In this document: piece by piece, positions 1 through 64,000 of the stretch | Position numbering within the stretch: position 1 is the stretch's first letter | Layout of the letters: every line of letters starts with the position of its first letter | Source: Deltaproteobacteria bacterium | GTDB lineage: Bacteria; Desulfobacterota; Desulfuromonadia; Desulfuromonadales; BM103 | Direction of reading: 5' to 3' | Assembly: GCA_024636155.1 (NCBI GenBank) | Contig: JAGXHM010000038.1 | Coordinates: 24,509-88,508 of the forward strand | Length of the DNA stretch: 64,000 nucleotides | Translations under genes and position numbers: made by a program | The notes under the pieces: generated by a model | What the model saw: only the letters and a program-made list of their open reading frames with translations | What the model was told of the DNA's origin: nothing | Databases searched by the model: none

Positions 1-981
1 TATTCTTATTAGGTAACCTTCTAGTTCGCGAACATTATTGCAGATAGAATTAGCCAGAAAAAGAGCAACATCTTCGGGAATATTTATACTGTTTTGTTCC
101 GCTTTCATCTTTAAAATAGCTAATTTGGTTTCTACGTCTGGTGGTTGTATATCGGCAATTAATCCCCATTCAAATCTGGAGCGTAATCTTTCTTCGAGGC
201 CCGGGATCTCTTTTGGAAATTTATCGGAAGTAACAATTATTTGTTTATGTGATTCATAAAGAGCATTGAAGGTATGGAAAAACTCCTCCTGAGTACGTTC
301 CTTACCCGCTATAAATTGTATATCGTCAATCAAAATAACATCCATGGAGCGAAATTTGTTACGAAATTCATCCATGCGATTATAGCGTAATGAATTAATA
401 AGTTCATTCATGAATTTTTCAGACGTATAGTAGCAAATCCGCATCTGTGGGGATTTTTTTAGTATGGCGTTGCCTATAGCATTTGCTAGGTGGGTTTTAC
501 CTAAACCTACAGCACCGTAGATGAATAGTGGATTGTAGGTTGTTGCAGGGTTGTTGGCGACAGCCATAGCTGCAGCATATGCAAATTGATTTGATGAACC
601 TGCTACAAATTCGTCAAAGGTATATTTACGATTTAAATTTATATCTGCTGAATAATTATTGGTTATAGGTTTTAGGTCAATCACCGCAGAATTTGTTGAT
701 GTTTCCGCAATAGTGGTAGTTTTTGGTATGCTGTCTCTGTTTTTGCTGTCAACAGTGAAGTGAAGTTGATAGGTAATTGCAGAGAGCTCGGAGAGAATTT
801 TTTGGATGAGTTTGCTATAATTATCTTTAACCCAATCGAGAACAAACCGGTTTGGTACTTCAAGATAAACCATATCTTGCTCGATTTTGACGAGCTTCAA
901 CGGTTTTATCCAAGTTGAAAAGTGCTGAGGACTGAGATTCAGTTCCAGATGTGCGAGGGTATCACCCCAGAGTTTATTCAT
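1..981 (-). CDS. dnaA: Chromosomal replication initiator protein DnaA (3' end cut off by the window edge)
   Basis: DnaA binds DnaA boxes in oriC and opens the duplex using its AAA+ ATPase. 327 codons are present. Domain I is residues 1-75, followed by a short variable linker and an AAA+ domain from about residue 118. Visible motifs are Walker A GAVGLGKTH, Walker B ILIDDIQF, sensor 1 TSDKFP, the arginine-finger segment RLRSRFEWG and sensor 2 NVRELEG. The DNA-binding domain IV lies beyond the left edge. The ATG at 981 is the only good start, because a stop lies in frame seven codons upstream, although the ribosome site is weak. The gene is divergent from rpmH across the origin. It is visibly more AT-rich than the genes to its right. 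Confidence 0.97.
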   Translation of the reverse strand, partial: MNKLWGDTLAHLELNLSPQHFSTWIKPLKLVKIEQDMVYLEVPNRFVLDWVKDNYSKLIQKILSELSAITYQLHFTVDSKNRDSIPKTTTIAETSTNSAVIDLKPITNNYSADINLNRKYTFDEFVAGSSNQFAYAAAMAVANNPATTYNPLFIYGAVGLGKTHLANAIGNAILKKSPQMRICYYTSEKFMNELINSLRYNRMDEFRNKFRSMDVILIDDIQFIAGKERTQEEFFHTFNALYESHKQIIVTSDKFPKEIPGLEERLRSRFEWGLIADIQPPDVETKLAILKMKAEQNSINIPEDVALFLANSICNNVRELEGYLIRI

Positions 982-1286
982 ACCGGTATTATTCTTTACT
1001 TAAATTTCCAGATGACATAATAAAAGTTGGCTTATCCACAAACTTTTAAACAACCGTGGATAACTTCAAAAACATCGAAACATCAGTAGGTTAGGGGAAA
1101 AAACAGAGTTAATATTGCTGTTGAAGATTAGCAGAGGATTTTTTTTATTGCAAGTGAAAATTCTATTAGGATTTTTGGTTTAAACCTTTGATATTTTTTT
1201 AGTTCTTTACTTTTTTTTTCAACTATGCTTAAAAGTGCTGTTCACTAATACTACTAACATCCCGATAAACAGGAGATATATCTGTC
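982..1286. other. Probable chromosomal origin of replication (oriC)
   Basis: This non-coding gap separates divergent dnaA and rpmH, the commonest position of bacterial oriC. It holds two DnaA boxes close to dnaA. A very AT-rich stretch at about 1135-1230, with several runs of A or T, could be the unwinding element. No gene was found in it. The switch of gene direction here and the parS sites 4.4 kb away support an origin. The low number of perfect DnaA boxes is the main reason for caution. Confidence 0.75.
1032..1063. promoter_or_regulatory. Pair of inverted DnaA boxes
   Basis: TTATCCACA at 1032-1040 matches the DnaA-box consensus exactly on the plus strand. TTATCCACG is read on the minus strand at 1055-1063. 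The two boxes face each other across 14 bases, just upstream of dnaA. They could serve both origin firing and dnaA autoregulation. Confidence 0.85.
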
Positions 1287-1436
1287 ATGAAACGTACTTA
1301 TCAACCAAGCAAAGTCAGCCGCAAACGTACCCATGGTTTTCGCAGGCGTATGCGTTCGAATGGCGGTTCAAATATTATAAAACGTAGGCGTGCCCGGGGC
1401 CGTAAGTCTTTGGCTGTGTCTATTCCAATCAAGTAA
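1287..1436 (+). CDS. rpmH: 50S ribosomal protein L34
   Basis: This 49-residue, very basic protein has the full L34 pattern: MKRTYQPS at the start, then [10 protein letters not shown] and [10 protein letters not shown]. It is a structural protein of the large ribosomal subunit. The start is the ATG at 1287, preceded by AGGAGATAT. It is the first gene to the right of the origin and leads the rpmH-rnpA-yidD-yidC group found next to origins in many bacteria. Its length is typical of the family. Confidence 0.98.
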
Positions 1437-1450
1437 TAACAAGTTAACGG

Positions 1451-1807
1451 GTGAAAGGTGAACAAACCTTTGAGAGGTTTCGCAGAATACGTCGCTCAAG
1501 TGATTACAAACGGACTTGGCAAGAAGGACGACGTTATCACACTACCCATTTTGTTGTGATTGTGAACCCTGGACGGGAGTTTTCTCGTCTGGGGATAACC
1601 GTAAGTCGCAAAGTCGGCAATGCTGTTTGCCGCAATCAACTCAAACGCTGGATTCGCGATTTATTTAGAAATAACTATAAACAGTTTGGTTTAATCGTGG
1701 ATCTATCGATTATTGCCAAGCGTCAAGCAGGCCCCCTGAGTCGTTCGCAAGTGGATCGGGAACTTCTGACAGTCTTTGCCCGCCTGGAGACCGAAGATCA
1801 TGTTTAA
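1451..1807 (+). CDS. rnpA: Ribonuclease P protein component
   Basis: This is the protein subunit of RNase P, which assists the catalytic RNA in 5' maturation of tRNA. At 118 residues it has normal length. The family signature is present as [11 protein letters not shown] at about residues 60-70, after a basic N-terminal strand and [12 protein letters not shown]. The start is GTG at 1451, 14 bases after rpmH. It lacks a strong ribosome site, so translation is probably coupled to rpmH. The 3' end overlaps yidD by 8 bases. Confidence 0.96.
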
Positions 1808-2012
1808 ACGGTTAGCCTTAGCGGGTATTCGCTTTTATAGAGTATTTATTTCCCCACTAAAACCACCCACCTGTCGTTTTTACCCTTCTTGCTCTACGTA
1901 CACCCTGGATGCTGTTACCAAGTATGGCGCCATGAGTGGTATTTGGTTGGGAATTAAACGTTTAGCCCGTTGTCATCCCTGGCACCCTGGGGGATTTGAT
2001 CCGGTTGATTAG
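1800..2012 (+). CDS. yidD: Membrane protein insertion efficiency factor YidD
   Basis: This 70-residue protein is thought to help YidC-dependent membrane insertion. The family core is clear: [20 protein letters not shown] near the N-terminus, then a [19 protein letters not shown] segment with conserved cysteines and a terminal FDPVD. I chose the ATG at 1800, where the protein begins MFKRLALAG, over an upstream in-frame ATG at 1776 that lies inside rnpA. The 8-base overlap with rnpA suggests coupling. Next is yidC, its functional partner. Confidence 0.94.
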
Positions 2013-2041
2013 GATCTATAAACAGGAGTTTTTCTCAAATT

Positions 2042-3679
2042 ATGAATACATCTGAAAATAAAAATTTAGTCCTCGCTATGGTTCTCATGCTTGCAGTCTG
2101 GTTGGGCTTTTCCTTCTTTTTTCCACCGACCCCAAAAGAGCAGACGCAACCAGTTGTAAATCAGAAAGAACAGTCGGTCGTAGCGCCAACAACCGAGGAG
2201 CAACATGTCGCCAATAATGTTGCTGAAGTTACAGCACCGGTTGTTGATCCCGTAGCGGTTCTTATTGCTGAGACTTCCGCACCTGCGCGAGATATTGTTG
2301 TTGAGACAGATAAATATCAGGCTGTTTTTACCACCCAGGGCGCGCGTCTGGTTTCTTTCAAATTGAAGGATTACCATATAACAGCTGACCAAGCGTCTCC
2401 TCCTGTGCAGATGTTTGAAGAAGGGCCACAGCGCTATTCAACCTTGCGTACAACAGGTTCTGAGGGGTTTCTCTTAAGCGAGGATGCCCGCTTTGAAACA
2501 ATAGCGCAGGATCTTGTTGAGGTCGCAGGGAGTGAGCGAGTTACCATCCGCTTTCAGCATGTTGCTGCCAATGGCATGCAATACGTAAAGACCTTCGTTG
2601 TGAGTGGTAATGAATATCTGATCGACACTGGCTTTGAATTACACAACCCTGGTCCAACACCACTACGCGGCACAGTTGATCTTGCCCTGGTACAGCGCTG
2701 GGATGAGTCTCTTAATGATGACAGTTACTCCTTCTCTGGCCCAGCAACTCTGGTAGAAGATAAAATCGAAGAGGTGGACGTTGACGACCTGAAAGAAGGT
2801 TCTGTTGCGTACAGTAAAGGCCTTGTCTGGACATCTTTTCAAACCAAGTACTTTCTTTCGGTTGTGGTGCCTGGAGAGAGAACCGTAGAACGAATTCAGA
2901 TTTCGCGTAACGGTGATGCCATAGAGAATGTTTTGGAAACCCCTTACTTCACTTTACAGGGCGGAGAGAGTCGTAAGCTTGATTACCTGGTCTTCATTGG
3001 CCCGAAAGAACCTCAACTACTCACTGCTGCTGGTCATCAGTTGGATAAAATTGTTGGTTTTGGCTTTTTTGACCTTCTGGCTCAGCCTCTTTTTGTGGTT
3101 CTGACTTTTCTCTATGGTTATTTTAAAAATTATGGCGTGGCTATTATTCTCTTGACGGTGTTGATCAAGATAGTCTTCTGGCCCTTGACCCACAAGAGCT
3201 ATTCTTCAATGAAGTCGATGCAAAAACTGCAACCAGAGATGCAGAAGATGCGTGACAAGTACAAGAATGACAAAGAACGTCTGAATAAGGAGATGATGGC
3301 GCTTTATAAGACTAATAGCGTCAATCCCTTAGGTGGTTGTTTGCCCATGTTGGTGCAGATTCCGGTTTTCTTTGCGCTATATCAGGTGCTGCTTAACTCT
3401 ATCGCTCTTCGGCACGCCCCTTTTGCTTTTTGGTTGATGGACCTCTCTGCTAAAGACCCTTACTACATTACGCCTCTTCTGATGGGCGCGAGTATGTTTG
3501 TGCAGCAGAAGATGACCCCGACAACGGCAGACCCGATGCAGGCAAAAATCTTTATGATGATGCCGATCGTCTTTACTTTCATGTTCCTCAACTTCCCGTC
3601 AGGGTTAGTTATTTATTGGTTAGTGAACAATCTTTTAACTATTTTGCAGCAGTATTTCATTCATCGTAAAGCCACCTGA
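2042..3679 (+). CDS. yidC: Membrane protein insertase YidC
   Basis: YidC inserts and folds inner-membrane proteins, alone or with SecYEG. The 545 residues show a first transmembrane helix at about 8-28, a proline- and threonine-rich linker, and a large periplasmic beta domain at about 80-340. A five-helix insertase core from about 350 follows, with the cytoplasmic coiled hairpin (MQKLQPEMQKMRDKYKNDKE) and a PLGGCLPMLVQIPVF segment. This is the Gram-negative architecture. The start is ATG 2042 behind CAGGAG. It sits between yidD and jag in a co-directional group. Confidence 0.97.
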   Translation: MNTSENKNLVLAMVLMLAVWLGFSFFFPPTPKEQTQPVVNQKEQSVVAPTTEEQHVANNVAEVTAPVVDPVAVLIAETSAPARDIVVETDKYQAVFTTQGARLVSFKLKDYHITADQASPPVQMFEEGPQRYSTLRTTGSEGFLLSEDARFETIAQDLVEVAGSERVTIRFQHVAANGMQYVKTFVVSGNEYLIDTGFELHNPGPTPLRGTVDLALVQRWDESLNDDSYSFSGPATLVEDKIEEVDVDDLKEGSVAYSKGLVWTSFQTKYFLSVVVPGERTVERIQISRNGDAIENVLETPYFTLQGGESRKLDYLVFIGPKEPQLLTAAGHQLDKIVGFGFFDLLAQPLFVVLTFLYGYFKNYGVAIILLTVLIKIVFWPLTHKSYSSMKSMQKLQPEMQKMRDKYKNDKERLNKEMMALYKTNSVNPLGGCLPMLVQIPVFFALYQVLLNSIALRHAPFAFWLMDLSAKDPYYITPLLMGASMFVQQKMTPTTADPMQAKIFMMMPIVFTFMFLNFPSGLVIYWLVNNLLTILQQYFIHRKAT

Positions 3680-3688
3680 TCGCTTGTT

Positions 3689-4321
3689 ATGAATCAACTG
3701 TACCTGCATGTTGAAGTTGCAGCAAAGAGCCTGGATGTTGCTGTCGAACAGGCTCTTGTGCAATTGAATTGCACAAGAGCCGAGGCAGACATTGACGTTT
3801 TGCAGCTCTATTCATCAGGACTTTTTGGTCTCTTTGGTCGGCGCTTGGCGCGGGTTCACGTCACAATACATGATCGCGGTATTCTTGCGCGTCAGTTTGC
3901 TCGTCGCTTGTTGTCTTTAAGTGGTCTGGAAGCCACTGTTGATTTGGTTTCAGCTAGTACCCAGACTGAGCTTCACTTGTCAGCACATGATACGAGCCTT
4001 GTGATTGGTCGTCATGGCCAGACATTAGAGGCACTGCAAAGCCTGGTTGGCACTATGACGGATCGGTTGACGACTGATCGTACGCCAATTATTCTCGATG
4101 TGGACGGTTACCGTGGGCGGCGACGTAATTTTCTTAATCGTCTGGCCCAACGTTTGTCTCAAAAGGTACGTCAATCAGGCAAACCAGCCTCTACCCCTCC
4201 CCTTGTTCTCAGTGAGCGCCGCATTCTACACGAATTATTTAAGCAGGAGTCGGACCTGCAATCTCATTCCAAGAATCACGAAGGTGGTCGCAAAATAATC
4301 ATTCTGCAGCCACGGGGTTAA
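3689..4321 (+). CDS. jag: Jag/KhpB-type RNA-binding protein (Jag-N, KH and R3H domains)
   Basis: This 210-residue protein has an N-terminal Jag domain with a GLFGLFGRR segment at about residues 45-53. A KH-type domain carries VIGRHGQTLEALQSLVG, and an R3H domain lies between about 145 and 210. Homologues bind RNA and affect cell division and elongation in Firmicutes; the role in Desulfobacterota is less clear. It starts at ATG 3689, nine bases after yidC, with no obvious ribosome site. A perfect 14-bp inverted repeat lies inside its coding sequence (see 3751-3781). Confidence 0.92.
   Translation: MNQLYLHVEVAAKSLDVAVEQALVQLNCTRAEADIDVLQLYSSGLFGLFGRRLARVHVTIHDRGILARQFARRLLSLSGLEATVDLVSASTQTELHLSAHDTSLVIGRHGQTLEALQSLVGTMTDRLTTDRTPIILDVDGYRGRRRNFLNRLAQRLSQKVRQSGKPASTPPLVLSERRILHELFKQESDLQSHSKNHEGGRKIIILQPRG
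3751..3781. repeat. Perfect 14-bp inverted repeat inside jag
   Basis: GGCTCTTGTGCAAT at 3751-3764 is followed by TGA and then its exact reverse complement at 3768-3781. In the mRNA this would form a stable hairpin with a three-base loop, about 60 bases into jag. It falls in codons for the Jag-N domain and is translated without disturbing the frame. Confidence 0.9.
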
Positions 4322-4324
4322 CGG

Positions 4325-5695
4325 ATGTTGTCGTTTAATACAATTGTTGCTCCAGCTACACCGCCTGGCGAGGGAGGGGTCGGTATTATCCGCCTTTCCG
4401 GCCCTCGTGCTGTTGAATTTCTTGACGTTGTTTTTCAAGGAAAAACCCTCGCCACTGCGATGAAGTCACACCGTCTCTACCACGGTCATTTGTTCAATCA
4501 GCACTCTGTGCGGGTTGATGAGGTCCTTGTTGTGGTTATGCGAGCTCCTCGATCGTATACTGGCGAGGATGTGGTTGAGGTTCACTGCCATGGCGGCAGT
4601 CAGATACTCCGCACTGTTTTGGATCTTTTCTTGGCTTCAGGTGCCAGTATGGCGACCCCTGGAGAGTTTACCCAGCGCGCTTTTTTGAATGGTCGCATTG
4701 ATCTGACGCAAGCTGAAGCGGTTGTTGATATGATCAAGGCCCGTTCAGAGCGTGCCAGTCGCGTTGCTATGGACCAACTTGACGGTCACCTCTCACGGAA
4801 AATTTACCATTTTTCGGGGCAACTGAAAGATGCTCTGGCTTTACTTGAGGCCCATATCGATTTCCCGGATGACGAAGTCGGCACTCTGGATCTTCCTGGT
4901 TTACTCGTTCCGGTTCATGAGTTATCCCTTGAGATGGCATCTTTGGCGAGTAGCTTTGATGTTGGTCGTGCTTTGCGGGAGGGGATAAAGGTTTTGATTC
5001 TTGGTCGCCCCAATGTTGGTAAAAGCTCCTTGATGAATGCACTGTTAGGTGAATCAAGGTCGATTGTGACAGAGATAGCTGGTACCACCCGTGACACGTT
5101 GGAAGAGCAGTTGATTCTTGATGGTTTTCCGATCAGGTTGGTTGATGCGGCTGGTGTGAGGGACACTTTTGATCTGATTGAGCAAGAGGGTGTTCGTCGT
5201 GCTCGCGCAAAGGCGCTGACCGCAGACCTTATTTTGATGGTCGTGGATGGATGTTGCCCTTTGATTGATGAAGACTTCCTGGCGCTGGAATTATGCCACC
5301 CAAGTAAAACCGTGATTGTCGTCAATAAGAGCGATCAAGCTCAAGCTTGCGATTTAGAACTTTTGTCGAGTTTTCCGCAACAGGTTTCAATTTCAGCTAA
5401 ATATAATTTAGGTCTTACAGCGCTGCGGGAAGCTATTGTGGGACGACTCTCCAGCGACAAAGCACTCTCAGGTAGTGAGGGGGTCGTAATCACGGAGAGG
5501 CGACACCGAGACGCTCTCTTGCGAGCGATTGCAAGTTTGGAAGAGTTACAGAGGTCTGTGGACGCTGTTGCTCCACTTGAATGTTTGGCTTTGGAATTAC
5601 GTGAAGCCTTGTCAGCCCTTGGTCAAATTACCGGTGAAACCACACCTGATGAAATTCTAGATCACATTTTTAGCCAGTTTTCTATTGGTAAATAG
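4325..5695 (+). CDS. mnmE: tRNA uridine-5-carboxymethylaminomethyl modification GTPase MnmE
   Basis: MnmE works with MnmG to modify wobble uridines of certain tRNAs. The 456 residues show the N-terminal tetrahydrofolate-binding domain (starting FNTIVAPATPPGEGGVGIIR), a helical domain and an inserted GTPase domain. The GTPase motifs are GRPNVGKSS, TTRDT, DAAG and NKSD. The conserved C-terminus is normally C-[ILV]-G-K, but here it reads FSIGK, so the catalytic-site cysteine is replaced by serine. The start ATG 4325 follows jag by 3 bases. MnmG, its partner, is the next gene. Confidence 0.96.
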   Translation: MLSFNTIVAPATPPGEGGVGIIRLSGPRAVEFLDVVFQGKTLATAMKSHRLYHGHLFNQHSVRVDEVLVVVMRAPRSYTGEDVVEVHCHGGSQILRTVLDLFLASGASMATPGEFTQRAFLNGRIDLTQAEAVVDMIKARSERASRVAMDQLDGHLSRKIYHFSGQLKDALALLEAHIDFPDDEVGTLDLPGLLVPVHELSLEMASLASSFDVGRALREGIKVLILGRPNVGKSSLMNALLGESRSIVTEIAGTTRDTLEEQLILDGFPIRLVDAAGVRDTFDLIEQEGVRRARAKALTADLILMVVDGCCPLIDEDFLALELCHPSKTVIVVNKSDQAQACDLELLSSFPQQVSISAKYNLGLTALREAIVGRLSSDKALSGSEGVVITERRHRDALLRAIASLEELQRSVDAVAPLECLALELREALSALGQITGETTPDEILDHIFSQFSIGK

Positions 5696-5699
5696 TATC

Positions 5700-5715
5700 T
5701 GTTCCACGTGAAACT
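5700..5715. promoter_or_regulatory. parS site 1 (ParB binding)
   Basis: TGTTCCACGTGAAACT differs from the parS consensus TGTTNCACGTGAAACA only in the last base. It lies just after the mnmE stop codon. ParB is encoded 3.5 kb downstream. Confidence 0.9.
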
Positions 5716-5735
5716 TTGAGTGTTTTTTGAATAAC

Positions 5736-5751
5736 TGTTCCACGTGAAACA
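5736..5751. promoter_or_regulatory. parS site 2 (ParB binding)
   Basis: TGTTCCACGTGAAACA is an exact match to the consensus TGTTNCACGTGAAACA. It lies 20 bases after site 1, in the mnmE-mnmG gap. A GTG inside this site is in frame with mnmG but is unlikely to be its start. Confidence 0.95.
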
Positions 5752-5788
5752 TGTTCTCGGTGTTGATTGGCGTAAAAGGAAGGAATCT

Positions 5789-7636
5789 ATGGCTGAAAAC
5801 TACGATGTAATCGTGGTTGGTGCTGGTCACGCTGGTTGCGAGGCTGCGCTGGCTGCAGCCCGTATGGGGTGCCGAGCTCTACTTCTGACCCTTAATCTGG
5901 ACGCTGTCGCTCAAATGTCGTGCAACCCGGCGATAGGTGGGTTAGCTAAAGGACACCTGGTGCGTGAAATTGATGCGCTTGGTGGCGAGATGGCACGCAA
6001 TATTGACGCTACAGGTATTCAGTTTCGTGTTTTGAATACAAAGAAGGGGCCCGCGGTGCAGGCCTCGCGAGCTCAAGCTGACCGTGATCTTTACCGGGCT
6101 CGTATGAAGCAGGTGATTGAAGGTCAATCATGCCTCGATCTTAAACAGGGTCAAGTTGTTCGGTTGCTTGTTGAGGGAAATGTCGTTAAAGGAGTTGAAA
6201 CCCGCGATGGCCTGCTTTTTTCAGCACCAAGCGTTATACTGACAACCGGCACCTTTATGCATGGCCTAATCCATATTGGTTTGGTTAATTACCCCGGAGG
6301 CCGTGCCGGAGAACCGCCATCTGAAGGACTTTCAAGCCATCTGCGTTCGCTTGGTTTTACTGTCGGGCGCTTGAAAACCGGAACACCACCCCGCCTCTCT
6401 GCGGCAACGATTAACTTCTCCGAACTCGAAGAACAGCCCGGTGACCCCTGCCCCAAGCCGTTTTCTGCCGACACCGCGAAGATTGATCGCCCGCAAGTTC
6501 CCTGTCATATTACCTATACTAACGAACGCACCCACGAGGTGATCCGTGCTGGCCTGGATCGCTCTCCCTTGTATTCAGGCGTCATAGAGGGTGTTGGTCC
6601 GCGTTACTGTCCGTCTATCGAAGACAAGGTTGTGCGCTTCCCTGACAAGAATCAGCACCAGATATTCCTTGAGCCGGAAGGTCTTGCGAGCGGCGAGATC
6701 TACCCGAATGGTGTCTCTACCTCATTGCCTGTTGATGTGCAGTTGGCTTACCTGCGAACGATGAAAGGCCTCGAGAAGGTTGAGATAACGCGACCAGGAT
6801 ACGCGATAGAGTATGACTACGTCGATCCTATTCAATTGTATCCAACCTTGGAAACTAAACGCTTGCACGGTCTCTATCATGCTGGTCAGATTAACGGCAC
6901 CTCCGGTTATGAGGAAGCGGCTGCCCAAGGGCTTCTGGCGGGTATAAATGCGGCACTGCAGACGAAAGGGTGTGAGCCGGTAGTGATTGGTCGAGATCAG
7001 GGTTATCTTGGTGTGCTGGTGGATGATCTGGTTAATTTGGGCGCCAAAGAACCTTATCGGATGTTTACCTCGCGGGCTGAATATCGTCTTTTATTGCGTG
7101 AAGATAATGCCGACCAACGCCTCAGCCCCCTCGGACGAGAGATAGGATTATTGACCGATGATCGCTGGGAACGCTTCTCGGATAAGCTTTCTGGCCTGGG
7201 TCGGGGCCACGAGCGTTTACGTCAAGTGCGAATTTCTCCAGGAAATCGTGAGGTTTTGGCTCGACTTGGATTGCTGGATTTAAAAAATGGTGCTTCCCTT
7301 GAAGAGTTACTACGCCGGCCGGAGATCTGTATCGATGACCTTGGTTTCCTCGATGCGGAGTTGGCTGGCCTTTCTCACGAAGTCCGTAGAGAGCTGGAAA
7401 CGGAAGTCAAGTATGCCGGCTACATTGGCCGACAGAAAGAACAGGTTGAACGCTTTAAGCGTCTAGAAAATCTTGTTATTCCAGCTGACTTTGATTATGA
7501 CGCAATAAATGGCCTGTCCGCTGAGGTTCATGAAAAGCTTAAACTGGTGACACCTCGTACCCTTGGTCAGGCTGGACGAATTCCTGGCGTTACCCCGGCA
7601 GCGATTGCCATACTGGCGATTCTTTTGCGGCGTTAA
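5789..7636 (+). CDS. mnmG: tRNA uridine-5-carboxymethylaminomethyl modification enzyme MnmG (GidA)
   Basis: This FAD-dependent enzyme forms the MnmEG complex that adds carboxymethylaminomethyl groups to U34 of tRNAs. The 615 residues begin with a Rossmann FAD motif, [14 protein letters not shown], followed by [20 protein letters not shown] and [13 protein letters not shown]-terminal helical domain ends the protein. I chose ATG 5789 because AAGGAAGGAA precedes it at the right distance. An upstream in-frame GTG at 5744 lies inside parS site 2. It follows mnmE directly. Confidence 0.96.
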
Positions 7637-7646
7637 GGTGGAATGT

Positions 7647-8279
7647 ATGGTGTTGTCGGAACTGCTGGGCAGGCTCGACCTTGATGTCTCTTTGGAGGTC
7701 TTGCCTCCGTTGGAAGGCATAGTTGATGAGCTTTTGCGCTGGAATCCTCGCCGTAACCTAACCGCTATCACTGATCGAGAAGAAGTTTTGGAGAAGCATT
7801 TGGTCGATTCTTTGACTCTGCTCCCCTTTGCCCGCCAATCAACTCACCTGCTTGATATCGGCTCCGGTGCCGGTTTCCCGGCTTTGCCATTGAAGGTTGT
7901 CTGTCCAGAACTCGAAGTTGTTTCTGTTGATGCGGTCGGTAAAAAAATAGATTTCCAGCGCCATATTGTCAGAAAGCTTAGTTTGCAAGGCTTTGTAGCG
8001 CTTCATGCTCGTGTCGAGACGCTGACCGAATATCATGCCGGTTTTGATCTGGTAACCGCCCGGGCGCTGTGCTCTTTGGCGGAATTGGTTGCCCTGGCGG
8101 AGCCTTTTCTGTCTCCAGGCGGCCGTTTGGTGGCGATGAAAGGCTTGGAGGGAAGCCGTGAGCTTAACGAGCAACAAGGAGCTTTGAAGCAGGCTGGTTG
8201 GTTTGTCGTTTTGCATCGGTTAAACCTGCCCCTGTCCGGGGCTGAACGTTGCCTGATAGAGTTGACCCGTTTAGAGTGA
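7647..8279 (+). CDS. rsmG: 16S rRNA (guanine-527-N7)-methyltransferase RsmG (GidB)
   Basis: RsmG methylates G527 of 16S rRNA using S-adenosylmethionine. The 210 residues include a WNPRRNLTAITD segment, the SAM-binding strand HLLDIGSGAGFPALPLKV, and VTARALCSL in the catalytic region. This is the normal family layout. The start ATG 7647 has an AAGGTGGA site and lies 10 bases after mnmG. Starts further upstream would lie inside mnmG. The order mnmG-rsmG-parA-parB is widespread near origins. Confidence 0.95.
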   Translation: MVLSELLGRLDLDVSLEVLPPLEGIVDELLRWNPRRNLTAITDREEVLEKHLVDSLTLLPFARQSTHLLDIGSGAGFPALPLKVVCPELEVVSVDAVGKKIDFQRHIVRKLSLQGFVALHARVETLTEYHAGFDLVTARALCSLAELVALAEPFLSPGGRLVAMKGLEGSRELNEQQGALKQAGWFVVLHRLNLPLSGAERCLIELTRLE

Positions 8280-8283
8280 TTTT

Positions 8284-8330
8284 CCACCAGATGTAGTGTT
8301 TGTTTCAGGTTCTACCTCAATATCTGGTGG
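8284..8330. terminator. Weak hairpin between rsmG and parA
   Basis: CCACCAGAT at 8284-8292 pairs exactly with ATCTGGTGG at 8322-8330 across a 29-base loop. Only a short T-run (TTT) follows. It could be a weak terminator for rsmG or a leader structure for parA. Confidence 0.3.
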
Positions 8331-8423
8331 TTTGCAGTTGTCAGGCAAATTTCCTTTGAAGATCCAGGTGCTTATGTTAATCTGAGCGACTTGAAAAACA
8401 TCACCCGAAGGAGTTATTAGGGC

Positions 8424-9188
8424 ATGGTCCAGGTAATCGCGATCGCCAACCAGAAAGGTGGTGTAGGCAAGACCACGACAGCAGTAAATCTTGCTGCGTC
8501 TCTGGCTGTTGCAGAAAAGCGCACCTTGTTGGTCGATTTAGACCCTCAGGCCAATGCGACCAGCGGTGTTGGTGTCGATCCTAACCGCGTGAAGCAGACG
8601 GTCTACCATGCGTTGCTTGGTTCGGTTCCGGTTAGTGAATTGCGGCAAACAACAAGCATCGAGCCCCTTCATCTGTTGCCCGCGAATCCGGATCTGATTG
8701 GTGCCGAAGTAGAGTTGATCTCTGCGCTGGCACGCGAGAACAAATTAAAGACAGCCCTGTCTGAGATCACTGACGAATATGACTATATTCTTATCGACTG
8801 CCCACCTTCTCTTGGACTGTTGACAATTAATGCTCTGACTGCTGCTGACAGTGTACTGATCCCTTTGCAGTGCGAGTATTACGCCATGGAGGGGATGACA
8901 CAGTTGATCAACACGGTACGTCTGATCCAACGTGAGTTGAACCCGAGATTAGTTATTCGTGGCATTCTTTTGACAATGTTTGATGCTCGCAACAACTTAT
9001 CCCATCAAGTCAGTGCCGGGATTCGTGAACATTTCACCAAACAAGTTTTTGAAACCATGATTCCACGCAATGTGCGCCTTTCTGAGGCGCCCAGCCATGG
9101 TTTGCCAGCCCTCCTCTACGACATCTCTTCGCGGGGTGCTGTTGCTTATCTGGATTTGGCGCGTGAAATCATCGGTATGGAGTCGTAA
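8424..9188 (+). CDS. parA: Chromosome partitioning ATPase ParA (Soj)
   Basis: ParA forms ATP-dependent gradients on the nucleoid that move ParB-parS complexes. The 254 residues show the deviant Walker A motif KGGVGKTTTAVNLA at the N-terminus, LVDLDPQANAT, and the Walker B region YILIDCPPSLG. The protein is of the small Soj type without an N-terminal HTH domain. The start ATG 8424 has AAGGAG upstream. parB follows after 5 bases, and two parS sites lie 2.7 kb upstream. Confidence 0.97.
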   Translation: MVQVIAIANQKGGVGKTTTAVNLAASLAVAEKRTLLVDLDPQANATSGVGVDPNRVKQTVYHALLGSVPVSELRQTTSIEPLHLLPANPDLIGAEVELISALARENKLKTALSEITDEYDYILIDCPPSLGLLTINALTAADSVLIPLQCEYYAMEGMTQLINTVRLIQRELNPRLVIRGILLTMFDARNNLSHQVSAGIREHFTKQVFETMIPRNVRLSEAPSHGLPALLYDISSRGAVAYLDLAREIIGMES

Positions 9189-9193
9189 GAAGA

Positions 9194-10051
9194 ATGGTTA
9201 AACGTCCCGCGCTAGGCAAGGGCATTGGTGCCCTTTTGACGTCCGCTTCCCAGGATGGCCGTCACAAGTATTTCGTCTGTCCGGTCGAAGAACTCAAGCC
9301 TCATCATCAGCAACCCCGTAAAACATTCAATGATGCCAAAATGGCAGAACTGGTTGCGTCGATCCGTGAGAAGGGCGTGATCCAACCACTGGTTGTTCGC
9401 CACACGGGTGATCATTATCAGATTATTGCTGGCGAACGACGCTGGCGGGCCGCCCAAAAGGCGGGTCTCAAGGAAATCCCGGTTGTTATTCAGGATGTCT
9501 CTGAAGACTGGGCCTTGGAGATGGCTCTGATTGAGAATATTCAGCGTGAAGATCTAAATCCGATCGAGGAGGCCGAGGCCTACCGTTACCTGATGAGCAC
9601 TTTTGATCTGTCGCAGGAAGAAGTTGCACGGCGCGTTGGGCGGGAGCGGCCGACGGTCGCCAACACTTTACGTCTTTTGCGCCTGCCTGCGACAATTCAG
9701 CAGGATGTGGTTACCGGTCTGCTTACCATGGGGCATGCCCGGGCCTTGTTGGCACTGGAAAATGCTGCACGTATCAAAGAGGTTCGCGACCAGGTTATTA
9801 AGAAGCAGTTTTCTGTGCGCCAGACCGAAGCTTTGGTTAAGAAGCTTAAAGGTGGCCAAGATAAAGTCGTGTCGCGCAAAACCCAGCTTGATCCAGAGTT
9901 GGCGGACCTGGCTGCTCGCTTACAGCGTAGTCTTGGCACCAAGGTGAGTATTCAGCCTCAATCCCGTGGTGGTAAAGGCGGTAAGATTGAAATCAGTTAT
10001 TATTCTCCTGAAGAATTTGAGCGGCTACTGGATATTTTTGAAAGTCGGTAG
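9194..10051 (+). CDS. parB: Chromosome partitioning protein ParB (Spo0J)
   Basis: ParB binds parS and spreads as a CTP-dependent clamp. The 285 residues show the N-terminal nucleotidase-like domain with QPRKTF and GERRWRAAQKAG. A central helix-turn-helix contains EEVARRVGRERPTVANTLRLL, read here in two parts: EEVARRVGRER and PTVANTLRLL. A C-terminal dimerisation domain ends at ERLLDIFESR. The start ATG 9194 follows parA by 5 bases with AAGAAG upstream. The likely binding sites are the two parS sequences between mnmE and mnmG. Confidence 0.96.
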   Translation: MVKRPALGKGIGALLTSASQDGRHKYFVCPVEELKPHHQQPRKTFNDAKMAELVASIREKGVIQPLVVRHTGDHYQIIAGERRWRAAQKAGLKEIPVVIQDVSEDWALEMALIENIQREDLNPIEEAEAYRYLMSTFDLSQEEVARRVGRERPTVANTLRLLRLPATIQQDVVTGLLTMGHARALLALENAARIKEVRDQVIKKQFSVRQTEALVKKLKGGQDKVVSRKTQLDPELADLAARLQRSLGTKVSIQPQSRGGKGGKIEISYYSPEEFERLLDIFESR

Positions 10052-10104
10052 ATAAATCTTTGTAATTACAGTGTTTTAACTATTAACATCCAGGAACCCA
10101 AGAC

Positions 10105-10524
10105 ATGTTTAAAAAGAAGGAAAAAGGAACCATGCGAAAAGAAACTCCTATTGAAAAGAGTGAAATCAAGGCTTTTCTCGGCCCCGGCAGTCAGTTTGAA
10201 GGGAAGCTGGTGTTTAACGAAATTGTTCGTCTGGATGGTGCTTTTCGTGGCGAAGTGACCTCCCACGATACCCTGATCGTTGGTGAGAGCGCTGAGATCC
10301 AAGCTGACGTGCAAGTTGGCACCTTGATCTTGAGTGGACGCTTCAAGGGTAACGTCAAGGCCAAGACGCGGGTTGAGTTGCGGGCTCCAGCTCAGGTTGA
10401 TGGCACGATAGAGACACCAGCCCTGTCAGTTGAGGATGGCGTCATCCTCAACGGTACAATCACCATGACCCTTGGTGAAAACGCCCCCAGTGCAAAGCCT
10501 GTTGAGGTCAGTATTAAAAAGTAA
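10105..10524 (+). CDS. Bactofilin
   Basis: Bactofilins are beta-helical filament proteins that act as membrane-associated scaffolds. The 139 residues have a short basic N-terminus (MFKKKEKG), an FLGPGSQFEGKL entry, and repeating beta-helix rungs up to GVILNGTITM. A short tail follows. I took ATG 10105 because the MFxKK-type N-terminus is known to anchor bactofilins to membranes. An internal ATG at 10132, with a better ribosome site, is an alternative. In Myxococcus, bactofilins organise the ParABS system, so the position next to parB is suggestive. Confidence 0.88.
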   Translation: MFKKKEKGTMRKETPIEKSEIKAFLGPGSQFEGKLVFNEIVRLDGAFRGEVTSHDTLIVGESAEIQADVQVGTLILSGRFKGNVKAKTRVELRAPAQVDGTIETPALSVEDGVILNGTITMTLGENAPSAKPVEVSIKK

Positions 10525-10544
10525 GCGCTTTGGGGTTTCTGCCT

Positions 10545-10565
10545 GCAGGCTTCAGCTTGCTTTTT
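10545..10565 (+). terminator. Possible terminator after the bactofilin gene
   Basis: GCAGGC at 10545-10550 pairs with GCTTGC at 10555-10560 (one G-U pair) over a TTCA loop. TTTTT follows. The stem is short, so confidence is limited. Confidence 0.4.
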
Positions 10566-10666
10566 GAGGCAGGTTCTTGTGAAAAGAGCCTTGACATGGC
10601 TGAAATGCTATGGTAGTTCTCTCCTGCTTTTTCCTACAGGTTAAAGCGTTTCGGCCCTTTTTGACT

Positions 10667-10679
10667 GTATACAGTATAC
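10667..10679. promoter_or_regulatory. Putative operator GTATAC-N-GTATAC upstream of the ATP synthase operon
   Basis: GTATACAGTATAC is a 13-bp palindrome with a free centre base, 40 bases upstream of the first atp gene. The same motif lies in the promoter of the GntR-type regulator gene at 18066-18078. With one mismatch it is upstream of sfrB at 42484-42496. A TTGACA hexamer at 10591 could be the -35 box of the operon promoter, but I see no convincing -10 for it. Confidence 0.6.
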
Positions 10680-10719
10680 TGCTGTGCGATGGCAGTAAGA
10701 ACTCAAATGAGGTTAGACA

Positions 10720-11145
10720 GTGATCAAGCTTGACTGGACACTGCTCCTGCAGTTTGTCAATTTCATGATTCTGATGGCGGTGCTCAATGCCCTGCTCTTC
10801 AAGCCGTTGCGAGCTGCTTTAAAGGCACGCAGGGATACCATTGAAGGTTCCCGGGCGAAGGTGCAGGATATCGACGAGCAGGTGCAGGCACAAATTGCTC
10901 GCTACGAAGCCCAACTTCAAGAGGCTCGTCAACAGGGCGGAGAAGAACGCTCTCTTCTGCGTAAGACGGCTCAGGAAGAAGAGGCTCGTATCCTTGGAGG
11001 TGCAAACCAGAAGTCTGCTGAAAAACTGCAGATGATCAAGGAGCAGATTCAGGAAGAGGCCGAAGTCGCCCGTCAGGCCCTGCGCAGTGAAACGAAGGCT
11101 CTGGCCAAGGATATTGCTGGCAAAGTTCTTGGGAGGGCGATCTGA
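10720..11145 (+). CDS. atpX: F0F1 ATP synthase subunit b' (second b-type subunit)
   Basis: This is a peripheral-stalk subunit that links F1 to the membrane sector. The 141 residues have one transmembrane helix at about 7-27 followed by a long charged coiled coil, rich in Glu, Gln and Arg, ending AKDIAGKVLGRAI. It starts at GTG 10720 with GAGG upstream. Its stop overlaps the next start by one base. Having two adjacent b-like genes implies a b/b' heterodimer stalk, as in photosynthetic bacteria and many Desulfuromonadales. Confidence 0.88.
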   Translation: MIKLDWTLLLQFVNFMILMAVLNALLFKPLRAALKARRDTIEGSRAKVQDIDEQVQAQIARYEAQLQEARQQGGEERSLLRKTAQEEEARILGGANQKSAEKLQMIKEQIQEEAEVARQALRSETKALAKDIAGKVLGRAI

Positions 11146-11734
11146 TGAAACCATCCAACATTCAATCGACACTCCTCAAGGGTATGTTAATCGCCTCTCT
11201 GGTATTGGTTCCCGCCCTTGCGCTTGCTGCTGGTGGCGGTGGTCATGCTGAGAGCGGTGTTATCCTCAAAGACTTCCTCTATCGTTGCTTAAGCTTTGTT
11301 TTGATGGTTGGTCTGGTTGCTTATTTCGTGACCAAGCCGATTCGCAAAGGGCTCAAAGATCGCACGGTAGAGATTGAGAAGACTCTCGCTGATGCTCAAG
11401 CTGCTAAAGAAGCGGCAGAGGCTAAACATCGTGAATATAGTGAGAAGCTGGCCAAGGCTACAGAAGAAATTGGCTCCATCACCGCTTCGATTCGTCGTGA
11501 AGGTGAGCTTGAACGTGGAAAAATTCTGACTGCCGCTAAAGATATGGCCGTTAAAATAGAAGAGGAAGCTGAAAACAAGGCTTCCAGTGTGGTTGCCAAG
11601 GCACGCATCGAATTGCGTCAGGAAGCGGCCAACCTGGCTGTAGAGCTTGCAGAAGACATGCTTAGAAAGCAGGTCTCTGCTGACGACCAGAAACGTCTGG
11701 TCGATGAATATATGCAGAAAGTGGGAGAACTCAA

Positions 11735-11738
<4 letters not shown>
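11145..11738 (+). CDS. atpF: F0F1 ATP synthase subunit b
   Basis: This is the second peripheral-stalk subunit, 197 residues. A hydrophobic N-terminus at about 12-28 ending ALALAAGGGG resembles a signal peptide. The transmembrane helix at about 45-62 and a long Ala/Glu/Lys coiled coil follow. ATG 11145 overlaps the TGA of the b' gene. Its own TGA overlaps the TTG start of atpH, which points to tight translational coupling. An extra N-terminal hydrophobic segment is a feature I recall from related deltaproteobacterial b subunits. Confidence 0.9.
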
Positions 11739-13811
<2,073 letters not shown>

Positions 13812-13836
13812 CAACACAATGATCGGGTAAGATGAG

Positions 13837-14712
13837 ATGGCAAATCTTAAAGACATTAAAAAACGAATAGGCACGGTCAAGAACACCCAGCAGATCACCA
13901 AGGCCATGAAAATGGTTTCGGCGGCCAAGCTGCGGCGTGCTCAGGATGCAGTTGTTGCGGCCCGTCCCTACGCGGACAAGATGGCTGATGTCCTTTCCAG
14001 CCTTGCTTTACGAGTAGATGCCGATGGCCATGCGTTGCTGGCAGAACGCGGCAAGGGCAAGGCCCTGATCGTACTGATCACTGGTGACCGTGGTCTCTGT
14101 GGCGGCTTTAATGCCAATATCTCAAAGGCCGCTGAACGGTTTATCCGTGATAATAAAGAGGGCTTTGAGAGCTATGAGCTGCTGATCGTTGGCCGTAAAG
14201 GTAACGATTATCTCAAGCGCCGCGCTGGAATGGTCATTGGCAAGGTGCACGAAAATCTGGTCGGTTCCGGCCAGGTGAGCTACCCGATTGGTGCCTTACT
14301 CGGACAAGAAGTCATCGAGCTTTATCGTAACGGTGAATACGACAGCGTCTTCCTGATTTATAACGCTTTCCAGAGCGCTATGACTCAGATCCAGACAGTG
14401 ACTCAACTGTTACCAATCGTGCCGAAGGTTGTGGACGAAGGTACGCAGCTTACCGATTATATCTACGAGCCGAATGCCACTCAGGTTTTGGATGAAATTC
14501 TGCCAAAGCACATCGAAGTGCAGATCTTTCGCTCATTGCTCGAATCCTCTGCTTCAGAACATGGCGCACGGATGACGGCTATGGATAGTGCAAGTAAGAA
14601 CGCTTCGGAAATGATTGGCAAACTGACTCTGCTGTACAACCGTGCACGTCAGGCTGCTATCACTAAGGAATTGCTGGAGATCATCTCCGGCGCAGAGTCA
14701 ATCAAGTCTTAA
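13837..14712 (+). CDS. atpG: F0F1 ATP synthase subunit gamma
   Basis: Gamma is the rotating central shaft. The 291 residues begin [20 protein letters not shown], a classic N-terminal helix. They include [12 protein letters not shown] and end with the C-terminal helix containing [20 protein letters not shown] and [11 protein letters not shown]. Length is normal. The start ATG 13837 is 25 bases after atpA. It is part of the atp operon. Confidence 0.97.
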
Positions 14713-16188
<1,476 letters not shown>

Positions 16189-16221
16189 TCAGTAGATTCC
16201 GGCTTAAAGGAAGATATAGGC

Positions 16222-16635
16222 ATGGCAGAAAAGCTCAAATTAGAAATGGTCACCCCCTATAAGCGCGTCTTATCGGAAGAAGTTGACGAAGTAACTGCTC
16301 CCGGTGCTGTCGGTGAGTTTGGTGTGCTTCCTGACCATACTTCCCTGCTGACCACCTTAAAGGTCGGCGAACTGACCTACAAGCAGGGCACTGAGACGTT
16401 TCGCGTTGCTGTGAACTGGGGTTATGTGGAAGTAGAAGATAACGTCATGACCGTTTTGGTAGAAACGGCTGAACCAGCTGACCAGATTGACGTGGAACGT
16501 GCCAAAGCTGCCCTTAGTCGCGCTGAAGAAGCTCTTAAGAAGCTCACCAACGAAGACAAGGAATTCAAGATCATGGAAGCTGCGTTAGAGCGCGCCCTGA
16601 TCCGCGTTCAGGTGGCAGGAAAAACGCTTCACTGA
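16222..16635 (+). CDS. atpC: F0F1 ATP synthase subunit epsilon
   Basis: Epsilon couples F1 to the c-ring and can inhibit ATP hydrolysis. The 137 residues show the N-terminal beta sandwich (KLEMVTPYKRVLSEEVDEV, GEFGVLPDHTSLLTTLKVG) and a two-helix C-terminal part rich in Ala, Glu and Lys. ATG 16222 has AAAGGAAG upstream. It is the last gene of the atp operon, followed by a strong terminator. Genes for the a and c subunits are not in this window. Confidence 0.96.
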   Translation: MAEKLKLEMVTPYKRVLSEEVDEVTAPGAVGEFGVLPDHTSLLTTLKVGELTYKQGTETFRVAVNWGYVEVEDNVMTVLVETAEPADQIDVERAKAALSRAEEALKKLTNEDKEFKIMEAALERALIRVQVAGKTLH

Positions 16636-16660
16636 TTCGTAGCAGAGTGATAATATCGAA

Positions 16661-16690
16661 AGGGCGGCTCATTTGAGTCGCCCTTTTTTA
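16661..16690 (+). terminator. Rho-independent terminator of the atp operon
   Basis: AGGGCGGCTC at 16661-16670 pairs with GAGTCGCCCT at 16675-16684 (one G-U pair) over an ATTT loop. TTTTTA follows. It lies 25 bases after atpC. Confidence 0.92.
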
Positions 16691-16727
16691 CGTATCGATG
16701 CGCCATTTCCTTTTGTTTGCTACCTGA

Positions 16728-17501
16728 TTAACAGAATAAAGCTTTCGTCTGTTGTATGGATCGTTTCAGGTGATCAAGCGTGTGTGCCTCCAGTGTCATA
16801 CTGGGCAGTCTTGAGATACGCTGTAGTTTGATTTGTAAAGGTGTAAAGTCAATTGTTCCCTCACCAACCGGCAGGTGCTCGTCAGCTCTACCGTGGTTAT
16901 CGTGCAGATGTAGATGAAAAAGTCGTGGACTGATTGCATCCAACCACTCCGCCATAGGCCGTTTACCAAAGAGGTGCCAGTGTCCGGCATCAAAGCAGTG
17001 GCCAAACCACTCTGAATCAATTTCTTCCACCAGCTCCACCAGTAGATCAGGTGTTTCCTCATAAATATTCTCGACCGCCAAGCGACAATCACAAGCTGCC
17101 GCCTGCTCGATAAGTGGCGGAAAAAAATCCTTAGCCAGGGACTTCCATACCTGGTCAAGGTTCGGGTAGCGCCATTTATCAACGCCTGGGTGAATTACCA
17201 TTAAGTGGGCGTTCAGTTGCTCAGCGACAGATAACGATTGCTTGAGGCGGTGGTATGTTACTTGACGGATCAAAGGGTCAAGAGCACCTGGATTGAGATC
17301 GAAGAAGGGCGCGTGCACTGTTGGCCTGATCGCGGCTGTTGCAAGAATCTGCGCTACATGGTCGAGAAGGGTTGGGTCTAAAGTGTCAAGCTCTGGTCCC
17401 TTAATGGCGATTTCAGGAGCCATGTAGAGATTGAGAACCAGCTTCAGATAAGTATCAACCTGAGCCCATGGAACGTGTGCACCCAAATGGAGATTGCTCA
17501 C
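16728..17501 (-). CDS. Sugar phosphate isomerase/epimerase family TIM-barrel protein
   Basis: This 257-residue protein has the xylose-isomerase-like TIM barrel. Metal-ligand candidates appear in the right order: VHAPF, VIHPGVDK, LAVENIYEE, FDAGHWH, HLHDNHG and TLEAHT. This pattern is shared by AP endonuclease IV and sugar epimerases; the substrate cannot be read from sequence. The start is GTG at 17501, with GGAGG upstream inside the end of the K+ channel gene. The two genes overlap by 4 bases (GTGA), so they are coupled. Confidence 0.8.
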   Translation of the reverse strand: MSNLHLGAHVPWAQVDTYLKLVLNLYMAPEIAIKGPELDTLDPTLLDHVAQILATAAIRPTVHAPFFDLNPGALDPLIRQVTYHRLKQSLSVAEQLNAHLMVIHPGVDKWRYPNLDQVWKSLAKDFFPPLIEQAAACDCRLAVENIYEETPDLLVELVEEIDSEWFGHCFDAGHWHLFGKRPMAEWLDAISPRLFHLHLHDNHGRADEHLPVGEGTIDFTPLQIKLQRISRLPSMTLEAHTLDHLKRSIQQTKALFC

Positions 17502-17956
17502 AGTTGCGAACCTCCGGCAATCCTTTCAAGTTGGTGCGGGTTTTTTTCCACGACCACGAAAGGTGTTGGTCTGGATTGGAATTCGCGACAGATGCGATGC
17601 CCTATACGGCCAAAACCGCAAATGATGTAATGATCTCTGAGTTTGCTGATGCGACTTTCCAATTTCTTTCTCCCAAGAATTGTGCGCAGCTGACCTTCAA
17701 GCGTGAACTGAAGCAGACAGCTGAGGGTATAGGCAATCATGCCTGTGCCTCCGATGATCAGGACAATGGTGAATAATTTACCTTCTTGATACAGGGGTCG
17801 TACTTCATTAAAGCCAACGGTGGCCAAGGTAATGACAGTCATATAGAGGGCGTCAAATGATTGCCAGCCCTCAATTGTGCTATAGCCGAGCGTGCCGAGG
17901 GCAATGATGGTAACAAGCGAGGCAAGAGAAATGCGAAGGTGGCGAACGGGATCCAT
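17498..17956 (-). CDS. Truncated potassium channel with an incomplete RCK (TrkA-N) domain
   Basis: This 152-residue protein starts with a two-helix ion channel: a helix at about 9-25, selectivity filter TVGF at 46-49 and a second helix at about 61-85. A NAD-binding RCK domain begins with IICGFGRIGHR at 111-121. The protein stops soon after the second beta strand (VVVEKNP), whereas relatives continue for roughly 180 more residues. No continuation is visible in other frames, because the epimerase gene begins at the stop codon. The start ATG 17956 has AAAGGG upstream. It may still form a pore without ligand gating, or be a decayed gene. Confidence 0.8.
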   Translation of the reverse strand: MDPVRHLRISLASLVTIIALGTLGYSTIEGWQSFDALYMTVITLATVGFNEVRPLYQEGKLFTIVLIIGGTGMIAYTLSCLLQFTLEGQLRTILGRKKLESRISKLRDHYIICGFGRIGHRICREFQSRPTPFVVVEKNPHQLERIAGGSQL

Positions 17957-18053
17957 GAATTACCCTTTAATATAACGTATTCGATGATAATCATGGAAAG
18001 CTTAAAAGGCAAGCAGTTAAGTGGCTTAGCTCGTTATGCCGACCAGAAAGAGC

Positions 18054-18081
18054 TTGACAATAGCTGTATACTGTATACAAT
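18054..18081 (+). promoter_or_regulatory. Promoter of the GntR-type regulator gene with embedded operator
   Basis: TTGACA at 18054-18059 and TACAAT at 18076-18081 are 16 bases apart. The operator GTATACTGTATAC at 18066-18078 fills the spacer and overlaps the -10 box, so binding there would block RNA polymerase. FadR-subfamily GntR proteins are known to bind TTGTATACAA-like sites, which makes autoregulation likely. Confidence 0.75.
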
Positions 18082-18112
18082 TTGCCGAAGACAAATATAA
18101 CGGAGTTTCCTT

Positions 18113-18814
18113 GTGCGCAGAAAACAAATAGAAAGACACCAAACGTTACGCGAAAAAATCCTGGAAACAATTCGGGATGCTATCCTGAAAGGAACCATGA
18201 AGCCAGGCGAGCGTGTTTCCGAGCCGGATTTGGCAGAACGTTTTGGCATCAGTCGAACACCAATCCGGGAGGCCTTCCGCCAGCTGGAATCGGAAGGTTA
18301 TCTGGAAGTAGTGCCACGCAAGGGAGCTGTGGTTGCGTCTCTCTCTGAGCGGGATATTGAAGAGTTTTATGCGATCAAGATAATTCTTGAAGGTTTTGCC
18401 GCCAGGATGGCCGCGGAAAAATTAACCGGGAAAGAGATTGAACGTCTTGAATCGATCAATGAGCGCCTGCACAAAATTGCCAAAGAAGGTGATGTGAAGA
18501 CCTTCTTCCGCGTTCACAATGAGTTCCATGAGGTTTTTATCAAGGCTGCCGGCAACGATAAGCTTTCGGAAATGATCAATCAGTTGGTCATGAAGTTCAA
18601 ACGTCTGCGCCTGGCCTCTTTGTCACAGCCGGGTCGCATGGAAGTTTCCATAGAAGATCATAGCGACATGATTCAGGCCTTTAAGGATCATGACGGCAAT
18701 CGTGCCGACAGTCTGATACGCCACGCAGCAACGATTGGAGCCGAGGTGTTGATTCAAAGCATGCCCCAGGCAGAAACGGAAAAAGCAAAGCTTCTTCCGC
18801 GAACTAGTCTTTAG
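18113..18814 (+). CDS. GntR family transcriptional regulator, FCD (FadR) subfamily
   Basis: This 233-residue regulator has an N-terminal winged helix with PGERVSEPDLAERFGISRTP and IREAFRQLESEGYLEVVPRKG. An all-helical FCD effector domain follows, with the metal-binding His/Asp pattern (HNEFHEVF and later HSDMIQAF and RHAATIG). Such proteins sense organic acids. The start is GTG 18113 with GGAG seven bases upstream. Its promoter contains the 13-bp palindrome that is also found before the atp operon and sfrB, so those are candidate targets. The ligand is unknown. Confidence 0.9.
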   Translation: MRRKQIERHQTLREKILETIRDAILKGTMKPGERVSEPDLAERFGISRTPIREAFRQLESEGYLEVVPRKGAVVASLSERDIEEFYAIKIILEGFAARMAAEKLTGKEIERLESINERLHKIAKEGDVKTFFRVHNEFHEVFIKAAGNDKLSEMINQLVMKFKRLRLASLSQPGRMEVSIEDHSDMIQAFKDHDGNRADSLIRHAATIGAEVLIQSMPQAETEKAKLLPRTSL

Positions 18815-18848
18815 CAAATAGCAGGCAATTGATATTTTACATGCAGAA

Positions 18849-18884
18849 GAAGAGCGGCCCGTCCATCAGGACGGGCCGCTCTTC
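18849..18884. terminator. 16-bp perfect hairpin between convergent genes
   Basis: GAAGAGCGGCCCGTCC at 18849-18864 pairs perfectly with 18869-18884 over an ATCA loop. It lies between the ends of the GntR gene (+) and the ABC permease gene (-). A bidirectional terminator is likely, although no strong T-run follows on either side. Confidence 0.7.
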
Positions 18885-18969
18885 CTATTGATAAGGAAGT
18901 ATGAGCGTAGAGAGTGAGAAGTCTTCGAGTCTGGAAGCGAAAGGGTCAAGCCGTTGGGAAGAAGCTGGC

Positions 18970-19758
18970 TTAGTTCCGGAGTCGATGACTACGGGAAATA
19001 AGGCTGGCGGCCCAAAGGAAAAGGATCACAGCCATGACCGTAACAACGCTAAAGGAGACGGTGAAAGGGAGATCGCCAACCCCGAGTAGAGCATAACGGA
19101 AGCCATCGATCAGATAGAAGAGAGGGTTGAGGTGCGAAAGCTTGGCCCAGAGCGGCGGCAAGATGGAGATCGGGTAAAAGACGCCACCAAGATAAATCAA
19201 CGGTAAGATGACAAAGTTGGTGTACATTGACAGGGAGTCAAAATTTTCGGCGTAAATAGCGGCAATGATGCCGAACTGGGCGAAGAGAAAGCTGGCCAGG
19301 CAGGCCATAACGAGGGCGGCAAAAGGGTGCGCCCAGGGTAACGAGGCAAACAGGCAGGAGATCAGCCAGACGACAAAACCGACAGCCAGACCCCGCAACA
19401 TAGCGGCTAAAGTATAGGCCATGATGAACTGGGTCGGAGTGACCGGTGTGACCAATAGATCGACAATGCTGCCAAGATAGCGTGACATGAAAAGCGAGGA
19501 GGCCACGTTGGCGAAGGAATTATTAATGACCCCCATCAGGATCAGCCCCGGAATAACAAACTGAGCATAGCTGAAGCCGTCAAGCACGCTGATCCGTTCG
19601 CCGAGGGTGGCTCCAAAAATAAAGAGATAAAGTGACGCAGTAATGACCGGGGTCACCAAGGTCTGTGATGCAACCCGTAAAAAACGACGTATTTCCTTCT
19701 GCAGAAGAGTGTAGAAGGGCAACCAGGCTATGAAAGGTTGGTCTTGGCGAGGCGTCAT
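18970..19758 (-). CDS. ABC-2 type transporter permease (YadH-like)
   Basis: This 262-residue membrane protein has about six hydrophobic segments. It contains the ABC-2 family segments QFVIPGLILMGVINNSFANV and LGGVFYPISILPPLW, the latter followed by NPLFYLIDGFR. It forms an exporter with the ATPase encoded just upstream; the genes are 3 bases apart. The E. coli counterpart YadGH has no firmly known substrate, and drug, lipid or polysaccharide export are all possible. The start is ATG 19758. It ends facing the GntR gene across a hairpin. Confidence 0.88.
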   Translation of the reverse strand: MTPRQDQPFIAWLPFYTLLQKEIRRFLRVASQTLVTPVITASLYLFIFGATLGERISVLDGFSYAQFVIPGLILMGVINNSFANVASSLFMSRYLGSIVDLLVTPVTPTQFIMAYTLAAMLRGLAVGFVVWLISCLFASLPWAHPFAALVMACLASFLFAQFGIIAAIYAENFDSLSMYTNFVILPLIYLGGVFYPISILPPLWAKLSHLNPLFYLIDGFRYALLGVGDLPFTVSFSVVTVMAVILFLWAASLISRSHRLRN

Positions 19759-19761
19759 GTC

Positions 19762-20679
19762 TCAGCTCTGTCCGCTAGTCATCTGCAAAAAGATCTCTTC
19801 AAGGCCAGCTTTTCTGGTTTCAATGTCGGCGATCGGTAGACCAATATCGCAAAGGTTTTTCAGTAGGTCGCCGGTGGACTGGCTGGCTGACAGTGTTAAG
19901 TGCAGTATGGTGCCGGCGCCATTGAGTTCGGCACCCTGACAGCAGAGGTTCTCGGGCAAAGCCTTGACAGGCGTTTGCAGGTGAACCAGAATAGTGCGGG
20001 TTCCAAGCTCTTTCAGCAACGTCTCAGTAGATTCAAGAGCAATCACTTTGCCATGATTCATGATGGCGATGCGATCGCACATCTGCTCGGCTTCTTCCAG
20101 GTAATGAGTTGTCAGCAGGATGGTCGTCCCATGTTGGTTGATCTCGTGAACAAAGTCCCAGAGAGTGTGCCGTAACTCCACGTCGACACCGGCCGTTGGC
20201 TCATCAAGAATTAAGAGCCGTGGCTTGTGAATCAACGCTTTGGCAATCATGAATCGGCGTTTCATGCCACCAGATAATTTGATCATGACTTTGTGCAGGT
20301 GAGGCTTGAGTCCAAGACGGTCAATCAAGCGCTGACGCCATGCCGGGTCATCGCGAACGCCATAGTAACCCGCATGAAAACGTAGAGCCTGATCAATAGT
20401 GAAGAAGTTGTCAATAACAATTTCCTGGTGCATAACGCCAACCATGCGTCGGGTGGTAAGAGAGTCCCTTTGATTATCAAAGCCGAAGATTTCGATTGAA
20501 CCGCTGCCGATGCGAGAGACGCCACCGATCATATTGATCGCTGTACTCTTGCCAGCACCATTCGGTCCAAGCAGACCGAAAATTTCTCCCGGCTCAATCG
20601 TAAAAGAGATATCGTCGACGGCCAATGTGCCATCGTATTCCTTTAATAGATTTTTTATAGCAAGCGCTGGAATTGACAT
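19762..20679 (-). CDS. ABC transporter ATP-binding protein (YadG-like)
   Basis: This 305-residue ATPase shows Walker A GLLGPNGAGKSTA, the signature LSGGMKRRF, Walker B RLLILDEPTAGVD and the H-loop LLTTHYLEEAEQ. A C-terminal extension of about 80 residues is typical of ABC-2 exporter ATPases. The start ATG 20679 has no clear ribosome site. It pairs with the permease gene that follows by 3 bases. It is divergent from the thioredoxin-fold gene. Confidence 0.92.
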   Translation of the reverse strand: MSIPALAIKNLLKEYDGTLAVDDISFTIEPGEIFGLLGPNGAGKSTAINMIGGVSRIGSGSIEIFGFDNQRDSLTTRRMVGVMHQEIVIDNFFTIDQALRFHAGYYGVRDDPAWRQRLIDRLGLKPHLHKVMIKLSGGMKRRFMIAKALIHKPRLLILDEPTAGVDVELRHTLWDFVHEINQHGTTILLTTHYLEEAEQMCDRIAIMNHGKVIALESTETLLKELGTRTILVHLQTPVKALPENLCCQGAELNGAGTILHLTLSASQSTGDLLKNLCDIGLPIADIETRKAGLEEIFLQMTSGQS

Positions 20680-20736
20680 GATGATTCAAGTTATGCCGCT
20701 GCCCGGAGTGAATGTCAAGGGTTGTACGGGTCAAGA

Positions 20737-20765
20737 TTGACATGGCAGAGGCTAGCAGGTAATTA
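20737..20765 (+). promoter_or_regulatory. Predicted sigma-70 promoter of the thioredoxin-fold gene
   Basis: TTGACA at 20737-20742 is followed after 17 bases by TAATTA at 20760-20765. It lies about 80 bases before the start codon of the next plus-strand gene. Confidence 0.55.
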
Positions 20766-20847
20766 TGTCTAAGAGTGAAACTTTTTAAGATTGTACCGCA
20801 GCATGGAGCGGTGTCTTTCAAAACCTAAAAATGGGAGGACGAGTATA

Positions 20848-21693
20848 ATGACAGGAGTTCGACGTATTATGGTTTTTCTGCTTGGACTGGTTTTAACCAC
20901 CAGCCTGGTTTATGCGGAGGTGGAAAAGAATCTGGTCAAAAGTCAGCCATTGGGCAGAGCGCCTCTGGATATCGCGCAGAGTGTAAGTGATGGTCGTCTG
21001 TTTGTACTGCTTGACGATGGAGTTGTCCAAATTTTTTCTGCTGATGGCCAAAAACAGGAACGAATCCAGATCGACAAGAATGTAACCACTATGACGGTCT
21101 CCCCGGACGGGCAAAGACTTTATCTTGGTAATGCAAAGAGTAATGAGCTGCAGTTTTATGACCTCTCATACGTACAACAACTGCCGGTGAACAATTCGGC
21201 GGTCAAGGGTGCGAAAAACGCTCCCGTCACGATTACCCTTTTCGATGATTTCCAGTGTCCTTACTGTGCTCGACTGGTGCCAACTCTGGACCAGATCTTG
21301 GCTACTTACCCGACGCAGGTTCGGGTGGTGTATAAGCATTTCCCCTTAAGCATGCACACGTTTGCCAGACAAGCGGCTATTGCCAGTATCGCCGCACGCA
21401 ACCAGGGCAAATTCTGGCCGTTGCACGATCAGCTCTTCGCCAATTACAATAAGCTTGACGATGCAAAAATTCGAGAACTGGCCGAGAGTGTTGGCCTTGA
21501 TATGGCGCGCTTTGATCAAGATATAGTAAATCCCGCATTGCAACAGGAAGTAGACGCTGATTTGCAGCTTGGCGCCAAGGCTGGAGTTCGTGGAACACCC
21601 GCAGCTTACATCAACGGCTTGTCGCTTCAGGATCGAAGTATCAATGGTTTTAAGAAAATTATTGATGCGGAGTTGAAGAAGGCTGCCAAGTAA
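20848..21693 (+). CDS. Periplasmic DsbA-like thioredoxin-fold protein with an N-terminal propeller-like segment
   Basis: The 281-residue precursor has a signal peptide (about 1-23, ending LVYA). A segment at about 38-108 looks like two blades of a YVTN/NHL beta-propeller (GRLFVLLDDGVVQIF, SPDGQRLYLGNA). A DsbA-family thioredoxin domain follows, with active site CPYC at 137-140 and cis-proline loop GVRGTPAAYI. It probably handles disulfide bonds in periplasmic proteins. ATG 20848 has GGGAGGAC upstream; an in-frame ATG at 20791 lacks one. The half-propeller fusion is unusual. Confidence 0.85.
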   Translation: MTGVRRIMVFLLGLVLTTSLVYAEVEKNLVKSQPLGRAPLDIAQSVSDGRLFVLLDDGVVQIFSADGQKQERIQIDKNVTTMTVSPDGQRLYLGNAKSNELQFYDLSYVQQLPVNNSAVKGAKNAPVTITLFDDFQCPYCARLVPTLDQILATYPTQVRVVYKHFPLSMHTFARQAAIASIAARNQGKFWPLHDQLFANYNKLDDAKIRELAESVGLDMARFDQDIVNPALQQEVDADLQLGAKAGVRGTPAAYINGLSLQDRSINGFKKIIDAELKKAAK

Positions 21694-21720
21694 AAATCAA
21701 GCAACTGTTGATCAGATAAG

Positions 21721-21756
21721 GCGGGCCTGGATTTCCATTCAGGCCCGCTTTCTTCT
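21721..21756 (+). terminator. Rho-independent terminator after the thioredoxin-fold gene
   Basis: GCGGGCCTG at 21721-21729 pairs exactly with CAGGCCCGC at 21740-21748, followed by TTTCTTCT. It lies between this gene and the convergent tatC. Confidence 0.88.
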
Positions 21757-21785
21757 CGAAAGGAAGAGAGTGAGATGGTTTTTTC

Positions 21786-22547
21786 TTACAGCGAGCCTTT
21801 GTCTCCTTCTTCATCAGCAGAATCGCGTGTTTTGCCAAAGAATCTGGCAACGATAATACCGACTTCATAAAGGATGACAAACGGAACGGCGAGCGCGGTT
21901 TGTGAGAAGACATCTGGAGGGGTCAGCATGGCGCCGATCACGAAGGCGGTCAGAAGTGCAAACTTGCGGTTGCGCGCCAACATCTTGTGGTCGACAATGC
22001 CGAGACGTGCCAGGAAGAAAATCACTATTGGCAGTTCGAAGACCAGACCGAAAGCAAGGAGTAGCTTACTGGAGAGAGAGAGGTATGAACCCATGGAGAG
22101 CATGGCACTCAACTGGCCATCACCTGTGCCGAACTCGATGAGCACCTTGAAAACCATGGGGAATACAAAGCGAAAGCCAAAAAAAGCACCCGTCGCAAAA
22201 CAGAGGGTGCTGGCTAGTACAAAAGGAAAGACGTAACGCTTTTCGTTCTTGTAGAGTCCTGGTGCGATAAAGGACCAGATTTGCCAGAAGATCACCGGCA
22301 TAGAGACCAACAGGGCAGCCAGAGCACCGATTTTCAAATAAGTGAAGAATGGCTCCGTCGCGGTTATAAAGACCAGTGAAGAGCCTTCTGGCAAAGCCTG
22401 GCGGACCGGATCGGCAATGAGATTAAAGAGCTGTTCAGCATAAGTGTAGCAAGCCAGAAAGGCGACCAGCCATGAAATACCGGCAATGATCAACTTGCGG
22501 CGCAGTTCTTCCAGGTGAGTGGTCAACGGCATCTGTTCGTTACTCAT
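21786..22547 (-). CDS. tatC: Sec-independent protein translocase subunit TatC
   Basis: TatC is the core receptor of the twin-arginine export system. The 253 residues begin with [15 protein letters not shown], the conserved cytoplasmic N-terminus. They contain six transmembrane helices, [15 protein letters not shown], the [13 protein letters not shown] loop, and a charged tail. I chose ATG 22547, giving [16 protein letters not shown], because longer starts lie within tatB. Its first 8 bases overlap the end of tatB. Twin-arginine export is needed for many folded redox proteins in such anaerobes. Confidence 0.96.
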
Positions 22548-22893
22548 CCGGAGTGCCCTCAGCTTTGATCTTCTGCTCTGGAGTGATCTGCTCCTCATGA
22601 CTGGCAGAGACGCTGTCGGAAACGGGTTCTGCTTCGACAGGATTGGCTTTCGGTGGATATGGATCGAATATGGCACCGGGCGGCGTAAGTTTGCCAGGCT
22701 CTCCTGGCGGTCGTTTGAGGTCGTTACTGCGGATTTCATCGGAGAAGGTCTGCTTAAGTTCGTCGGACGCCCGTTTAAATTCCGAGAGGCCGCGACCGAG
22801 GGCCCGTGCCAGATCGGGTAGGCGCTTCGGGCCGAGGACGATCAGGGCGAGAGCCATTATCATGAGCAGTTCAGGAAAGCCAATACCAAACAT
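22540..22893 (-). CDS. tatB: Twin-arginine translocase subunit TatB (TatA/B family)
   Basis: This 117-residue protein has one N-terminal transmembrane helix at about 5-20 and a glycine-proline hinge ([10 protein letters not shown]). An amphipathic helix ([20 protein letters not shown]) and a long polar, proline-rich tail complete the TatB-like layout. The initial [10 protein letters not shown] is typical. The start is ATG 22893. It overlaps tatC by 8 bases. The tail length favours TatB over TatA, but the two cannot be separated with certainty. Confidence 0.88.
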
Positions 22894-22990
22894 GTGTGGT
22901 CACCTTGATCAGGGTTTAAAGTCCGTGAAGTGTGCTGAGAATACCGGCAAAAAGAGGTCCTGTCAAGAACCGAGAGAGGGGTATAAGCAT

Positions 22991-23019
22991 TTGACATATC
23001 AAGGTTTTTACTCTACTAT
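22991..23019 (+). promoter_or_regulatory. Predicted sigma-70 promoter of nadA
   Basis: TTGACA at 22991-22996 and TACTAT at 23014-23019 are 17 bases apart. The site lies 34 bases before the nadA start codon. Confidence 0.75.
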
Positions 23020-23052
23020 ACGGCAATCTTCAGGTAAGGAAACGGTTGTATC

Positions 23053-23967
23053 ATGAACGAGAACGAAATCATTAGTGAAATCCTGCGATTGGCAGACGAA
23101 CGCGATGCCTTGATTCTGGCACATAATTATCAGCGTGATGAAATTCAGGAGTTAGCACACGTTACCGGCGATTCTCTCGCTCTGTCGATAGAGGCCGCAC
23201 GCACCGACAAGCCGGTGATTGTCTTCTGCGGTGTCCACTTTATGGCAGAAAGCGCCGCTATCCTGGCTCCTGAAAAGATCGTTCTGCTCCCTCGCCTGGA
23301 TGCAGGCTGTCCAATGGCGGATATGATTACTGCGGAAGGGTTGCGCGAGTTTAAAAGCCAACATCCCGGAGTGCCGGTGGTGACTTATGTCAATTCAAGC
23401 GCTGCCGTCAAAGCCGAGAGCGATATCTGTTGCACGAGTTCTAACGCCGTCAATGTTGTTGCCTCGCTTGCGGAGCAGGAAGTGATTCTTGCCCCAGATC
23501 GTAACCTGGCTCGCTACATTGCTGCCCAGGTTGATAAAACCTGTTATTTCTGGGATGGTTACTGTCCGACCCACGAACGCTTTACCGTTGCAGATGCCAA
23601 GACGGCCATGGCTGACTATCCCGACGCCCTCTTTATGGCTCATCCGGAATGCCCCCCTGAGGTTCTGGCGCTGGCGGACCATGTCTGCTCTACCAGCGGC
23701 ATGTACACTTTTGCTCAGGAAAATCCGGCACAACAATTCATTGTCGGCACCGAAGCAGGTATTCTCTATCGTCTGCGCAAGGAGAATCCTGACAAGGAGT
23801 TTATCCTGCCGACGACGAGACTGATCTGTCCCAATATGAAACTGACCTCCCTTGAGGACATTCTCCTGGCGTTGCAGACCATGAGCCCGCGAGTGACGGT
23901 TCCCGAAGAGATCAGGCTTCCGGCCAAGGTGACTCTGGATCGTATGCTGGCCGTCCCACGTGATTGA
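23053..23967 (+). CDS. nadA: Quinolinate synthase NadA
   Basis: NadA condenses iminoaspartate with dihydroxyacetone phosphate to quinolinate, the NAD precursor, using a [4Fe-4S] cluster. The 304 residues contain [24 protein letters not shown] and [14 protein letters not shown]. The cluster cysteines are in [20 protein letters not shown] and RLICPNMK. Length matches the short NadA class. ATG 23053 has AAGGAAACGG upstream. It is divergent from tatB. Confidence 0.96.
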
Positions 23968-24017
23968 TTTCCCCACGATAAAAAACAGCAAGACGTTTCC
24001 CTACGTCGAGTACCGGC

Positions 24018-27000
24018 ATGTCCGAAACGATTGAACCCCGCGTTCTAAATTTTACCTTATCCGGTCTCCTTGAACCATTTACCTCCGGGATCTTCGGCCG
24101 TACGGAGATCCTCGGCCTGAATGGCAGCAGTGATGCCTGGTTCGCTGCCGGGTTATTGGCTCGCAATGCACGCGCTGAATGTCTGCTGATCGTCGCCCCC
24201 AGTCAAGCTGAGGCACAACGCTTCCATCGAGCCTTGAGCTTTTTCCATGGCCGTCAGGCTGACATCCTTTTCTTTCCGCACTGGGAAACCGAACCCTACG
24301 CTCCGCTCAGCCCTCATTCTGAAATAGAAGCGACTCGGTTGGCTACCCTGGCAGCTCTCGCCAAAGGGCGTGGCAAAGCCATCGTCACCACCGTCAAGGC
24401 GTTGCAACAGAAGATTCTTCCACGCAAGGTACTCGACGCTTTACGGCTGCAACTCGAAGTCGGCAGCGAGATCTCACGTGATCTGTTGTTGCAGGGGGTG
24501 TCCTCGCTCGGTTATCAGCGCGTTACTCTGGTCGAAGATCGCGGCAGTTTTGCCGTGCGCGGTGATCTGGTGGACCTCTTCCCACCGATGCTGGAGCAGC
24601 CGGTGCGTCTGGCCTTTTTCGGTGACGAACTGGAAGAGATCCGTTGTTTTGATCCAGCTAGCCAACGTTCCTCTGATCATCACCTGACACGGCTTGAGCT
24701 TGCTCCAGCTCGGGAAATGATTCTGGCCGGAAGTCATCTGGAGACCTTTACCCGTCGGTTCAAGGAGCGCTGCGACGACCTGGAAATCCCGCGTGCCCAG
24801 CGTGAGGCGATACTCGACGAAGTTCGTGAGGGTCTGCTTGGCCCCGGTCGGGAAAACCTTCTGCCGCTCAATTATGATGTGCTTGATAGCCTCTTCGATT
24901 ACCTGGATCGCTTCTGTTGGTTGATGCTGGATCCTACAGCGATCACAACTGCCGCTGATGAGTTTGCCGAAGCGATAGAGTGCGGGCAAGAACGGGCGAC
25001 GCGTAGCGGCGAGCCGTTTGTCCCCGCTGCCGATTTTTATCTTGACAACCAGGAGCTGGAAACACGTCTGAGTCAGGGACCGCGCATCGATTTGGTCTCC
25101 TTGCAGCTTTACCAGCTTGAAGAAGATCATCCCGTCTACCGTGTGCCAGTAACGAACAATGCAGATTTACGCCCCGATAACGTGGAACATGATGGCAGCC
25201 TTGCCCCCTTGGTCGAGCGTTTACGGGGGTGGCTGAGCGACGGCTGGAAGATCCTCGTGGTTTGCCACCAGCGTGGTCAGGCAGAGCGCTTGCTTGACCT
25301 GCTGGCGCCGCATGAACTGCCGGTCTCCTGGGTGCCGGAGTTGGTGCCAGGCCGGGAGTTCCCGATCGGCTTGACCGTGACTATCGGTTCTCTGGATAGT
25401 GGTTTCAGGCATACCGAGGGGAAAAGAGTCATTATCTGTGATGACGAAATCTTTGGGCCGCGCACTCACCGCAAAGTCCGCCAGCGGCAAAGGGTCTTCG
25501 AATCCTCTCTGGCCGACCTGAAAGCCGATGATCTGGTGGTGCATGCTGATTACGGTATCGGTCGTTACCTTGGTCTGGTCCATTTGCAGACCGGTGATGT
25601 CGAAGGTGATTTCATACACCTTGAGTATGCGGGTAACGATCGTCTCTACCTGCCGGTTGAGCGTATTGAAAAAGTTCAGAAATACGTGGCTGATGGCTCT
25701 ACGCCGCGGCTTGACAAGATGGGTAGTGGCGCCTGGGAAAAGGCCAAGTTACGTGCGCGCGCAGCGATTGAGGAGCTATCTCGCGACCTCTTACAGGTTC
25801 AGGCGCGGCGGCAGATGGCAAAAGGCTTCAGCTATACGCCGCCGGATCGGCTGTTCCGTGAGTTCGAGGCGGCCTTTCCTTATGAGGAAACACCAGACCA
25901 GCTTGAAGCGATAGAGGCAGTGCTTGATGATATGACCTCAGAACGGCCAGTGGATCGTCTGATCTGTGGCGATGTTGGTTATGGCAAGACCGAAGTCGCC
26001 ATTCGTGCGGCGTTCAAGGCGGTGCTCGACAGTCGCCAGGTCGCAGTTTTGGTGCCGACTACGGTGTTGGCCCGTCAGCATCTGGAGACGTTCCGACAGA
26101 GATTTGCCGACTATCCGGTTAATGTGGAGATGTTGTCACGTTTTCGTACGCCTGCGGAGCAGAAGCGGATCCTTGGGCGCACGGCGGCCGGACAGGTTGA
26201 TATCCTGATCGGTACGCATCGCCTGTTACAGCGGGACATGCGCTTTAAGAACCTTGGCTTGATCGTTGTTGATGAAGAACAACGCTTTGGGGTGACGCAC
26301 AAGGAACGCTTGAAAAAGATGCGCGCCGAAGTCGATGTCTTGACTCTGACCGCGACGCCGATCCCGCGTACTTTGCATTTGAGCTTGGCCGGTCTGCGCG
26401 AACTGTCGATTATTGATACCCCGCCGGTAGACCGTCAAGCGATCCGCACCTATGTTACCCGTTTTGATGATGATCTGATCCGCGATGCAATTTTGCGTGA
26501 ACTGCGTCGTGGTGGCCAGGTCTATTTTATTCATAACCGGGTGCAGTCGATCGATGCCATGGCGGAGTTCCTGCAGCGCCTGGTTCCGCAAGCCAAGGTT
26601 GGTGTCGGCCATGGTCAGATGCCGGGGAAAACGCTGGAAAAGGTCATGCTCGATTTTATCGAAGGGCGCACCAATCTGCTGGTCTGTACGACGATCATTG
26701 AAAACGGCATCGATATTCCTACGGCCAACACCATGATAGTCAATCGGGCTGACTGCTTCGGCTTGTCGCAGCTTTATCAGCTGCGCGGTCGGGTCGGCCG
26801 CTCTCATCAGCGCGCTTATGCTTATCTGATGATTCCTGGCGAGGGACTGCTGACGAGAGATGCTCGCGAGAGACTGAAGGTTCTGCAGGAGCAATCGGAG
26901 CTGGGGGCCGGTTTTCGCATAGCGCGCCACGACCTCGAATTGCGCGGCGCAGGGGACCTGCTTGGTGCCCGGCAAGCTGGACAGGTGGCTGCCATCGGCT

Positions 27001-27506
27001 TTGAAATGTATACTGAGCTTCTCGAAGAAACGATTCAGGAGTTGCAGGGGCAGAGTCGTGAAGAACGCATTGACCCGGAGATACGCCTTGGCCTTTCTGC
27101 CTTCCTGCCGGAGAATTATGTCGCTGATCCCAACCAGCGTCTGGTGCTTTATCGCAAACTGGCGTCAGCCCGTGAAGATGTGGAAATTTACCAGGCTGGC
27201 GATGAGTTGCGTGATCGTTACGGTGAGTTGCCGGTCGCAGCGGAGTTGCTGCTTGAGGTCATGAAGCTACGGGTGCTCATGAAGCAGCTGCATGTCGAGC
27301 TGGCTGAGTTTGACGGTCATAACCTGGTGTTTGCATTTCCGGCTAACACCAAGGTGGCTCCTGAGCAAATAATGGCTTTGTTGGAAGATGGCAAAAAGTA
27401 CAGCTTCAGCCCGGATTACCGCCTAAGCATTCGTCTCGGTCGATTATCCCGGGAAGAGGTTTTGGCTATTGCTAAAAAGGAATTGCAAGCATTTTGTCGG
27501 CTATGA
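24018..27506 (+). CDS. mfd: Transcription-repair coupling factor Mfd
   Basis: Mfd removes stalled RNA polymerase from DNA lesions and recruits UvrA. The 1162 residues include an N-terminal UvrB-like part and an RNA polymerase-interacting Tudor-like domain (VVHADYGIGRYLGL, FIHLEYAGNDRLYLP). The RecG-like helicase domain has Walker A GDVGYGKTEVA, VDEEQRFGV and QLRGRVGRSHQRAYAY. A C-terminal TRCF domain ends the protein. Length is full. The start is ATG 24018, 50 bases after nadA. uvrA lies 4 kb further on. Confidence 0.97.
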   Translation: MSETIEPRVLNFTLSGLLEPFTSGIFGRTEILGLNGSSDAWFAAGLLARNARAECLLIVAPSQAEAQRFHRALSFFHGRQADILFFPHWETEPYAPLSPHSEIEATRLATLAALAKGRGKAIVTTVKALQQKILPRKVLDALRLQLEVGSEISRDLLLQGVSSLGYQRVTLVEDRGSFAVRGDLVDLFPPMLEQPVRLAFFGDELEEIRCFDPASQRSSDHHLTRLELAPAREMILAGSHLETFTRRFKERCDDLEIPRAQREAILDEVREGLLGPGRENLLPLNYDVLDSLFDYLDRFCWLMLDPTAITTAADEFAEAIECGQERATRSGEPFVPAADFYLDNQELETRLSQGPRIDLVSLQLYQLEEDHPVYRVPVTNNADLRPDNVEHDGSLAPLVERLRGWLSDGWKILVVCHQRGQAERLLDLLAPHELPVSWVPELVPGREFPIGLTVTIGSLDSGFRHTEGKRVIICDDEIFGPRTHRKVRQRQRVFESSLADLKADDLVVHADYGIGRYLGLVHLQTGDVEGDFIHLEYAGNDRLYLPVERIEKVQKYVADGSTPRLDKMGSGAWEKAKLRARAAIEELSRDLLQVQARRQMAKGFSYTPPDRLFREFEAAFPYEETPDQLEAIEAVLDDMTSERPVDRLICGDVGYGKTEVAIRAAFKAVLDSRQVAVLVPTTVLARQHLETFRQRFADYPVNVEMLSRFRTPAEQKRILGRTAAGQVDILIGTHRLLQRDMRFKNLGLIVVDEEQRFGVTHKERLKKMRAEVDVLTLTATPIPRTLHLSLAGLRELSIIDTPPVDRQAIRTYVTRFDDDLIRDAILRELRRGGQVYFIHNRVQSIDAMAEFLQRLVPQAKVGVGHGQMPGKTLEKVMLDFIEGRTNLLVCTTIIENGIDIPTANTMIVNRADCFGLSQLYQLRGRVGRSHQRAYAYLMIPGEGLLTRDARERLKVLQEQSELGAGFRIARHDLELRGAGDLLGARQAGQVAAIGFEMYTELLEETIQELQGQSREERIDPEIRLGLSAFLPENYVADPNQRLVLYRKLASAREDVEIYQAGDELRDRYGELPVAAELLLEVMKLRVLMKQLHVELAEFDGHNLVFAFPANTKVAPEQIMALLEDGKKYSFSPDYRLSIRLGRLSREEVLAIAKKELQAFCRL

Positions 27507-27564
27507 TAGTTTGATGACGCCACCCATGTGCCCTTACTCTCTCAAAGTCGACCTGCTCAACATC

Positions 27565-28524
27565 ATGCGTATATATCATTTACGAATTCTGCTTGTTCTT
27601 CTCCTTTGTCTCTTTGGCTTCGTCGCCGGTTGCGATTCTGAGCCAGTGGTTGAAAAGGTCTTGCCACTGATCCAAATTAATGATCAGGAAATAAGTAAGA
27701 CAGAATTCCTTGCTGAGTTTGAAAAAAATCTGCAAAAGGATCAGACGCTGAGCGGAATTGAGCGTGAGGAGCTGCAGAGATTATTCCTGGTACAGCTGAT
27801 TGATCGTGAATTGATTCATGCTGAGGCCACGCGCCTCGGCATTACTCTCACAGACGCTGATGTTGAAACCGCACTGCAAAGTTATCGTCAGGACTATCCT
27901 GATGCCAGCTTTGAGTCTATGCTTCAAGAGCGTGGCTTAACCGTGCAGTTCTGGCGAGAGGAGCTCAAGGAAAGCCTGATCATTGAGAAGCTTCTAGAAG
28001 AGGCCGTCTACTCCATGGTTGTGGTTACCGATACGGAGGTGGCAGCCTATTTCGAAGCTAACCGCGACCAATTTGATCGCCCCGCTCAAGTTCGGGCCCG
28101 ACAGATTGTCGTGGCTGATGAGGCAAAAGGATTGGAAATTTTAGGCCTACTGCGCCAGGGGCAGTCCTTTGCGGAGGTTGCTATCGAATATTCCCTGTCG
28201 CCGGATGCTCAGCAGGGTGGCGATCTCGGCTTTTTCGGTCGAGGCGAAATGCCACCGGTTTTTGACGAAATCGTTTTCGATTTGCCGGTTAATCGTGTGA
28301 GCGATCTGGTCAAAAGCGAGTACGGATATCATGTTTTCCTGGTTGAAGAAAAACGCAATGCGACCCGCCTCAGCAAAAATGAAGCGACAGAAGAGATCAG
28401 GTCGATTCTGGAGGGACGTAAAAAGGAGGAAGTCTACCTTGGGTGGCTGCAGGAGATGAGGGCCCGTGCCGTGATTTCCGTCGACTGGGCTCAGCTTGAA
28501 AAGAACGATAGAAAACATAAATAA
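27565..28524 (+). CDS. Peptidylprolyl isomerase lipoprotein (SurA/PrsA-like, parvulin domain)
   Basis: This 319-residue precursor has a lipoprotein signal peptide with lipobox VAGC at about residues 19-22. A SurA-N-like helical chaperone region follows, and a parvulin domain covers about 175-275 (RARQIVV, YSLSPDAQQGGDLGFFGRG, GYHVFLVEEK). It should help fold exported proteins at the membrane. I chose ATG 27565 because it sits right before the signal peptide. Earlier in-frame starts would add a polar extension and overlap mfd. A second, related gene follows 14 bases later. Confidence 0.85.
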   Translation: MRIYHLRILLVLLLCLFGFVAGCDSEPVVEKVLPLIQINDQEISKTEFLAEFEKNLQKDQTLSGIEREELQRLFLVQLIDRELIHAEATRLGITLTDADVETALQSYRQDYPDASFESMLQERGLTVQFWREELKESLIIEKLLEEAVYSMVVVTDTEVAAYFEANRDQFDRPAQVRARQIVVADEAKGLEILGLLRQGQSFAEVAIEYSLSPDAQQGGDLGFFGRGEMPPVFDEIVFDLPVNRVSDLVKSEYGYHVFLVEEKRNATRLSKNEATEEIRSILEGRKKEEVYLGWLQEMRARAVISVDWAQLEKNDRKHK

Positions 28525-28538
28525 AGGAAGAGAAGACC

Positions 28539-29486
28539 ATGAGACTTTTGGGAATGACTTTGTTATTGTTCTGTAGCATTGGTTTGAGCTCGGCGACTGC
28601 GCAAGTTGTCAGTCGTATTGCGGCTGTAGTCAATAAAGACATCATCACGACGTATCAACTTGACCAGAAGTTGCAAGAGCAGCTGGCCAAAAAAGAACGG
28701 CAGCCATCTCCCGCGCAACTGGGAGCCCTGCGCCAGGAGCTGCTTTCCCGTATGATCGAGGAAACTCTGGTTCAGCAGCGGATAAGAGCCCTCAACCTTA
28801 GCGTGTCCGAGGAGGAGATTGAAACGGCTCTGCTCGATGTGCAGCAAAAAAACCAGATGACCCGTGAGGCACTGGAGGATGCAGTCCAGACTCAAGGGCT
28901 GGAGTTTGATGCCTACCGTGAGAACCTGAGTAAGCAGATTCTGCGCTATAAATTGATTAGTGAAGAAGTGCGGAGCCAGGTCGATGTCTCCGAAGGTGAA
29001 GTCGTGGAATATTACCGTGCCCATCTGGATGATTACCGATTGGCCCCTGAAGTTCAGCTTAGTGCCATCACCTTCCCGATATCTGAAAAAGCCTCTGCTC
29101 AGGAACGTCAACAGATTCTAAACGTTGCTAATGATGCCTTGGCTCTTTTGCGACAAGATGAAGAGCTGGAACAAGTGGCCAGCAAATACAATGAGACTTA
29201 CGGTGCCACAGGTGGAGAATTGGGGCTCTTTGTCTATGAAGAGCTGGTTCCGGAATTTGTCGATGCAATCAATGGGGTTGCTGACGGGGCCTTCAGTGAG
29301 CCAGTGCAAACAGCCTCTGGCATCCATCTGTTGCGGGTTGATAAACGGTTGCCTGGTGGACTGCGGCAGTTTGATTCTGTCAACCATGAAATTTATCAGA
29401 TGATTCTGGACCAGAAGACTGATGCTCGTATCAAGGAATGGACCCGGGCGCTTAAGACAAAGTCATTTATTGATATCCGGTTATAA
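28539..29486 (+). CDS. Periplasmic SurA-like chaperone/peptidylprolyl isomerase
   Basis: This 315-residue precursor has a signal peptide (about 1-21, ending SSATA) and a SurA-N domain (RIAAVVNKDIITTYQLDQKL). One parvulin-like domain follows, with ETYGATGGELGLF and SGIHLLRVDKR. It is shorter than E. coli SurA (two parvulin domains). It probably assists outer-membrane protein folding together with the lipoprotein isomerase upstream. The start ATG 28539 has AAGGAAGAGAAG. A terminator follows. Confidence 0.87.
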   Translation: MRLLGMTLLLFCSIGLSSATAQVVSRIAAVVNKDIITTYQLDQKLQEQLAKKERQPSPAQLGALRQELLSRMIEETLVQQRIRALNLSVSEEEIETALLDVQQKNQMTREALEDAVQTQGLEFDAYRENLSKQILRYKLISEEVRSQVDVSEGEVVEYYRAHLDDYRLAPEVQLSAITFPISEKASAQERQQILNVANDALALLRQDEELEQVASKYNETYGATGGELGLFVYEELVPEFVDAINGVADGAFSEPVQTASGIHLLRVDKRLPGGLRQFDSVNHEIYQMILDQKTDARIKEWTRALKTKSFIDIRL

Positions 29487-29553
29487 GGTTTCAGGAGTCT
29501 ATCGTTGGAAAAGGAGCAGCCCCCGCAAGGGGACTACTCACTTAAGGGTAAAA

Positions 29554-29588
29554 AAAGCCCACCTGTTGTTGCAGGTGGGCTTTCCTTT
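29554..29588. terminator. Terminator between the surA-like gene and the PilZ gene
   Basis: AAAGCCCACCTG at 29554-29565 pairs exactly with CAGGTGGGCTTT at 29572-29583 over TTGTTG, followed by CCTTTT. Runs of A before it give T-runs on the other strand, so it can serve both convergent genes. Confidence 0.9.
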
Positions 29589-29607
29589 TCGGATGTGTAT
29601 GTTACGC

Positions 29608-29967
29608 CTACTGTTCGAGCGCATCTTTCAAGGCTTCGAAATGCTTTTGGTAGGTGCGGCGTTCTGCCTCGTCAAATTCAATAAACATGACGCCGCTGGT
29701 GCAAAGATCATCGGTCTCCGGTTGAGAATTGACCACCTGACCATTGACCTGAATGAGGTCATTGTCGAGACCAAGCGTGATGCGCAGTTGTTGCCCCGGT
29801 TCAAAGAACTGGCCGGTTTCCAGGCGTAGGCCGGTTTCGCTGACGTTAAGCGTGCGGGCCAAACTGCGGCCGAGAACCTCACCAGTTGCAGAGAGGACTT
29901 CGTAGTCAAGAAAGTTCAGGGCATAACGGCGCTCCGCTTCGCGGCGCTCAAACAGGTCATCATTCAT
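29608..29967 (-). CDS. PilZ domain protein (probable cyclic di-GMP effector)
   Basis: This 119-residue single-domain protein has the two PilZ signatures. An arginine-rich N-terminal motif (FERREAERRYALNF) and the NVSETGLRLET strand, which fits the D/NxSxxG pattern, are both present. PilZ domains bind cyclic di-GMP and switch motility, pilus or exopolysaccharide functions. I chose ATG 29967, with GGAGAG upstream, over a longer start at 30009. Its partner cannot be told from the neighbours, the surA-like gene and pdxA. Confidence 0.85.
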   Translation of the reverse strand: MNDDLFERREAERRYALNFLDYEVLSATGEVLGRSLARTLNVSETGLRLETGQFFEPGQQLRITLGLDNDLIQVNGQVVNSQPETDDLCTSGVMFIEFDEAERRTYQKHFEALKDALEQ

Positions 29968-30147
29968 CACATACTCTCCAATTCCGCATAACACGATGAA
30001 ATTAGGCAAAGTATAACTGCTTATGGCCGGTTTGAAAACCGCTTTCCTTTTTTGTCGTTCTTAAACAGAATTTGCAAATCAGGTTGAGGAGACTTTTGCA
30101 CTTGGGTTACACTGTAATTTAGTGCTGAATTTAAAGTAGAGGGAGTT

Positions 30148-31197
30148 ATGCAAAAACCACTTATCGTAACTATGGGAGACCCAACGGGTGTTGGCCCGGA
30201 AATCATTGTCCAGGCCCTCTGCTCTGGAGCCTTCAGTGCCTTTACCCGGCCCCTGGTTGTCGCAGGCGACATTGCGGTGCTGCAGCGAGCCGCGGCAGTA
30301 TGCGGAGTTGGTGCTCGTCTGCAATCAGGTTCACAGGTAGAGTTGGCCTCCGCTGAAATGCTCATCGGTAATTATGTCCTACCGGTTCGTGCGCTTTCGC
30401 AGCTTGATCTGGTGCAACAGAAATATGGCCAGCCGCAGCCCTCTTCCGGGCGTGCCATGGCTGACTATATCACTTGGGCCTGTGATACCTGCATCAGTGG
30501 TGACGCGGCCGGTATGGTGACAGCGCCAATCAATAAACAGGCACTGCAGGCTGCCGGAGTGGATTTTCCCGGGCATACCGAAATGTTGGCGGCTCGCTGT
30601 CAGGCCGACGAAGTTGTCATGATGTTGGCCGGTGTGCGTCTGCGGGTTTGCATGGTAACGACTCACTGTGCTTTGCGTGAAGTCCCACAGCGACTAACCG
30701 CCGAGCGGATCCTGACGACCATGCGTATTACATCTGACTCTCTGCAGAGACAGTTTGACCTGGTGCAGCCACGCCTGGCGGTTCTGGCTCTTAACCCTCA
30801 TGCTGGAGAAGGTGGCCTGTTCGGCGATGAAGAGGCCCGTCTCATCGTTCCGGCTATCGTAGCGGCTTGTGACGAGGGTATTGTTGCCAGCGGGCCGCAT
30901 AGTGCGGACACCCTTTTCTGGTTTGCGACGCAGGGACAATATGACGCGGTGATCTGCATGTATCACGATCAGGGCCTTATTCCACTCAAGCTGCTGCACT
31001 TTGACGATGCGGTTAATGTCACCCTCGGCCTGCCGATCGTGCGTACATCTGTGGATCATGGTACTGCTTATGATCTGGCCGGGACCGGTCAGGCGAGTCC
31101 AGCCAGTCTGATTGCCGCAGTTAAGATGGCCGACAAGATGGCTGAGAAGCAGGAACGCGGCACGAGGTACGAAGAAAACCCCACTCTTAAAGCGTAG
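30148..31197 (+). CDS. pdxA: 4-hydroxythreonine-4-phosphate dehydrogenase PdxA
   Basis: PdxA oxidises 4-phosphohydroxy-L-threonine in pyridoxal phosphate synthesis. The 349 residues contain TMGDPTGVGPEIIVQAL, TAPINKQAL, FPGHTEML, MYHDQGLIPLKLL and TSVDHGTAYDLAGTG, which cover the metal and substrate ligands. The start ATG 30148 has AGAGGGAG. The protein is about 20 residues longer than E. coli PdxA. The extra tail (about ERGTRYEENPTLKA) is encoded by one arm of a heptamer repeat element that continues to 31231. Confidence 0.95.
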   Translation: MQKPLIVTMGDPTGVGPEIIVQALCSGAFSAFTRPLVVAGDIAVLQRAAAVCGVGARLQSGSQVELASAEMLIGNYVLPVRALSQLDLVQQKYGQPQPSSGRAMADYITWACDTCISGDAAGMVTAPINKQALQAAGVDFPGHTEMLAARCQADEVVMMLAGVRLRVCMVTTHCALREVPQRLTAERILTTMRITSDSLQRQFDLVQPRLAVLALNPHAGEGGLFGDEEARLIVPAIVAACDEGIVASGPHSADTLFWFATQGQYDAVICMYHDQGLIPLKLLHFDDAVNVTLGLPIVRTSVDHGTAYDLAGTGQASPASLIAAVKMADKMAEKQERGTRYEENPTLKA

Positions 31198-31231
31198 GCT
31201 TTTGACTTTCGCGTGCCTCGTACCGCGTTCC
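31152..31231. repeat. Inverted heptamer-repeat element overlapping the 3' end of pdxA
   Basis: The left arm at 31152-31172 is three heptamers: GGAACGC, GGCACGA, GGTACGA. The right arm at 31211-31231 reads GCGTGCC, TCGTACC, GCGTTCC, the same kinds of unit in inverse order and orientation. About 38 bases lie between the arms, including the pdxA stop codon. Confidence 0.8.
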
Positions 31232-31272
31232 GAAAGTCTCGCCTTACGCAAGAAAAGTTAAAGATAAAAACC

Positions 31273-34086
31273 ATGGTTAATAAAATCATCATCAAAGGTG
31301 CTTGCGAGCACAATCTGAAAAATATCGACATTGAAATCCCGCGCGATCAGCTGGTTGTCATCACCGGGGTTTCTGGGTCAGGCAAGAGCACGCTGGCTTT
31401 CGATACCATCTACGCTGAAGGTCAACGACGTTACGTCGAAAGTCTCTCGGCCTACGCCCGTCAGTTCCTCGAACAGATGGACAAGCCGGATGTCGAAAGT
31501 ATTGAAGGGCTGAGCCCGGCTATCTCCATCGAACAAAAATCCACCTCGAAAAACCCACGTTCAACGGTGGGTACCGTCACCGAAATCTACGATTACCTGC
31601 GTCTGCTCTTTGCCAGGATTGGTCGGGTGCACTGCCCGTCCTGCGGTAAGGAGATCGCTTCACAGACGGCTGAGCAGATGGTGGAACGCGTGCTGGCTCT
31701 GCCGGAAAAGAGCAAGTTGTTGCTGCTTGCACCAATGGTTAGAGGGCGTAAGGGAGAATATCGTAAGGAGTTGCGCCAACTTCAGGCTGATGGCTTTGTA
31801 CGCGTACGCATCGATGGCGAAATGCAGGAGCTGGGTGAAGAGATTGCCCTCGACAAGAACAAGAAACACACCATCGAAGTCGTCGTCGACCGGCTCGTGG
31901 TTAAGGATGGCATTACCAGCCGCCTGGCCGATTCACTGGAGACAGCCTTGCGACTTGGTGAAGGTCTGGTTCGGGTCGAAGTGATCGGTGGCGAGAGTCA
32001 CCTCTTTTCAGAATGGCATGCTTGTGTGAAATGTGGCATTTCCCTGCCTGAGATGACCCCGCGCATGTTCTCCTTCAACAACCCGTACGGTGCGTGCCCG
32101 GATTGTTCCGGTCTGGGAACTCGCATGTATTTTGATCCCGACCAGGTTGTTCCCAATCGCCAGCTGTCGCTGCGGGAGGGCGCAATCCTGCCTTGGTCGA
32201 CCCGGACCGGCTATTATTATCTGCAGGTGATGGAAGCGCTGGCGAATTTTTACAAGTTTGATATCCGCACCCCTTTTGCTGAGCTACCAGAGCGTCTGCA
32301 AAATGTGCTTCTGCACGGTTCGGGCAAAGAGGAAGTAAAGTTTTTCTACGATCAGGGTAATCATCGACATTTCTATCACAAGCCTTTCGAAGGGGTCTTG
32401 CCGAACCTTGAGCGGCGACTGCGCGAGACTGATTCTGATGCGACCCGCGAGAAGCTTGAACAGTTTATGAACATCATGTCCTGTCCGAGCTGCAAGGGCG
32501 CGCGACTCAAGCCGGAGATTCTCTGTGTGCGAATCGCTGGTCGCAATATTCAGGAAATTTGCTCACTGAGTGTCACCGATGCGGAAGCCTTCTTTGGCCA
32601 GCTTGAACTGCCATCCAAGGAAGCGGAAATTGGCCGGCGCGTCCTCAAGGAGGTTCGCGAACGACTCTCTTTCCTGGTCAATGTCGGCCTTGATTATCTG
32701 ACTCTTGATCGGACTTCCGGCACACTCTCTGGTGGTGAGAGCCAGCGCATTCGACTGGCAACCCAGATCGGCTCGTCTCTGGTTGGGGTTCTCTATATCC
32801 TCGACGAACCTTCTATCGGGCTGCATCAGCGTGATAACCGACGGTTACTGGAAACCTTGAAACGCCTGCGCGATCTGGGCAATACCGTGCTGGTGGTTGA
32901 GCATGATGAAGAAACCATCCTTGAGGCAGACCACGTTATCGATATGGGGCCACGCGCCGGTCGCCACGGTGGCGAGGTGGTTGCCCAGGGGACACCCTAC
33001 GAAATCCTGAATCATCCCGACTCTTTAACCGGCGATTATCTCTCTGGTCGTCGGTCGATTCCGTTGCCAGATGTGCGGCGCAAGGCAACAGGAAAGTTGA
33101 GCATCAAGGGGGCAGTAGCCAACAATCTCAAAAGTATTGATGTCGATATTCCGTTGGGGGTTATGACCTGTGTCACCGGTGTCTCCGGTTCAGGTAAATC
33201 ATCCCTGGTGCTCGACACCTTGCACAAGGCTCTGGCTCAACGGCTCTATCATTCCCGGGAACGGGCAGGTTCGGTGCGCGCCATTGAGGGTCTTGATCTG
33301 CTGGATAAGGTCATTGATATTGACCAGTCGCCGATCGGTCGTACGCCGCGCTCCAATCCCGCCACTTACTCTGGGCTTTTTACCGATATCCGCGACCTGT
33401 TTGCCCGACTGCCTGAAGCGAAAGTTCGTGGTTACAAGCCGGGACGCTTCTCTTTTAATGTCAAAGGGGGACGTTGCGAGGCCTGCCAGGGCGACGGTAT
33501 CCTGCGCATTGAGATGCATTTTTTGCCCGATGTCTATATCCAGTGTGAGGCGTGCCTTGGGGCTCGCTATAACCGCGAGACGTTGCAGGTCAAATACAAG
33601 GGCAAGACCATCGCAGATGTGCTCGATATGACCGCTAATCAGTCGGCGGAATTTCTTGCCAATATCCCACGCATCAAGCGCAAACTGGAAACCTTGCGTG
33701 ACGTCGGTCTTGGTTATATCAAGTTGGGACAGAGCGCCACCACGCTCTCCGGAGGTGAGGCGCAGCGCGTCAAACTGGCCAAGGAGCTGAGCAAGCGCTC
33801 AACCGGTCGGACTATCTACATTCTCGATGAGCCGACCACGGGGCTGCATTTCCATGATATCGGCCGCCTGCTCACGGTCTTGCAGCGCTTGGTCGAATCA
33901 GGCAACAGCGTGGTAATCATCGAACACAACCTGGACGTCATTAAGACGGCTGATTACGTTATCGATCTTGGCCCGGAGGGGGGCAGTCGGGGAGGAGAGA
34001 TTGTCGCCTGCGGGACACCAGAAGAGGTGGCCCGCTGTGCAAAATCTTACACAGGGCGCTATCTACGCTCTTATTTGAATCTTTAA
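31273..34086 (+). CDS. uvrA: Excinuclease ABC subunit UvrA
   Basis: UvrA recognises bulky DNA damage in nucleotide excision repair. The 937 residues contain two ABC ATPase modules: GVSGSGKST near the N-terminus and again in the second half, [16 protein letters not shown] and [15 protein letters not shown]. Zinc-finger cysteines occur in [13 protein letters not shown]...CPDCSGLG and CEACQGDG...CEACLGARY. Length is normal. I chose ATG 31273 because the family begins close to [15 protein letters not shown]. An in-frame ATG at 31213 would translate a repeat arm. Mfd, its partner in transcription-coupled repair, is nearby. Confidence 0.97.
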
Positions 34087-34153
34087 ACGAAAAAGCCAGT
34101 AGGGAGCTCCCTGCCAGCTTTGGCTTGTCAAGCTTGTCAATAAGGCTTAAACC

Positions 34154-34612
34154 TCAGCGGCGCGGATTGACGTCGCGAATTTGTGCTACGTTGACCAGGT
34201 AGAAAGCTTCCTGATTCTGTAACAGAAAAAACCCTTTCGTCGCGTTGAGAAAGTCAAAAAGCCGGTTGCGCCCCTCCGGCATCTCAATAGTGAGTGTGCC
34301 TGAAAGTTGCTCACCGCCGACAAACTTGATGTTTGCATCGACGCGATCTCCCAGCGAGTTATACGCAGCGGTTTCCGTTGGTGGGTCGAAGCGGATATGT
34401 GTGATGGTCGCCTTGTTGGCAACACAGAAAGCCCCCGCTTCACTGCGGAACGGAAAGAAGTTCCCCGGTTCCTTCATCAGGTCGAGCAGGGTCTGTCTTC
34501 CCACATGGCTGTAGGCGCTGGCGCTCAAGAAAACAACGCCCTTCATGACAGAGCCGTCAGCCTGAAATATAACAACGGGTAGCTCAGTTTTTTCGACACG
34601 GTAGACGGACAT
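34154..34612 (-). CDS. Uncharacterised protein with two similar halves
   Basis: I do not recognise this 152-residue cytoplasmic protein. It seems to contain two related beta-rich units of about 55 residues. The first carries LLDLMKEPGNFFPFRSEAGAF and the second RLFDFLNATKGFFLLQNQEAF, each followed by a short strand with an isoleucine ending (ATITHI, AQIRDV). ATG 34612 has AGGAGC upstream; a longer start at 34714 would run into the rubrerythrin promoter. It is divergent from rubrerythrin and convergent with uvrA. No signal peptide or membrane segment is visible. Confidence 0.75.
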   Translation of the reverse strand: MSVYRVEKTELPVVIFQADGSVMKGVVFLSASAYSHVGRQTLLDLMKEPGNFFPFRSEAGAFCVANKATITHIRFDPPTETAAYNSLGDRVDANIKFVGGEQLSGTLTIEMPEGRNRLFDFLNATKGFFLLQNQEAFYLVNVAQIRDVNPRR

Positions 34613-34653
34613 CGGCTTGCTCCTGATAAAATCCGGAAAGGGTTCGAATGCGG

Positions 34654-34681
34654 TTGACAAGATCACCGTGACCGATAATAT
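34654..34681 (+). promoter_or_regulatory. Predicted sigma-70 promoter of the rubrerythrin gene
   Basis: TTGACA at 34654-34659 and TAATAT at 34676-34681 are 16 bases apart, about 50 bases before the start codon. Both boxes are close to consensus, which fits a well expressed gene. Confidence 0.75.
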
Positions 34682-34729
34682 TGATCTGCTTTTGTGTTTG
34701 TCAAACAATTTCATTAAGAGGAGAGCATT

Positions 34730-35239
34730 ATGGCTGACTTGAAGGGTAGTAAAACGGAAAACAATCTATTTGAGGCGTTTGCTGGAGAGTCTCAGGCTAA
34801 TCGCAAGTATCTGGCTTTTGCCGACAAAGCTGATGCTGAGGGACAAAAGCAGGTTGCTAAACTGTTTCGGGCTGCCGCTGCTGCAGAGACGGTACATGCT
34901 CACGCACACTTGCGAGTCGTCGGAGGAATTAAGAGCACGGAGGAAAACCTTCAGGAAGCGATCGCTGGTGAGACCCACGAGTTTACCACCATGTACCCGC
35001 AGATGATTGAAGAGGCCACAGCTGAAGGTCAGGATGCGGCTCTGCGCAGCTTCTCTTTTGCTAACACGGTTGAGAAGGTTCATGCCGAGCTCTACCAGAA
35101 GGCATTCGATAACCTCGGCAGCAATCAGGACGTTGACTACTACGTCTGCAAGGTTTGTGGTAACACCCTCGAAGGAGAGCCACATGGTCCCTGTCCGGTC
35201 TGCCAGGCCGGGCCTGCGGCATTCTTCAAGGTCGTTTAA
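34730..35239 (+). CDS. Rubrerythrin
   Basis: Rubrerythrin is a non-heme di-iron peroxidase that protects anaerobes from hydrogen peroxide. The 169 residues show a ferritin-like four-helix domain with the Glu/His ligands (AFAGESQANRKYLAFADKA, ETVHAHAHLRV, EKVHAELYQKA). A C-terminal rubredoxin-like site, YVCKVCGNTLEGEPHGPCPVC, is read here as CKVC and CPVC. Length is slightly short, as in many Desulfuromonadales homologues. The start ATG 34730 has AAGAGGAG. It has its own strong promoter and terminator. Confidence 0.95.
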   Translation: MADLKGSKTENNLFEAFAGESQANRKYLAFADKADAEGQKQVAKLFRAAAAAETVHAHAHLRVVGGIKSTEENLQEAIAGETHEFTTMYPQMIEEATAEGQDAALRSFSFANTVEKVHAELYQKAFDNLGSNQDVDYYVCKVCGNTLEGEPHGPCPVCQAGPAAFFKVV

Positions 35240-35260
35240 TCTCCATCCCGCACTTATCGC

Positions 35261-35293
35261 AAAAAGCCGGGCCCTGGAGGCCCGGCTTTTTGT
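35261..35293 (+). terminator. Rho-independent terminator of the rubrerythrin gene
   Basis: AAAAAGCCGGGCC at 35261-35273 pairs exactly with GGCCCGGCTTTTT at 35279-35291 over a five-base loop. Confidence 0.93.
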
Positions 35294-35354
35294 CTTTCAG
35301 AATTCTCAATGCTGCTCTCTTAACGTTTTTGAGTGTGACTCACCGACAACAGAC

Positions 35355-35383
35355 TGGACAACTTTACCGGGAAATGATTATCT
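35355..35383 (+). promoter_or_regulatory. Possible promoter of the zinc-ribbon gene
   Basis: TGGACA at 35355-35360 and TTATCT at 35378-35383 are 17 bases apart, about 55 bases before the start codon. Confidence 0.45.
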
Positions 35384-35440
35384 TGCTGGGAGAGAGGGCT
35401 CTCACTTGCTGGCTGAAATGGAATTTATTGAGGAGTTATG

Positions 35441-35770
35441 ATGGAAAAGTGCCCGGTTTGTAAAGAGATGACTCGCGGCAAGAACTGGTGTGACTCATGT
35501 CATACGGTTTTTGTTTGCCCTGCGCCACGTTGCGAGGCTCCTAACCATCGCCGCGATGCCAAGGTTTGTGCAAAGTGCAGCCTGATTTTCGAAGACTATA
35601 TCACCAACCGCAAGATGTACCGTGAGTGTCCCAAGTGCAAAAAGAAGCAGGGGCTTTCCGATCCCCAATGCAAGTATTGTCGCTATTGGTTTAATTGTCC
35701 GAGTTGTGGACACAAAGTGCCTTCGACCAGCATGTTTACTTGCCCACGATGTGCTACGAGTTTGCGCTAG
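35441..35770 (+). CDS. Cysteine-rich multi-zinc-ribbon protein of unknown function
   Basis: This 109-residue protein has seven CxxC pairs (4/7, 17/20, 43/46, 63/66, 77/80, 86/89, 101/104) and one Cx4C (26/31). That is enough for about four zinc ribbons in tandem. Basic residues are frequent between them. It has no signal peptide or membrane helix. Nucleic-acid or protein binding is plausible, but no function can be named. Of two adjacent ATG codons I chose 35441, five bases after AGGAG; 35438 is only two bases from it. It stands alone between terminators. Confidence 0.8.
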   Translation: MEKCPVCKEMTRGKNWCDSCHTVFVCPAPRCEAPNHRRDAKVCAKCSLIFEDYITNRKMYRECPKCKKKQGLSDPQCKYCRYWFNCPSCGHKVPSTSMFTCPRCATSLR

Positions 35771-35864
35771 CAGCCAGTTCATTGATGGTCCGACAGGCTG
35801 CTAGTAAGCGGTTGGATTCTCCATGAGCCACCTGTATCGTCAAACAGTCTCTCTCAGTGTGTAG

Positions 35865-35910
35865 ACACAACAACGCCTCGACTTACTGGTCGAGGCGTTG
35901 TTGTGTTTTA
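35865..35910 (+). terminator. 18-bp perfect hairpin with T-run
   Basis: ACACAACAACGCCTCGAC at 35865-35882 pairs perfectly with 35889-35906 over TTACTG, followed by TTTAG. It can end transcription of the zinc-ribbon gene. It also lies just past the end of the selenoprotein gene on the minus strand. Confidence 0.85.
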
Positions 35911-35924
35911 GTCGTAACCGTGGT

Positions 35925-36089
35925 TCAGGTCTCTTCCGTTTTTGCCACTTCTTTGGTTTCTTCATCCTCCCGCACGGGGAGTTCACAGGCTCCGGAGAGT
36001 CAAGTCTGAATTCCGAAGCGTGGTAAAATCCAGCGGTTGAGAATGTACCAGGCAGCAAAAATGCCGACAAGGATCAGTAAACTTTTCAT
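35925..36089 (-). CDS. Probable small membrane-anchored selenoprotein (in-frame UGA at codon 30)
   Basis: From ATG 36089, preceded by GAGGAG, the frame encodes a short N-terminal transmembrane helix (about residues 3-18). A NRWILPRFGIQT segment follows, then TGA at 36000-36002. The frame stays open beyond it: LSGACELPVRED and an acidic, lysine-rich tail to a second TGA at 35925, 54 codons in all. If the first TGA is selenocysteine, the motif is UxxxxC. A hairpin CTCCC-CGTGC-GGGAG begins 18 bases after the UGA, and its loop 23 bases after. The loop has G at position 2, as in bacterial SECIS elements. I cannot name the family. The alternative is a 29-residue protein ending at the first TGA. Confidence 0.7.
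35967..35981 (-). promoter_or_regulatory. Bacterial SECIS-like hairpin downstream of the in-frame UGA
   Basis: On the minus strand, CTCCC at 35981-35977 pairs with GGGAG at 35971-35967 over the loop CGTGC. The loop starts 23 bases after the UGA. Bacterial SECIS elements lie within the coding region shortly after UGA and usually have a G in the first two loop positions; both conditions are met here. Confidence 0.5.
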
Positions 36090-36348
36090 AATGTCTCCTC
36101 ATGTTTATCTGAGTGTAACTCTTCAGCTCTTCTGTGAAGGCATGCGCTCAGCGTCCAACGTTGTCATTTAACTTCCCGCTGGTAACAGTAACAGCCCACA
36201 AGCTGTGCAGAGAGAGCAGAGTGCTGAATAGTTACATCTTGGTTTCAATATATAGAAACTCTACGGGGCTTTCAATGTTTATAATGTTATGCAAGGCCAA
36301 CTTCCGGTCGCCTCTGACAAAGACTCCGCCCAGCTCTCTTGTGATTAC

Positions 36349-36666
36349 CTATCCGGCAGAAATGCTGGCAAAGATTAATCCTGCACTGCCAGTGTTCTCA
36401 ACGCCGTGGGAAATACCGGCAGGAGCGGAAAGAATAATCCCTGGGCTGATTGACAGTTCTTTTTGTCCCTCACTTAAGAAAAGCCCCTCACCTTCCAGCA
36501 CGATCCAGACATGGTCACCGGCGTGCACGTGAGGATGGATATGCTGGCCAGGTTTAAGGCACCAGAGTGTGGTGCGAGCATGGATACCTTCGGCAAGAAC
36601 CACTTTGCAGGCTTTTTCGTCACTGTAGTTGATCTTGTCGCGATAATCGCAGAATTCTGTATTCAT
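36349..36666 (-). CDS. Small cupin-domain protein
   Basis: This 105-residue protein is a single cupin barrel. The metal-binding pattern is visible: HIHPHVHAGDHVWIVLEGEG matches cupin motif 1 (GxxxxHxHxxxxExxxxLxG, with Asp in place of the usual Glu). Motif 2 is SPGIILSAPAGISHGVEN. The function of such small cupins varies and cannot be set from sequence. I chose ATG 36666, with GGAG seven bases upstream. The 260 bases between it and the selenoprotein gene hold no gene that I can support. Confidence 0.82.
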   Translation of the reverse strand: MNTEFCDYRDKINYSDEKACKVVLAEGIHARTTLWCLKPGQHIHPHVHAGDHVWIVLEGEGLFLSEGQKELSISPGIILSAPAGISHGVENTGSAGLIFASISAG

Positions 36667-36886
36667 TTTATTCTCCAAAGTGTTTAGTTGAGAAGGGTCA
36701 CTATATGGACATTCCCCGATTCCATTATGAGAGATTTAACTTAACGCAAAGTCGCAAAAAGTAGATAATAAAAAAGACAGATGTAAATATCGAGAGGTTA
36801 AGAGGGGAACAGCGTGATATTCGTTTTGCTAAGTGGCCACTTTTTTTACAATGGGCAAATGTTTTGGAAAAGCTAGGGGTTATTAT

Positions 36887-37594
36887 ATGAACATTCGTTT
36901 TTGCGTTTTATCTCTGTTGGTTTTAGCTCTCAGTGCTGGCTGCGTGGCACAAAAGGTCACATTGAAAAAGCCAGAGATGTTTGCCTCTCTTGAAGATTAC
37001 AAGTCAGGCCCCAAGGGTGGTACTGATCTGGTCTGGTCAACAAAAAGAATCCGTGATGCTGAAACGTTAAAGACGACTTTGCAGAAATATGACAGCCTGA
37101 TCCTTGATCAGACCTGGCTGGTGGTCGACAAGGAATCAGCCAGCAAGCTTGATGACAAACAAATTCTGGCAACATCCCGGCACATGCTCAACGAGCTAAA
37201 AGCCAGGCTTGGTCAAGGGGTTAAGCTTGTTGATACGCCCACCGAAACCACTCTTCGCCTGAGTGTCGCGCTGACGAATATTGAAACATCTCTGCCGATT
37301 CTTGCCGTGACAAGCCATTTGTTGTACGTTGGATCGACTGCCTCGAGCGTATCAAGGATCGTTATGGGTGAACAGGTCAATACCGATCTTATCACTGTCG
37401 AGTTGCTGGTCAGTGATGCCAGGAGTAGAGAATCTCTGGTTGCAGTAATCGACAAGCAGTTCGATCATCAGGATCTCGGCACGATGATAGAGTCACAGGA
37501 TGGTGCGAAAGAGGCCATATCTTTGTGGGCTGATCGTCTCTGGATAACTCTGAGAGACTGGAATTGGATAAATAGTCGTACTGCCTACCCTTGA
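36887..37594 (+). CDS. DUF3313-like lipoprotein
   Basis: This 235-residue precursor has a lipoprotein signal peptide with lipobox LSAGC at about residues 14-18. The rest is a mixed alpha/beta domain with PEMFASLEDYKSGPKGGTDL and a repeated pattern of hydrophobic strands, resembling DUF3313 outer-membrane lipoproteins of unknown function. I chose ATG 36887, with AGGGG upstream and placed at the signal peptide. It is convergent with sfrA across a terminator. The upstream gap 36667-36886 is AT-rich and holds only promoter-like sequence. Confidence 0.75.
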   Translation: MNIRFCVLSLLVLALSAGCVAQKVTLKKPEMFASLEDYKSGPKGGTDLVWSTKRIRDAETLKTTLQKYDSLILDQTWLVVDKESASKLDDKQILATSRHMLNELKARLGQGVKLVDTPTETTLRLSVALTNIETSLPILAVTSHLLYVGSTASSVSRIVMGEQVNTDLITVELLVSDARSRESLVAVIDKQFDHQDLGTMIESQDGAKEAISLWADRLWITLRDWNWINSRTAYP

Positions 37595-37637
37595 CAACAA
37601 AGGACCTCCCGATAAACGAGAGGCCCTTTGTTGTTTT
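37594..37637. terminator. Terminator between the lipoprotein gene and sfrA
   Basis: ACAACAAAGG at 37594-37603 pairs with CCTTTGTTGT at 37625-37634, with further pairing inside, followed by TTT. It can serve both convergent genes. Confidence 0.8.
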
Positions 37638-37688
37638 ACCAATTGCTGTGATGACTCCAGTAGAGACAGGGTCACTGTCTGGTGTTGT

Positions 37689-40196
37689 TCAAGCCTTGGT
37701 CGCTGTAACTGTAACGCAGTTGCTGCCACTCGGGAAAATTTGCTGAATATTCATGTCGGCGAAGTTATCAGCTGCTGTGAGAAGGCCAACCGGAACCATG
37801 GCATGAATCATTACCTTGCCGCTTGCTGAACCAGCCGGACCTGTCACTTTCAGCTGACCACCATCGGCAACACCTAACTTGGCGGCGTCTTCAGGATTGA
37901 TAATGATCAGCCCAGCTGGTGCCAACTCATGGTTGGCGGCAGAGTAAGTGGTTGTTGTGCCGAACTGGAAAGGGCATTTCCCGACCAGTAGTTGCAGATC
38001 AGCAGCTTCTGGCGTCGTTAGTTCTGGTGTCGCGGCGAACAGGCTCTTCTCTGCAGGAGCATAGCCCTGTTTTGGGGTGCTAAGCCCCGCCATCTCCTGC
38101 TGGATGGCGCTTTCGCTTGGTTCGGATTTGCCAGTCAGGCGAGCAAAAAGATCGCTTAAAATGGCAAGGTCAGGACGCGCTTCGCCGGGAGGTGCTACGG
38201 CAATCCTCAGCTTGTTGACGCGCCGATCAAGGGAGGTCATACTGCCACGTTTCTCGGCAGTAGCGGCTCCGGGGAGGACAACTGTTGCCATCTCTGTCAG
38301 CTCACTGGCCAGAATATCTTGAACCACTAAGATGTCGAGTTTTGCAAGCGCTTTACGCCAGCGACTGTTCTCCGGGAAGTTGACCAACGGGTTGGTTCCG
38401 GCGAGGAAAAGGGCACGAATGGTACCTTTTTCAATTCCGTCCAGAATCCCGGTTGCATCGGCGCCACCTTCCGGTAGCGTGGTTTGCCATAAGGCCGCGA
38501 ACTTTTCTTTTCCAGCGGCATAATCTATCAGGCCGGGCAGGAATTCAGGAGCAGTACCAACCTCAATCAGACCTTGTGTGTTGCCTTTGGCGGCGATCGG
38601 GAAAAGCCCGCCGCAGTCACCTTGCAGAGCACCACTGACCAGGGCCAGGTTGACCAAGGCTGCAACACTTGCTTCCGCTTGGGTCGAGCCCATGACATCA
38701 CGACCAAAAATGATTGCTACAGAAGCAGCCTGACCGAGATGATCGGCAGCCTCTTCCAGTTGTTCACGGTTGACGCCGGTTGCAGCACAGGCTGCGTTGA
38801 GATCAAGCCCGTTCAAATATGCTTCGAGTTCAGCACGATTGGTGACGAAGCTGTTGAGAAAATCATTATCTGCCTGCCCCTTCTCGACCAGCAGTTTGGC
38901 CAGGGCACCGGCGAGATAGGCTTCACTGCCGGCACGGTACTGCAGAAAGCTTTCGGCCTGCTTGACTAATTTGGTCTGGCGTTGATTGGCGACGATCAGA
39001 CGGGTATCGTTTTTGCGGGCGGCCAACTGGACCTGCCAGTTGAGCGCCTGAGACTCGGAACGCAGATCAGCGCCAAAGACCAACACCGCCTCTGCCTGAC
39101 CGATACGATCGATGTGGTTGCTGGCACCACTCAGTTTGAGCTGTTTATGTAGTACCTTGGCGGCACGCAGGCTGCTGAAGCGGGCTTCTGAGTCAATATT
39201 GTTGCTGCCGAGAGCGACGCGGAAGAGCTTTTGAAAAAGATAGTTCTCTTCGTTGGTCAGGTGTGGAGAAGCCAGACCGGCAATGGCCTGTCCGCCTTTA
39301 TCGTCACGCAGGCTGGAGAGTTCGGTCACAACTTTATCGAGAGCGGTTTCCCATGAAGTCTCCTGTTGAGCAACCAGAGGCGCTGTCAGGCGCTGATCGC
39401 TGTTCAGATAGTCGTGGCCGAAGAAGCCACCGACACAGAGGTTGCCGTCATTAACTGTCGTGCCGTCTTCGGCAGTCACGCGCATGACTTTGCCCTGCTT
39501 GCTGTGCATGTCTACCTGGCACTGGGCCGAGCAGAGAGTACAGACTGAAGGGGTTTTGCGCAGTTCCCAGGGACGGGCTTTAAACTTGAAAGGTTTTGAA
39601 ATCATGGTGCCGGTCGGGCAGACCTGCACGCAGTTGCCGCAGAACTCACACTTGTTGAGATCCTTGTCGACAAACGCCTTGTCGCCCTTTTCGTTGACGA
39701 ACAGAGCGCTGGAGCCGATCGTTTCGTGGCAGGTTTTGACGCATTTTTCGCACATGATGCAACGGTTGGGTACCTGTTGGATCAACGGCCAGTGGTCTAT
39801 AGTGGCAGCATTGACGTCGTCAGCCTCGAATGGTTGGCGCACGACATTCTGGGAATAACAGATATCCTGCAGCTCGCACTCGCCGCCAGCATCACAGACC
39901 GGACAGTCAAGCGGGTGATTGACCAGCAGCAGTTCGACGATCTGACGTCGGATCACTGCCAGTTTCTCAGACTGGGTCGTAACAACCATACCGTCGACTG
40001 CACGGGTGTTGCAGGCGGTCATGGTTTTGTCTGCGCCCTCGACTTCAACCGCGCAGATGCGGCAGGCGCCGGTTGGGGAGACCTTTTTCAGGTAACAGAG
40101 GGTCGGGATCTTGACACCCACTCTTTCTGCAGCGTCAAGAATGGTGGCACCCGATAAAATCTGGACATCTTTGCCGTCGATCTTAAGGTTGATCAT
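37689..40196 (-). CDS. sfrA: SfrA-type NADPH oxidoreductase alpha subunit (NuoG/formate-dehydrogenase-like)
   Basis: This 835-residue iron-sulfur protein starts with a [2Fe-2S] ferredoxin domain (CYLKKVSPTGACRIC) and a His-Cys [4Fe-4S] site (HPLDCPVCDAGGECELQD). Two [4Fe-4S] motifs follow (CIMCEKCVKTC, CEFCGNCVQVCPTG). A molybdopterin oxidoreductase-like domain begins with CTLCSAQCQ and ends with a molydopterin-binding-type C-terminus. Size and its GltD-like partner match SfrAB of Geobacter, a cytoplasmic NADPH-dependent reductase first isolated as a soluble Fe(III) reductase. The start is ATG 40196, 227 bases after sfrB. Confidence 0.82.
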   Translation of the reverse strand: MINLKIDGKDVQILSGATILDAAERVGVKIPTLCYLKKVSPTGACRICAVEVEGADKTMTACNTRAVDGMVVTTQSEKLAVIRRQIVELLLVNHPLDCPVCDAGGECELQDICYSQNVVRQPFEADDVNAATIDHWPLIQQVPNRCIMCEKCVKTCHETIGSSALFVNEKGDKAFVDKDLNKCEFCGNCVQVCPTGTMISKPFKFKARPWELRKTPSVCTLCSAQCQVDMHSKQGKVMRVTAEDGTTVNDGNLCVGGFFGHDYLNSDQRLTAPLVAQQETSWETALDKVVTELSSLRDDKGGQAIAGLASPHLTNEENYLFQKLFRVALGSNNIDSEARFSSLRAAKVLHKQLKLSGASNHIDRIGQAEAVLVFGADLRSESQALNWQVQLAARKNDTRLIVANQRQTKLVKQAESFLQYRAGSEAYLAGALAKLLVEKGQADNDFLNSFVTNRAELEAYLNGLDLNAACAATGVNREQLEEAADHLGQAASVAIIFGRDVMGSTQAEASVAALVNLALVSGALQGDCGGLFPIAAKGNTQGLIEVGTAPEFLPGLIDYAAGKEKFAALWQTTLPEGGADATGILDGIEKGTIRALFLAGTNPLVNFPENSRWRKALAKLDILVVQDILASELTEMATVVLPGAATAEKRGSMTSLDRRVNKLRIAVAPPGEARPDLAILSDLFARLTGKSEPSESAIQQEMAGLSTPKQGYAPAEKSLFAATPELTTPEAADLQLLVGKCPFQFGTTTTYSAANHELAPAGLIIINPEDAAKLGVADGGQLKVTGPAGSASGKVMIHAMVPVGLLTAADNFADMNIQQIFPSGSNCVTVTATKA

Positions 40197-40423
40197 CGAA
40201 TCTGCCTTTTAATCAATGTGTCTGTAAGAAGTCTTGATCGTTAGTTAAAGTCCGTCCGGAAACTCCGGATGGTTACAATGTGGGTTTCTGATTTGGAAAC
40301 CAGCAATTTTTCGCAAGATCAAGGAAATCAAGCGTTTGAGCGGAGGCGTAGTACTTTACGCCGCACAATCAAATGCGCAGATTGACGCTGAGATTGCGGA
40401 AAAGGGCGGTTTCCGGGCAGAAA

Positions 40424-42373
40424 CTAGTTAACTGCCAGCATGGCAACCCGGTAACAGCGCAGGCAACGCTCCGCTTCTCTGACCGCCTGACTTTCCGGCA
40501 TGGCCAGTTCGATTTCGTCGTAGTTGCTGGCGCGTTCGGCACCATCGATCTTGGGTTGATGCTCGCGATGCAGGCCACCGACGATGCCGATGTTTTCTGT
40601 TTTGTCGAACACACCAAGGTTGTTAACAATGTCCTCCATGGCATCCTCTTCATCGAGGTAGGCTTTGCCTTCAGTGAGGTAGCGATGCATGGTGCGAGCG
40701 GCTCTGTGGCCATGGCCAACGGCCAGAACGACGGTCATGGCGCCGTACTCACAGTCACCTCCGGCGAAGACACCTTCGTCATCGGTCATCATGGTGCCGC
40801 CCTTGGTGACGATACTGCTCCAGCGGGTCTGCTTAATGCCGTAGTCGCCGTCTTCCAGATAGCTGAGGTCGGGGTCCTGACCAATCGCCGGGATAACCAT
40901 GTCGCATGGGATGATATATTCGCTGCCGGCAACTTCCACCGGCCGGCGACGCACCGAGTCATCAGGTTCGCCGAGTTCCATCTTGATAACCTCGACACCG
41001 ACCACTGTGTTGTCTTCAACAATCAGACGGGTCGGGTTGCGCAGGAACTCGAACTGGACATTTTCTTCTTCAGCGTCATCAACTTCGTAGGATTCTGCTG
41101 GCATTTCCTTACGGGTCCGGCGGTAGACCAGGATTGAATCTTCACAGCCTTCGCGCAAAGCGACACGTACGCAGTCAATGGCCGTGTTGCCACCACCAAC
41201 GACGATAACACGCTTGGGTGTGACTATGTCTTCGCCCAGAGCAACGGCGCGCAGGTAGTTGATGCCGCCTTCGGAGAAGCCGGCGTAGCCTTCGTCTTCC
41301 CCTTCAACACCCATCGGCTTCGACTTGAAAGCGCCGGTGCCGAGGAAGACCGCGTCATACTGTTCTTTGAGCTCGCGTAGCGAAACGTCGCGACCAAGTT
41401 TGACGCCGTATTCGATCTCGACGCCGAGGGCAGAAATGATATCCGCTTCACGCTGTAGCAACGGGCGAGGCATACGGTAATCGGGAATGCCGACAGCTAC
41501 CGTGCCGCCGGGCTCGCTGAGCATGTCGATGATCTTGACCTTGTGCCCTTGCAGGGCCAGGTAGTAAGCACAGGTCAGACCGGCAGGACCGGCACCGACG
41601 ACGATGATTTTTTTGCCTGTTGGCTCCTTGGCTTTATGCGGCGGCTCCTGGACATGGAGCAACTCGTGGTCTGAGGCGACACGCTTGAGCACCATGATGC
41701 TGACCGGTTCGTCGATCAGGGCACGGCGGCAGGCCGTTTCGCAGGGGTGCGGACAGACACGGCCGCAGACAGCCGGGATCGGCATGCGATTGCGGATCGT
41801 ACCGAGCGCCTCATCGTGGCGATAGTCCTTGATTTCCTCTATGTAGGCCGGGATATCAATATGTGCCGGACAACGATCCATGCAGGGCGCAGTCAGTTTG
41901 TCGCGATAACTTTTGGCCTGTTTACTCTTGCGCTCACCACGCAGGAAGGCCATGTAATCATCACGGAAATATTTAACTGTATCGAGAATTGGCCTGGCAG
42001 CTGTCATGCAGAGTGTGCATTTACAGTTGTCAAGCAGATCAGACAACCCGGTCAGGGTGTCCAGATCACTCTCTTCGCCGTGTCCGGCAAGAATTCGCGC
42101 CAGCGTATCCATCATAACCCGCGTCCCACGTTTACCCGGGGTACACTTCGCACAACAGTACTTCTCCTGGACACGCTTCATATACTCAGCGGCCATGGTG
42201 ACAATATCAACATCTTTGTCCAGAACGATGACGCCGTCCCAACCCATGAAGGCGCTTACATTGCCTTCATCAAGATAGTTGCCCGGCAGCTTAAAGGCGG
42301 CTGCTTCTGGCTCACCACCCTGCCGATTGTCAATCACCTTGCCGCCCCAGCTGGAAAAAACCACTTCAGCCAA
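40424..42373 (-). CDS. sfrB: SfrB-type NADPH oxidoreductase beta subunit (NuoF-tail plus GltD-like)
   Basis: The 649 residues combine two parts. The first, about 1-150, resembles the C-terminal iron-sulfur region of NuoF/HndC (CCAKCTPGKRGTR, then CKCTLC). The second resembles the glutamate synthase small subunit GltD: CMDRCPAHIDIPAYIE, CGRVCPHPCETACRR, an FAD site VVGAGPAGLTCAYYLA, an NAD(P)H site VVGGGNTAIDCVRVA and VFAGGDCEYGA. The start is TTG 42373, seven bases after GGGAG; longer reading to an ATG at 42418 has no ribosome site. Together with sfrA it should oxidise NADPH. A GntR-type operator lies 110 bases upstream. Confidence 0.83.
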   Translation of the reverse strand: MAEVVFSSWGGKVIDNRQGGEPEAAAFKLPGNYLDEGNVSAFMGWDGVIVLDKDVDIVTMAAEYMKRVQEKYCCAKCTPGKRGTRVMMDTLARILAGHGEESDLDTLTGLSDLLDNCKCTLCMTAARPILDTVKYFRDDYMAFLRGERKSKQAKSYRDKLTAPCMDRCPAHIDIPAYIEEIKDYRHDEALGTIRNRMPIPAVCGRVCPHPCETACRRALIDEPVSIMVLKRVASDHELLHVQEPPHKAKEPTGKKIIVVGAGPAGLTCAYYLALQGHKVKIIDMLSEPGGTVAVGIPDYRMPRPLLQREADIISALGVEIEYGVKLGRDVSLRELKEQYDAVFLGTGAFKSKPMGVEGEDEGYAGFSEGGINYLRAVALGEDIVTPKRVIVVGGGNTAIDCVRVALREGCEDSILVYRRTRKEMPAESYEVDDAEEENVQFEFLRNPTRLIVEDNTVVGVEVIKMELGEPDDSVRRRPVEVAGSEYIIPCDMVIPAIGQDPDLSYLEDGDYGIKQTRWSSIVTKGGTMMTDDEGVFAGGDCEYGAMTVVLAVGHGHRAARTMHRYLTEGKAYLDEEDAMEDIVNNLGVFDKTENIGIVGGLHREHQPKIDGAERASNYDEIELAMPESQAVREAERCLRCYRVAMLAVN

Positions 42374-42482
42374 GTTAAACCTCCCATTCAGGTCAGATAT
42401 TTCGATACAAAGAACCACAAGAAAAAAGCGCCTCAGCGCTTGTCTGTCGCGGTGTGTGTCCTAATGTTTCTTCTGCCCGTAT

Positions 42483-42511
42483 TGTATACAGTATGCAGCT
42501 AAATACCACAA
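42483..42511 (-). promoter_or_regulatory. Predicted sfrBA promoter with embedded GTATAC-type operator
   Basis: On the minus strand, TTGTGG (42511-42506) and TATACA (42488-42483) are 17 bases apart. The near-palindrome GTATACAGTATGC at 42484-42496 overlaps the -10 box. It differs by one base from the sites before the GntR gene and the atp operon. Confidence 0.6.
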
Positions 42512-42654
42512 GGATAGCGGGAAAATCAAGGGAAAATTAAGCTCTGACCGCAGCGTTCAGTGGCGTTTTCGAAGCCGTAAAAAGTGGTTTTCAACTGCCA
42601 ACAAGACCAACTTGCAAGCATTCCTTTGTTCACCACTTACTTACTGAGTCCTCT

Positions 42655-43089
42655 TCAGGGGAAATCAGGAAAGGAGGTGGTAATGAGGAAACCCTGTTGC
42701 GTTGGGTCATCTCCCTCAAAATAGACCCAGATCTGATCGAAGGTGAAGGTCTTTACGGTCACTGATGGCAGCAGGTAATATTCCATTTCAATGGTCGTTT
42801 CAAAACGTCGATTCTCATCAGATGGCTGCAGATATAGAGTGTTGATCGCAAGAATTTGAATGTCCTTCAGTGGCATGAAGGTATTTATGAATTTCTTGCG
42901 ATGTTCTGGCAACATGAGGCTGGCGGCAACATTAAATTTCTTCCAGAGCATAGCATCCTTGAAGTCTTCCTGACTCAGTTCAGCGAGCTTGGCTGTTTGT
43001 TGTTGAGAATATTTTTGATGAACGCCGCATGCCGTCAGCATCAGCACCAGTATGAAACAGCACAACCTTTTCCAAAAAATTAAAATCAC
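42655..43089 (-). CDS. Hypothetical lipoprotein
   Basis: This 144-residue precursor has a basic N-terminus, a hydrophobic core and a lipobox MLTAC at about residues 16-20. The mature part is mixed helix and strand, with an ETTIEMEYYLLPSVTVKTF strand region and a final FPDFP. I do not recognise the family. The start is GTG 43089 with an AAGGA-like site upstream. Longer starts reach into the divergent glutaredoxin gene. It ends about 280 bases from sfrB; that gap holds the sfrBA promoter. Confidence 0.68.
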   Translation of the reverse strand: MILIFWKRLCCFILVLMLTACGVHQKYSQQQTAKLAELSQEDFKDAMLWKKFNVAASLMLPEHRKKFINTFMPLKDIQILAINTLYLQPSDENRRFETTIEMEYYLLPSVTVKTFTFDQIWVYFEGDDPTQQGFLITTSFPDFP

Positions 43090-43174
43090 AGGATTTTCCT
43101 TTTCGTGGCTTGCATCTTGCCTGGTATTGGGTAGTCTTAATCCCAATGAAGATCCCAACCGGACAGGCAGAGAC

Positions 43175-43441
43175 ATGAGTGTCAAAATTGAGATTTATAC
43201 CAAAGTTTACTGCGCTTATTGTCAGCGGGCTAAGGAACTGCTGCGCATCAAAGGGATGGACTTTGTTGAATATGATATCACCGATGATCAACACAGGGCA
43301 GCAGAAATGCAGCAACGTAGTCAGCAACAGACAACGCCAAAGATCTTCATCAACGATGCCTCGATCGGTGGTTGCTTAGAACTGTTCGATCTGGATGAAC
43401 AAGGTGTTCTGGACACCCTGTTAGAAGTCTGCCGGACTTAA
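43175..43441 (+). CDS. grxC: Glutaredoxin (GrxC type)
   Basis: This 88-residue thioredoxin-fold protein has the active site CAYC in TKVYCAYCQRAKELL. The cis-proline segment TTPKIFIND and the glutathione-binding GGCLELFDLDEQG complete the family pattern. It reduces disulfides and mixed disulfides in the cytoplasm. I chose ATG 43175 because it starts directly before the first strand. The same frame is open further upstream, but that part is opposite the lipoprotein gene's 5' end. The ribosome site is weak. Confidence 0.93.
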   Translation: MSVKIEIYTKVYCAYCQRAKELLRIKGMDFVEYDITDDQHRAAEMQQRSQQQTTPKIFINDASIGGCLELFDLDEQGVLDTLLEVCRT

Positions 43442-43576
43442 CAAAGCCTGCTACGAAATCGGCTGATTGGTCCAAATTTACAGCGATTGTCGACAAATAG
43501 CCATGCTCTTAGCTCTCAACCTCCCGTAAATCTGATCTCAAACTTCCAATCTCTCACTACGGATTATTCTTGATCG

Positions 43577-44155
43577 TCACGCTTCCTGCCAGTTGAAATC
43601 TGCGGTTTCTTCAAGAAACTGACGCAGGATCGCAGCCGTCAAGCCCCAAATGGTGTGTTCTCCGAACTGATAGAAATCAACCAGCTGTGTCCGGCCGAGA
43701 TGCTGCCAGTCCTCGACACGATGTATCGACGGGTCGCGAAAATGATCGAGTGGAGCTTCGAAAGTTCCGGCAATTTCAAAAGGATCGTGCTGCAGATTGT
43801 CGGGTTTGGGGATTGTGCCGACAAAGGGCACAACGTGGTAGCCATGTATCGAGTAGAAATCGTCCAAGCGACCTAATATTCTGATTTGCGTGCGGATAAT
43901 GCCGAGCTCTTCCTCGGTTTCGCGCAGAGCAGTCGCACACAGGTCGACGTCTTCGGCATCATGACCCCCGCCCGGAAAGGAAATCTCTCCGGCGTGGTGT
44001 TCAAGATGTGCTGTGCGCTCGGTAAAGAGCAGGTAGTCGCTGTCACCGCGTTGGTAGAGAGGGAGCAATACGGCGGCTGGTCGCAATGAACCGAGCGGAA
44101 TGGTTTGTCGTGGGAAAGCCTGTAGGTGGCTGGCCAGGCGGTTGCGGTCGAGCAT
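43577..44155 (-). CDS. Nudix hydrolase, CoA pyrophosphatase (NudL-like)
   Basis: This 192-residue enzyme has the Nudix core GGGHDAEDVDLCATALRE followed by TEEELGI. It also has the upstream UPF0035/CoA-binding style segment LLFTERTAHLEHHAGEISFP. Homologues split CoA into phosphopantetheine and 3',5'-ADP. The usual first Glu of the Nudix box is not in its standard place, as in other NudL proteins. The start ATG 44155 shares one base with the rpe stop (TGATG), so the two are coupled. It is convergent with the glutaredoxin gene, with no clear terminator. Confidence 0.86.
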   Translation of the reverse strand: MLDRNRLASHLQAFPRQTIPLGSLRPAAVLLPLYQRGDSDYLLFTERTAHLEHHAGEISFPGGGHDAEDVDLCATALRETEEELGIIRTQIRILGRLDDFYSIHGYHVVPFVGTIPKPDNLQHDPFEIAGTFEAPLDHFRDPSIHRVEDWQHLGRTQLVDFYQFGEHTIWGLTAAILRQFLEETADFNWQEA

Positions 44156-44820
44156 CAAGTCGTTATGCTGCCAGCATTCTTCCGCAAGGCTGCGATGGTT
44201 GCGGCATAGTCGTTGGTATTGAAAACCGCGCTGCCGGCCACCAGCACGTCCGCCCCTGCGGCAACCACTTCACGAATGTTGTCGAGCTTGACGCCGCCAT
44301 CGACTTCCAGCTCGGTGGCGAGGCCGCGTTGTGTGATGCGTTGGCGCAGGGCGCTGATCTTGTCGAGCGCCGAGGGGATGAAAGACTGGCCGCCGAAACC
44401 GGGGTTGACCGACATGACCAGAACCAGGTCGAGGTCGTCAAGGATGACGTCAAGAGTCTCAACCGGTGTCGCCGGGTTAAGGGAGACACCAGCTTTTTTG
44501 CCGAGGCTCTTGATCAACTGTATGGTGCGATGCAGGTGCGGCACCGCTTCCTGATGGACCGTTATGATATCGGCACCAGCCTTGGCGAAATCGGCAATGT
44601 AAAGGTCCGGGTTTTCAATCATCAGGTGCACATCGAGAGGTTTGTCAGTCACCTTGCGCAAGGCATTAACGACCAGTGGACCGATAGTGATGTTCGGCAC
44701 AAAATGACCATCCATGACATCGATGTGGATATAGTCGGCACCGGCCTGGTCTACAGCGCGGACATCTTCACCCAAACGGGAAAAATCTGCGGATAGGATC
44801 GAGGGGGATATTTTGATCAT
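44155..44820 (-). CDS. rpe: Ribulose-phosphate 3-epimerase
   Basis: Rpe interconverts ribulose 5-phosphate and xylulose 5-phosphate in the pentose phosphate pathway. The 221 residues form a TIM barrel with [56 protein letters not shown] and the phosphate-binding [12 protein letters not shown]. All catalytic Asp and His positions are visible. I chose ATG 44820 with GGAG upstream, not an in-frame ATG at 44844. The next gene, Nudix, overlaps its stop. Confidence 0.96.
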
Positions 44821-44852
44821 GTGGCACTCCGATCGAAAGCGCATCCACCATG

Positions 44853-44882
44853 ACCACGAAGATCACGAAGGAGACGAAGAAA
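44853..44882 (+). repeat. Single octamer-repeat arm between rpe and rsmB
   Basis: Three degenerate units of the CACGAAGA type stand in tandem. I see no clear inverted partner nearby, so this looks like half of the element type found at 48703-48785 and elsewhere. The remaining gap (44821-44948) holds nothing else recognisable. Confidence 0.5.
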
Positions 44883-44948
44883 TGATAAGACGAGAACCTT
44901 TATAACCTATTTGAAAATGCTTTGCCTAGTTTCAGAAAAGGATAAAGC

Positions 44949-46319
44949 CTACTTTTTTAAAAACCTGACGGCAAAAAAAGCATCCATGCCATCGTGATGA
45001 TGCGGCAGCGTGCGAACGCTGCCGTTGTCGGTGGTCAGCTCCTGCCATGCTGTCGGCAAGAGAGAACGAAAATCTTCCTGAACAAAGTTCGCATGAGCGG
45101 CGAGAAAATTATGCACAATGGCATCGGTCTCTGCAGCGGTGAAGGTACATACCGAGTAGAGCAGATGACCCCCGCTGCGCAGCAGAGGTGAGACCTGTTT
45201 GAGAATCGTGCGTTGCAGTTCGACCAGCTCCTTGATGTCGGCGGGGCGGCGACTCCAGCGACTCTCGGGATTACGGCGTAACACACCCAGACCGCTGCAC
45301 GGGGCATCGACGAGGATTCGATCGAAACTCTCCGGCTCAAGGAACTCGGGTGGTTCGGTGAGGTCCCAGCAGCGTGCCGCGATGTTCTGAGCGCCGATTC
45401 TTTCGGCGCCTTGATTAATCAATTCGACCCGCTGTGGATATTTCTCCAGTGCCGTGATATGTGCTTGATTGTCGCTCAAGGCGGCAATATGCGTAGTTTT
45501 GCCGCCGGGAGCAGCGCAGGCATCAAGGATCTTATCACCTGGTTGAGGGTCAAGCAGATGAGCAATCAGCATGCTCGCTTCATCCTGAACCTGATACCAG
45601 CCTTCACGATCTCCGGGCAGAGGTTGCGCCGAGCGTTTTTCGACAATGATTCCTTCGGCAACGTAGCGGCAAGGGCGCGCAACATGTTCGGCTTCGACCA
45701 GTGCCACTAATAGAGTTTCGCGGTCGGTCTTCAGAGTGTTGGTCCGTAGCGTCAGCGGCGCGGCTGAGGTCAGCGCTTCCGCCAGAGCCTGGGATTCAAG
45801 ATTGGGGAACTGGCGTAACAGCTCTTTCGCCAACCAGCTTGGCAGGCTGCAAACATGCTGAAGATAGTCGCGAAGGTTCTCGGGTGGCGGCCAGACGATA
45901 GTGGCGCGCTCTCGTACCAGAGTACGCAGAGTGCCATTAACCAGTCCGGCAATCCGCTCCAGCCCAACCTGATGGGCCAGTTCGACCGTGGCGTGCACCG
46001 CCGCATGGGTGGGAATCCGGTCGAGTTCCAGCAATTGGTAGGCGCCGATACGTAAGAGGAGCAGAGCATCGGGTTCCAAACGCGGTAATTGCTGACGACT
46101 GAATAGTGCCAGGGCAAAATCGAGGCGGCCGCGCAGGCGCAAAATACCGTAGACCAGCTCGGTTAAGAGTCCTCGCTCGCGTGGGTCCATGCCAGGATGA
46201 CGCTGGAGATAACTGTCGAGCAGTCGATCAGCATAACCACCCTGTTCGACACGCTGTAGTATTTTGAATGCCCCGTAGCGGGCGTCCATTGGCTTGGGCT
46301 GTTCGTTATTACGAATCAT
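44949..46319 (-). CDS. rsmB: 16S rRNA (cytosine-967-C5)-methyltransferase RsmB
   Basis: RsmB methylates C967 of 16S rRNA. The 456 residues have an N-terminal NusB-like helical domain (ARYGAFKILQRVEQGGYADRL) and a C-terminal Rossmann methyltransferase. Motifs are DACAAPGGKTTHIAAL for SAM binding, VDAPCSGLGVLRRNPESRW with one catalytic Cys, and YSVCTF with the other. I chose ATG 46319, but ATG 46289 (MDARYGAF) is also possible because ribosome sites are weak. It follows fmt closely, forming the def-fmt-rsmB order seen in many bacteria. Confidence 0.94.
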   Translation of the reverse strand: MIRNNEQPKPMDARYGAFKILQRVEQGGYADRLLDSYLQRHPGMDPRERGLLTELVYGILRLRGRLDFALALFSRQQLPRLEPDALLLLRIGAYQLLELDRIPTHAAVHATVELAHQVGLERIAGLVNGTLRTLVRERATIVWPPPENLRDYLQHVCSLPSWLAKELLRQFPNLESQALAEALTSAAPLTLRTNTLKTDRETLLVALVEAEHVARPCRYVAEGIIVEKRSAQPLPGDREGWYQVQDEASMLIAHLLDPQPGDKILDACAAPGGKTTHIAALSDNQAHITALEKYPQRVELINQGAERIGAQNIAARCWDLTEPPEFLEPESFDRILVDAPCSGLGVLRRNPESRWSRRPADIKELVELQRTILKQVSPLLRSGGHLLYSVCTFTAAETDAIVHNFLAAHANFVQEDFRSLLPTAWQELTTDNGSVRTLPHHHDGMDAFFAVRFLKK

Positions 46320-46338
46320 CTTCTGCGTCGCGATCCTC

Positions 46339-47280
46339 TCACTCCAGCGACATGCCTGGTTCAAGGTTGCAGCCACGCAAGAAATCACCAGCAGTCAGGC
46401 GTTTGCGGCCAGCCAGTTGCAGCTCCTTGACCAGCAACGTGCCGCTACCGCAGGCGATGCGCACGCCACTGCTGGCTGCAGAAACAACCGTACCTGCTTT
46501 GCCGCCGTCATTAACGTCAGGGCTGGTCTTGGCCAGTTTGAGTAGCTCGCCGTTAAGGGAAGTGTAAGCGCCCGGCCAGGGGTCGAGACCGCGAACATGG
46601 TTGTGGATTTCCAGGGAAGAACGACCCCAGTCGATGCGACCATCTTCTTTTTTCATCATTGATGCATAGGTACTCTGCTCGTCATCCTGAACTTCGCGCT
46701 GTAAAGTGCCAGCACAGAGTTGCTGCAGTGTCTCTTCCATCGTTTTACGGCCGAGGCTGGCTAGACGATCGTGTAGCTCGCCCGCTGTCTCTTCCGGGCC
46801 GATCGGCAGGCTCTTTCTGAGCAGCATGTCACCGGTGTCGAGACCGACATCCATGTACATGGTGGTAATGCCGGTTTCTGTTTCACCGTCGAGGATTGCT
46901 TTGTTGATCGGTGCTGCACCGCGATACGTGGGGAGCAATGAAGCGTGGACGTTGATGCAACCGTGAGCCGGGATATCGAGCACGCTCTTTGGCAGGATCT
47001 GGCCGTAAGCGACCACCACGATCAGGTCGGGAGCGAGAGCCTCCAGCTCAGCGACTGCTTCTGGTTGGCGTAGTTTGAGCGGCTGGTAAACCGGGATGCC
47101 ATAGTGCTGGGCCAATTCTTTGACCGGTGGTGCTGCCAACTGCTTGCCACGGCCCTTGGGCCGGTCGGGTTGGGTGTAGACGCCAACCATGTTGCAGCCT
47201 GCATCAATTAAGCCCTGCAAGGTCTGCAGGGCGAAATCGGGGGTTCCCATGAACACGGTACGTAAATCTTTTGGCTGCAT
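46339..47280 (-). CDS. fmt: Methionyl-tRNA formyltransferase
   Basis: Fmt formylates initiator Met-tRNA. The 313 residues contain VFMGTPDFALQTL at the N-terminus, TQPDRPKGRGKQL, and the folate-binding region HASLLPTYRGAAPINKAI followed by GETETGITTM. A C-terminal OB-fold domain ends the protein. The start ATG 47280 overlaps the def stop (TAATG), with GGAG upstream inside def. rsmB follows after 19 bases. Confidence 0.96.
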   Translation of the reverse strand: MQPKDLRTVFMGTPDFALQTLQGLIDAGCNMVGVYTQPDRPKGRGKQLAAPPVKELAQHYGIPVYQPLKLRQPEAVAELEALAPDLIVVVAYGQILPKSVLDIPAHGCINVHASLLPTYRGAAPINKAILDGETETGITTMYMDVGLDTGDMLLRKSLPIGPEETAGELHDRLASLGRKTMEETLQQLCAGTLQREVQDDEQSTYASMMKKEDGRIDWGRSSLEIHNHVRGLDPWPGAYTSLNGELLKLAKTSPDVNDGGKAGTVVSAASSGVRIACGSGTLLVKELQLAGRKRLTAGDFLRGCNLEPGMSLE

Positions 47281-47798
47281 TACATTTGCTCCATTAAGTG
47301 CTCCTGGATCTTCTGCCATTTTTTTCGAAACATGCTGCGTTTGAGCGGCGAGAGATGATCGACAAAAAGAATGCCGTCGAGGTGATCGATCTCGTGCTGA
47401 CAGGCAATCGCTGTCAAGCCCTGCGCTTCAATAACATGGGTTCGCTCGTCCAAATCCTGAAAGCGCACTTTGACCGTGCTGCTGCGGCTAACCTTGGCAT
47501 AGTATTCCGGGACCGAAAGACAACCCTCTTCTTCATAGCATTCACCTTCCTGATCGATAACTTCCGGATTGACCAGAACCAGCAGTTGCGCGTCTTCGTC
47601 GCGGCTCGAACAGTCAATTACTGTCAGGCGTTTGCTGATGCCTATCTGCGGCGCTGCCAACCCGATGCCTGGGGCAGCGTACATGGTCTCTGCCATGTCG
47701 TTTGCCAGTTGGCGCAAAGAATCGTCAAACTCAGTGACTGGCGTGGCCACCTTTTTCAGGACCGGGTCGGGGTAATGTCGAATCTTAAGTAAAGCCAT
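47280..47798 (-). CDS. def: Peptide deformylase
   Basis: Def removes the N-formyl group from new proteins. The 172 residues have all three motifs: GIGLAAPQIG, EEGCLSVP with the metal-binding Cys, and QHEIDHLDG with the HExxH-type ligands. I chose ATG 47798, which has AGAGGA at good spacing; an ATG two codons earlier lies too close to it. It shares one base with fmt, so the two act in one operon, as is common. Confidence 0.96.
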   Translation of the reverse strand: MALLKIRHYPDPVLKKVATPVTEFDDSLRQLANDMAETMYAAPGIGLAAPQIGISKRLTVIDCSSRDEDAQLLVLVNPEVIDQEGECYEEEGCLSVPEYYAKVSRSSTVKVRFQDLDERTHVIEAQGLTAIACQHEIDHLDGILFVDHLSPLKRSMFRKKWQKIQEHLMEQM

Positions 47799-47985
47799 AA
47801 ACATTCCTCTTGAGAGAGCTTTATCTGTTCCTCACATTTCAATGATAGATGTGGTTTTCGGTGCAAGTCAACCCTCGCTTTATCTGTTACACGTATGAGA
47901 GTTGCATAATGAACTATTTTTATGGTATCTAAGCAGTTCTGATTTTATGTGGTTTGTCATGTTTTGCAATAACAAGGAGGGGGCA

Positions 47986-48672
47986 ATGTCCTGCATCAAG
48001 GACTGGCCCGTGGCCGACCGGCCGCGGGAAAAGCTTCTGTCTACAGGTCCCGCAACACTCAGCGACACCGAACTGCTGGCGTTGATTCTGCGCTCCGGTC
48101 ATGCCGGCAACGGCACCACTGCGCTTGACCTTTCCCGCCAGCTTCTGACGCTGTTCGGTTCCCTGCGTGCCATGACCTCGGCATCGGTCGCCGAGCTCTG
48201 TCGTGTGCCTGGCATCGGTCCCGCCAAGGCAGCTGAAATCCTCGCTCTTGGTGAACTGGCTCGCCGATTTGCCGCCACCCCCCTCGCTCCAGGAACCCGT
48301 TTTACCAGCTCCCAGGAAGTCTTCGTCCATTTTCACGAGCGTCTCCGTGATCGTAAAAAGGAAGTCTTCCTTACTCTGATGCTCGACAGTAAAAACCGTG
48401 TGCTTCGTGAACTCCAGATCTCCGAAGGCAGCCTCAATGCCAGCATCGTGCATCCCCGGGAAGTTTTCCAGCCGGTGATCCGCGAGTCTGCTGCTGCGGT
48501 TCTTTTTGTGCACAACCATCCGTCCGGTGATCCCGAACCGAGTCGTGAGGATCTGGAATTAACCAGCCGTCTCTGTGATGCCGGGGCCTTAATGGGCGTG
48601 CGGGTGCTTGACCATATCATTATCGGTAGCGGCCGTTATATCAGCCTGGCGGATCGGGGGTTGATGGGGTGA
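47986..48672 (+). CDS. radC: RadC-type JAB/MPN domain protein
   Basis: This 228-residue protein has an N-terminal helix-hairpin-helix-like region (RVPGIGPAKAAEIL) and a C-terminal JAMM metalloprotease-like domain with HNHPSGDPEPSREDLE, which carries the zinc ligands. It was once linked to DNA repair, but its real role is unclear. I chose ATG 47986 because AGGAGGGGG stands just before it. A longer start at 47902 has no ribosome site and adds hydrophobic residues not seen in the family. Confidence 0.94.
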   Translation: MSCIKDWPVADRPREKLLSTGPATLSDTELLALILRSGHAGNGTTALDLSRQLLTLFGSLRAMTSASVAELCRVPGIGPAKAAEILALGELARRFAATPLAPGTRFTSSQEVFVHFHERLRDRKKEVFLTLMLDSKNRVLRELQISEGSLNASIVHPREVFQPVIRESAAAVLFVHNHPSGDPEPSREDLELTSRLCDAGALMGVRVLDHIIIGSGRYISLADRGLMG

Positions 48673-48702
48673 GCTGATTGAATTTATAGAGAAAAAGGTT
48701 TT

Positions 48703-48785
48703 GCCACAGAGACACAGAGGGCACAGAGAAAACCGAACAATTATGGAAAAGCTGTTTTTTCTCTGTGTCTCCGTGTCTCTGTGGC
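48703..48785. repeat. Inverted octamer-repeat element between radC and the pilin operon
   Basis: The left arm (48703-48732) has units of the CACAGAGA type. The right arm (48755-48785) is nearly its reverse complement, differing by a base change and a one-base length difference. Only 22 bases separate them, so the transcript would fold into a long hairpin. It could end radC transcription. Confidence 0.85.
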
Positions 48786-48856
48786 TGATATGTCTTTAAC
48801 GTATAGAGTCTGTTCTATCTTTTGTGTTTATTCGTGCTGTCAGGAGGGGTCTTGTC

Positions 48857-49228
48857 ATGGGAGAGGCAAAAGGGGTTGGTGGGTTTACGCTGGTTGAGGT
48901 GATGGTGTCGTTGCTGATTTTCATGATTGCCAGCATGGGGCTTGTGCCTTTGTTGATAACCAATCTGCAGGTTAATCATGGCAACAGCCTGCATGCTCAG
49001 GCGCAGCGCCTGGTTGGGGAGGCGATGGCGGAACTGCAGGTCGTTGATTATGCCAGCCTGACAGTGGTTGCCAATGAACCCTTGTTGGTTGCGGAGGTTG
49101 AGATTCAGCAAGAGGTTGAGCAGAACAGACCGCAGCCCGACCAGAGCAGAATCACGGTGACCGCGCTCTGGCAGCAGCAGGGCCGAAGCCACCGTTATCA
49201 ACTGCAAACGATTCGCTCGGCACCATGA
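48857..49228 (+). CDS. Minor pilin, PilV-like
   Basis: This 123-residue prepilin has the class III signal: a short leader, then G|FTLVEVMVSLLIFMIAS with Glu at position 5 of the mature protein. After the hydrophobic helix comes a small soluble domain. It should be cleaved by the prepilin peptidase and take part in pilus initiation or at the tip. ATG 48857 has AGGAGGGG upstream. It is the first gene of a run of four prepilin-like genes and a PilY1 gene. Its stop overlaps the next ATG. Confidence 0.85.
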   Translation: MGEAKGVGGFTLVEVMVSLLIFMIASMGLVPLLITNLQVNHGNSLHAQAQRLVGEAMAELQVVDYASLTVVANEPLLVAEVEIQQEVEQNRPQPDQSRITVTALWQQQGRSHRYQLQTIRSAP

Positions 49229-50160
49229 AAGGTGACCGCTGTGCCGGCATAACCCTGGTTGAGCTGCTAGTCGCCATGACGATCGCTGCTATCATTGGCA
49301 CCATGATTTTGCAAATGGTGATCAATTTTCAGTCGCGGATTCTGGCTGAAGTCAGTCGCAATGATCTGCAGGACCGGGCCGAACGTCTGATCCGTTTCCT
49401 GGCCAACGATATACGTGACAGTGCTTTTCTGCTCGGATCGGTACCGCGGGTGGCAGGAGGTGCGTCGCTGGCGCTGGTTCATGACAGCCTGAGTGGTGAC
49501 CCGCTGGAAAGCTTGCCTTTCTCAATTATCTCTGACGACTCCAGCGACGAGGATGATCGCCTGACAATCGTCAAGGCCGTTTCCTTTGCACCGGCGCTGC
49601 GTTTGGCGCAACCGGGGCTTTCAGGTGAGGCCGAATTGGTGCTGAATCGCCGCCCCAATCGCAGCCCGGGATCAAGCCGCGAGTTGCTACCAGCTCCAGA
49701 GGCGATCAACCATCTGGTTTTCGCCAATCATCGTGTCTGCTATACCGTACAATTTGCCGACTTGTCTCTGCAACTCAGCCAGCCCCTGGCCGAAGGTGTT
49801 CCCGCCGACACCGAACTTCTCGGTGCGCGCGCCTACAGCTATCAACTTGAGCCTTTCTCCGACAGCAAGCGCTTGCGGCGTGACGATTTCAGCAGTCGGG
49901 ATATTCTGGATGATGTGGTGGACGGACTTCAGTTTGAATATCTGCTTGGTGACGGTTCCCTGATTGACCAGCCAGCAAGGCCGCAGGATGTGCGTGGCGT
50001 ACGCATCAGTCTGCTGGTTCGGGATCTGCGTCCTGATCGGAACTACACCAATGCAACAATTTATACGCTGGGTAATCGTAGCTATGGCCCTTTTCGGGAC
50101 CATTATCGGCGTAGCCAGGTTTCGCAACTGGTCGAGGTGAAAAATCATGGTCTGCAATGA
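49225..50160 (+). CDS. Minor pilin, PilW-like
   Basis: This 311-residue protein has a prepilin-type N-terminus, G|ITLVELLVAMTIAAIIGTM, followed by a long soluble domain with little similarity that I can name. PilW-family proteins form part of the minor-pilin tip complex of type IV pili. ATG 49225 overlaps the end of the previous gene by 4 bases (ATGA). Its own end overlaps the next gene by 14 bases. The order V-W-X-Y1 fits a pilus-assembly priming complex. Confidence 0.82.
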   Translation: MKGDRCAGITLVELLVAMTIAAIIGTMILQMVINFQSRILAEVSRNDLQDRAERLIRFLANDIRDSAFLLGSVPRVAGGASLALVHDSLSGDPLESLPFSIISDDSSDEDDRLTIVKAVSFAPALRLAQPGLSGEAELVLNRRPNRSPGSSRELLPAPEAINHLVFANHRVCYTVQFADLSLQLSQPLAEGVPADTELLGARAYSYQLEPFSDSKRLRRDDFSSRDILDDVVDGLQFEYLLGDGSLIDQPARPQDVRGVRISLLVRDLRPDRNYTNATIYTLGNRSYGPFRDHYRRSQVSQLVEVKNHGLQ

Positions 50161-50683
50161 GCGGGGGATGGCGCTGGTCAGTGTGATATTGCTGTTGACA
50201 GTGCTGTTGACTTTGGCCCACATCCTTGCCGAGAAGGTCTGGCAGTCAACGCGCCAGACGGCAGATGCGGCCAATCGCGAACAGATCTTCTGGGCGGCGC
50301 AGGCGGGCATCGAGTCGGCGCGGCAACAACTGGCCGTCAGTTATGCCAGCTCTGGAGGCTGGCAGGATTTTCTGACGGCCGGTACGTCCCAGAGTTACCC
50401 GGTTACGCCTGCCTGGGTGACCGAGGTTAACGGCTTGCCGGTCGAGATTTACCTGCGTGACAACCCGGATGGTGACGGTGATGCCCGTAACGATAACGAC
50501 CTGAAAGTTTTTGTGCTGGCGCGTGCACGGGGGACGCGGGGAGCAGAGGCCATAATTGAAAGTCTCTGTGGCTTTGAGCTGCCAGCGGTTACCGGAAATA
50601 TGTTGCCATCAGGTCAGTCAGCGACCGGGACGGGTACGGATCTTTCCACTCTTCCGGTCAGTACCTATGGGATCGCGGATTGA
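50147..50683 (+). CDS. Minor pilin, PilX-like
   Basis: This 178-residue protein has the PilX/GspK-type N-terminus: NERGMALVSVILLLTVLLTL, with no Glu at the usual fifth position. A helix and a small soluble domain follow (FWAAQAGIESARQQL). PilX proteins are part of the minor-pilin complex. ATG 50147 lies inside the pilW-like gene. The next gene of the operon is separated by 224 bases that contain an inverted repeat element, which is unusual within such an operon. Confidence 0.8.
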   Translation: MVCNERGMALVSVILLLTVLLTLAHILAEKVWQSTRQTADAANREQIFWAAQAGIESARQQLAVSYASSGGWQDFLTAGTSQSYPVTPAWVTEVNGLPVEIYLRDNPDGDGDARNDNDLKVFVLARARGTRGAEAIIESLCGFELPAVTGNMLPSGQSATGTGTDLSTLPVSTYGIAD

Positions 50684-50716
50684 CTGTCTTTTTCGTCTTT
50701 GTAGCCGAAGCCAAGG

Positions 50717-50852
50717 TTCGCCACTAAGTCACCAAGGCACAAAGAACAACGAATAAGATTTTTTACGCAAGGCGAAAAACGCGAACGCTTGAAACTATTA
50801 TCTTTTTGCTCTATGGCAGCATTCCTTTGTGTCTTCGTGTCTTGGTGGCAAA
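50717..50852. repeat. Inverted octamer-repeat element inside the pilin operon
   Basis: The left arm (50717-50746) has units CACTAAGT, CACCAAGG, CACAAAGA. The right arm (50822-50852), read as reverse complement, has CACCAAGA, CACGAAGA, CACAAAGG. About 75 bases lie between. It separates the pilX-like and pilY1-like genes. Confidence 0.85.
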
Positions 50853-50907
50853 TACGTCCTTTGCGTTGTCTGCATGCTTATGCCTCATACATCTTTGGGA
50901 GGGGAAA

Positions 50908-52692
50908 ATGAAATGGTACCAAAAGCGACTGCCTGTATTGATCTGCCTTGGTCTCTCTTTGGCAGAGGGCAGCCAAGCCCTGGCGAGTGACCTGACGCAG
51001 GAGTATGTGACAACCAGCCCGGTGCTAGACGATGGTGTCCTCTATGTCGGCAGCTCAACATATCCCTGGCATCGCGGTCATTTGCGGGCAATCGATATTC
51101 TCGACATCTTCCAGGACACGCTCTGGGACGCCGCTGAGCGAATGCCGCTTGCCGGAGTCGGCGACAATCCGGGCGAACAGGTGAACAGTGATCCACCTGC
51201 TGTCATTCAGACCGACAACCAGTACCGCAGCATATTCACCAATATTGCCGGGACCTTGCTTCCTTTTACGGCTGGGCAGGCGGCAAGCTTACACTCTCTG
51301 CTGGGCGTTGCCTCGTCAGCAGAAGCGGAAGTCTTGCTGCATGCTGTGCGTGGTCGACGTGGCGGCTCGCTGGATCAGGTTGCCGGATCTGACGAGGAGC
51401 CACAGCGGCTCTGGAGTATCAGTCGTTCCTCTCCGCTCCTGGTAGGTCGCAGTTCGGTCAGCTCGGTGCTACGGCAGCGAGACAAGGTCATCTATGCCGG
51501 TGCAGAGGACGGTATGCTGCATGCGTTTTTTGTCAGCCGTTGGGATGCCGGTGTGGGGAATTACCTGATCGATGACCCTGACGGCGGCAAAGAACTTTGG
51601 GCATATCTGCCCGGCAGTTTCCTCCCTCATCTCAAGGAGCAGCCCCTCGACAATGACCTCGGTGAGCTTGCCGTGCATCTCGATGGCTCACCGCTGGTCA
51701 GGGAACTATTTCTCGACCTTGATGGCGATGGCCGTCGTCGCTGGTACACATTGCTGGTGGCAACCGGCACTATGGTGCAGAGTCGTCGCAGTTGTGTTTT
51801 TGTAATGGATATCAGCGACCCTTACCAGCCCGAACTGCTTTGGGAAAAGATTCTGCCAGGGGACGCTGTCGGTCGAACCCGCGGCGTCACACTTGACAGC
51901 TGTGGTGTCGCTTCAGTTTCATCAAACTGTCTTTATCTTACGGCAGATTTTACCGAAGGAAATCGCGAAGGGATTCACGCCCTCGCTATGGAGCTGGAAA
52001 CCGGTCAAGCTCTCTGGCAGTTCACCGCTCCTTATCTAGAAACGGGTCTGGTGGCCGAAGCGACGCCGGCGGTTCCAGTACTCATGGATCTCGACGGCAA
52101 TGGCGAAAGCAATACCTTGATTTTTGGCGATCTGGTTGGACAACTTTGGGCGTTGGGTCTTGAAGATGGTCGCGCTTATGGTGACGCGCCAATTTATCTG
52201 GTGCCGGGCGGTGCCGCAGAGCCGATCGGTGCCGGAGTCGTAGTCCATGGCCGGACAGCTATCTTTGGCACCGGCGGTGTGGAGTATAGTGATGATCGCT
52301 ACCAATATGCGGTTTACGCGGTAGATGTCCTGCGCGACGGTGGCCGCCTGCGTTGGATCTATCCTTTGGCGGTGGGAGAAAAGGTCTGGGAGACGCCGAA
52401 CGTAGATGCCTCGGGTAACTTGATTTTCGGCACGGCGGTCGATTATCTCTCCCTGGCCCGGTCCGGCGAACAGCTCACAACAGGCCGGATTATTTCGCTT
52501 AACAGGGACGGAGAGGAAGACGTCAGTCGAGATGCTGGTGCGGCAACTCTCGGGCGGGTGGTAACGGCTCCAGGGGTTGCTATCTCGGTAGCCTTGACGG
52601 GCGAAGTGACCCAGTTCGGAACTGTCAGCCGCTTGACCGGACCCGCTGGCAGAACCGGTTCGGTGAAGATTCTGTCATGGCGACAACTATGA
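50908..52692 (+). CDS. PilY1-like pilus tip/assembly protein (short form)
   Basis: This 594-residue precursor has a signal peptide (about 1-26, ending SQALA) and a beta-propeller typical of the PilY1/PilC C-terminal half. Markers are RDKVIYAGAEDGMLHAFF, GKELWAYLPGSFLPHL and FLDLDGDGRRRWYTLLVATG. Full PilY1 proteins are about twice as long, so the N-terminal von Willebrand-like part is missing here. It may contribute to pilus assembly or adhesion. ATG 50908 has GGGAGGGG upstream; an in-frame start at 50806 lies in the repeat element. Confidence 0.85.
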   Translation: MKWYQKRLPVLICLGLSLAEGSQALASDLTQEYVTTSPVLDDGVLYVGSSTYPWHRGHLRAIDILDIFQDTLWDAAERMPLAGVGDNPGEQVNSDPPAVIQTDNQYRSIFTNIAGTLLPFTAGQAASLHSLLGVASSAEAEVLLHAVRGRRGGSLDQVAGSDEEPQRLWSISRSSPLLVGRSSVSSVLRQRDKVIYAGAEDGMLHAFFVSRWDAGVGNYLIDDPDGGKELWAYLPGSFLPHLKEQPLDNDLGELAVHLDGSPLVRELFLDLDGDGRRRWYTLLVATGTMVQSRRSCVFVMDISDPYQPELLWEKILPGDAVGRTRGVTLDSCGVASVSSNCLYLTADFTEGNREGIHALAMELETGQALWQFTAPYLETGLVAEATPAVPVLMDLDGNGESNTLIFGDLVGQLWALGLEDGRAYGDAPIYLVPGGAAEPIGAGVVVHGRTAIFGTGGVEYSDDRYQYAVYAVDVLRDGGRLRWIYPLAVGEKVWETPNVDASGNLIFGTAVDYLSLARSGEQLTTGRIISLNRDGEEDVSRDAGAATLGRVVTAPGVAISVALTGEVTQFGTVSRLTGPAGRTGSVKILSWRQL

Positions 52693-53306
52693 TGACGTCG
52701 AGAAGCTCGCAGGGCTTTACCCTGCTGGAGCTACTGTTGGTGATGGCAATGATCGGTATCCTGAGCTGCATAGCGACCTGGGGCGGACAACACCTCGCGC
52801 GTGGCTGGCAACTTAAGCGGGCAGGACATCAGTTGCTTGAAGATCTCAAGGCGGTGCAGGGACGGGCCGAGATGTCTGGTAGTATGACCATGAGTAACGG
52901 GACTTTGGTCATGCAGCGAACTTTCCTGGTCTTTGATCCCACTGCTCATAGCTATCTGGCCTATCGCTGGCAAGACCGCAATGGTGACGGTGTTGCTGCG
53001 GCGGGAGAATCAGAGCAGCTTTGGCAGAAAGAGCTGCCGCCCGGCGTTTCCTTCGGCTGGGCTCCAGCTGTTGATCGCCGGGCCTGTAGCAATGCCATCG
53101 GCCCACCGACGAGCGCGATTTCTTTCTCCAGTCCTGCTTATGAGCCGTGCGCAGATCGTCCGTGCATCAAGTTTGACCAACATGGCTTTAGTGTCATGGG
53201 GCCTGGTGCTCTCTACCTGCGTGAGGGGGAGCAGACTTTGGCGATTACCGGAACCCGGCCGGGACACTTTGCTCTATGTGAGTGGAATGGTGAAAGGTGG
53301 CAGTAA
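52677..53306 (+). CDS. Minor pilin/pseudopilin, FimT/GspH-like
   Basis: This 209-residue prepilin has a leader with G|FTLLELLLVMAMIGILS and a C-terminal GspH/FimT-type beta domain (VFDPTAHSYLAYRWQDRNGDG and a cysteine-bearing end region). It starts at ATG 52677, inside the last 16 bases of the pilY1-like gene, so it is coupled. FimT usually begins minor-pilin operons; here it is last. It may prime pilus assembly or bind DNA. It is convergent with the lipoprotein gene, 20 bases apart, without a clear terminator. Confidence 0.82.
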   Translation: MATTMMTSRSSQGFTLLELLLVMAMIGILSCIATWGGQHLARGWQLKRAGHQLLEDLKAVQGRAEMSGSMTMSNGTLVMQRTFLVFDPTAHSYLAYRWQDRNGDGVAAAGESEQLWQKELPPGVSFGWAPAVDRRACSNAIGPPTSAISFSSPAYEPCADRPCIKFDQHGFSVMGPGALYLREGEQTLAITGTRPGHFALCEWNGERWQ

Positions 53307-53326
53307 AGGTCGAGACGTAAAGAGTC

Positions 53327-53740
53327 TTATTCGAAGTTCGTAAATACGGTTGCGCACTCAAGAGGAATCAGTCCTGCATAATATTTTTCCTGTTTGTCAT
53401 AGATGTCTAACAGTAACGAGTCCTTGTCCATGCTGATAATTTTGACTTTTGCTCCAGACTCTAAGATAAAAGCTGGCGTTCCGTTAGCCATATAAACCTT
53501 ACCATTAGTGGTTGCGTAACTGGGAGACAGACACACTTTGATTCTGCCGTCGTCCTTTATCTTTATAGCTCTTGTTCCAACATTGGTTACCGTGGCCCAC
53601 TCTCCGACATATGTAGCGAAAGGATCTGCATGTATCTGTTCTTTTAAATATTGATTATCTCCTACGTCACTCTGGTATTGATTCAAAGCACAACCAGCAA
53701 GAAGTAGAATTAAAAACAGGCTGAATTTGCAGTATTTCAT
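53327..53740 (-). CDS. Hypothetical small lipoprotein
   Basis: This 137-residue precursor has a lipoprotein signal peptide with lipobox LLAGC at about residues 13-17. The mature part seems beta-rich, with VGEWATVTNVGTRAIKIKDD and an ESGAKVKIISMD region. I do not recognise the family. ATG 53740 has GAGGG six bases upstream. A longer start at 53779 would place the signal peptide internally. The gene is visibly AT-richer than the pilin genes beside it, so recent acquisition is possible but unproven. Confidence 0.7.
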   Translation of the reverse strand: MKYCKFSLFLILLLAGCALNQYQSDVGDNQYLKEQIHADPFATYVGEWATVTNVGTRAIKIKDDGRIKVCLSPSYATTNGKVYMANGTPAFILESGAKVKIISMDKDSLLLDIYDKQEKYYAGLIPLECATVFTNFE

Positions 53741-53822
53741 GGTTTCCCTCGTAACCTCCTGTGAATGAACTTTGTTCATTATCCACCATTCTATGGAGGA
53801 GTCAAACGAGTATTACATAGGT

Positions 53823-53924
53823 TTGACCTCCAGTTGGCACCCCGCGCATACCTTGCAGCTAGCGTCGTAGCGTGCTAGAGTGCTCAAGTATCTGGTCGGC
53901 CGGGGTTTTCCCGGCTTTTTCTTT
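53823..53924 (+). promoter_or_regulatory. Possible attenuated leader or small RNA upstream of the U32 peptidase gene
   Basis: TTGACC at 53823-53828 and CATACC at 53847-53852 (18 bases apart) could form a promoter. The transcript would run into an intrinsic terminator at 53899-53924, 17 bases before the next start codon. A small stem CTAGC/GCTAG lies in between. This fits either a leader with attenuation or a short RNA. The -10 box is weak. Confidence 0.4.
53899..53924 (+). terminator. Intrinsic terminator just upstream of the U32 peptidase gene
   Basis: GCCGGG at 53899-53904 pairs with CCCGGC at 53910-53915 over a five-base loop, followed by TTTTTCTTT. No plus-strand gene ends directly before it. 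Confidence 0.8.
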
Positions 53925-53941
53925 CGATTGACTCAAAGATT

Positions 53942-56326
53942 ATGACGTCCATTCACACACCTCAAAAACCGGAGCTACTCGCTCCTGCTGGCAGCCTCGA
54001 AGCCTTCTTCGCGGCCATGGAATTCGGTGCCGACGCGGTTTACGTCGGCCTCAAGGAATTCTCTGCCCGGGCCAAAGCCAAGAACGTCAATCGCGATGAA
54101 CTGGAGCGCATGGTCGGTTATGCTCACGCTCGCCAGCGCAAGGTTTTTCTGACTCTCAATACTCTGGTAAAAGAGAAAGAACTCTCGCATCTGATTGATG
54201 TGCTGGCTGCGGTCGAGGCCATCGGCGTTGATGCCATTATCCTTCAGGATATGGGCGTCTGGCGTCTGGCCAGGAAACACTTTCCCGGTCTCGAACTGCA
54301 TGCTTCGACGCAGTTGACTATTCATAATGCCGCCGGAGTCCGCATGGCGGAGCGCCTTGGTTTTTCTCGTGCGGTGTTGGCCCGTGAGTTGAGCCTTGCA
54401 GAGATCATGGCGATCAAGCGCGCGACCAACCTTGATCTGGAACACTTTGTCCATGGTGCGCACTGTTTCTCCTTCTCAGGTCAGTGCAGCTTCTCCTCCT
54501 GGCTCGGTGGTCTGAGTGGCAATCGCGGTCGTTGCGCTCAGCCCTGTCGACGGCGCTATCACCATAATGGTAAAGACGGTTACTACTTTTCGCCCAACGA
54601 TCTGTCGGCGATTGATCTCTTGCCGGAATTAGCTGCGGCTGGGGTCATGAGTTTCAAGATCGAGGGGCGCATGAAGAGCGCTGAATATGTAGCCAACGTC
54701 ATTCAGGCGTACCGCACAGTGCTCGATGCTTCGGAGCGGGATCGTGTTTCAGCAATTGATACAGCGAAAGAGCTGCTCAAAGAATCGTTCGGTCGCCAGC
54801 CAACCCGCGGTTTTCTGCCGGGAAATTCGCCTACCGACATGGTTAATCCCGGCGTGCACGGCGCCACCGGTCGATTGATTGGCAGTGTTGACCGCTGCGA
54901 AGGTGGTCTGCTCTCTTTTGTTCCACGCGACTCGGTGTTCCTCGGTGACCGTCTGCGCGTTCAGCCGGCCACTGACAAGCCGGGTACGGCTTTTACGATT
55001 CGTGACCTGCGGCTTGCTGATAAACCGGTTAACCGGGTCAATGCTGGTCAACGCGCTACCGTTGGTTCTCCACCGGAGAAGAGCTTTCGCGCTGGCGACC
55101 GTATCTACAAAGTTTCATCGGGCAAGGCTTTCAACCTGAGCCAGTCCGCCTGTCACAAGCGTTTGGAGAGTGTCTCTCCCGGTGAGGCGGTGGTCGATCT
55201 TGTCGTCGCCATGCCAACGCCTGAACGGATCGAATTGAGTGCAGCTTGTCATGGCCTGTCACTTGCTCGTCACTATACAGTTGAAACATTCCCTGCAACA
55301 GATCGGCCACTGTCGCATGAGGTTTTGGCCAAGGTCTTTGGTAAAACCGGTCAGTTGCCGCTGACGCTGGGGAGGCTCGAATGCGGGCCATTGCCAGCCG
55401 TGGTTTTGCCGCTCAGTCGGCTGAATGCCGTGCGTCGTGAGTTTTATCAAGAGTTGGCTGACCTCGTTGCTGAGCTTCAGCACGAGGCCCGCACTGATCA
55501 TCGGCGTCAGGCCATGGCAGACCTGGTCCCCGCCGGAACGGCACCGACCGCAACTCCTTGCCTCGCTGTAGTGCTCGGCAACCTGCATGATCTCTCTCTG
55601 CTCAAGCAGGAAGGTGTCGATGAGTTGATCCTGCCGCTCGCTCCTGGCGCTGCTGCCAAGCTCGAAACGAGCAGTCGTCTTGCCATCAAAAGCCCGGAGC
55701 GAATTCTCTGGGATTTACCTCTGGCGATTTTCGATGCAGACTGGTCGACGATGCAGGCTGAAGTAAACCGGTTGACAGAAATCGGTTTCCGGCGCTTCCG
55801 TTTACAGAACATTGGTCAGATGATGTTGTTTGATGGTGTTGAAGGCTTGTCGCTGGAGAGTGGTTATCGACTCTTTACTACCAATAGCCAGGCGGCCTGT
55901 GCCTGGCGCGAGCTGGGCTTGTCGTCAGCGACGCTTTATGTCGAAGATGACCAAGATAATATGGGCGCGCTTCTCAATCGCAAAACGGAACTGCCTTTGG
56001 CAGTGACCGTCTATGCCAGTCTGCCGATGATGGTTTCGCGTATCCCGTTGCGTAGCGTTAAGTCGGAGCACCCTTTGGTTTCCGATCGTGACGAGGCCTA
56101 CCGGGTGGATAATCGCACTGGGCTCACGGTGCTGCGTCCAGAACAGGATTTTTCCCTGGTTGGTCATCTCGGCGAATTACAGAAAATGGGTTGCGGCCGT
56201 TTTGTGGTTGATCTGGCTCATTTGGGCTCGACCTCTGCCGAGGGGCGTCGTGTGCTTGCAGCCTACGGGCAGGACTCGACTCTGCCGGGAACATCGACTT
56301 TTAACTATCTGCAGGAGATGATCTAA
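53942..56326 (+). CDS. Peptidase U32 family protein (RlhA-like)
   Basis: The 794 residues begin with ELLAPAGSLEAFFAAMEFGADAVYVGL, the U32 N-terminus. They contain FVHGAHCFSFSGQCSFSSWL with conserved cysteines, GNRGRCAQPCRR, and SFKIEGRMKSAEYVANV. A second half matches the long DUF3656-containing form. E. coli RlhA of this type hydroxylates C2501 of 23S rRNA, so an RNA-modifying role is likelier than proteolysis. The start is ATG 53942, right after a terminator in its leader. Confidence 0.88.
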   Translation: MTSIHTPQKPELLAPAGSLEAFFAAMEFGADAVYVGLKEFSARAKAKNVNRDELERMVGYAHARQRKVFLTLNTLVKEKELSHLIDVLAAVEAIGVDAIILQDMGVWRLARKHFPGLELHASTQLTIHNAAGVRMAERLGFSRAVLARELSLAEIMAIKRATNLDLEHFVHGAHCFSFSGQCSFSSWLGGLSGNRGRCAQPCRRRYHHNGKDGYYFSPNDLSAIDLLPELAAAGVMSFKIEGRMKSAEYVANVIQAYRTVLDASERDRVSAIDTAKELLKESFGRQPTRGFLPGNSPTDMVNPGVHGATGRLIGSVDRCEGGLLSFVPRDSVFLGDRLRVQPATDKPGTAFTIRDLRLADKPVNRVNAGQRATVGSPPEKSFRAGDRIYKVSSGKAFNLSQSACHKRLESVSPGEAVVDLVVAMPTPERIELSAACHGLSLARHYTVETFPATDRPLSHEVLAKVFGKTGQLPLTLGRLECGPLPAVVLPLSRLNAVRREFYQELADLVAELQHEARTDHRRQAMADLVPAGTAPTATPCLAVVLGNLHDLSLLKQEGVDELILPLAPGAAAKLETSSRLAIKSPERILWDLPLAIFDADWSTMQAEVNRLTEIGFRRFRLQNIGQMMLFDGVEGLSLESGYRLFTTNSQAACAWRELGLSSATLYVEDDQDNMGALLNRKTELPLAVTVYASLPMMVSRIPLRSVKSEHPLVSDRDEAYRVDNRTGLTVLRPEQDFSLVGHLGELQKMGCGRFVVDLAHLGSTSAEGRRVLAAYGQDSTLPGTSTFNYLQEMI

Positions 56327-56358
56327 CCGCCTGCCGGACAATCAGGTCTGAAGCGAAA

Positions 56359-56536
56359 ATTTAACACTAAGACGCCAAGAAAAATAAAGACGCAATGAAA
56401 GGCTCAGAAACAAGTCTATTGTTGAACGCAGATAAATTTGATAAATGCCGAGGAAAGACAAAGCCTTAAGCTTTTTGTTTTGAGCAAAGGATTTCTTTGT
56501 GCTCTTTCCTTTAACCTTTGCGTCTTTGTGTTAAAT
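56359..56536. repeat. Inverted octamer-repeat element between the U32 gene and rnd
   Basis: The left arm (56359-56403) contains TTTAACACTAAGACGC. The right arm (56492-56536), read as reverse complement, contains TTTAACACAAAGACGCAAAG. The arms are more degenerate than in the other elements, with about 90 bases between. The element fills most of the 285-base gap, in which I see no gene. Confidence 0.7.
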
Positions 56537-56611
56537 GTTTAGAGCCTTTGTTTAGGGTATAGATCCTTTGTCTAATGCAAAAACAACTTTGACCAAGAAA
56601 GCGAATGAAGA

Positions 56612-57733
56612 ATGGAACAGATTGAAATTTTGACTACCAACGCCCAGGTCGCAGAACTGGCTGGGCTCCTTGCCTCCGAAACCACGATCGCTGTCGATCT
56701 TGAGGCCGATTCGATGCACAATTATCAGGAGAAGGTTTGCCTGATCCAGGTTTCAACGCCGCAGCGGACCGTGCTGATTGATCCTCTGGCAGCGACAGAT
56801 CTGAGTCCGTTAAAGCTGGTCCTGGCCAACCCCGCGATTCGCAAAATATTTCATGCCGCTGATTACGATCTGCGTAGCTTGAGCCGTGATTTCGATCTGG
56901 AGGTCAACGGTCTGTTCGATACGATGATCTGCGCTCAACTGCTGGGTGAAGATCGGATCGGTCTGGCAGATCTTCTGCGCAAGTATTTCAGCGTGGAACT
57001 CGACAAAAAGTTTCAGAAAGCCGATTGGTCACAGCGGCCCCTGCCGGTTGAAATGGTCCGCTATGCCGCCGAAGATACTCGCCATCTGCATCGACTCGTA
57101 ACCCTCTTTGAAGAACGTCTGGTGGAAATGGGCCGTATGAGCTGGTGCACGGAAGAGTTTGCCCTGATGGAGCAAGTGCGCTTTGCAGAAAACGATGGGC
57201 CGATCTGTCTCCGTTTCAAAGGTGCCGGTCTCTTGCCCCGACGTGAGCTCGGTGTTCTGGAAAAGCTGCTGCAGTGGCGTGAACAGGAAGGTGCTCGGCA
57301 CAATAAACCGGTCTATAAGATCCTCGGTAACCGACCTATCATGGAACTGGCAGAGCGTATGCCAAGGGACATAGGGCATCTACGTGGTATCGACGGTATG
57401 CCGCCGCGTCTGATCGAGCGCTATGGCCGTGCCGTGCTGGATGCCGTTCGTGACGGTCTGAATATACCTGAAGCTGATTTGCCTAAATTCCCGCGTTTAC
57501 CGCGGCGTGCAAAGGATCCGGGTCTTGAAGAAATGGTCAAGGTCCTTAAAAAGTGGCGGCAGCAGGAAGCCGCTCAATATGCTCTGGAGCCCGGTGTACT
57601 GATCAATAATGCGTCTCTTGAAATTCTGGCTCTGGCCAAACCGCAGTCTCTGGCTGAACTCAACGAAATTGTCGGTTTGAAAAACTGGCAGAAAGAGGAG
57701 CTGGGCAAGAGTTTGCTGGAAGTCCTGGTCTGA
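56612..57733 (+). CDS. rnd: Ribonuclease D
   Basis: RNase D trims the 3' ends of tRNA precursors. The 373 residues have the DEDDy exonuclease domain: AVDLEADS (first Asp and Glu), HAADYDLRSLSRDF with the second Asp, and RYAAEDTRHL with the Tyr and last Asp. One or two HRDC domains follow. Length is normal. The start ATG 56612 has GAATGAAG upstream. The next gene follows after 17 bases. Confidence 0.94.
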   Translation: MEQIEILTTNAQVAELAGLLASETTIAVDLEADSMHNYQEKVCLIQVSTPQRTVLIDPLAATDLSPLKLVLANPAIRKIFHAADYDLRSLSRDFDLEVNGLFDTMICAQLLGEDRIGLADLLRKYFSVELDKKFQKADWSQRPLPVEMVRYAAEDTRHLHRLVTLFEERLVEMGRMSWCTEEFALMEQVRFAENDGPICLRFKGAGLLPRRELGVLEKLLQWREQEGARHNKPVYKILGNRPIMELAERMPRDIGHLRGIDGMPPRLIERYGRAVLDAVRDGLNIPEADLPKFPRLPRRAKDPGLEEMVKVLKKWRQQEAAQYALEPGVLINNASLEILALAKPQSLAELNEIVGLKNWQKEELGKSLLEVLV

Positions 57734-57750
57734 ACGGTTGAATTGAATCA

Positions 57751-58068
57751 ATGAAAAAGCTGCACACCTTCTCTCTCGCTGATCGCGCTGAAGCTGGCCT
57801 GCTGAAAGAGCTGCTGGAACGGGAAGGTGTGGTCTGTCTGATCCGCAATGAGCAACTCTTTGCTGCTCTCGGCGAAATTCCTTTTCTGGAATGCTTCCCC
57901 GAACTCTGGGTGGTTGACGATGAAATCTGGCCACGAGCCAAACGGCTGATCGACAACTGGCTCAAGCATGAGGAAGACACTCCTTCGTGGTCCTGTCTCT
58001 CTTGTGGGGAAATCTTGGAGGGACAGTTTGGGGCTTGCTGGAAGTGTGGGAAAGAGCGGGACGAGTAA
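57751..58068 (+). CDS. DUF2007-type protein with C-terminal zinc ribbon
   Basis: This 105-residue protein has an N-terminal DUF2007-like domain (alpha/beta, AEAGLLKELLEREGVVCLIRN, then PELWVVDDE) and a C-terminal zinc ribbon with CLSC and CWKC. DUF2007 proteins are annotated as putative signal transducers, without clear proof. ATG 57751 lies 17 bases after rnd. Its end meets heptamer repeats at 58069-58094 and is convergent with the RNA methyltransferase gene. Confidence 0.82.
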   Translation: MKKLHTFSLADRAEAGLLKELLEREGVVCLIRNEQLFAALGEIPFLECFPELWVVDDEIWPRAKRLIDNWLKHEEDTPSWSCLSCGEILEGQFGACWKCGKERDE

Positions 58069-58094
58069 AGCTTACAGCTTACAGCTTACAGCTT
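58069..58094. repeat. AGCTTAC tandem heptamers overlapping the end of the TrmH-like gene
   Basis: Three full copies of AGCTTAC and a partial fourth lie between convergent genes. On the minus strand the last residues (about AVSCKL) and the stop codon of the RNA methyltransferase gene are made of this repeat. Confidence 0.9.
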
Positions 58095-58611
58095 GTTGTC
58101 TCACATATTCATACATGACCACCGAGGCGGCAATGCTGACGTTAAGACTCTGCACGCTGCCGAACTGGGGAATGGTCAACCTCTTCAGCTCCGGATAATC
58201 TTTCGGATCGAAGCTGAAACCGAACTCTTCATGTCCCAGCACGAAAGCACTTTTCTCTGGTAGTTCCGTTGCGCACAGTGATGTTGCCCCTTCTGGATTA
58301 AGCATAAAAAAAGTGTACTCTTGCGCAACCAGATCAGCGTGACAGTCGGCAAAGGTTTCGTGGAAGACCGCGGGAACCTTGCGAAACGAGCCTTTCGCCG
58401 GCGCTGGATCGAATTCGGCGACATTAATCAGATGCACGGCCGCCGCACCGAAAGCTTCGGCGCTACGAAAGATCTTGCCCACGTTGAAGCTGGGCTTCAG
58501 TTCGTCCAGGATCAGAACGAACTCGTGAGCCCCAGCTTTGGCCAGTACATTGCGTTGGCGTTCCTTGTTGTAGCGCAGCAACATATGATGGCGACTTTCT
58601 TTTCTGGTCAT
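58072..58611 (-). CDS. TrmH/SpoU family RNA 2'-O-methyltransferase
   Basis: This 179-residue protein is a SPOUT-fold methyltransferase. Motif 1 is ELKPSFNVGKIFRSAEAFG, motif 2 AFVLGHEEFGFSF, and motif 3 IPQFGSVQSLNVSIAASVVM. These make up the knotted SAM-binding site. The RNA target (tRNA or rRNA) cannot be told. ATG 58611 has AAGGA upstream. The C-terminal six residues are encoded by heptamer repeats, so the native end may differ from homologues. Confidence 0.86.
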   Translation of the reverse strand: MTRKESRHHMLLRYNKERQRNVLAKAGAHEFVLILDELKPSFNVGKIFRSAEAFGAAAVHLINVAEFDPAPAKGSFRKVPAVFHETFADCHADLVAQEYTFFMLNPEGATSLCATELPEKSAFVLGHEEFGFSFDPKDYPELKRLTIPQFGSVQSLNVSIAASVVMYEYVRQQAVSCKL

Positions 58612-58633
58612 GTTTGTCCTTCTATAATGCTAA

Positions 58634-58665
58634 CAGGAACAGCCCCCGAACGGGGGCTGTTCCTG
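58634..58665. terminator. 15-bp perfect hairpin between fumC and the TrmH-like gene
   Basis: CAGGAACAGCCCCCG at 58634-58648 pairs perfectly with 58651-58665, leaving a two-base loop. It lies past the end of fumC on the minus strand. No long T-run follows, so it may be a terminator or a processed-RNA structure. Confidence 0.6.
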
Positions 58666-58674
58666 GGTTTCCTC

Positions 58675-58695
58675 GGTTCTCGCGTTCCTCGTACC
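58675..58695. repeat. Short heptamer repeat run after fumC
   Basis: Units GGTTCTC, GCGTTCC and TCGTACC stand in tandem. The last two are identical to units in the right arm of the element at 31152-31231. No inverted partner is seen here. Confidence 0.6.
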
Positions 58696-58705
58696 ACGCC
58701 GCGGA

Positions 58706-60112
58706 TTATCGGGTTTTACCCGGTATCCCAGCTTCCGTCATCGGTCGGGGGTCGAGTAGTCGGTTTAGCTCCTCTTCTGGCAAGACCTGCTCCGCCATGG
58801 CAACTTCGCGCACCGTTTGCCCTGTTTCATGGGCTTGTTTGGCGATGGCTGCGGCACGGTCGTAACCAATCGCCGGAGCCAGGGCGGTACACATGGCCAG
58901 GCTTTCTTCGATCAGCCCTTCGCAACGCTTCCGGTCAGCGACGAGACCTTCCAGGCAGCGCTCGTTGAACTGTTCCACGACATTGGCCAGCAGGTCAATT
59001 GACTGCAGCAGGTTGTGCGCCATAACCGGCATCATGACGTTCAGCTCAAAATTGCCAGCGAGACCGCCAAGGGTGATGGTGGCATCGTTGCCGACCACTT
59101 GAGCGCAGACCTGCATCATACTTTCCGCCATGACCGGGTTGACCTTACCAGGCATGATTGAGCTACCCGGCTGGACCGTTGGTAGTTGCAGTTCACCGAG
59201 ACCACAGCGAGGGCCGCTGGCCAGAAAGCGGATGTCGTTGGCGATTTTAAACAGAGCGACTGCCGTAGTTTTCAGAGCCCCGCTGGCGGCCACGACCTGC
59301 TCCTTACCAGCCTGGGCGGCAAAGTGGTCTTTCGCTTCGCGCAACGGCAGTTTGGTGACTTCAGCCAGCCCAGCGATTACTTTCTGAGCAAATTCAGGAT
59401 GGGTGTTGAGGCCGGTGCCGACGGCCGTGCCACCGAGAGGCAGTTCGCAAAGGCCGTCCATGGCACGTTCCAGTTCACCTATAGTCAGAGTCACCTGGCG
59501 GAAGTAACCGCCGAAGATCTGGCCGAGCCGAATCGGCGTGGCATCCTGCAGGTGGGTGCGGCCAATGGTGACGATATCATCGAACTCTCGAGCTTTTTTA
59601 CCCAGAGTTTTGCAAAGGTCGCCAAGCGCCGGCAAAAGATGCTCGTTAATTTCCACGGCGGCCGCCAGATGCATAACGGTCGGGATGACATCGTTGCTCG
59701 ATTGGCCGTAGTTGACATGGTCGTTGGGGTGCACAATGCGGCTACCGAGTTCTTCACCAAGTAGCTGGCAGGCACGGTTGGCAATCACCTCGTTGGCGTT
59801 CATGTTGGTGCTGGTGCCGGAACCGGTCTGGAAGATGTCGAGAGGGAAGTGATCGTCCAGGTCGCCGACGATGACCTCTTCGGCGGCATCCATGACCGCT
59901 AAGGCCACACGCTTGTCGATCAGACCGAGCTCCCGATTGACCTGCGCCGCATGTTCTTTGACCATGCCGATCGCACGTAGAAATGGGCGGGGAAAACCGA
60001 TCCCCGAGATTGGAAAGTTGTCTCTGGCTCGTGCGGTCTGGGCTCCGTAGAGGGCGTCGGCGGGAACCGTCATGCTGCCCATGGAATCTTTTTCGGTGCG
60101 GGTTGCAGACAT
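58706..60112 (-). CDS. fumC: Fumarate hydratase, class II
   Basis: FumC interconverts fumarate and malate in the citric acid cycle. The 468 residues are full length for the family. They include GSGTSTNMNANEVIANRA, NDHVNYGQSSNDVIPT, GRTHLQDATPIRLGQ and the fumarase signature GSSIMPGKVNPVMAE. The fold is the aspartase/fumarase superfamily homotetramer, without an iron-sulfur cluster. ATG 60112 has GAGGAG upstream. Confidence 0.95.
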   Translation of the reverse strand: MSATRTEKDSMGSMTVPADALYGAQTARARDNFPISGIGFPRPFLRAIGMVKEHAAQVNRELGLIDKRVALAVMDAAEEVIVGDLDDHFPLDIFQTGSGTSTNMNANEVIANRACQLLGEELGSRIVHPNDHVNYGQSSNDVIPTVMHLAAAVEINEHLLPALGDLCKTLGKKAREFDDIVTIGRTHLQDATPIRLGQIFGGYFRQVTLTIGELERAMDGLCELPLGGTAVGTGLNTHPEFAQKVIAGLAEVTKLPLREAKDHFAAQAGKEQVVAASGALKTTAVALFKIANDIRFLASGPRCGLGELQLPTVQPGSSIMPGKVNPVMAESMMQVCAQVVGNDATITLGGLAGNFELNVMMPVMAHNLLQSIDLLANVVEQFNERCLEGLVADRKRCEGLIEESLAMCTALAPAIGYDRAAAIAKQAHETGQTVREVAMAEQVLPEEELNRLLDPRPMTEAGIPGKTR

Positions 60113-60165
60113 TTTTAAATCTCCTCTAAAGGTGATAAAAGGGTGGACTTATAAGTCGAGACGAA

Positions 60166-60286
60166 GGTTCGCCACGAAGGCACGAAGAAAAGACTTAGTA
60201 CCATTTGAAGGGCTGAGATACAAAGATATACTTTGTTGGGTAATCCTCCAAAAGCACTTCTTGCTGCCTTCGTGTCTTGGTGGCCA
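60166..60286. repeat. Inverted octamer-repeat element between fumC and the EamA gene
   Basis: The left arm (60166-60192) has CACGAAGG and CACGAAGA. The right arm (60258-60286), as reverse complement, has CACCAAGA and CACGAAGG. About 65 bases lie between. The rest of the 358-base gap (60113-60470) holds no gene that I can support. Confidence 0.8.
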
Positions 60287-60470
60287 TCATCATCTTTGTC
60301 CAGGTTGTCGCGCTGTAAAAGTAAAGAAGATCATCCTGAAATCATTAGTTGTTTTAAGACCTTCAGCATATCAAGAGGAGCATTGCTGTCAACGTTGCAT
60401 CCGTCCCCTTTAGGCTCTTCAAAAAGATTTTAGTATCGCTAAACTTTCTGCTTGGTTAGAATAACGCCTC

Positions 60471-61340
60471 ATGTCGAATCTCGCCTTTACATTAATCCTT
60501 TTCTCCGCGTTAATGCATGCGTTCTGGAACCTGCTGGTCAAACGCAGTCAGGACAAGACCGTCTTCATCTGGTGGATGTTTGTCGCCTCTGGCGGCTTGA
60601 TGACCCTGGCGCTACCGCTGGCAGGGCTCTTTCCTCTGCCCTCATGGCGTGTGGTCGGTCTGGCGGCTGTTGGTGGCCTCTGTTTCATGCTTTACCATCT
60701 GTTCGCAGGTCGCGCCTACCGTGGTGGTGATCTGTCGTTGATTTATCCGCTGGCCCAGACTTCGATGTTCTGGGTGCCGATCTGGGGAATTCTCATCCTC
60801 GGCGAAAAGGTTTCTGGCCTTGGCACAGCAGGAATCGGTCTGATCCTGTTCGGAGCGTATTCAATACAGGTGCGGGCGCTGGCCTGGAGCGAGGTGATCA
60901 GGCCATTCCGTAGCCTGCGCGATCCGGCGGTGCTGGCGGCCCTGGCAGCTGGCTTTATCTATTCGATCGGAGCAGTGATCGACAAGACCGGCGTCATGCT
61001 CTACTCGCCCTTTCATTTCACCTACATGCTGGTCATCTTCATGCTGTTGTTCATGACGCTGAACATCATGCGACCCAAGTACCGGGGGCGGGTCGTGGCG
61101 GAATTCAGAAACAGCCGGGTTCTGGTCCTCGTCTCGGGGCCGATCATCATGGCGTCCTTCCTCTCCTTTCGTTATGGCCTTCAACTCGCACCGATGAGCT
61201 ATGCCGTGCCGGTCCGTCAGGTCAGCCTGCTGGTCGGTGTGTTGATTGGTGTGCTCTTTCTCGGTGAAGCGTGTGGCCGGATTCGCTTCATCGCCACACT
61301 TTTTATCCTCGGCGGTGTCACGTTGATCCGGCTTGGTTAG
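60471..61340 (+). CDS. EamA (DMT superfamily) membrane transporter
   Basis: This 289-residue protein has about ten transmembrane helices in two EamA halves. The first half starts ALMHAFWNLLVKRSQDK and contains YRGGDLSLIYPLAQTSM. The second half ends with GVLFLGEACGRIRFIATLFI. Family members export amino acids or other metabolites; the substrate is not evident. I chose ATG 60471; another frame at 60452 is a shadow. It is flanked on both sides by octamer-repeat elements. Confidence 0.87.
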   Translation: MSNLAFTLILFSALMHAFWNLLVKRSQDKTVFIWWMFVASGGLMTLALPLAGLFPLPSWRVVGLAAVGGLCFMLYHLFAGRAYRGGDLSLIYPLAQTSMFWVPIWGILILGEKVSGLGTAGIGLILFGAYSIQVRALAWSEVIRPFRSLRDPAVLAALAAGFIYSIGAVIDKTGVMLYSPFHFTYMLVIFMLLFMTLNIMRPKYRGRVVAEFRNSRVLVLVSGPIIMASFLSFRYGLQLAPMSYAVPVRQVSLLVGVLIGVLFLGEACGRIRFIATLFILGGVTLIRLG

Positions 61341-61344
61341 AAAC

Positions 61345-61456
61345 GGCCACCAAGGCGTAAAGACTCCAAAAAAGCAAACTCTGGGTTTGCCCTTTTCTCT
61401 TTAGTCTTATTCCCTTACAATGGCCCTTCCTTTGTGTCTTAGTGCCTTTGTGGCGA
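61345..61456. repeat. Inverted octamer-repeat element between the EamA and HD genes
   Basis: The left arm (61345-61373) begins GGCCACCAAGGCG. The right arm (61426-61455), as reverse complement, reads CGCCACAAAGG, CACTAAGA, CACAAAGG. The right arm runs up to the ribosome site of the HD gene. Confidence 0.8.
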
Positions 61457-61468
61457 AAGGTTTTACTT

Positions 61469-62041
61469 ATGAAAAACATCGCCAATTTCCTCTTCGAAGC
61501 CGGCATGCTCAAACGTACGCCGCGCACCGGTTTTCAATTTTTAGGCTCTGGTGCCGAATCGGTTGCGGAGCATAGCTTCCGCACCAGTCTGATCGGCTAC
61601 ACGCTGGCCCAGCTTGATGAAGAGGCTGATGCGGGCCGGGTGGTTCTGCTCTGTCTTTTTCACGATATTCCCGAAGCGCGCACCGGTGATCTGAACTATG
61701 TGAACAAGAAGTACGTCAAGGTTGATGAGCGCAAGGCGGTCGAAGATCTCGCCCGCACCCTCCCCTTTGGTGATGATTATCGCAGCTTGCAGTACGAGTT
61801 CATGGCCAAGGAAACTCGTGAATCACAGATTGCCCACGATGCCGATCAGCTGGAGATGATCCTCGCGCTCAAAGAGTACAAGGACCTTGGTAATCGTTAC
61901 GCTGATGAATGGTATCCGGTTACGCTCAAGAGATTGCAAACTGAGGCAGCCAGAACTCTGGCAGAAACGATCTGGGCGACCGATTCAACGCGTTGGTGGT
62001 TTGATGACGATACTGACTGGTGGGTTAAAGGAGAGAAATAA
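61469..62041 (+). CDS. HD domain phosphohydrolase (YfbR/HDDC2-like)
   Basis: This 190-residue protein has the HD-domain metal site: SVAEHSFRTSLIGYTLA with the first His, CLFHDIPEARTGDL with the HD pair, and HDADQLEMILA with the last Asp. Such proteins are 5'-deoxynucleotidases or related phosphatases. I chose ATG 61469, with GCGAAAGG upstream. That ribosome site sits at the edge of a repeat arm. An in-frame ATG at 61442 falls inside the arm. Confidence 0.87.
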   Translation: MKNIANFLFEAGMLKRTPRTGFQFLGSGAESVAEHSFRTSLIGYTLAQLDEEADAGRVVLLCLFHDIPEARTGDLNYVNKKYVKVDERKAVEDLARTLPFGDDYRSLQYEFMAKETRESQIAHDADQLEMILALKEYKDLGNRYADEWYPVTLKRLQTEAARTLAETIWATDSTRWWFDDDTDWWVKGEK

Positions 62042-62044
62042 ACG

Positions 62045-62187
62045 AGTAAAAAGTGAAAAGTAAAAGGTAAAAGGGTTGCAGAACCAATACTTGACGCGAC
62101 CCACGAGAGGTGTTAGAACTCCCTACTCTTATGCTGAAGAATGTTTTTCAGCTTTCACTCTTTACGTTTCACTTTTGACTTTTTACC
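62045..62187. repeat. Inverted heptamer-repeat element between the HD gene and serS
   Basis: The left arm (62045-62075) has units AGTAAAA, AGTGAAA, AGTAAAA, GGTAAAA. The right arm (62152-62187), as reverse complement, has GGTAAAA, AGTCAAA, AGTGAAA, CGTAAAG, AGTGAAA. The interval of about 75 bases contains a good promoter for serS. Confidence 0.85.
62091..62119 (+). promoter_or_regulatory. Predicted sigma-70 promoter of serS inside a repeat element
   Basis: TTGACG at 62091-62096 and TAGAAC at 62114-62119 are 17 bases apart. Transcription would start about 80 bases before the serS ATG and pass through the right repeat arm. Confidence 0.5.
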
Positions 62188-62207
62188 AAAACAGCGGAGC
62201 TGTTTTT

Positions 62208-63476
62208 ATGCTCGAACTCAAATTTCTGCGTGACAATCTGGAAGAAGTCGAACACCGCCTGGCAACCCGTGGTGGAGCTGTTGATTTCGGTGGCTTTCGT
62301 GAACTCGATGCCAAACGCCGAGTTCTGCTCAGCGAAGCAGAAACCCTCAAGGCCGAACGCAATCAGGTTTCTGCTCTGATCGGCAAGACCAAAGACAAGA
62401 GCCAGGTTCAGGGTGAAATCGTCCGCATGAAGGATGTTTCGACACGCATTAAGGAACTCGACGAGGAGTTACGTCAGGTTGAAGAAGACCTCAAGGGACT
62501 GTTACTGACTCTGCCGAACCTGCCTGATGTTAAATGCCCGATTGGTCAATCTGAAGAAGATAACCTGGAAGTGAGTACTTGGGGTGAGCCGACCCAGCTC
62601 GGTTTTGAGCCCAAAGCTCACTGGGACCTGGGCGAAGATCTCGACATCATTGATTTTGAACGCGCCACCAAGATCGCTGGTGCCCGCTTCTCCCTCTCCA
62701 AGGGAGCTGGTGCTCGCCTTGAGCGCGCTTTAACCAACTTTATGCTTGATACCCACACCGCGGGTGACAAGTACACGGAAGTACTGCCGCCCTATATCGT
62801 TAATCGCGACACCATGACCGGAACAGGTCAGTTGCCGAAATTTGAAGACGATCTCTTCCATCTCGACGACCCGGATTTTTTCCTGATTCCAACCGCCGAG
62901 GTGCCAGTCACCAATATCTTCCGCGAAGAGATCCTTGACGGCGCTCAACTGCCGATCTGTTACACGGCCCACACGCCCTGCTTCCGCAAAGAAGCTGGCG
63001 CTCATGGTCGTGATACGCGTGGCCTGATCCGTCAGCATCAGTTCAACAAGGTCGAACTGGTTAAATTTGTCCGCCCGGAAGATTCCGAAGTCGAATTGGA
63101 AAAACTACTGGCCGATGCCGAGGGCATCCTGCAAGCACTCAAATTGCCCTACCGGGTGGTTGATCTCTGTACTGCCGATATCGGTTTCTCTGCAGCCCGT
63201 ACTTTTGATATTGAAGTCTGGTTGCCCGCTCAGCAGGCCTATCGCGAAATTTCGTCATGTTCGAATTTCTGCGATTTCCAGGCGCGACGTGCTAATATCC
63301 GCTTCCGTCGCGAGCCGGGAAGCAAACCGGAGTTTGTGCATACGCTGAACGGATCAGGGTTAGCCGTCGGTCGCACTGTGGTCGCGGTCCTGGAAAACTA
63401 CCAGCAGGAAGATGGTTCGGTGGTTATTCCGGAAGCTTTACGACCTTATATGGGCGGTATTGAAAAAATCAGTTGA
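62208..63476 (+). CDS. serS: Seryl-tRNA synthetase
   Basis: SerRS charges serine tRNAs and also tRNA-Sec, the first step of selenocysteine synthesis. The 422 residues have the N-terminal coiled-coil arm (about 30-100) and the class II core. Motif 2 is [20 protein letters not shown] and motif 3 includes [14 protein letters not shown], with [16 protein letters not shown] near the end. ATG 62208 has GGAG eight bases upstream; an in-frame ATG at 62076 lies in the repeat element. Two serine tRNA genes follow. Confidence 0.96.
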
Positions 63477-63511
63477 TACGATCCTTAGGTTCGTATAAAT
63501 AGTAACAACAC

Positions 63512-63599
63512 GGAGGAGTGGCCGAGCGGCCGAAGGCGGCGGTCTTGAAAACCGTTGATGCGCAAGCGTCCGTGGGTTCGAATCCTACCTCCTCCGCCA
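63512..63599 (+). tRNA. tRNA-Ser (anticodon UGA)
   Basis: An 88-base type II tRNA with CCA encoded. The acceptor stem GGAGGAG pairs with CTCCTCC. The anticodon loop CTTGAAA gives TGA. A long variable arm and the T-loop TTCGAAT are present. It lies 35 bases after serS. Confidence 0.97.
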
Positions 63600-63670
63600 T
63601 TTTCAATTTGCTCTGTTTCTGTTAGGATCCGAAACGGAGCAAACGTTACAAATTTAATGATTGAAAAACG

Positions 63671-63700
63671 CGGACGACAGCTTTACACTGTGCGTCCGCA
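63671..63700 (-). terminator. Hairpin between the two serine tRNA genes
   Basis: GCGGACG at 63671-63677 pairs with CGTCCGC at 63694-63700, with further pairing of CAG/CTG inside. A-runs on both sides give a T-run only when read leftwards, so it would act on minus-strand transcripts. No minus-strand gene is seen here. Confidence 0.4.
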
Positions 63701-63716
63701 AAAAATGTGAAAAGTG

Positions 63717-63806
<90 letters not shown>

Positions 63807-63871
63807 TTTCTCTGTTAAGCCTGAAAAGACTTGACATTAAACTGGCATTAAGCGATAAACCTCGTTCCTTT

Positions 63872-63948
<77 letters not shown>

Positions 63949-63955
63949 TAAAAAC

Positions 63956-63996
63956 AAGGACTTAGCTCTTAACGGGGCTAAGTCCTTTGTCGTTTT
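63956..63996 (+). terminator. Terminator after tRNA-Arg
   Basis: AAGGACTTAGCTC pairs with GGGCTAAGTCCTT (one G-U pair) over a short loop, followed by TGTCGTTTT. Confidence 0.8.
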
Positions 63997-64000
63997 GGGG

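Follow-up and report, generated by a model that had tools for sequence, protein, structure and literature searches.

The channel gene and its neighbourhood

The window, that is, the whole 64,000-nt stretch of DNA that was analysed, carries on its reverse strand a short ion channel gene directly ahead of a TIM-barrel gene, with a divergently oriented regulator on the other side. The features of the locus, in the order in which the channel gene is read, are:

18113-18814, (+): divergent GntR/FCD-family regulator, 233 aa (Pfam GntR and FCD)
18065-18079, no strand: perfect palindrome TGTATACAGTATACA between the regulator and the channel gene (sequence reading)
17498-17956, (−): shortened single-RCK channel gene, encoding M1, the pore loop, M2, a linker, strands 1 and 2 of the RCK N-lobe and, at the C-terminus, the ancestral tail (ORF, translation, Pfam, orthologue identity)
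17660-17674, (−): retained putative internal start GGGAG-AAAGAAA-TTG at codon 99 (conserved in full-length homologues; its use in the window presumed)
17519-17530, (−): deletion joint, codons 143-146 (L-E-R-I) (alignment with four intact orthologues)
17511-17515, (−): GGAGG, the ribosome-binding sequence of the barrel gene, within the last codons (Gly-Gly) of the channel gene
17498-17501, (−): GTGA stop/start overlap formed by the channel TGA and the barrel GTG, an ancestral arrangement
16728-17501, (−): TIM-barrel gene (AP endonuclease 2/xylose-isomerase-like), 257 aa (PF01261, 3.7e-32)

The channel ORF begins with ATG and encodes 152 aa (ORF list and translation). The initial annotation had described its pore module as intact and its RCK domain as ending after the NAD-binding turn, and both descriptions hold. 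Ion_trans_2 matches residues 14-85 over profile positions 3-77 of 79 (7.5e-16), which corresponds to the two-helix pore module of an MthK-like single-RCK channel, while TrkA_N matches residues 110-147 over only profile positions 1-38 of 116, the RCK part ending just past the GFGRIG turn and the second strand, and a Pfam search found no TrkA_C in the protein. The gene is 84% identical over residues 1-146 to an intact orthologue (G010), which has both RCK_N and RCK_C in full; the window gene, with its incomplete RCK domain, is a truncated descendant of the MthK-like single-RCK family and not a functional member of it. At the downstream end the coordinates confirm that the channel stop (TGA, 17500-17498) overlaps the next start (GTG, 17501-17499) and that the GGAGG of the barrel gene lies inside the last channel codons, as had also been proposed. 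GGAGG is found at the matching place in several intact relatives.

The selectivity filter reads TVGFNE (17803-17820, (−)) and is not of the TVGYG type of K+-selective channels. In nearly all homologues the second glycine of GYG is replaced by Arg, Lys, Gln, Ser or Asn (Gly in 4 of 98), and a search of the available papers found no channel paper mentioning TVGFRE or TVGFKE filters. With a filter of the form TVGF(R/K/N)E, K+ selectivity should not be assumed for this family.

The barrel gene, first described as an epimerase, scores 112.4 bits against PF01261 (cut-off 31.1), and its best curated match is CbiR (NF041277, 1.8e-19), for which its 70.3 bits fall below the cut-off of 105. It is kept in nearly all members of the family, whether or not the channel survives, and synteny places the regulator beside the locus in most of the order. 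The palindrome TGTATACAGTATACA recurs in the same interval of relatives in which the channel is intact, cut or lost, and is likely to be a site at which the regulator would bind.

An internal deletion in a longer gene

In relatives from this order the matching position, before the same barrel gene, is occupied by a full-length ORF of some 335 aa, which indicates that the short ORF and its overlap are more than a chance arrangement; the genomes in which similar channels occur bear titles such as Desulfuromonadales, Geobacteraceae, Desulfuromonas and Malonomonas. The initial annotation had recommended a search for such full-length versions, which were found, whereas orthologues of the same short length, which it had named as a reason to abandon its reading, were not: intact orthologues are about 317-358 aa long, usually with the barrel gene next. 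Alignment with four intact orthologues shows that the window gene lacks 549 nt (183 codons), internally and in frame. Its tail, LERIAGGSQL, is that of the orthologues (LEKIAGGGRQ, LERIAGGFQQ, LEKLAAGHQQ and so on, in many of which stop and start likewise overlap), joined straight onto the second RCK strand. The earlier suggestion that a deletion had joined two genes is therefore correct as to the deletion of most of the RCK domain but not as to a junction of the channel with the next gene: because the tail, the overlap and the Shine-Dalgarno sequence match those of full-length relatives, they are ancestral, and gene fusion is ruled out. A sequencing error that restores the frame is excluded for the window gene, since 549 nt of homologous sequence are missing.

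The original ends of the deletion share a short similarity, CAxCTTGAA in RCK strand 2 and CAACTGGAAA near the end of the gene, and the deletion probably took place between these stretches, the exact breakpoint being ambiguous within them. When the missing part was sought elsewhere in the assembly, which is estimated to be 72% complete, only distant RCK paralogues (25-38% identity) came up, and a plasmid search with the locus gave no match.

Recurrent erosion of the channel gene

In the genus to which the window belongs, just three of the ten loci (G006, G007, G010) still hold an intact channel gene, and the broken ones, the window gene among them, each differ. Deletions remove 669 nt in G009, 708 nt in G008 and 726 nt in G001, which no longer has the pore; G002 is a stub that has lost the pore, retains GGGAGGAAGAAATTG and has an open frame into the overlap; and the genes of G003 and G005 are frameshifted. 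The pattern extends beyond the genus. A neighbouring genus (G018) lacks 348 nt, the channel of G040 (another family, on a single 4.66-Mb contig) ends at a new stop that overlaps the next ATG, and G096, from another family, combines an in-frame RCK deletion near the position of that in the window with a frameshift. Only parts of the channel are kept in G131, G124, G120, G037 and possibly G032, the remnants in G124 and G037 being short in-frame stubs that run up to the overlap, and 16 further loci have the barrel gene, usually with the GntR regulator, and no adjacent channel. A tree of the neighbouring genes places the loss events of the family on separate branches. Many of the genomes are metagenome assemblies, so the single-base frameshifts among these events may be errors. 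In G120 (locus L113, about 1.8-2.6 kb) the barrel gene follows a 254-codon ORF that resembles the channel only in its RCK_C part (residues 239-332); what lies upstream of that part appears unrelated.

We think it likely that this series reflects the recurrent decay of a dispensable channel, of which the leftover frame has been kept through translational coupling to the barrel gene. The window gene would then be in decay, derived from an MthK-like, ligand-gated channel with a single RCK domain that became dispensable in this genus and was cut, frameshifted, stubbed or lost many times, and its 152-aa product would have little or no role as a channel. The deletions themselves bear on the coupling. 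Those in five species (549, 669, 708, 726 and 348 nt) are all multiples of three and all keep the tail and the overlap, and when G096 is included 6 of 6 clean deletions are in frame into the barrel gene, which has a probability of 0.0014 under random phase, although which events count as clean was chosen after the events had been seen. With the barrel start set across the channel stop and the barrel ribosome site inside the channel end, ribosomes would have to translate as far as the overlap before they could initiate or reinitiate on the barrel gene, so that losses that keep frame and tail would be favoured. The in-frame bias fits such coupling through the overlap; it is no proof that the short protein works. 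Against this reading stand the frameshifts in G003, G005, G104 and G091, where the full frame was not kept, and some loci that translate the barrel gene without any channel frame.

A stronger form of the same explanation, which overlaps with it, is that selection maintains the remnant chiefly for its use as a translated leader ahead of the barrel gene, with translation entering from the main start or from an internal start at codon 99. The preservation of frame and overlap in all six clean deletions would be expected of a leader, as would the short stubs of G124 and G037 that end at the overlap and the poreless G002, with its GGGAGGAAGAAATTG and its open frame into the overlap, but the many loci without any channel frame mean that a leader is not essential in general, and we regard this version as rather doubtful.

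The main rival to decay is a constitutively open pore, in which the gating ring has been lost, the ungated channel is used and the cut is adaptive. The pore module of the window gene is complete, and the region of pore and filter is uninterrupted in five independent truncated copies, which keep M1-P-M2 (the window, G008, G009, G018 and G040), an observation that a pore-only role would also explain. Measures of selection on the truncated pore are mixed and underpowered. Pooled truncated branches have an omega of 0.24, below 1, which speaks for a used pore, on branches that include time before the cut; the value for G009 (0.12) likewise includes such time, that for G018 is 0.81, and the G008 branch is too short to read. 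In the window, the pore codons have evolved faster than the background (omega 0.336 against 0.111 in a branch test, 2dlnL 4.17), a result that runs against a working pore but is weak as a single value near 4 when several branches were tested singly. The retained RCK piece is not accelerated (omega 0.038), which suggests that the cut is recent relative to the branch. Other losses in the genus destroy the pore (G001, G002, G005), a cation pore that never closed would be a burden on the cell, and an orphan beta-alpha-beta fragment is still attached to the pore of the window gene. The genus-wide pattern of loss favours decay over an ungated channel, and the latter, weakly supported by comparison of the sequences, seems improbable.

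An artefact of assembly, in which the contig joined similar stretches, or a minority variant with the full-length gene also in the sample, would be in keeping with the incomplete state of the window assembly (137 contigs). We give this very little credence, as the two stretches that meet at the joint resemble each other imperfectly and over no more than about 10 nt, the same kind of deletion recurs across several separate assemblies, and G040, whose genome is a single contig, shows a related loss. A genuine family of short channels with a conserved end, suggested by several shortened copies in the genus that all have the same tail, is rejected, because that tail is the tail of the 335-aa gene, the breakpoints differ, the window-like G096 belongs to another family and carries a frameshift, and intact orthologues are full length.

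Under the preferred reading of decay with coupling, the related loci form a natural series in which one gene of an overlapping operon has been eroded independently and mostly in frame, with states that range from the full-length gene through a stub of a few dozen codons to nothing at all, and in which the price of breaking translational coupling could be tested.

A putative internal start in the linker and comparison with known systems

The linker between pore and RCK domain has a further conserved feature. In all 27 of the order's genes that were examined first, codons 95-99 read GGG-AGG/AGA-...-TTG/GTG/ATG; elsewhere in the channel genes of the order Arg is mostly CGN, and TTG accounts for only 87 of 979 Leu codons. 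Across 98 full-length homologues from Desulfuromonadia, Desulfobacterota, Nitrospirota and others, an NTG codon with a Shine-Dalgarno sequence is present at the codon-99 column in 95, the residue varying between Leu, Val and Met and the codon always being a start codon. The corresponding value in these homologues is 0.62 for the gene's own start and 0.11 for the next best column. Dual-RCK genes should not need an internal start for a free RCK domain; in a control set of 20 GsuK-like genes, whose sequences are closely related, the best column reached 0.44 and also lay near the pore-RCK linker.

This amounts to strong comparative evidence that codon 99 is a putative conserved internal start for a free RCK subunit. 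In the window such a start would now give only a 54-residue stub that ends at the same overlap. That single-RCK genes of several phyla make two proteins by way of codon 99, and that the leftover acts as a leader which favours in-frame losses, is a combined proposal that we advance tentatively, with a fair share of doubt. In G003 (L039) the A-run that separates the internal Shine-Dalgarno sequence from TTG has changed by one base, at codons 97-101, which leaves pore and RCK in two ORFs, the RCK one intact and with a start of its own; this is either a natural split channel or a sequencing error. Programmed frameshifting at GGGAGG-A6, which this change brought to mind, is not favoured because several species without the A-run keep the start codon.

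Among characterised proteins, CbiR, a cobamide-remodelling phosphodiesterase of Akkermansia (PMC7733943), belongs to the same AP-endonuclease-2 superfamily as the barrel gene, which differs in adjoining a channel and a GntR regulator. GsuK of Geobacter sulfurreducens (4gx0; PMC3510474) is an RCK channel from the same bacterial group, and a GsuK-sized paralogue of 567 aa is present in the genome of the window (G000:C113). However, GsuK has two RCK domains per subunit where the window gene had one, and its filter is canonical-like (TTLGFGD in the paralogues read). The best curated NCBIfam match for pore plus RCK is E. coli Kch (NF007828), although its 54 bits fall far short of the cut-off of 425, and Kch, unlike the window gene, is a six-helix channel. 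Kch is reported to have a putative internal start, removal of which left function unaltered according to PMC2920069 (citing Kuo 2003), a result that had left in doubt how widespread such starts are in bacteria.

The closest comparison is with MthK, the Ca2+-gated channel of Methanothermobacter (1lnq, 336 aa), which shares its length and its layout of two helices, a pore loop and one RCK_N plus RCK_C per subunit with the full-length orthologues of the window gene (phmmer 9.4e-36 over residues 14-327). The window copy differs in having lost most of the RCK domain, and its family differs in having TVGF(R/K/N)E in place of TVGYGD. MthK makes separate soluble RCK subunits from an internal start at Met107 (PMC9440719; PMC2920069), and in the bacterial relatives a ribosome site and start codon, which may serve the same purpose, lie in the corresponding linker. 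There is thus strong comparative evidence, drawn from gene sequences, that the MthK way of obtaining extra RCK domains from a single-RCK gene may be widespread in bacteria.
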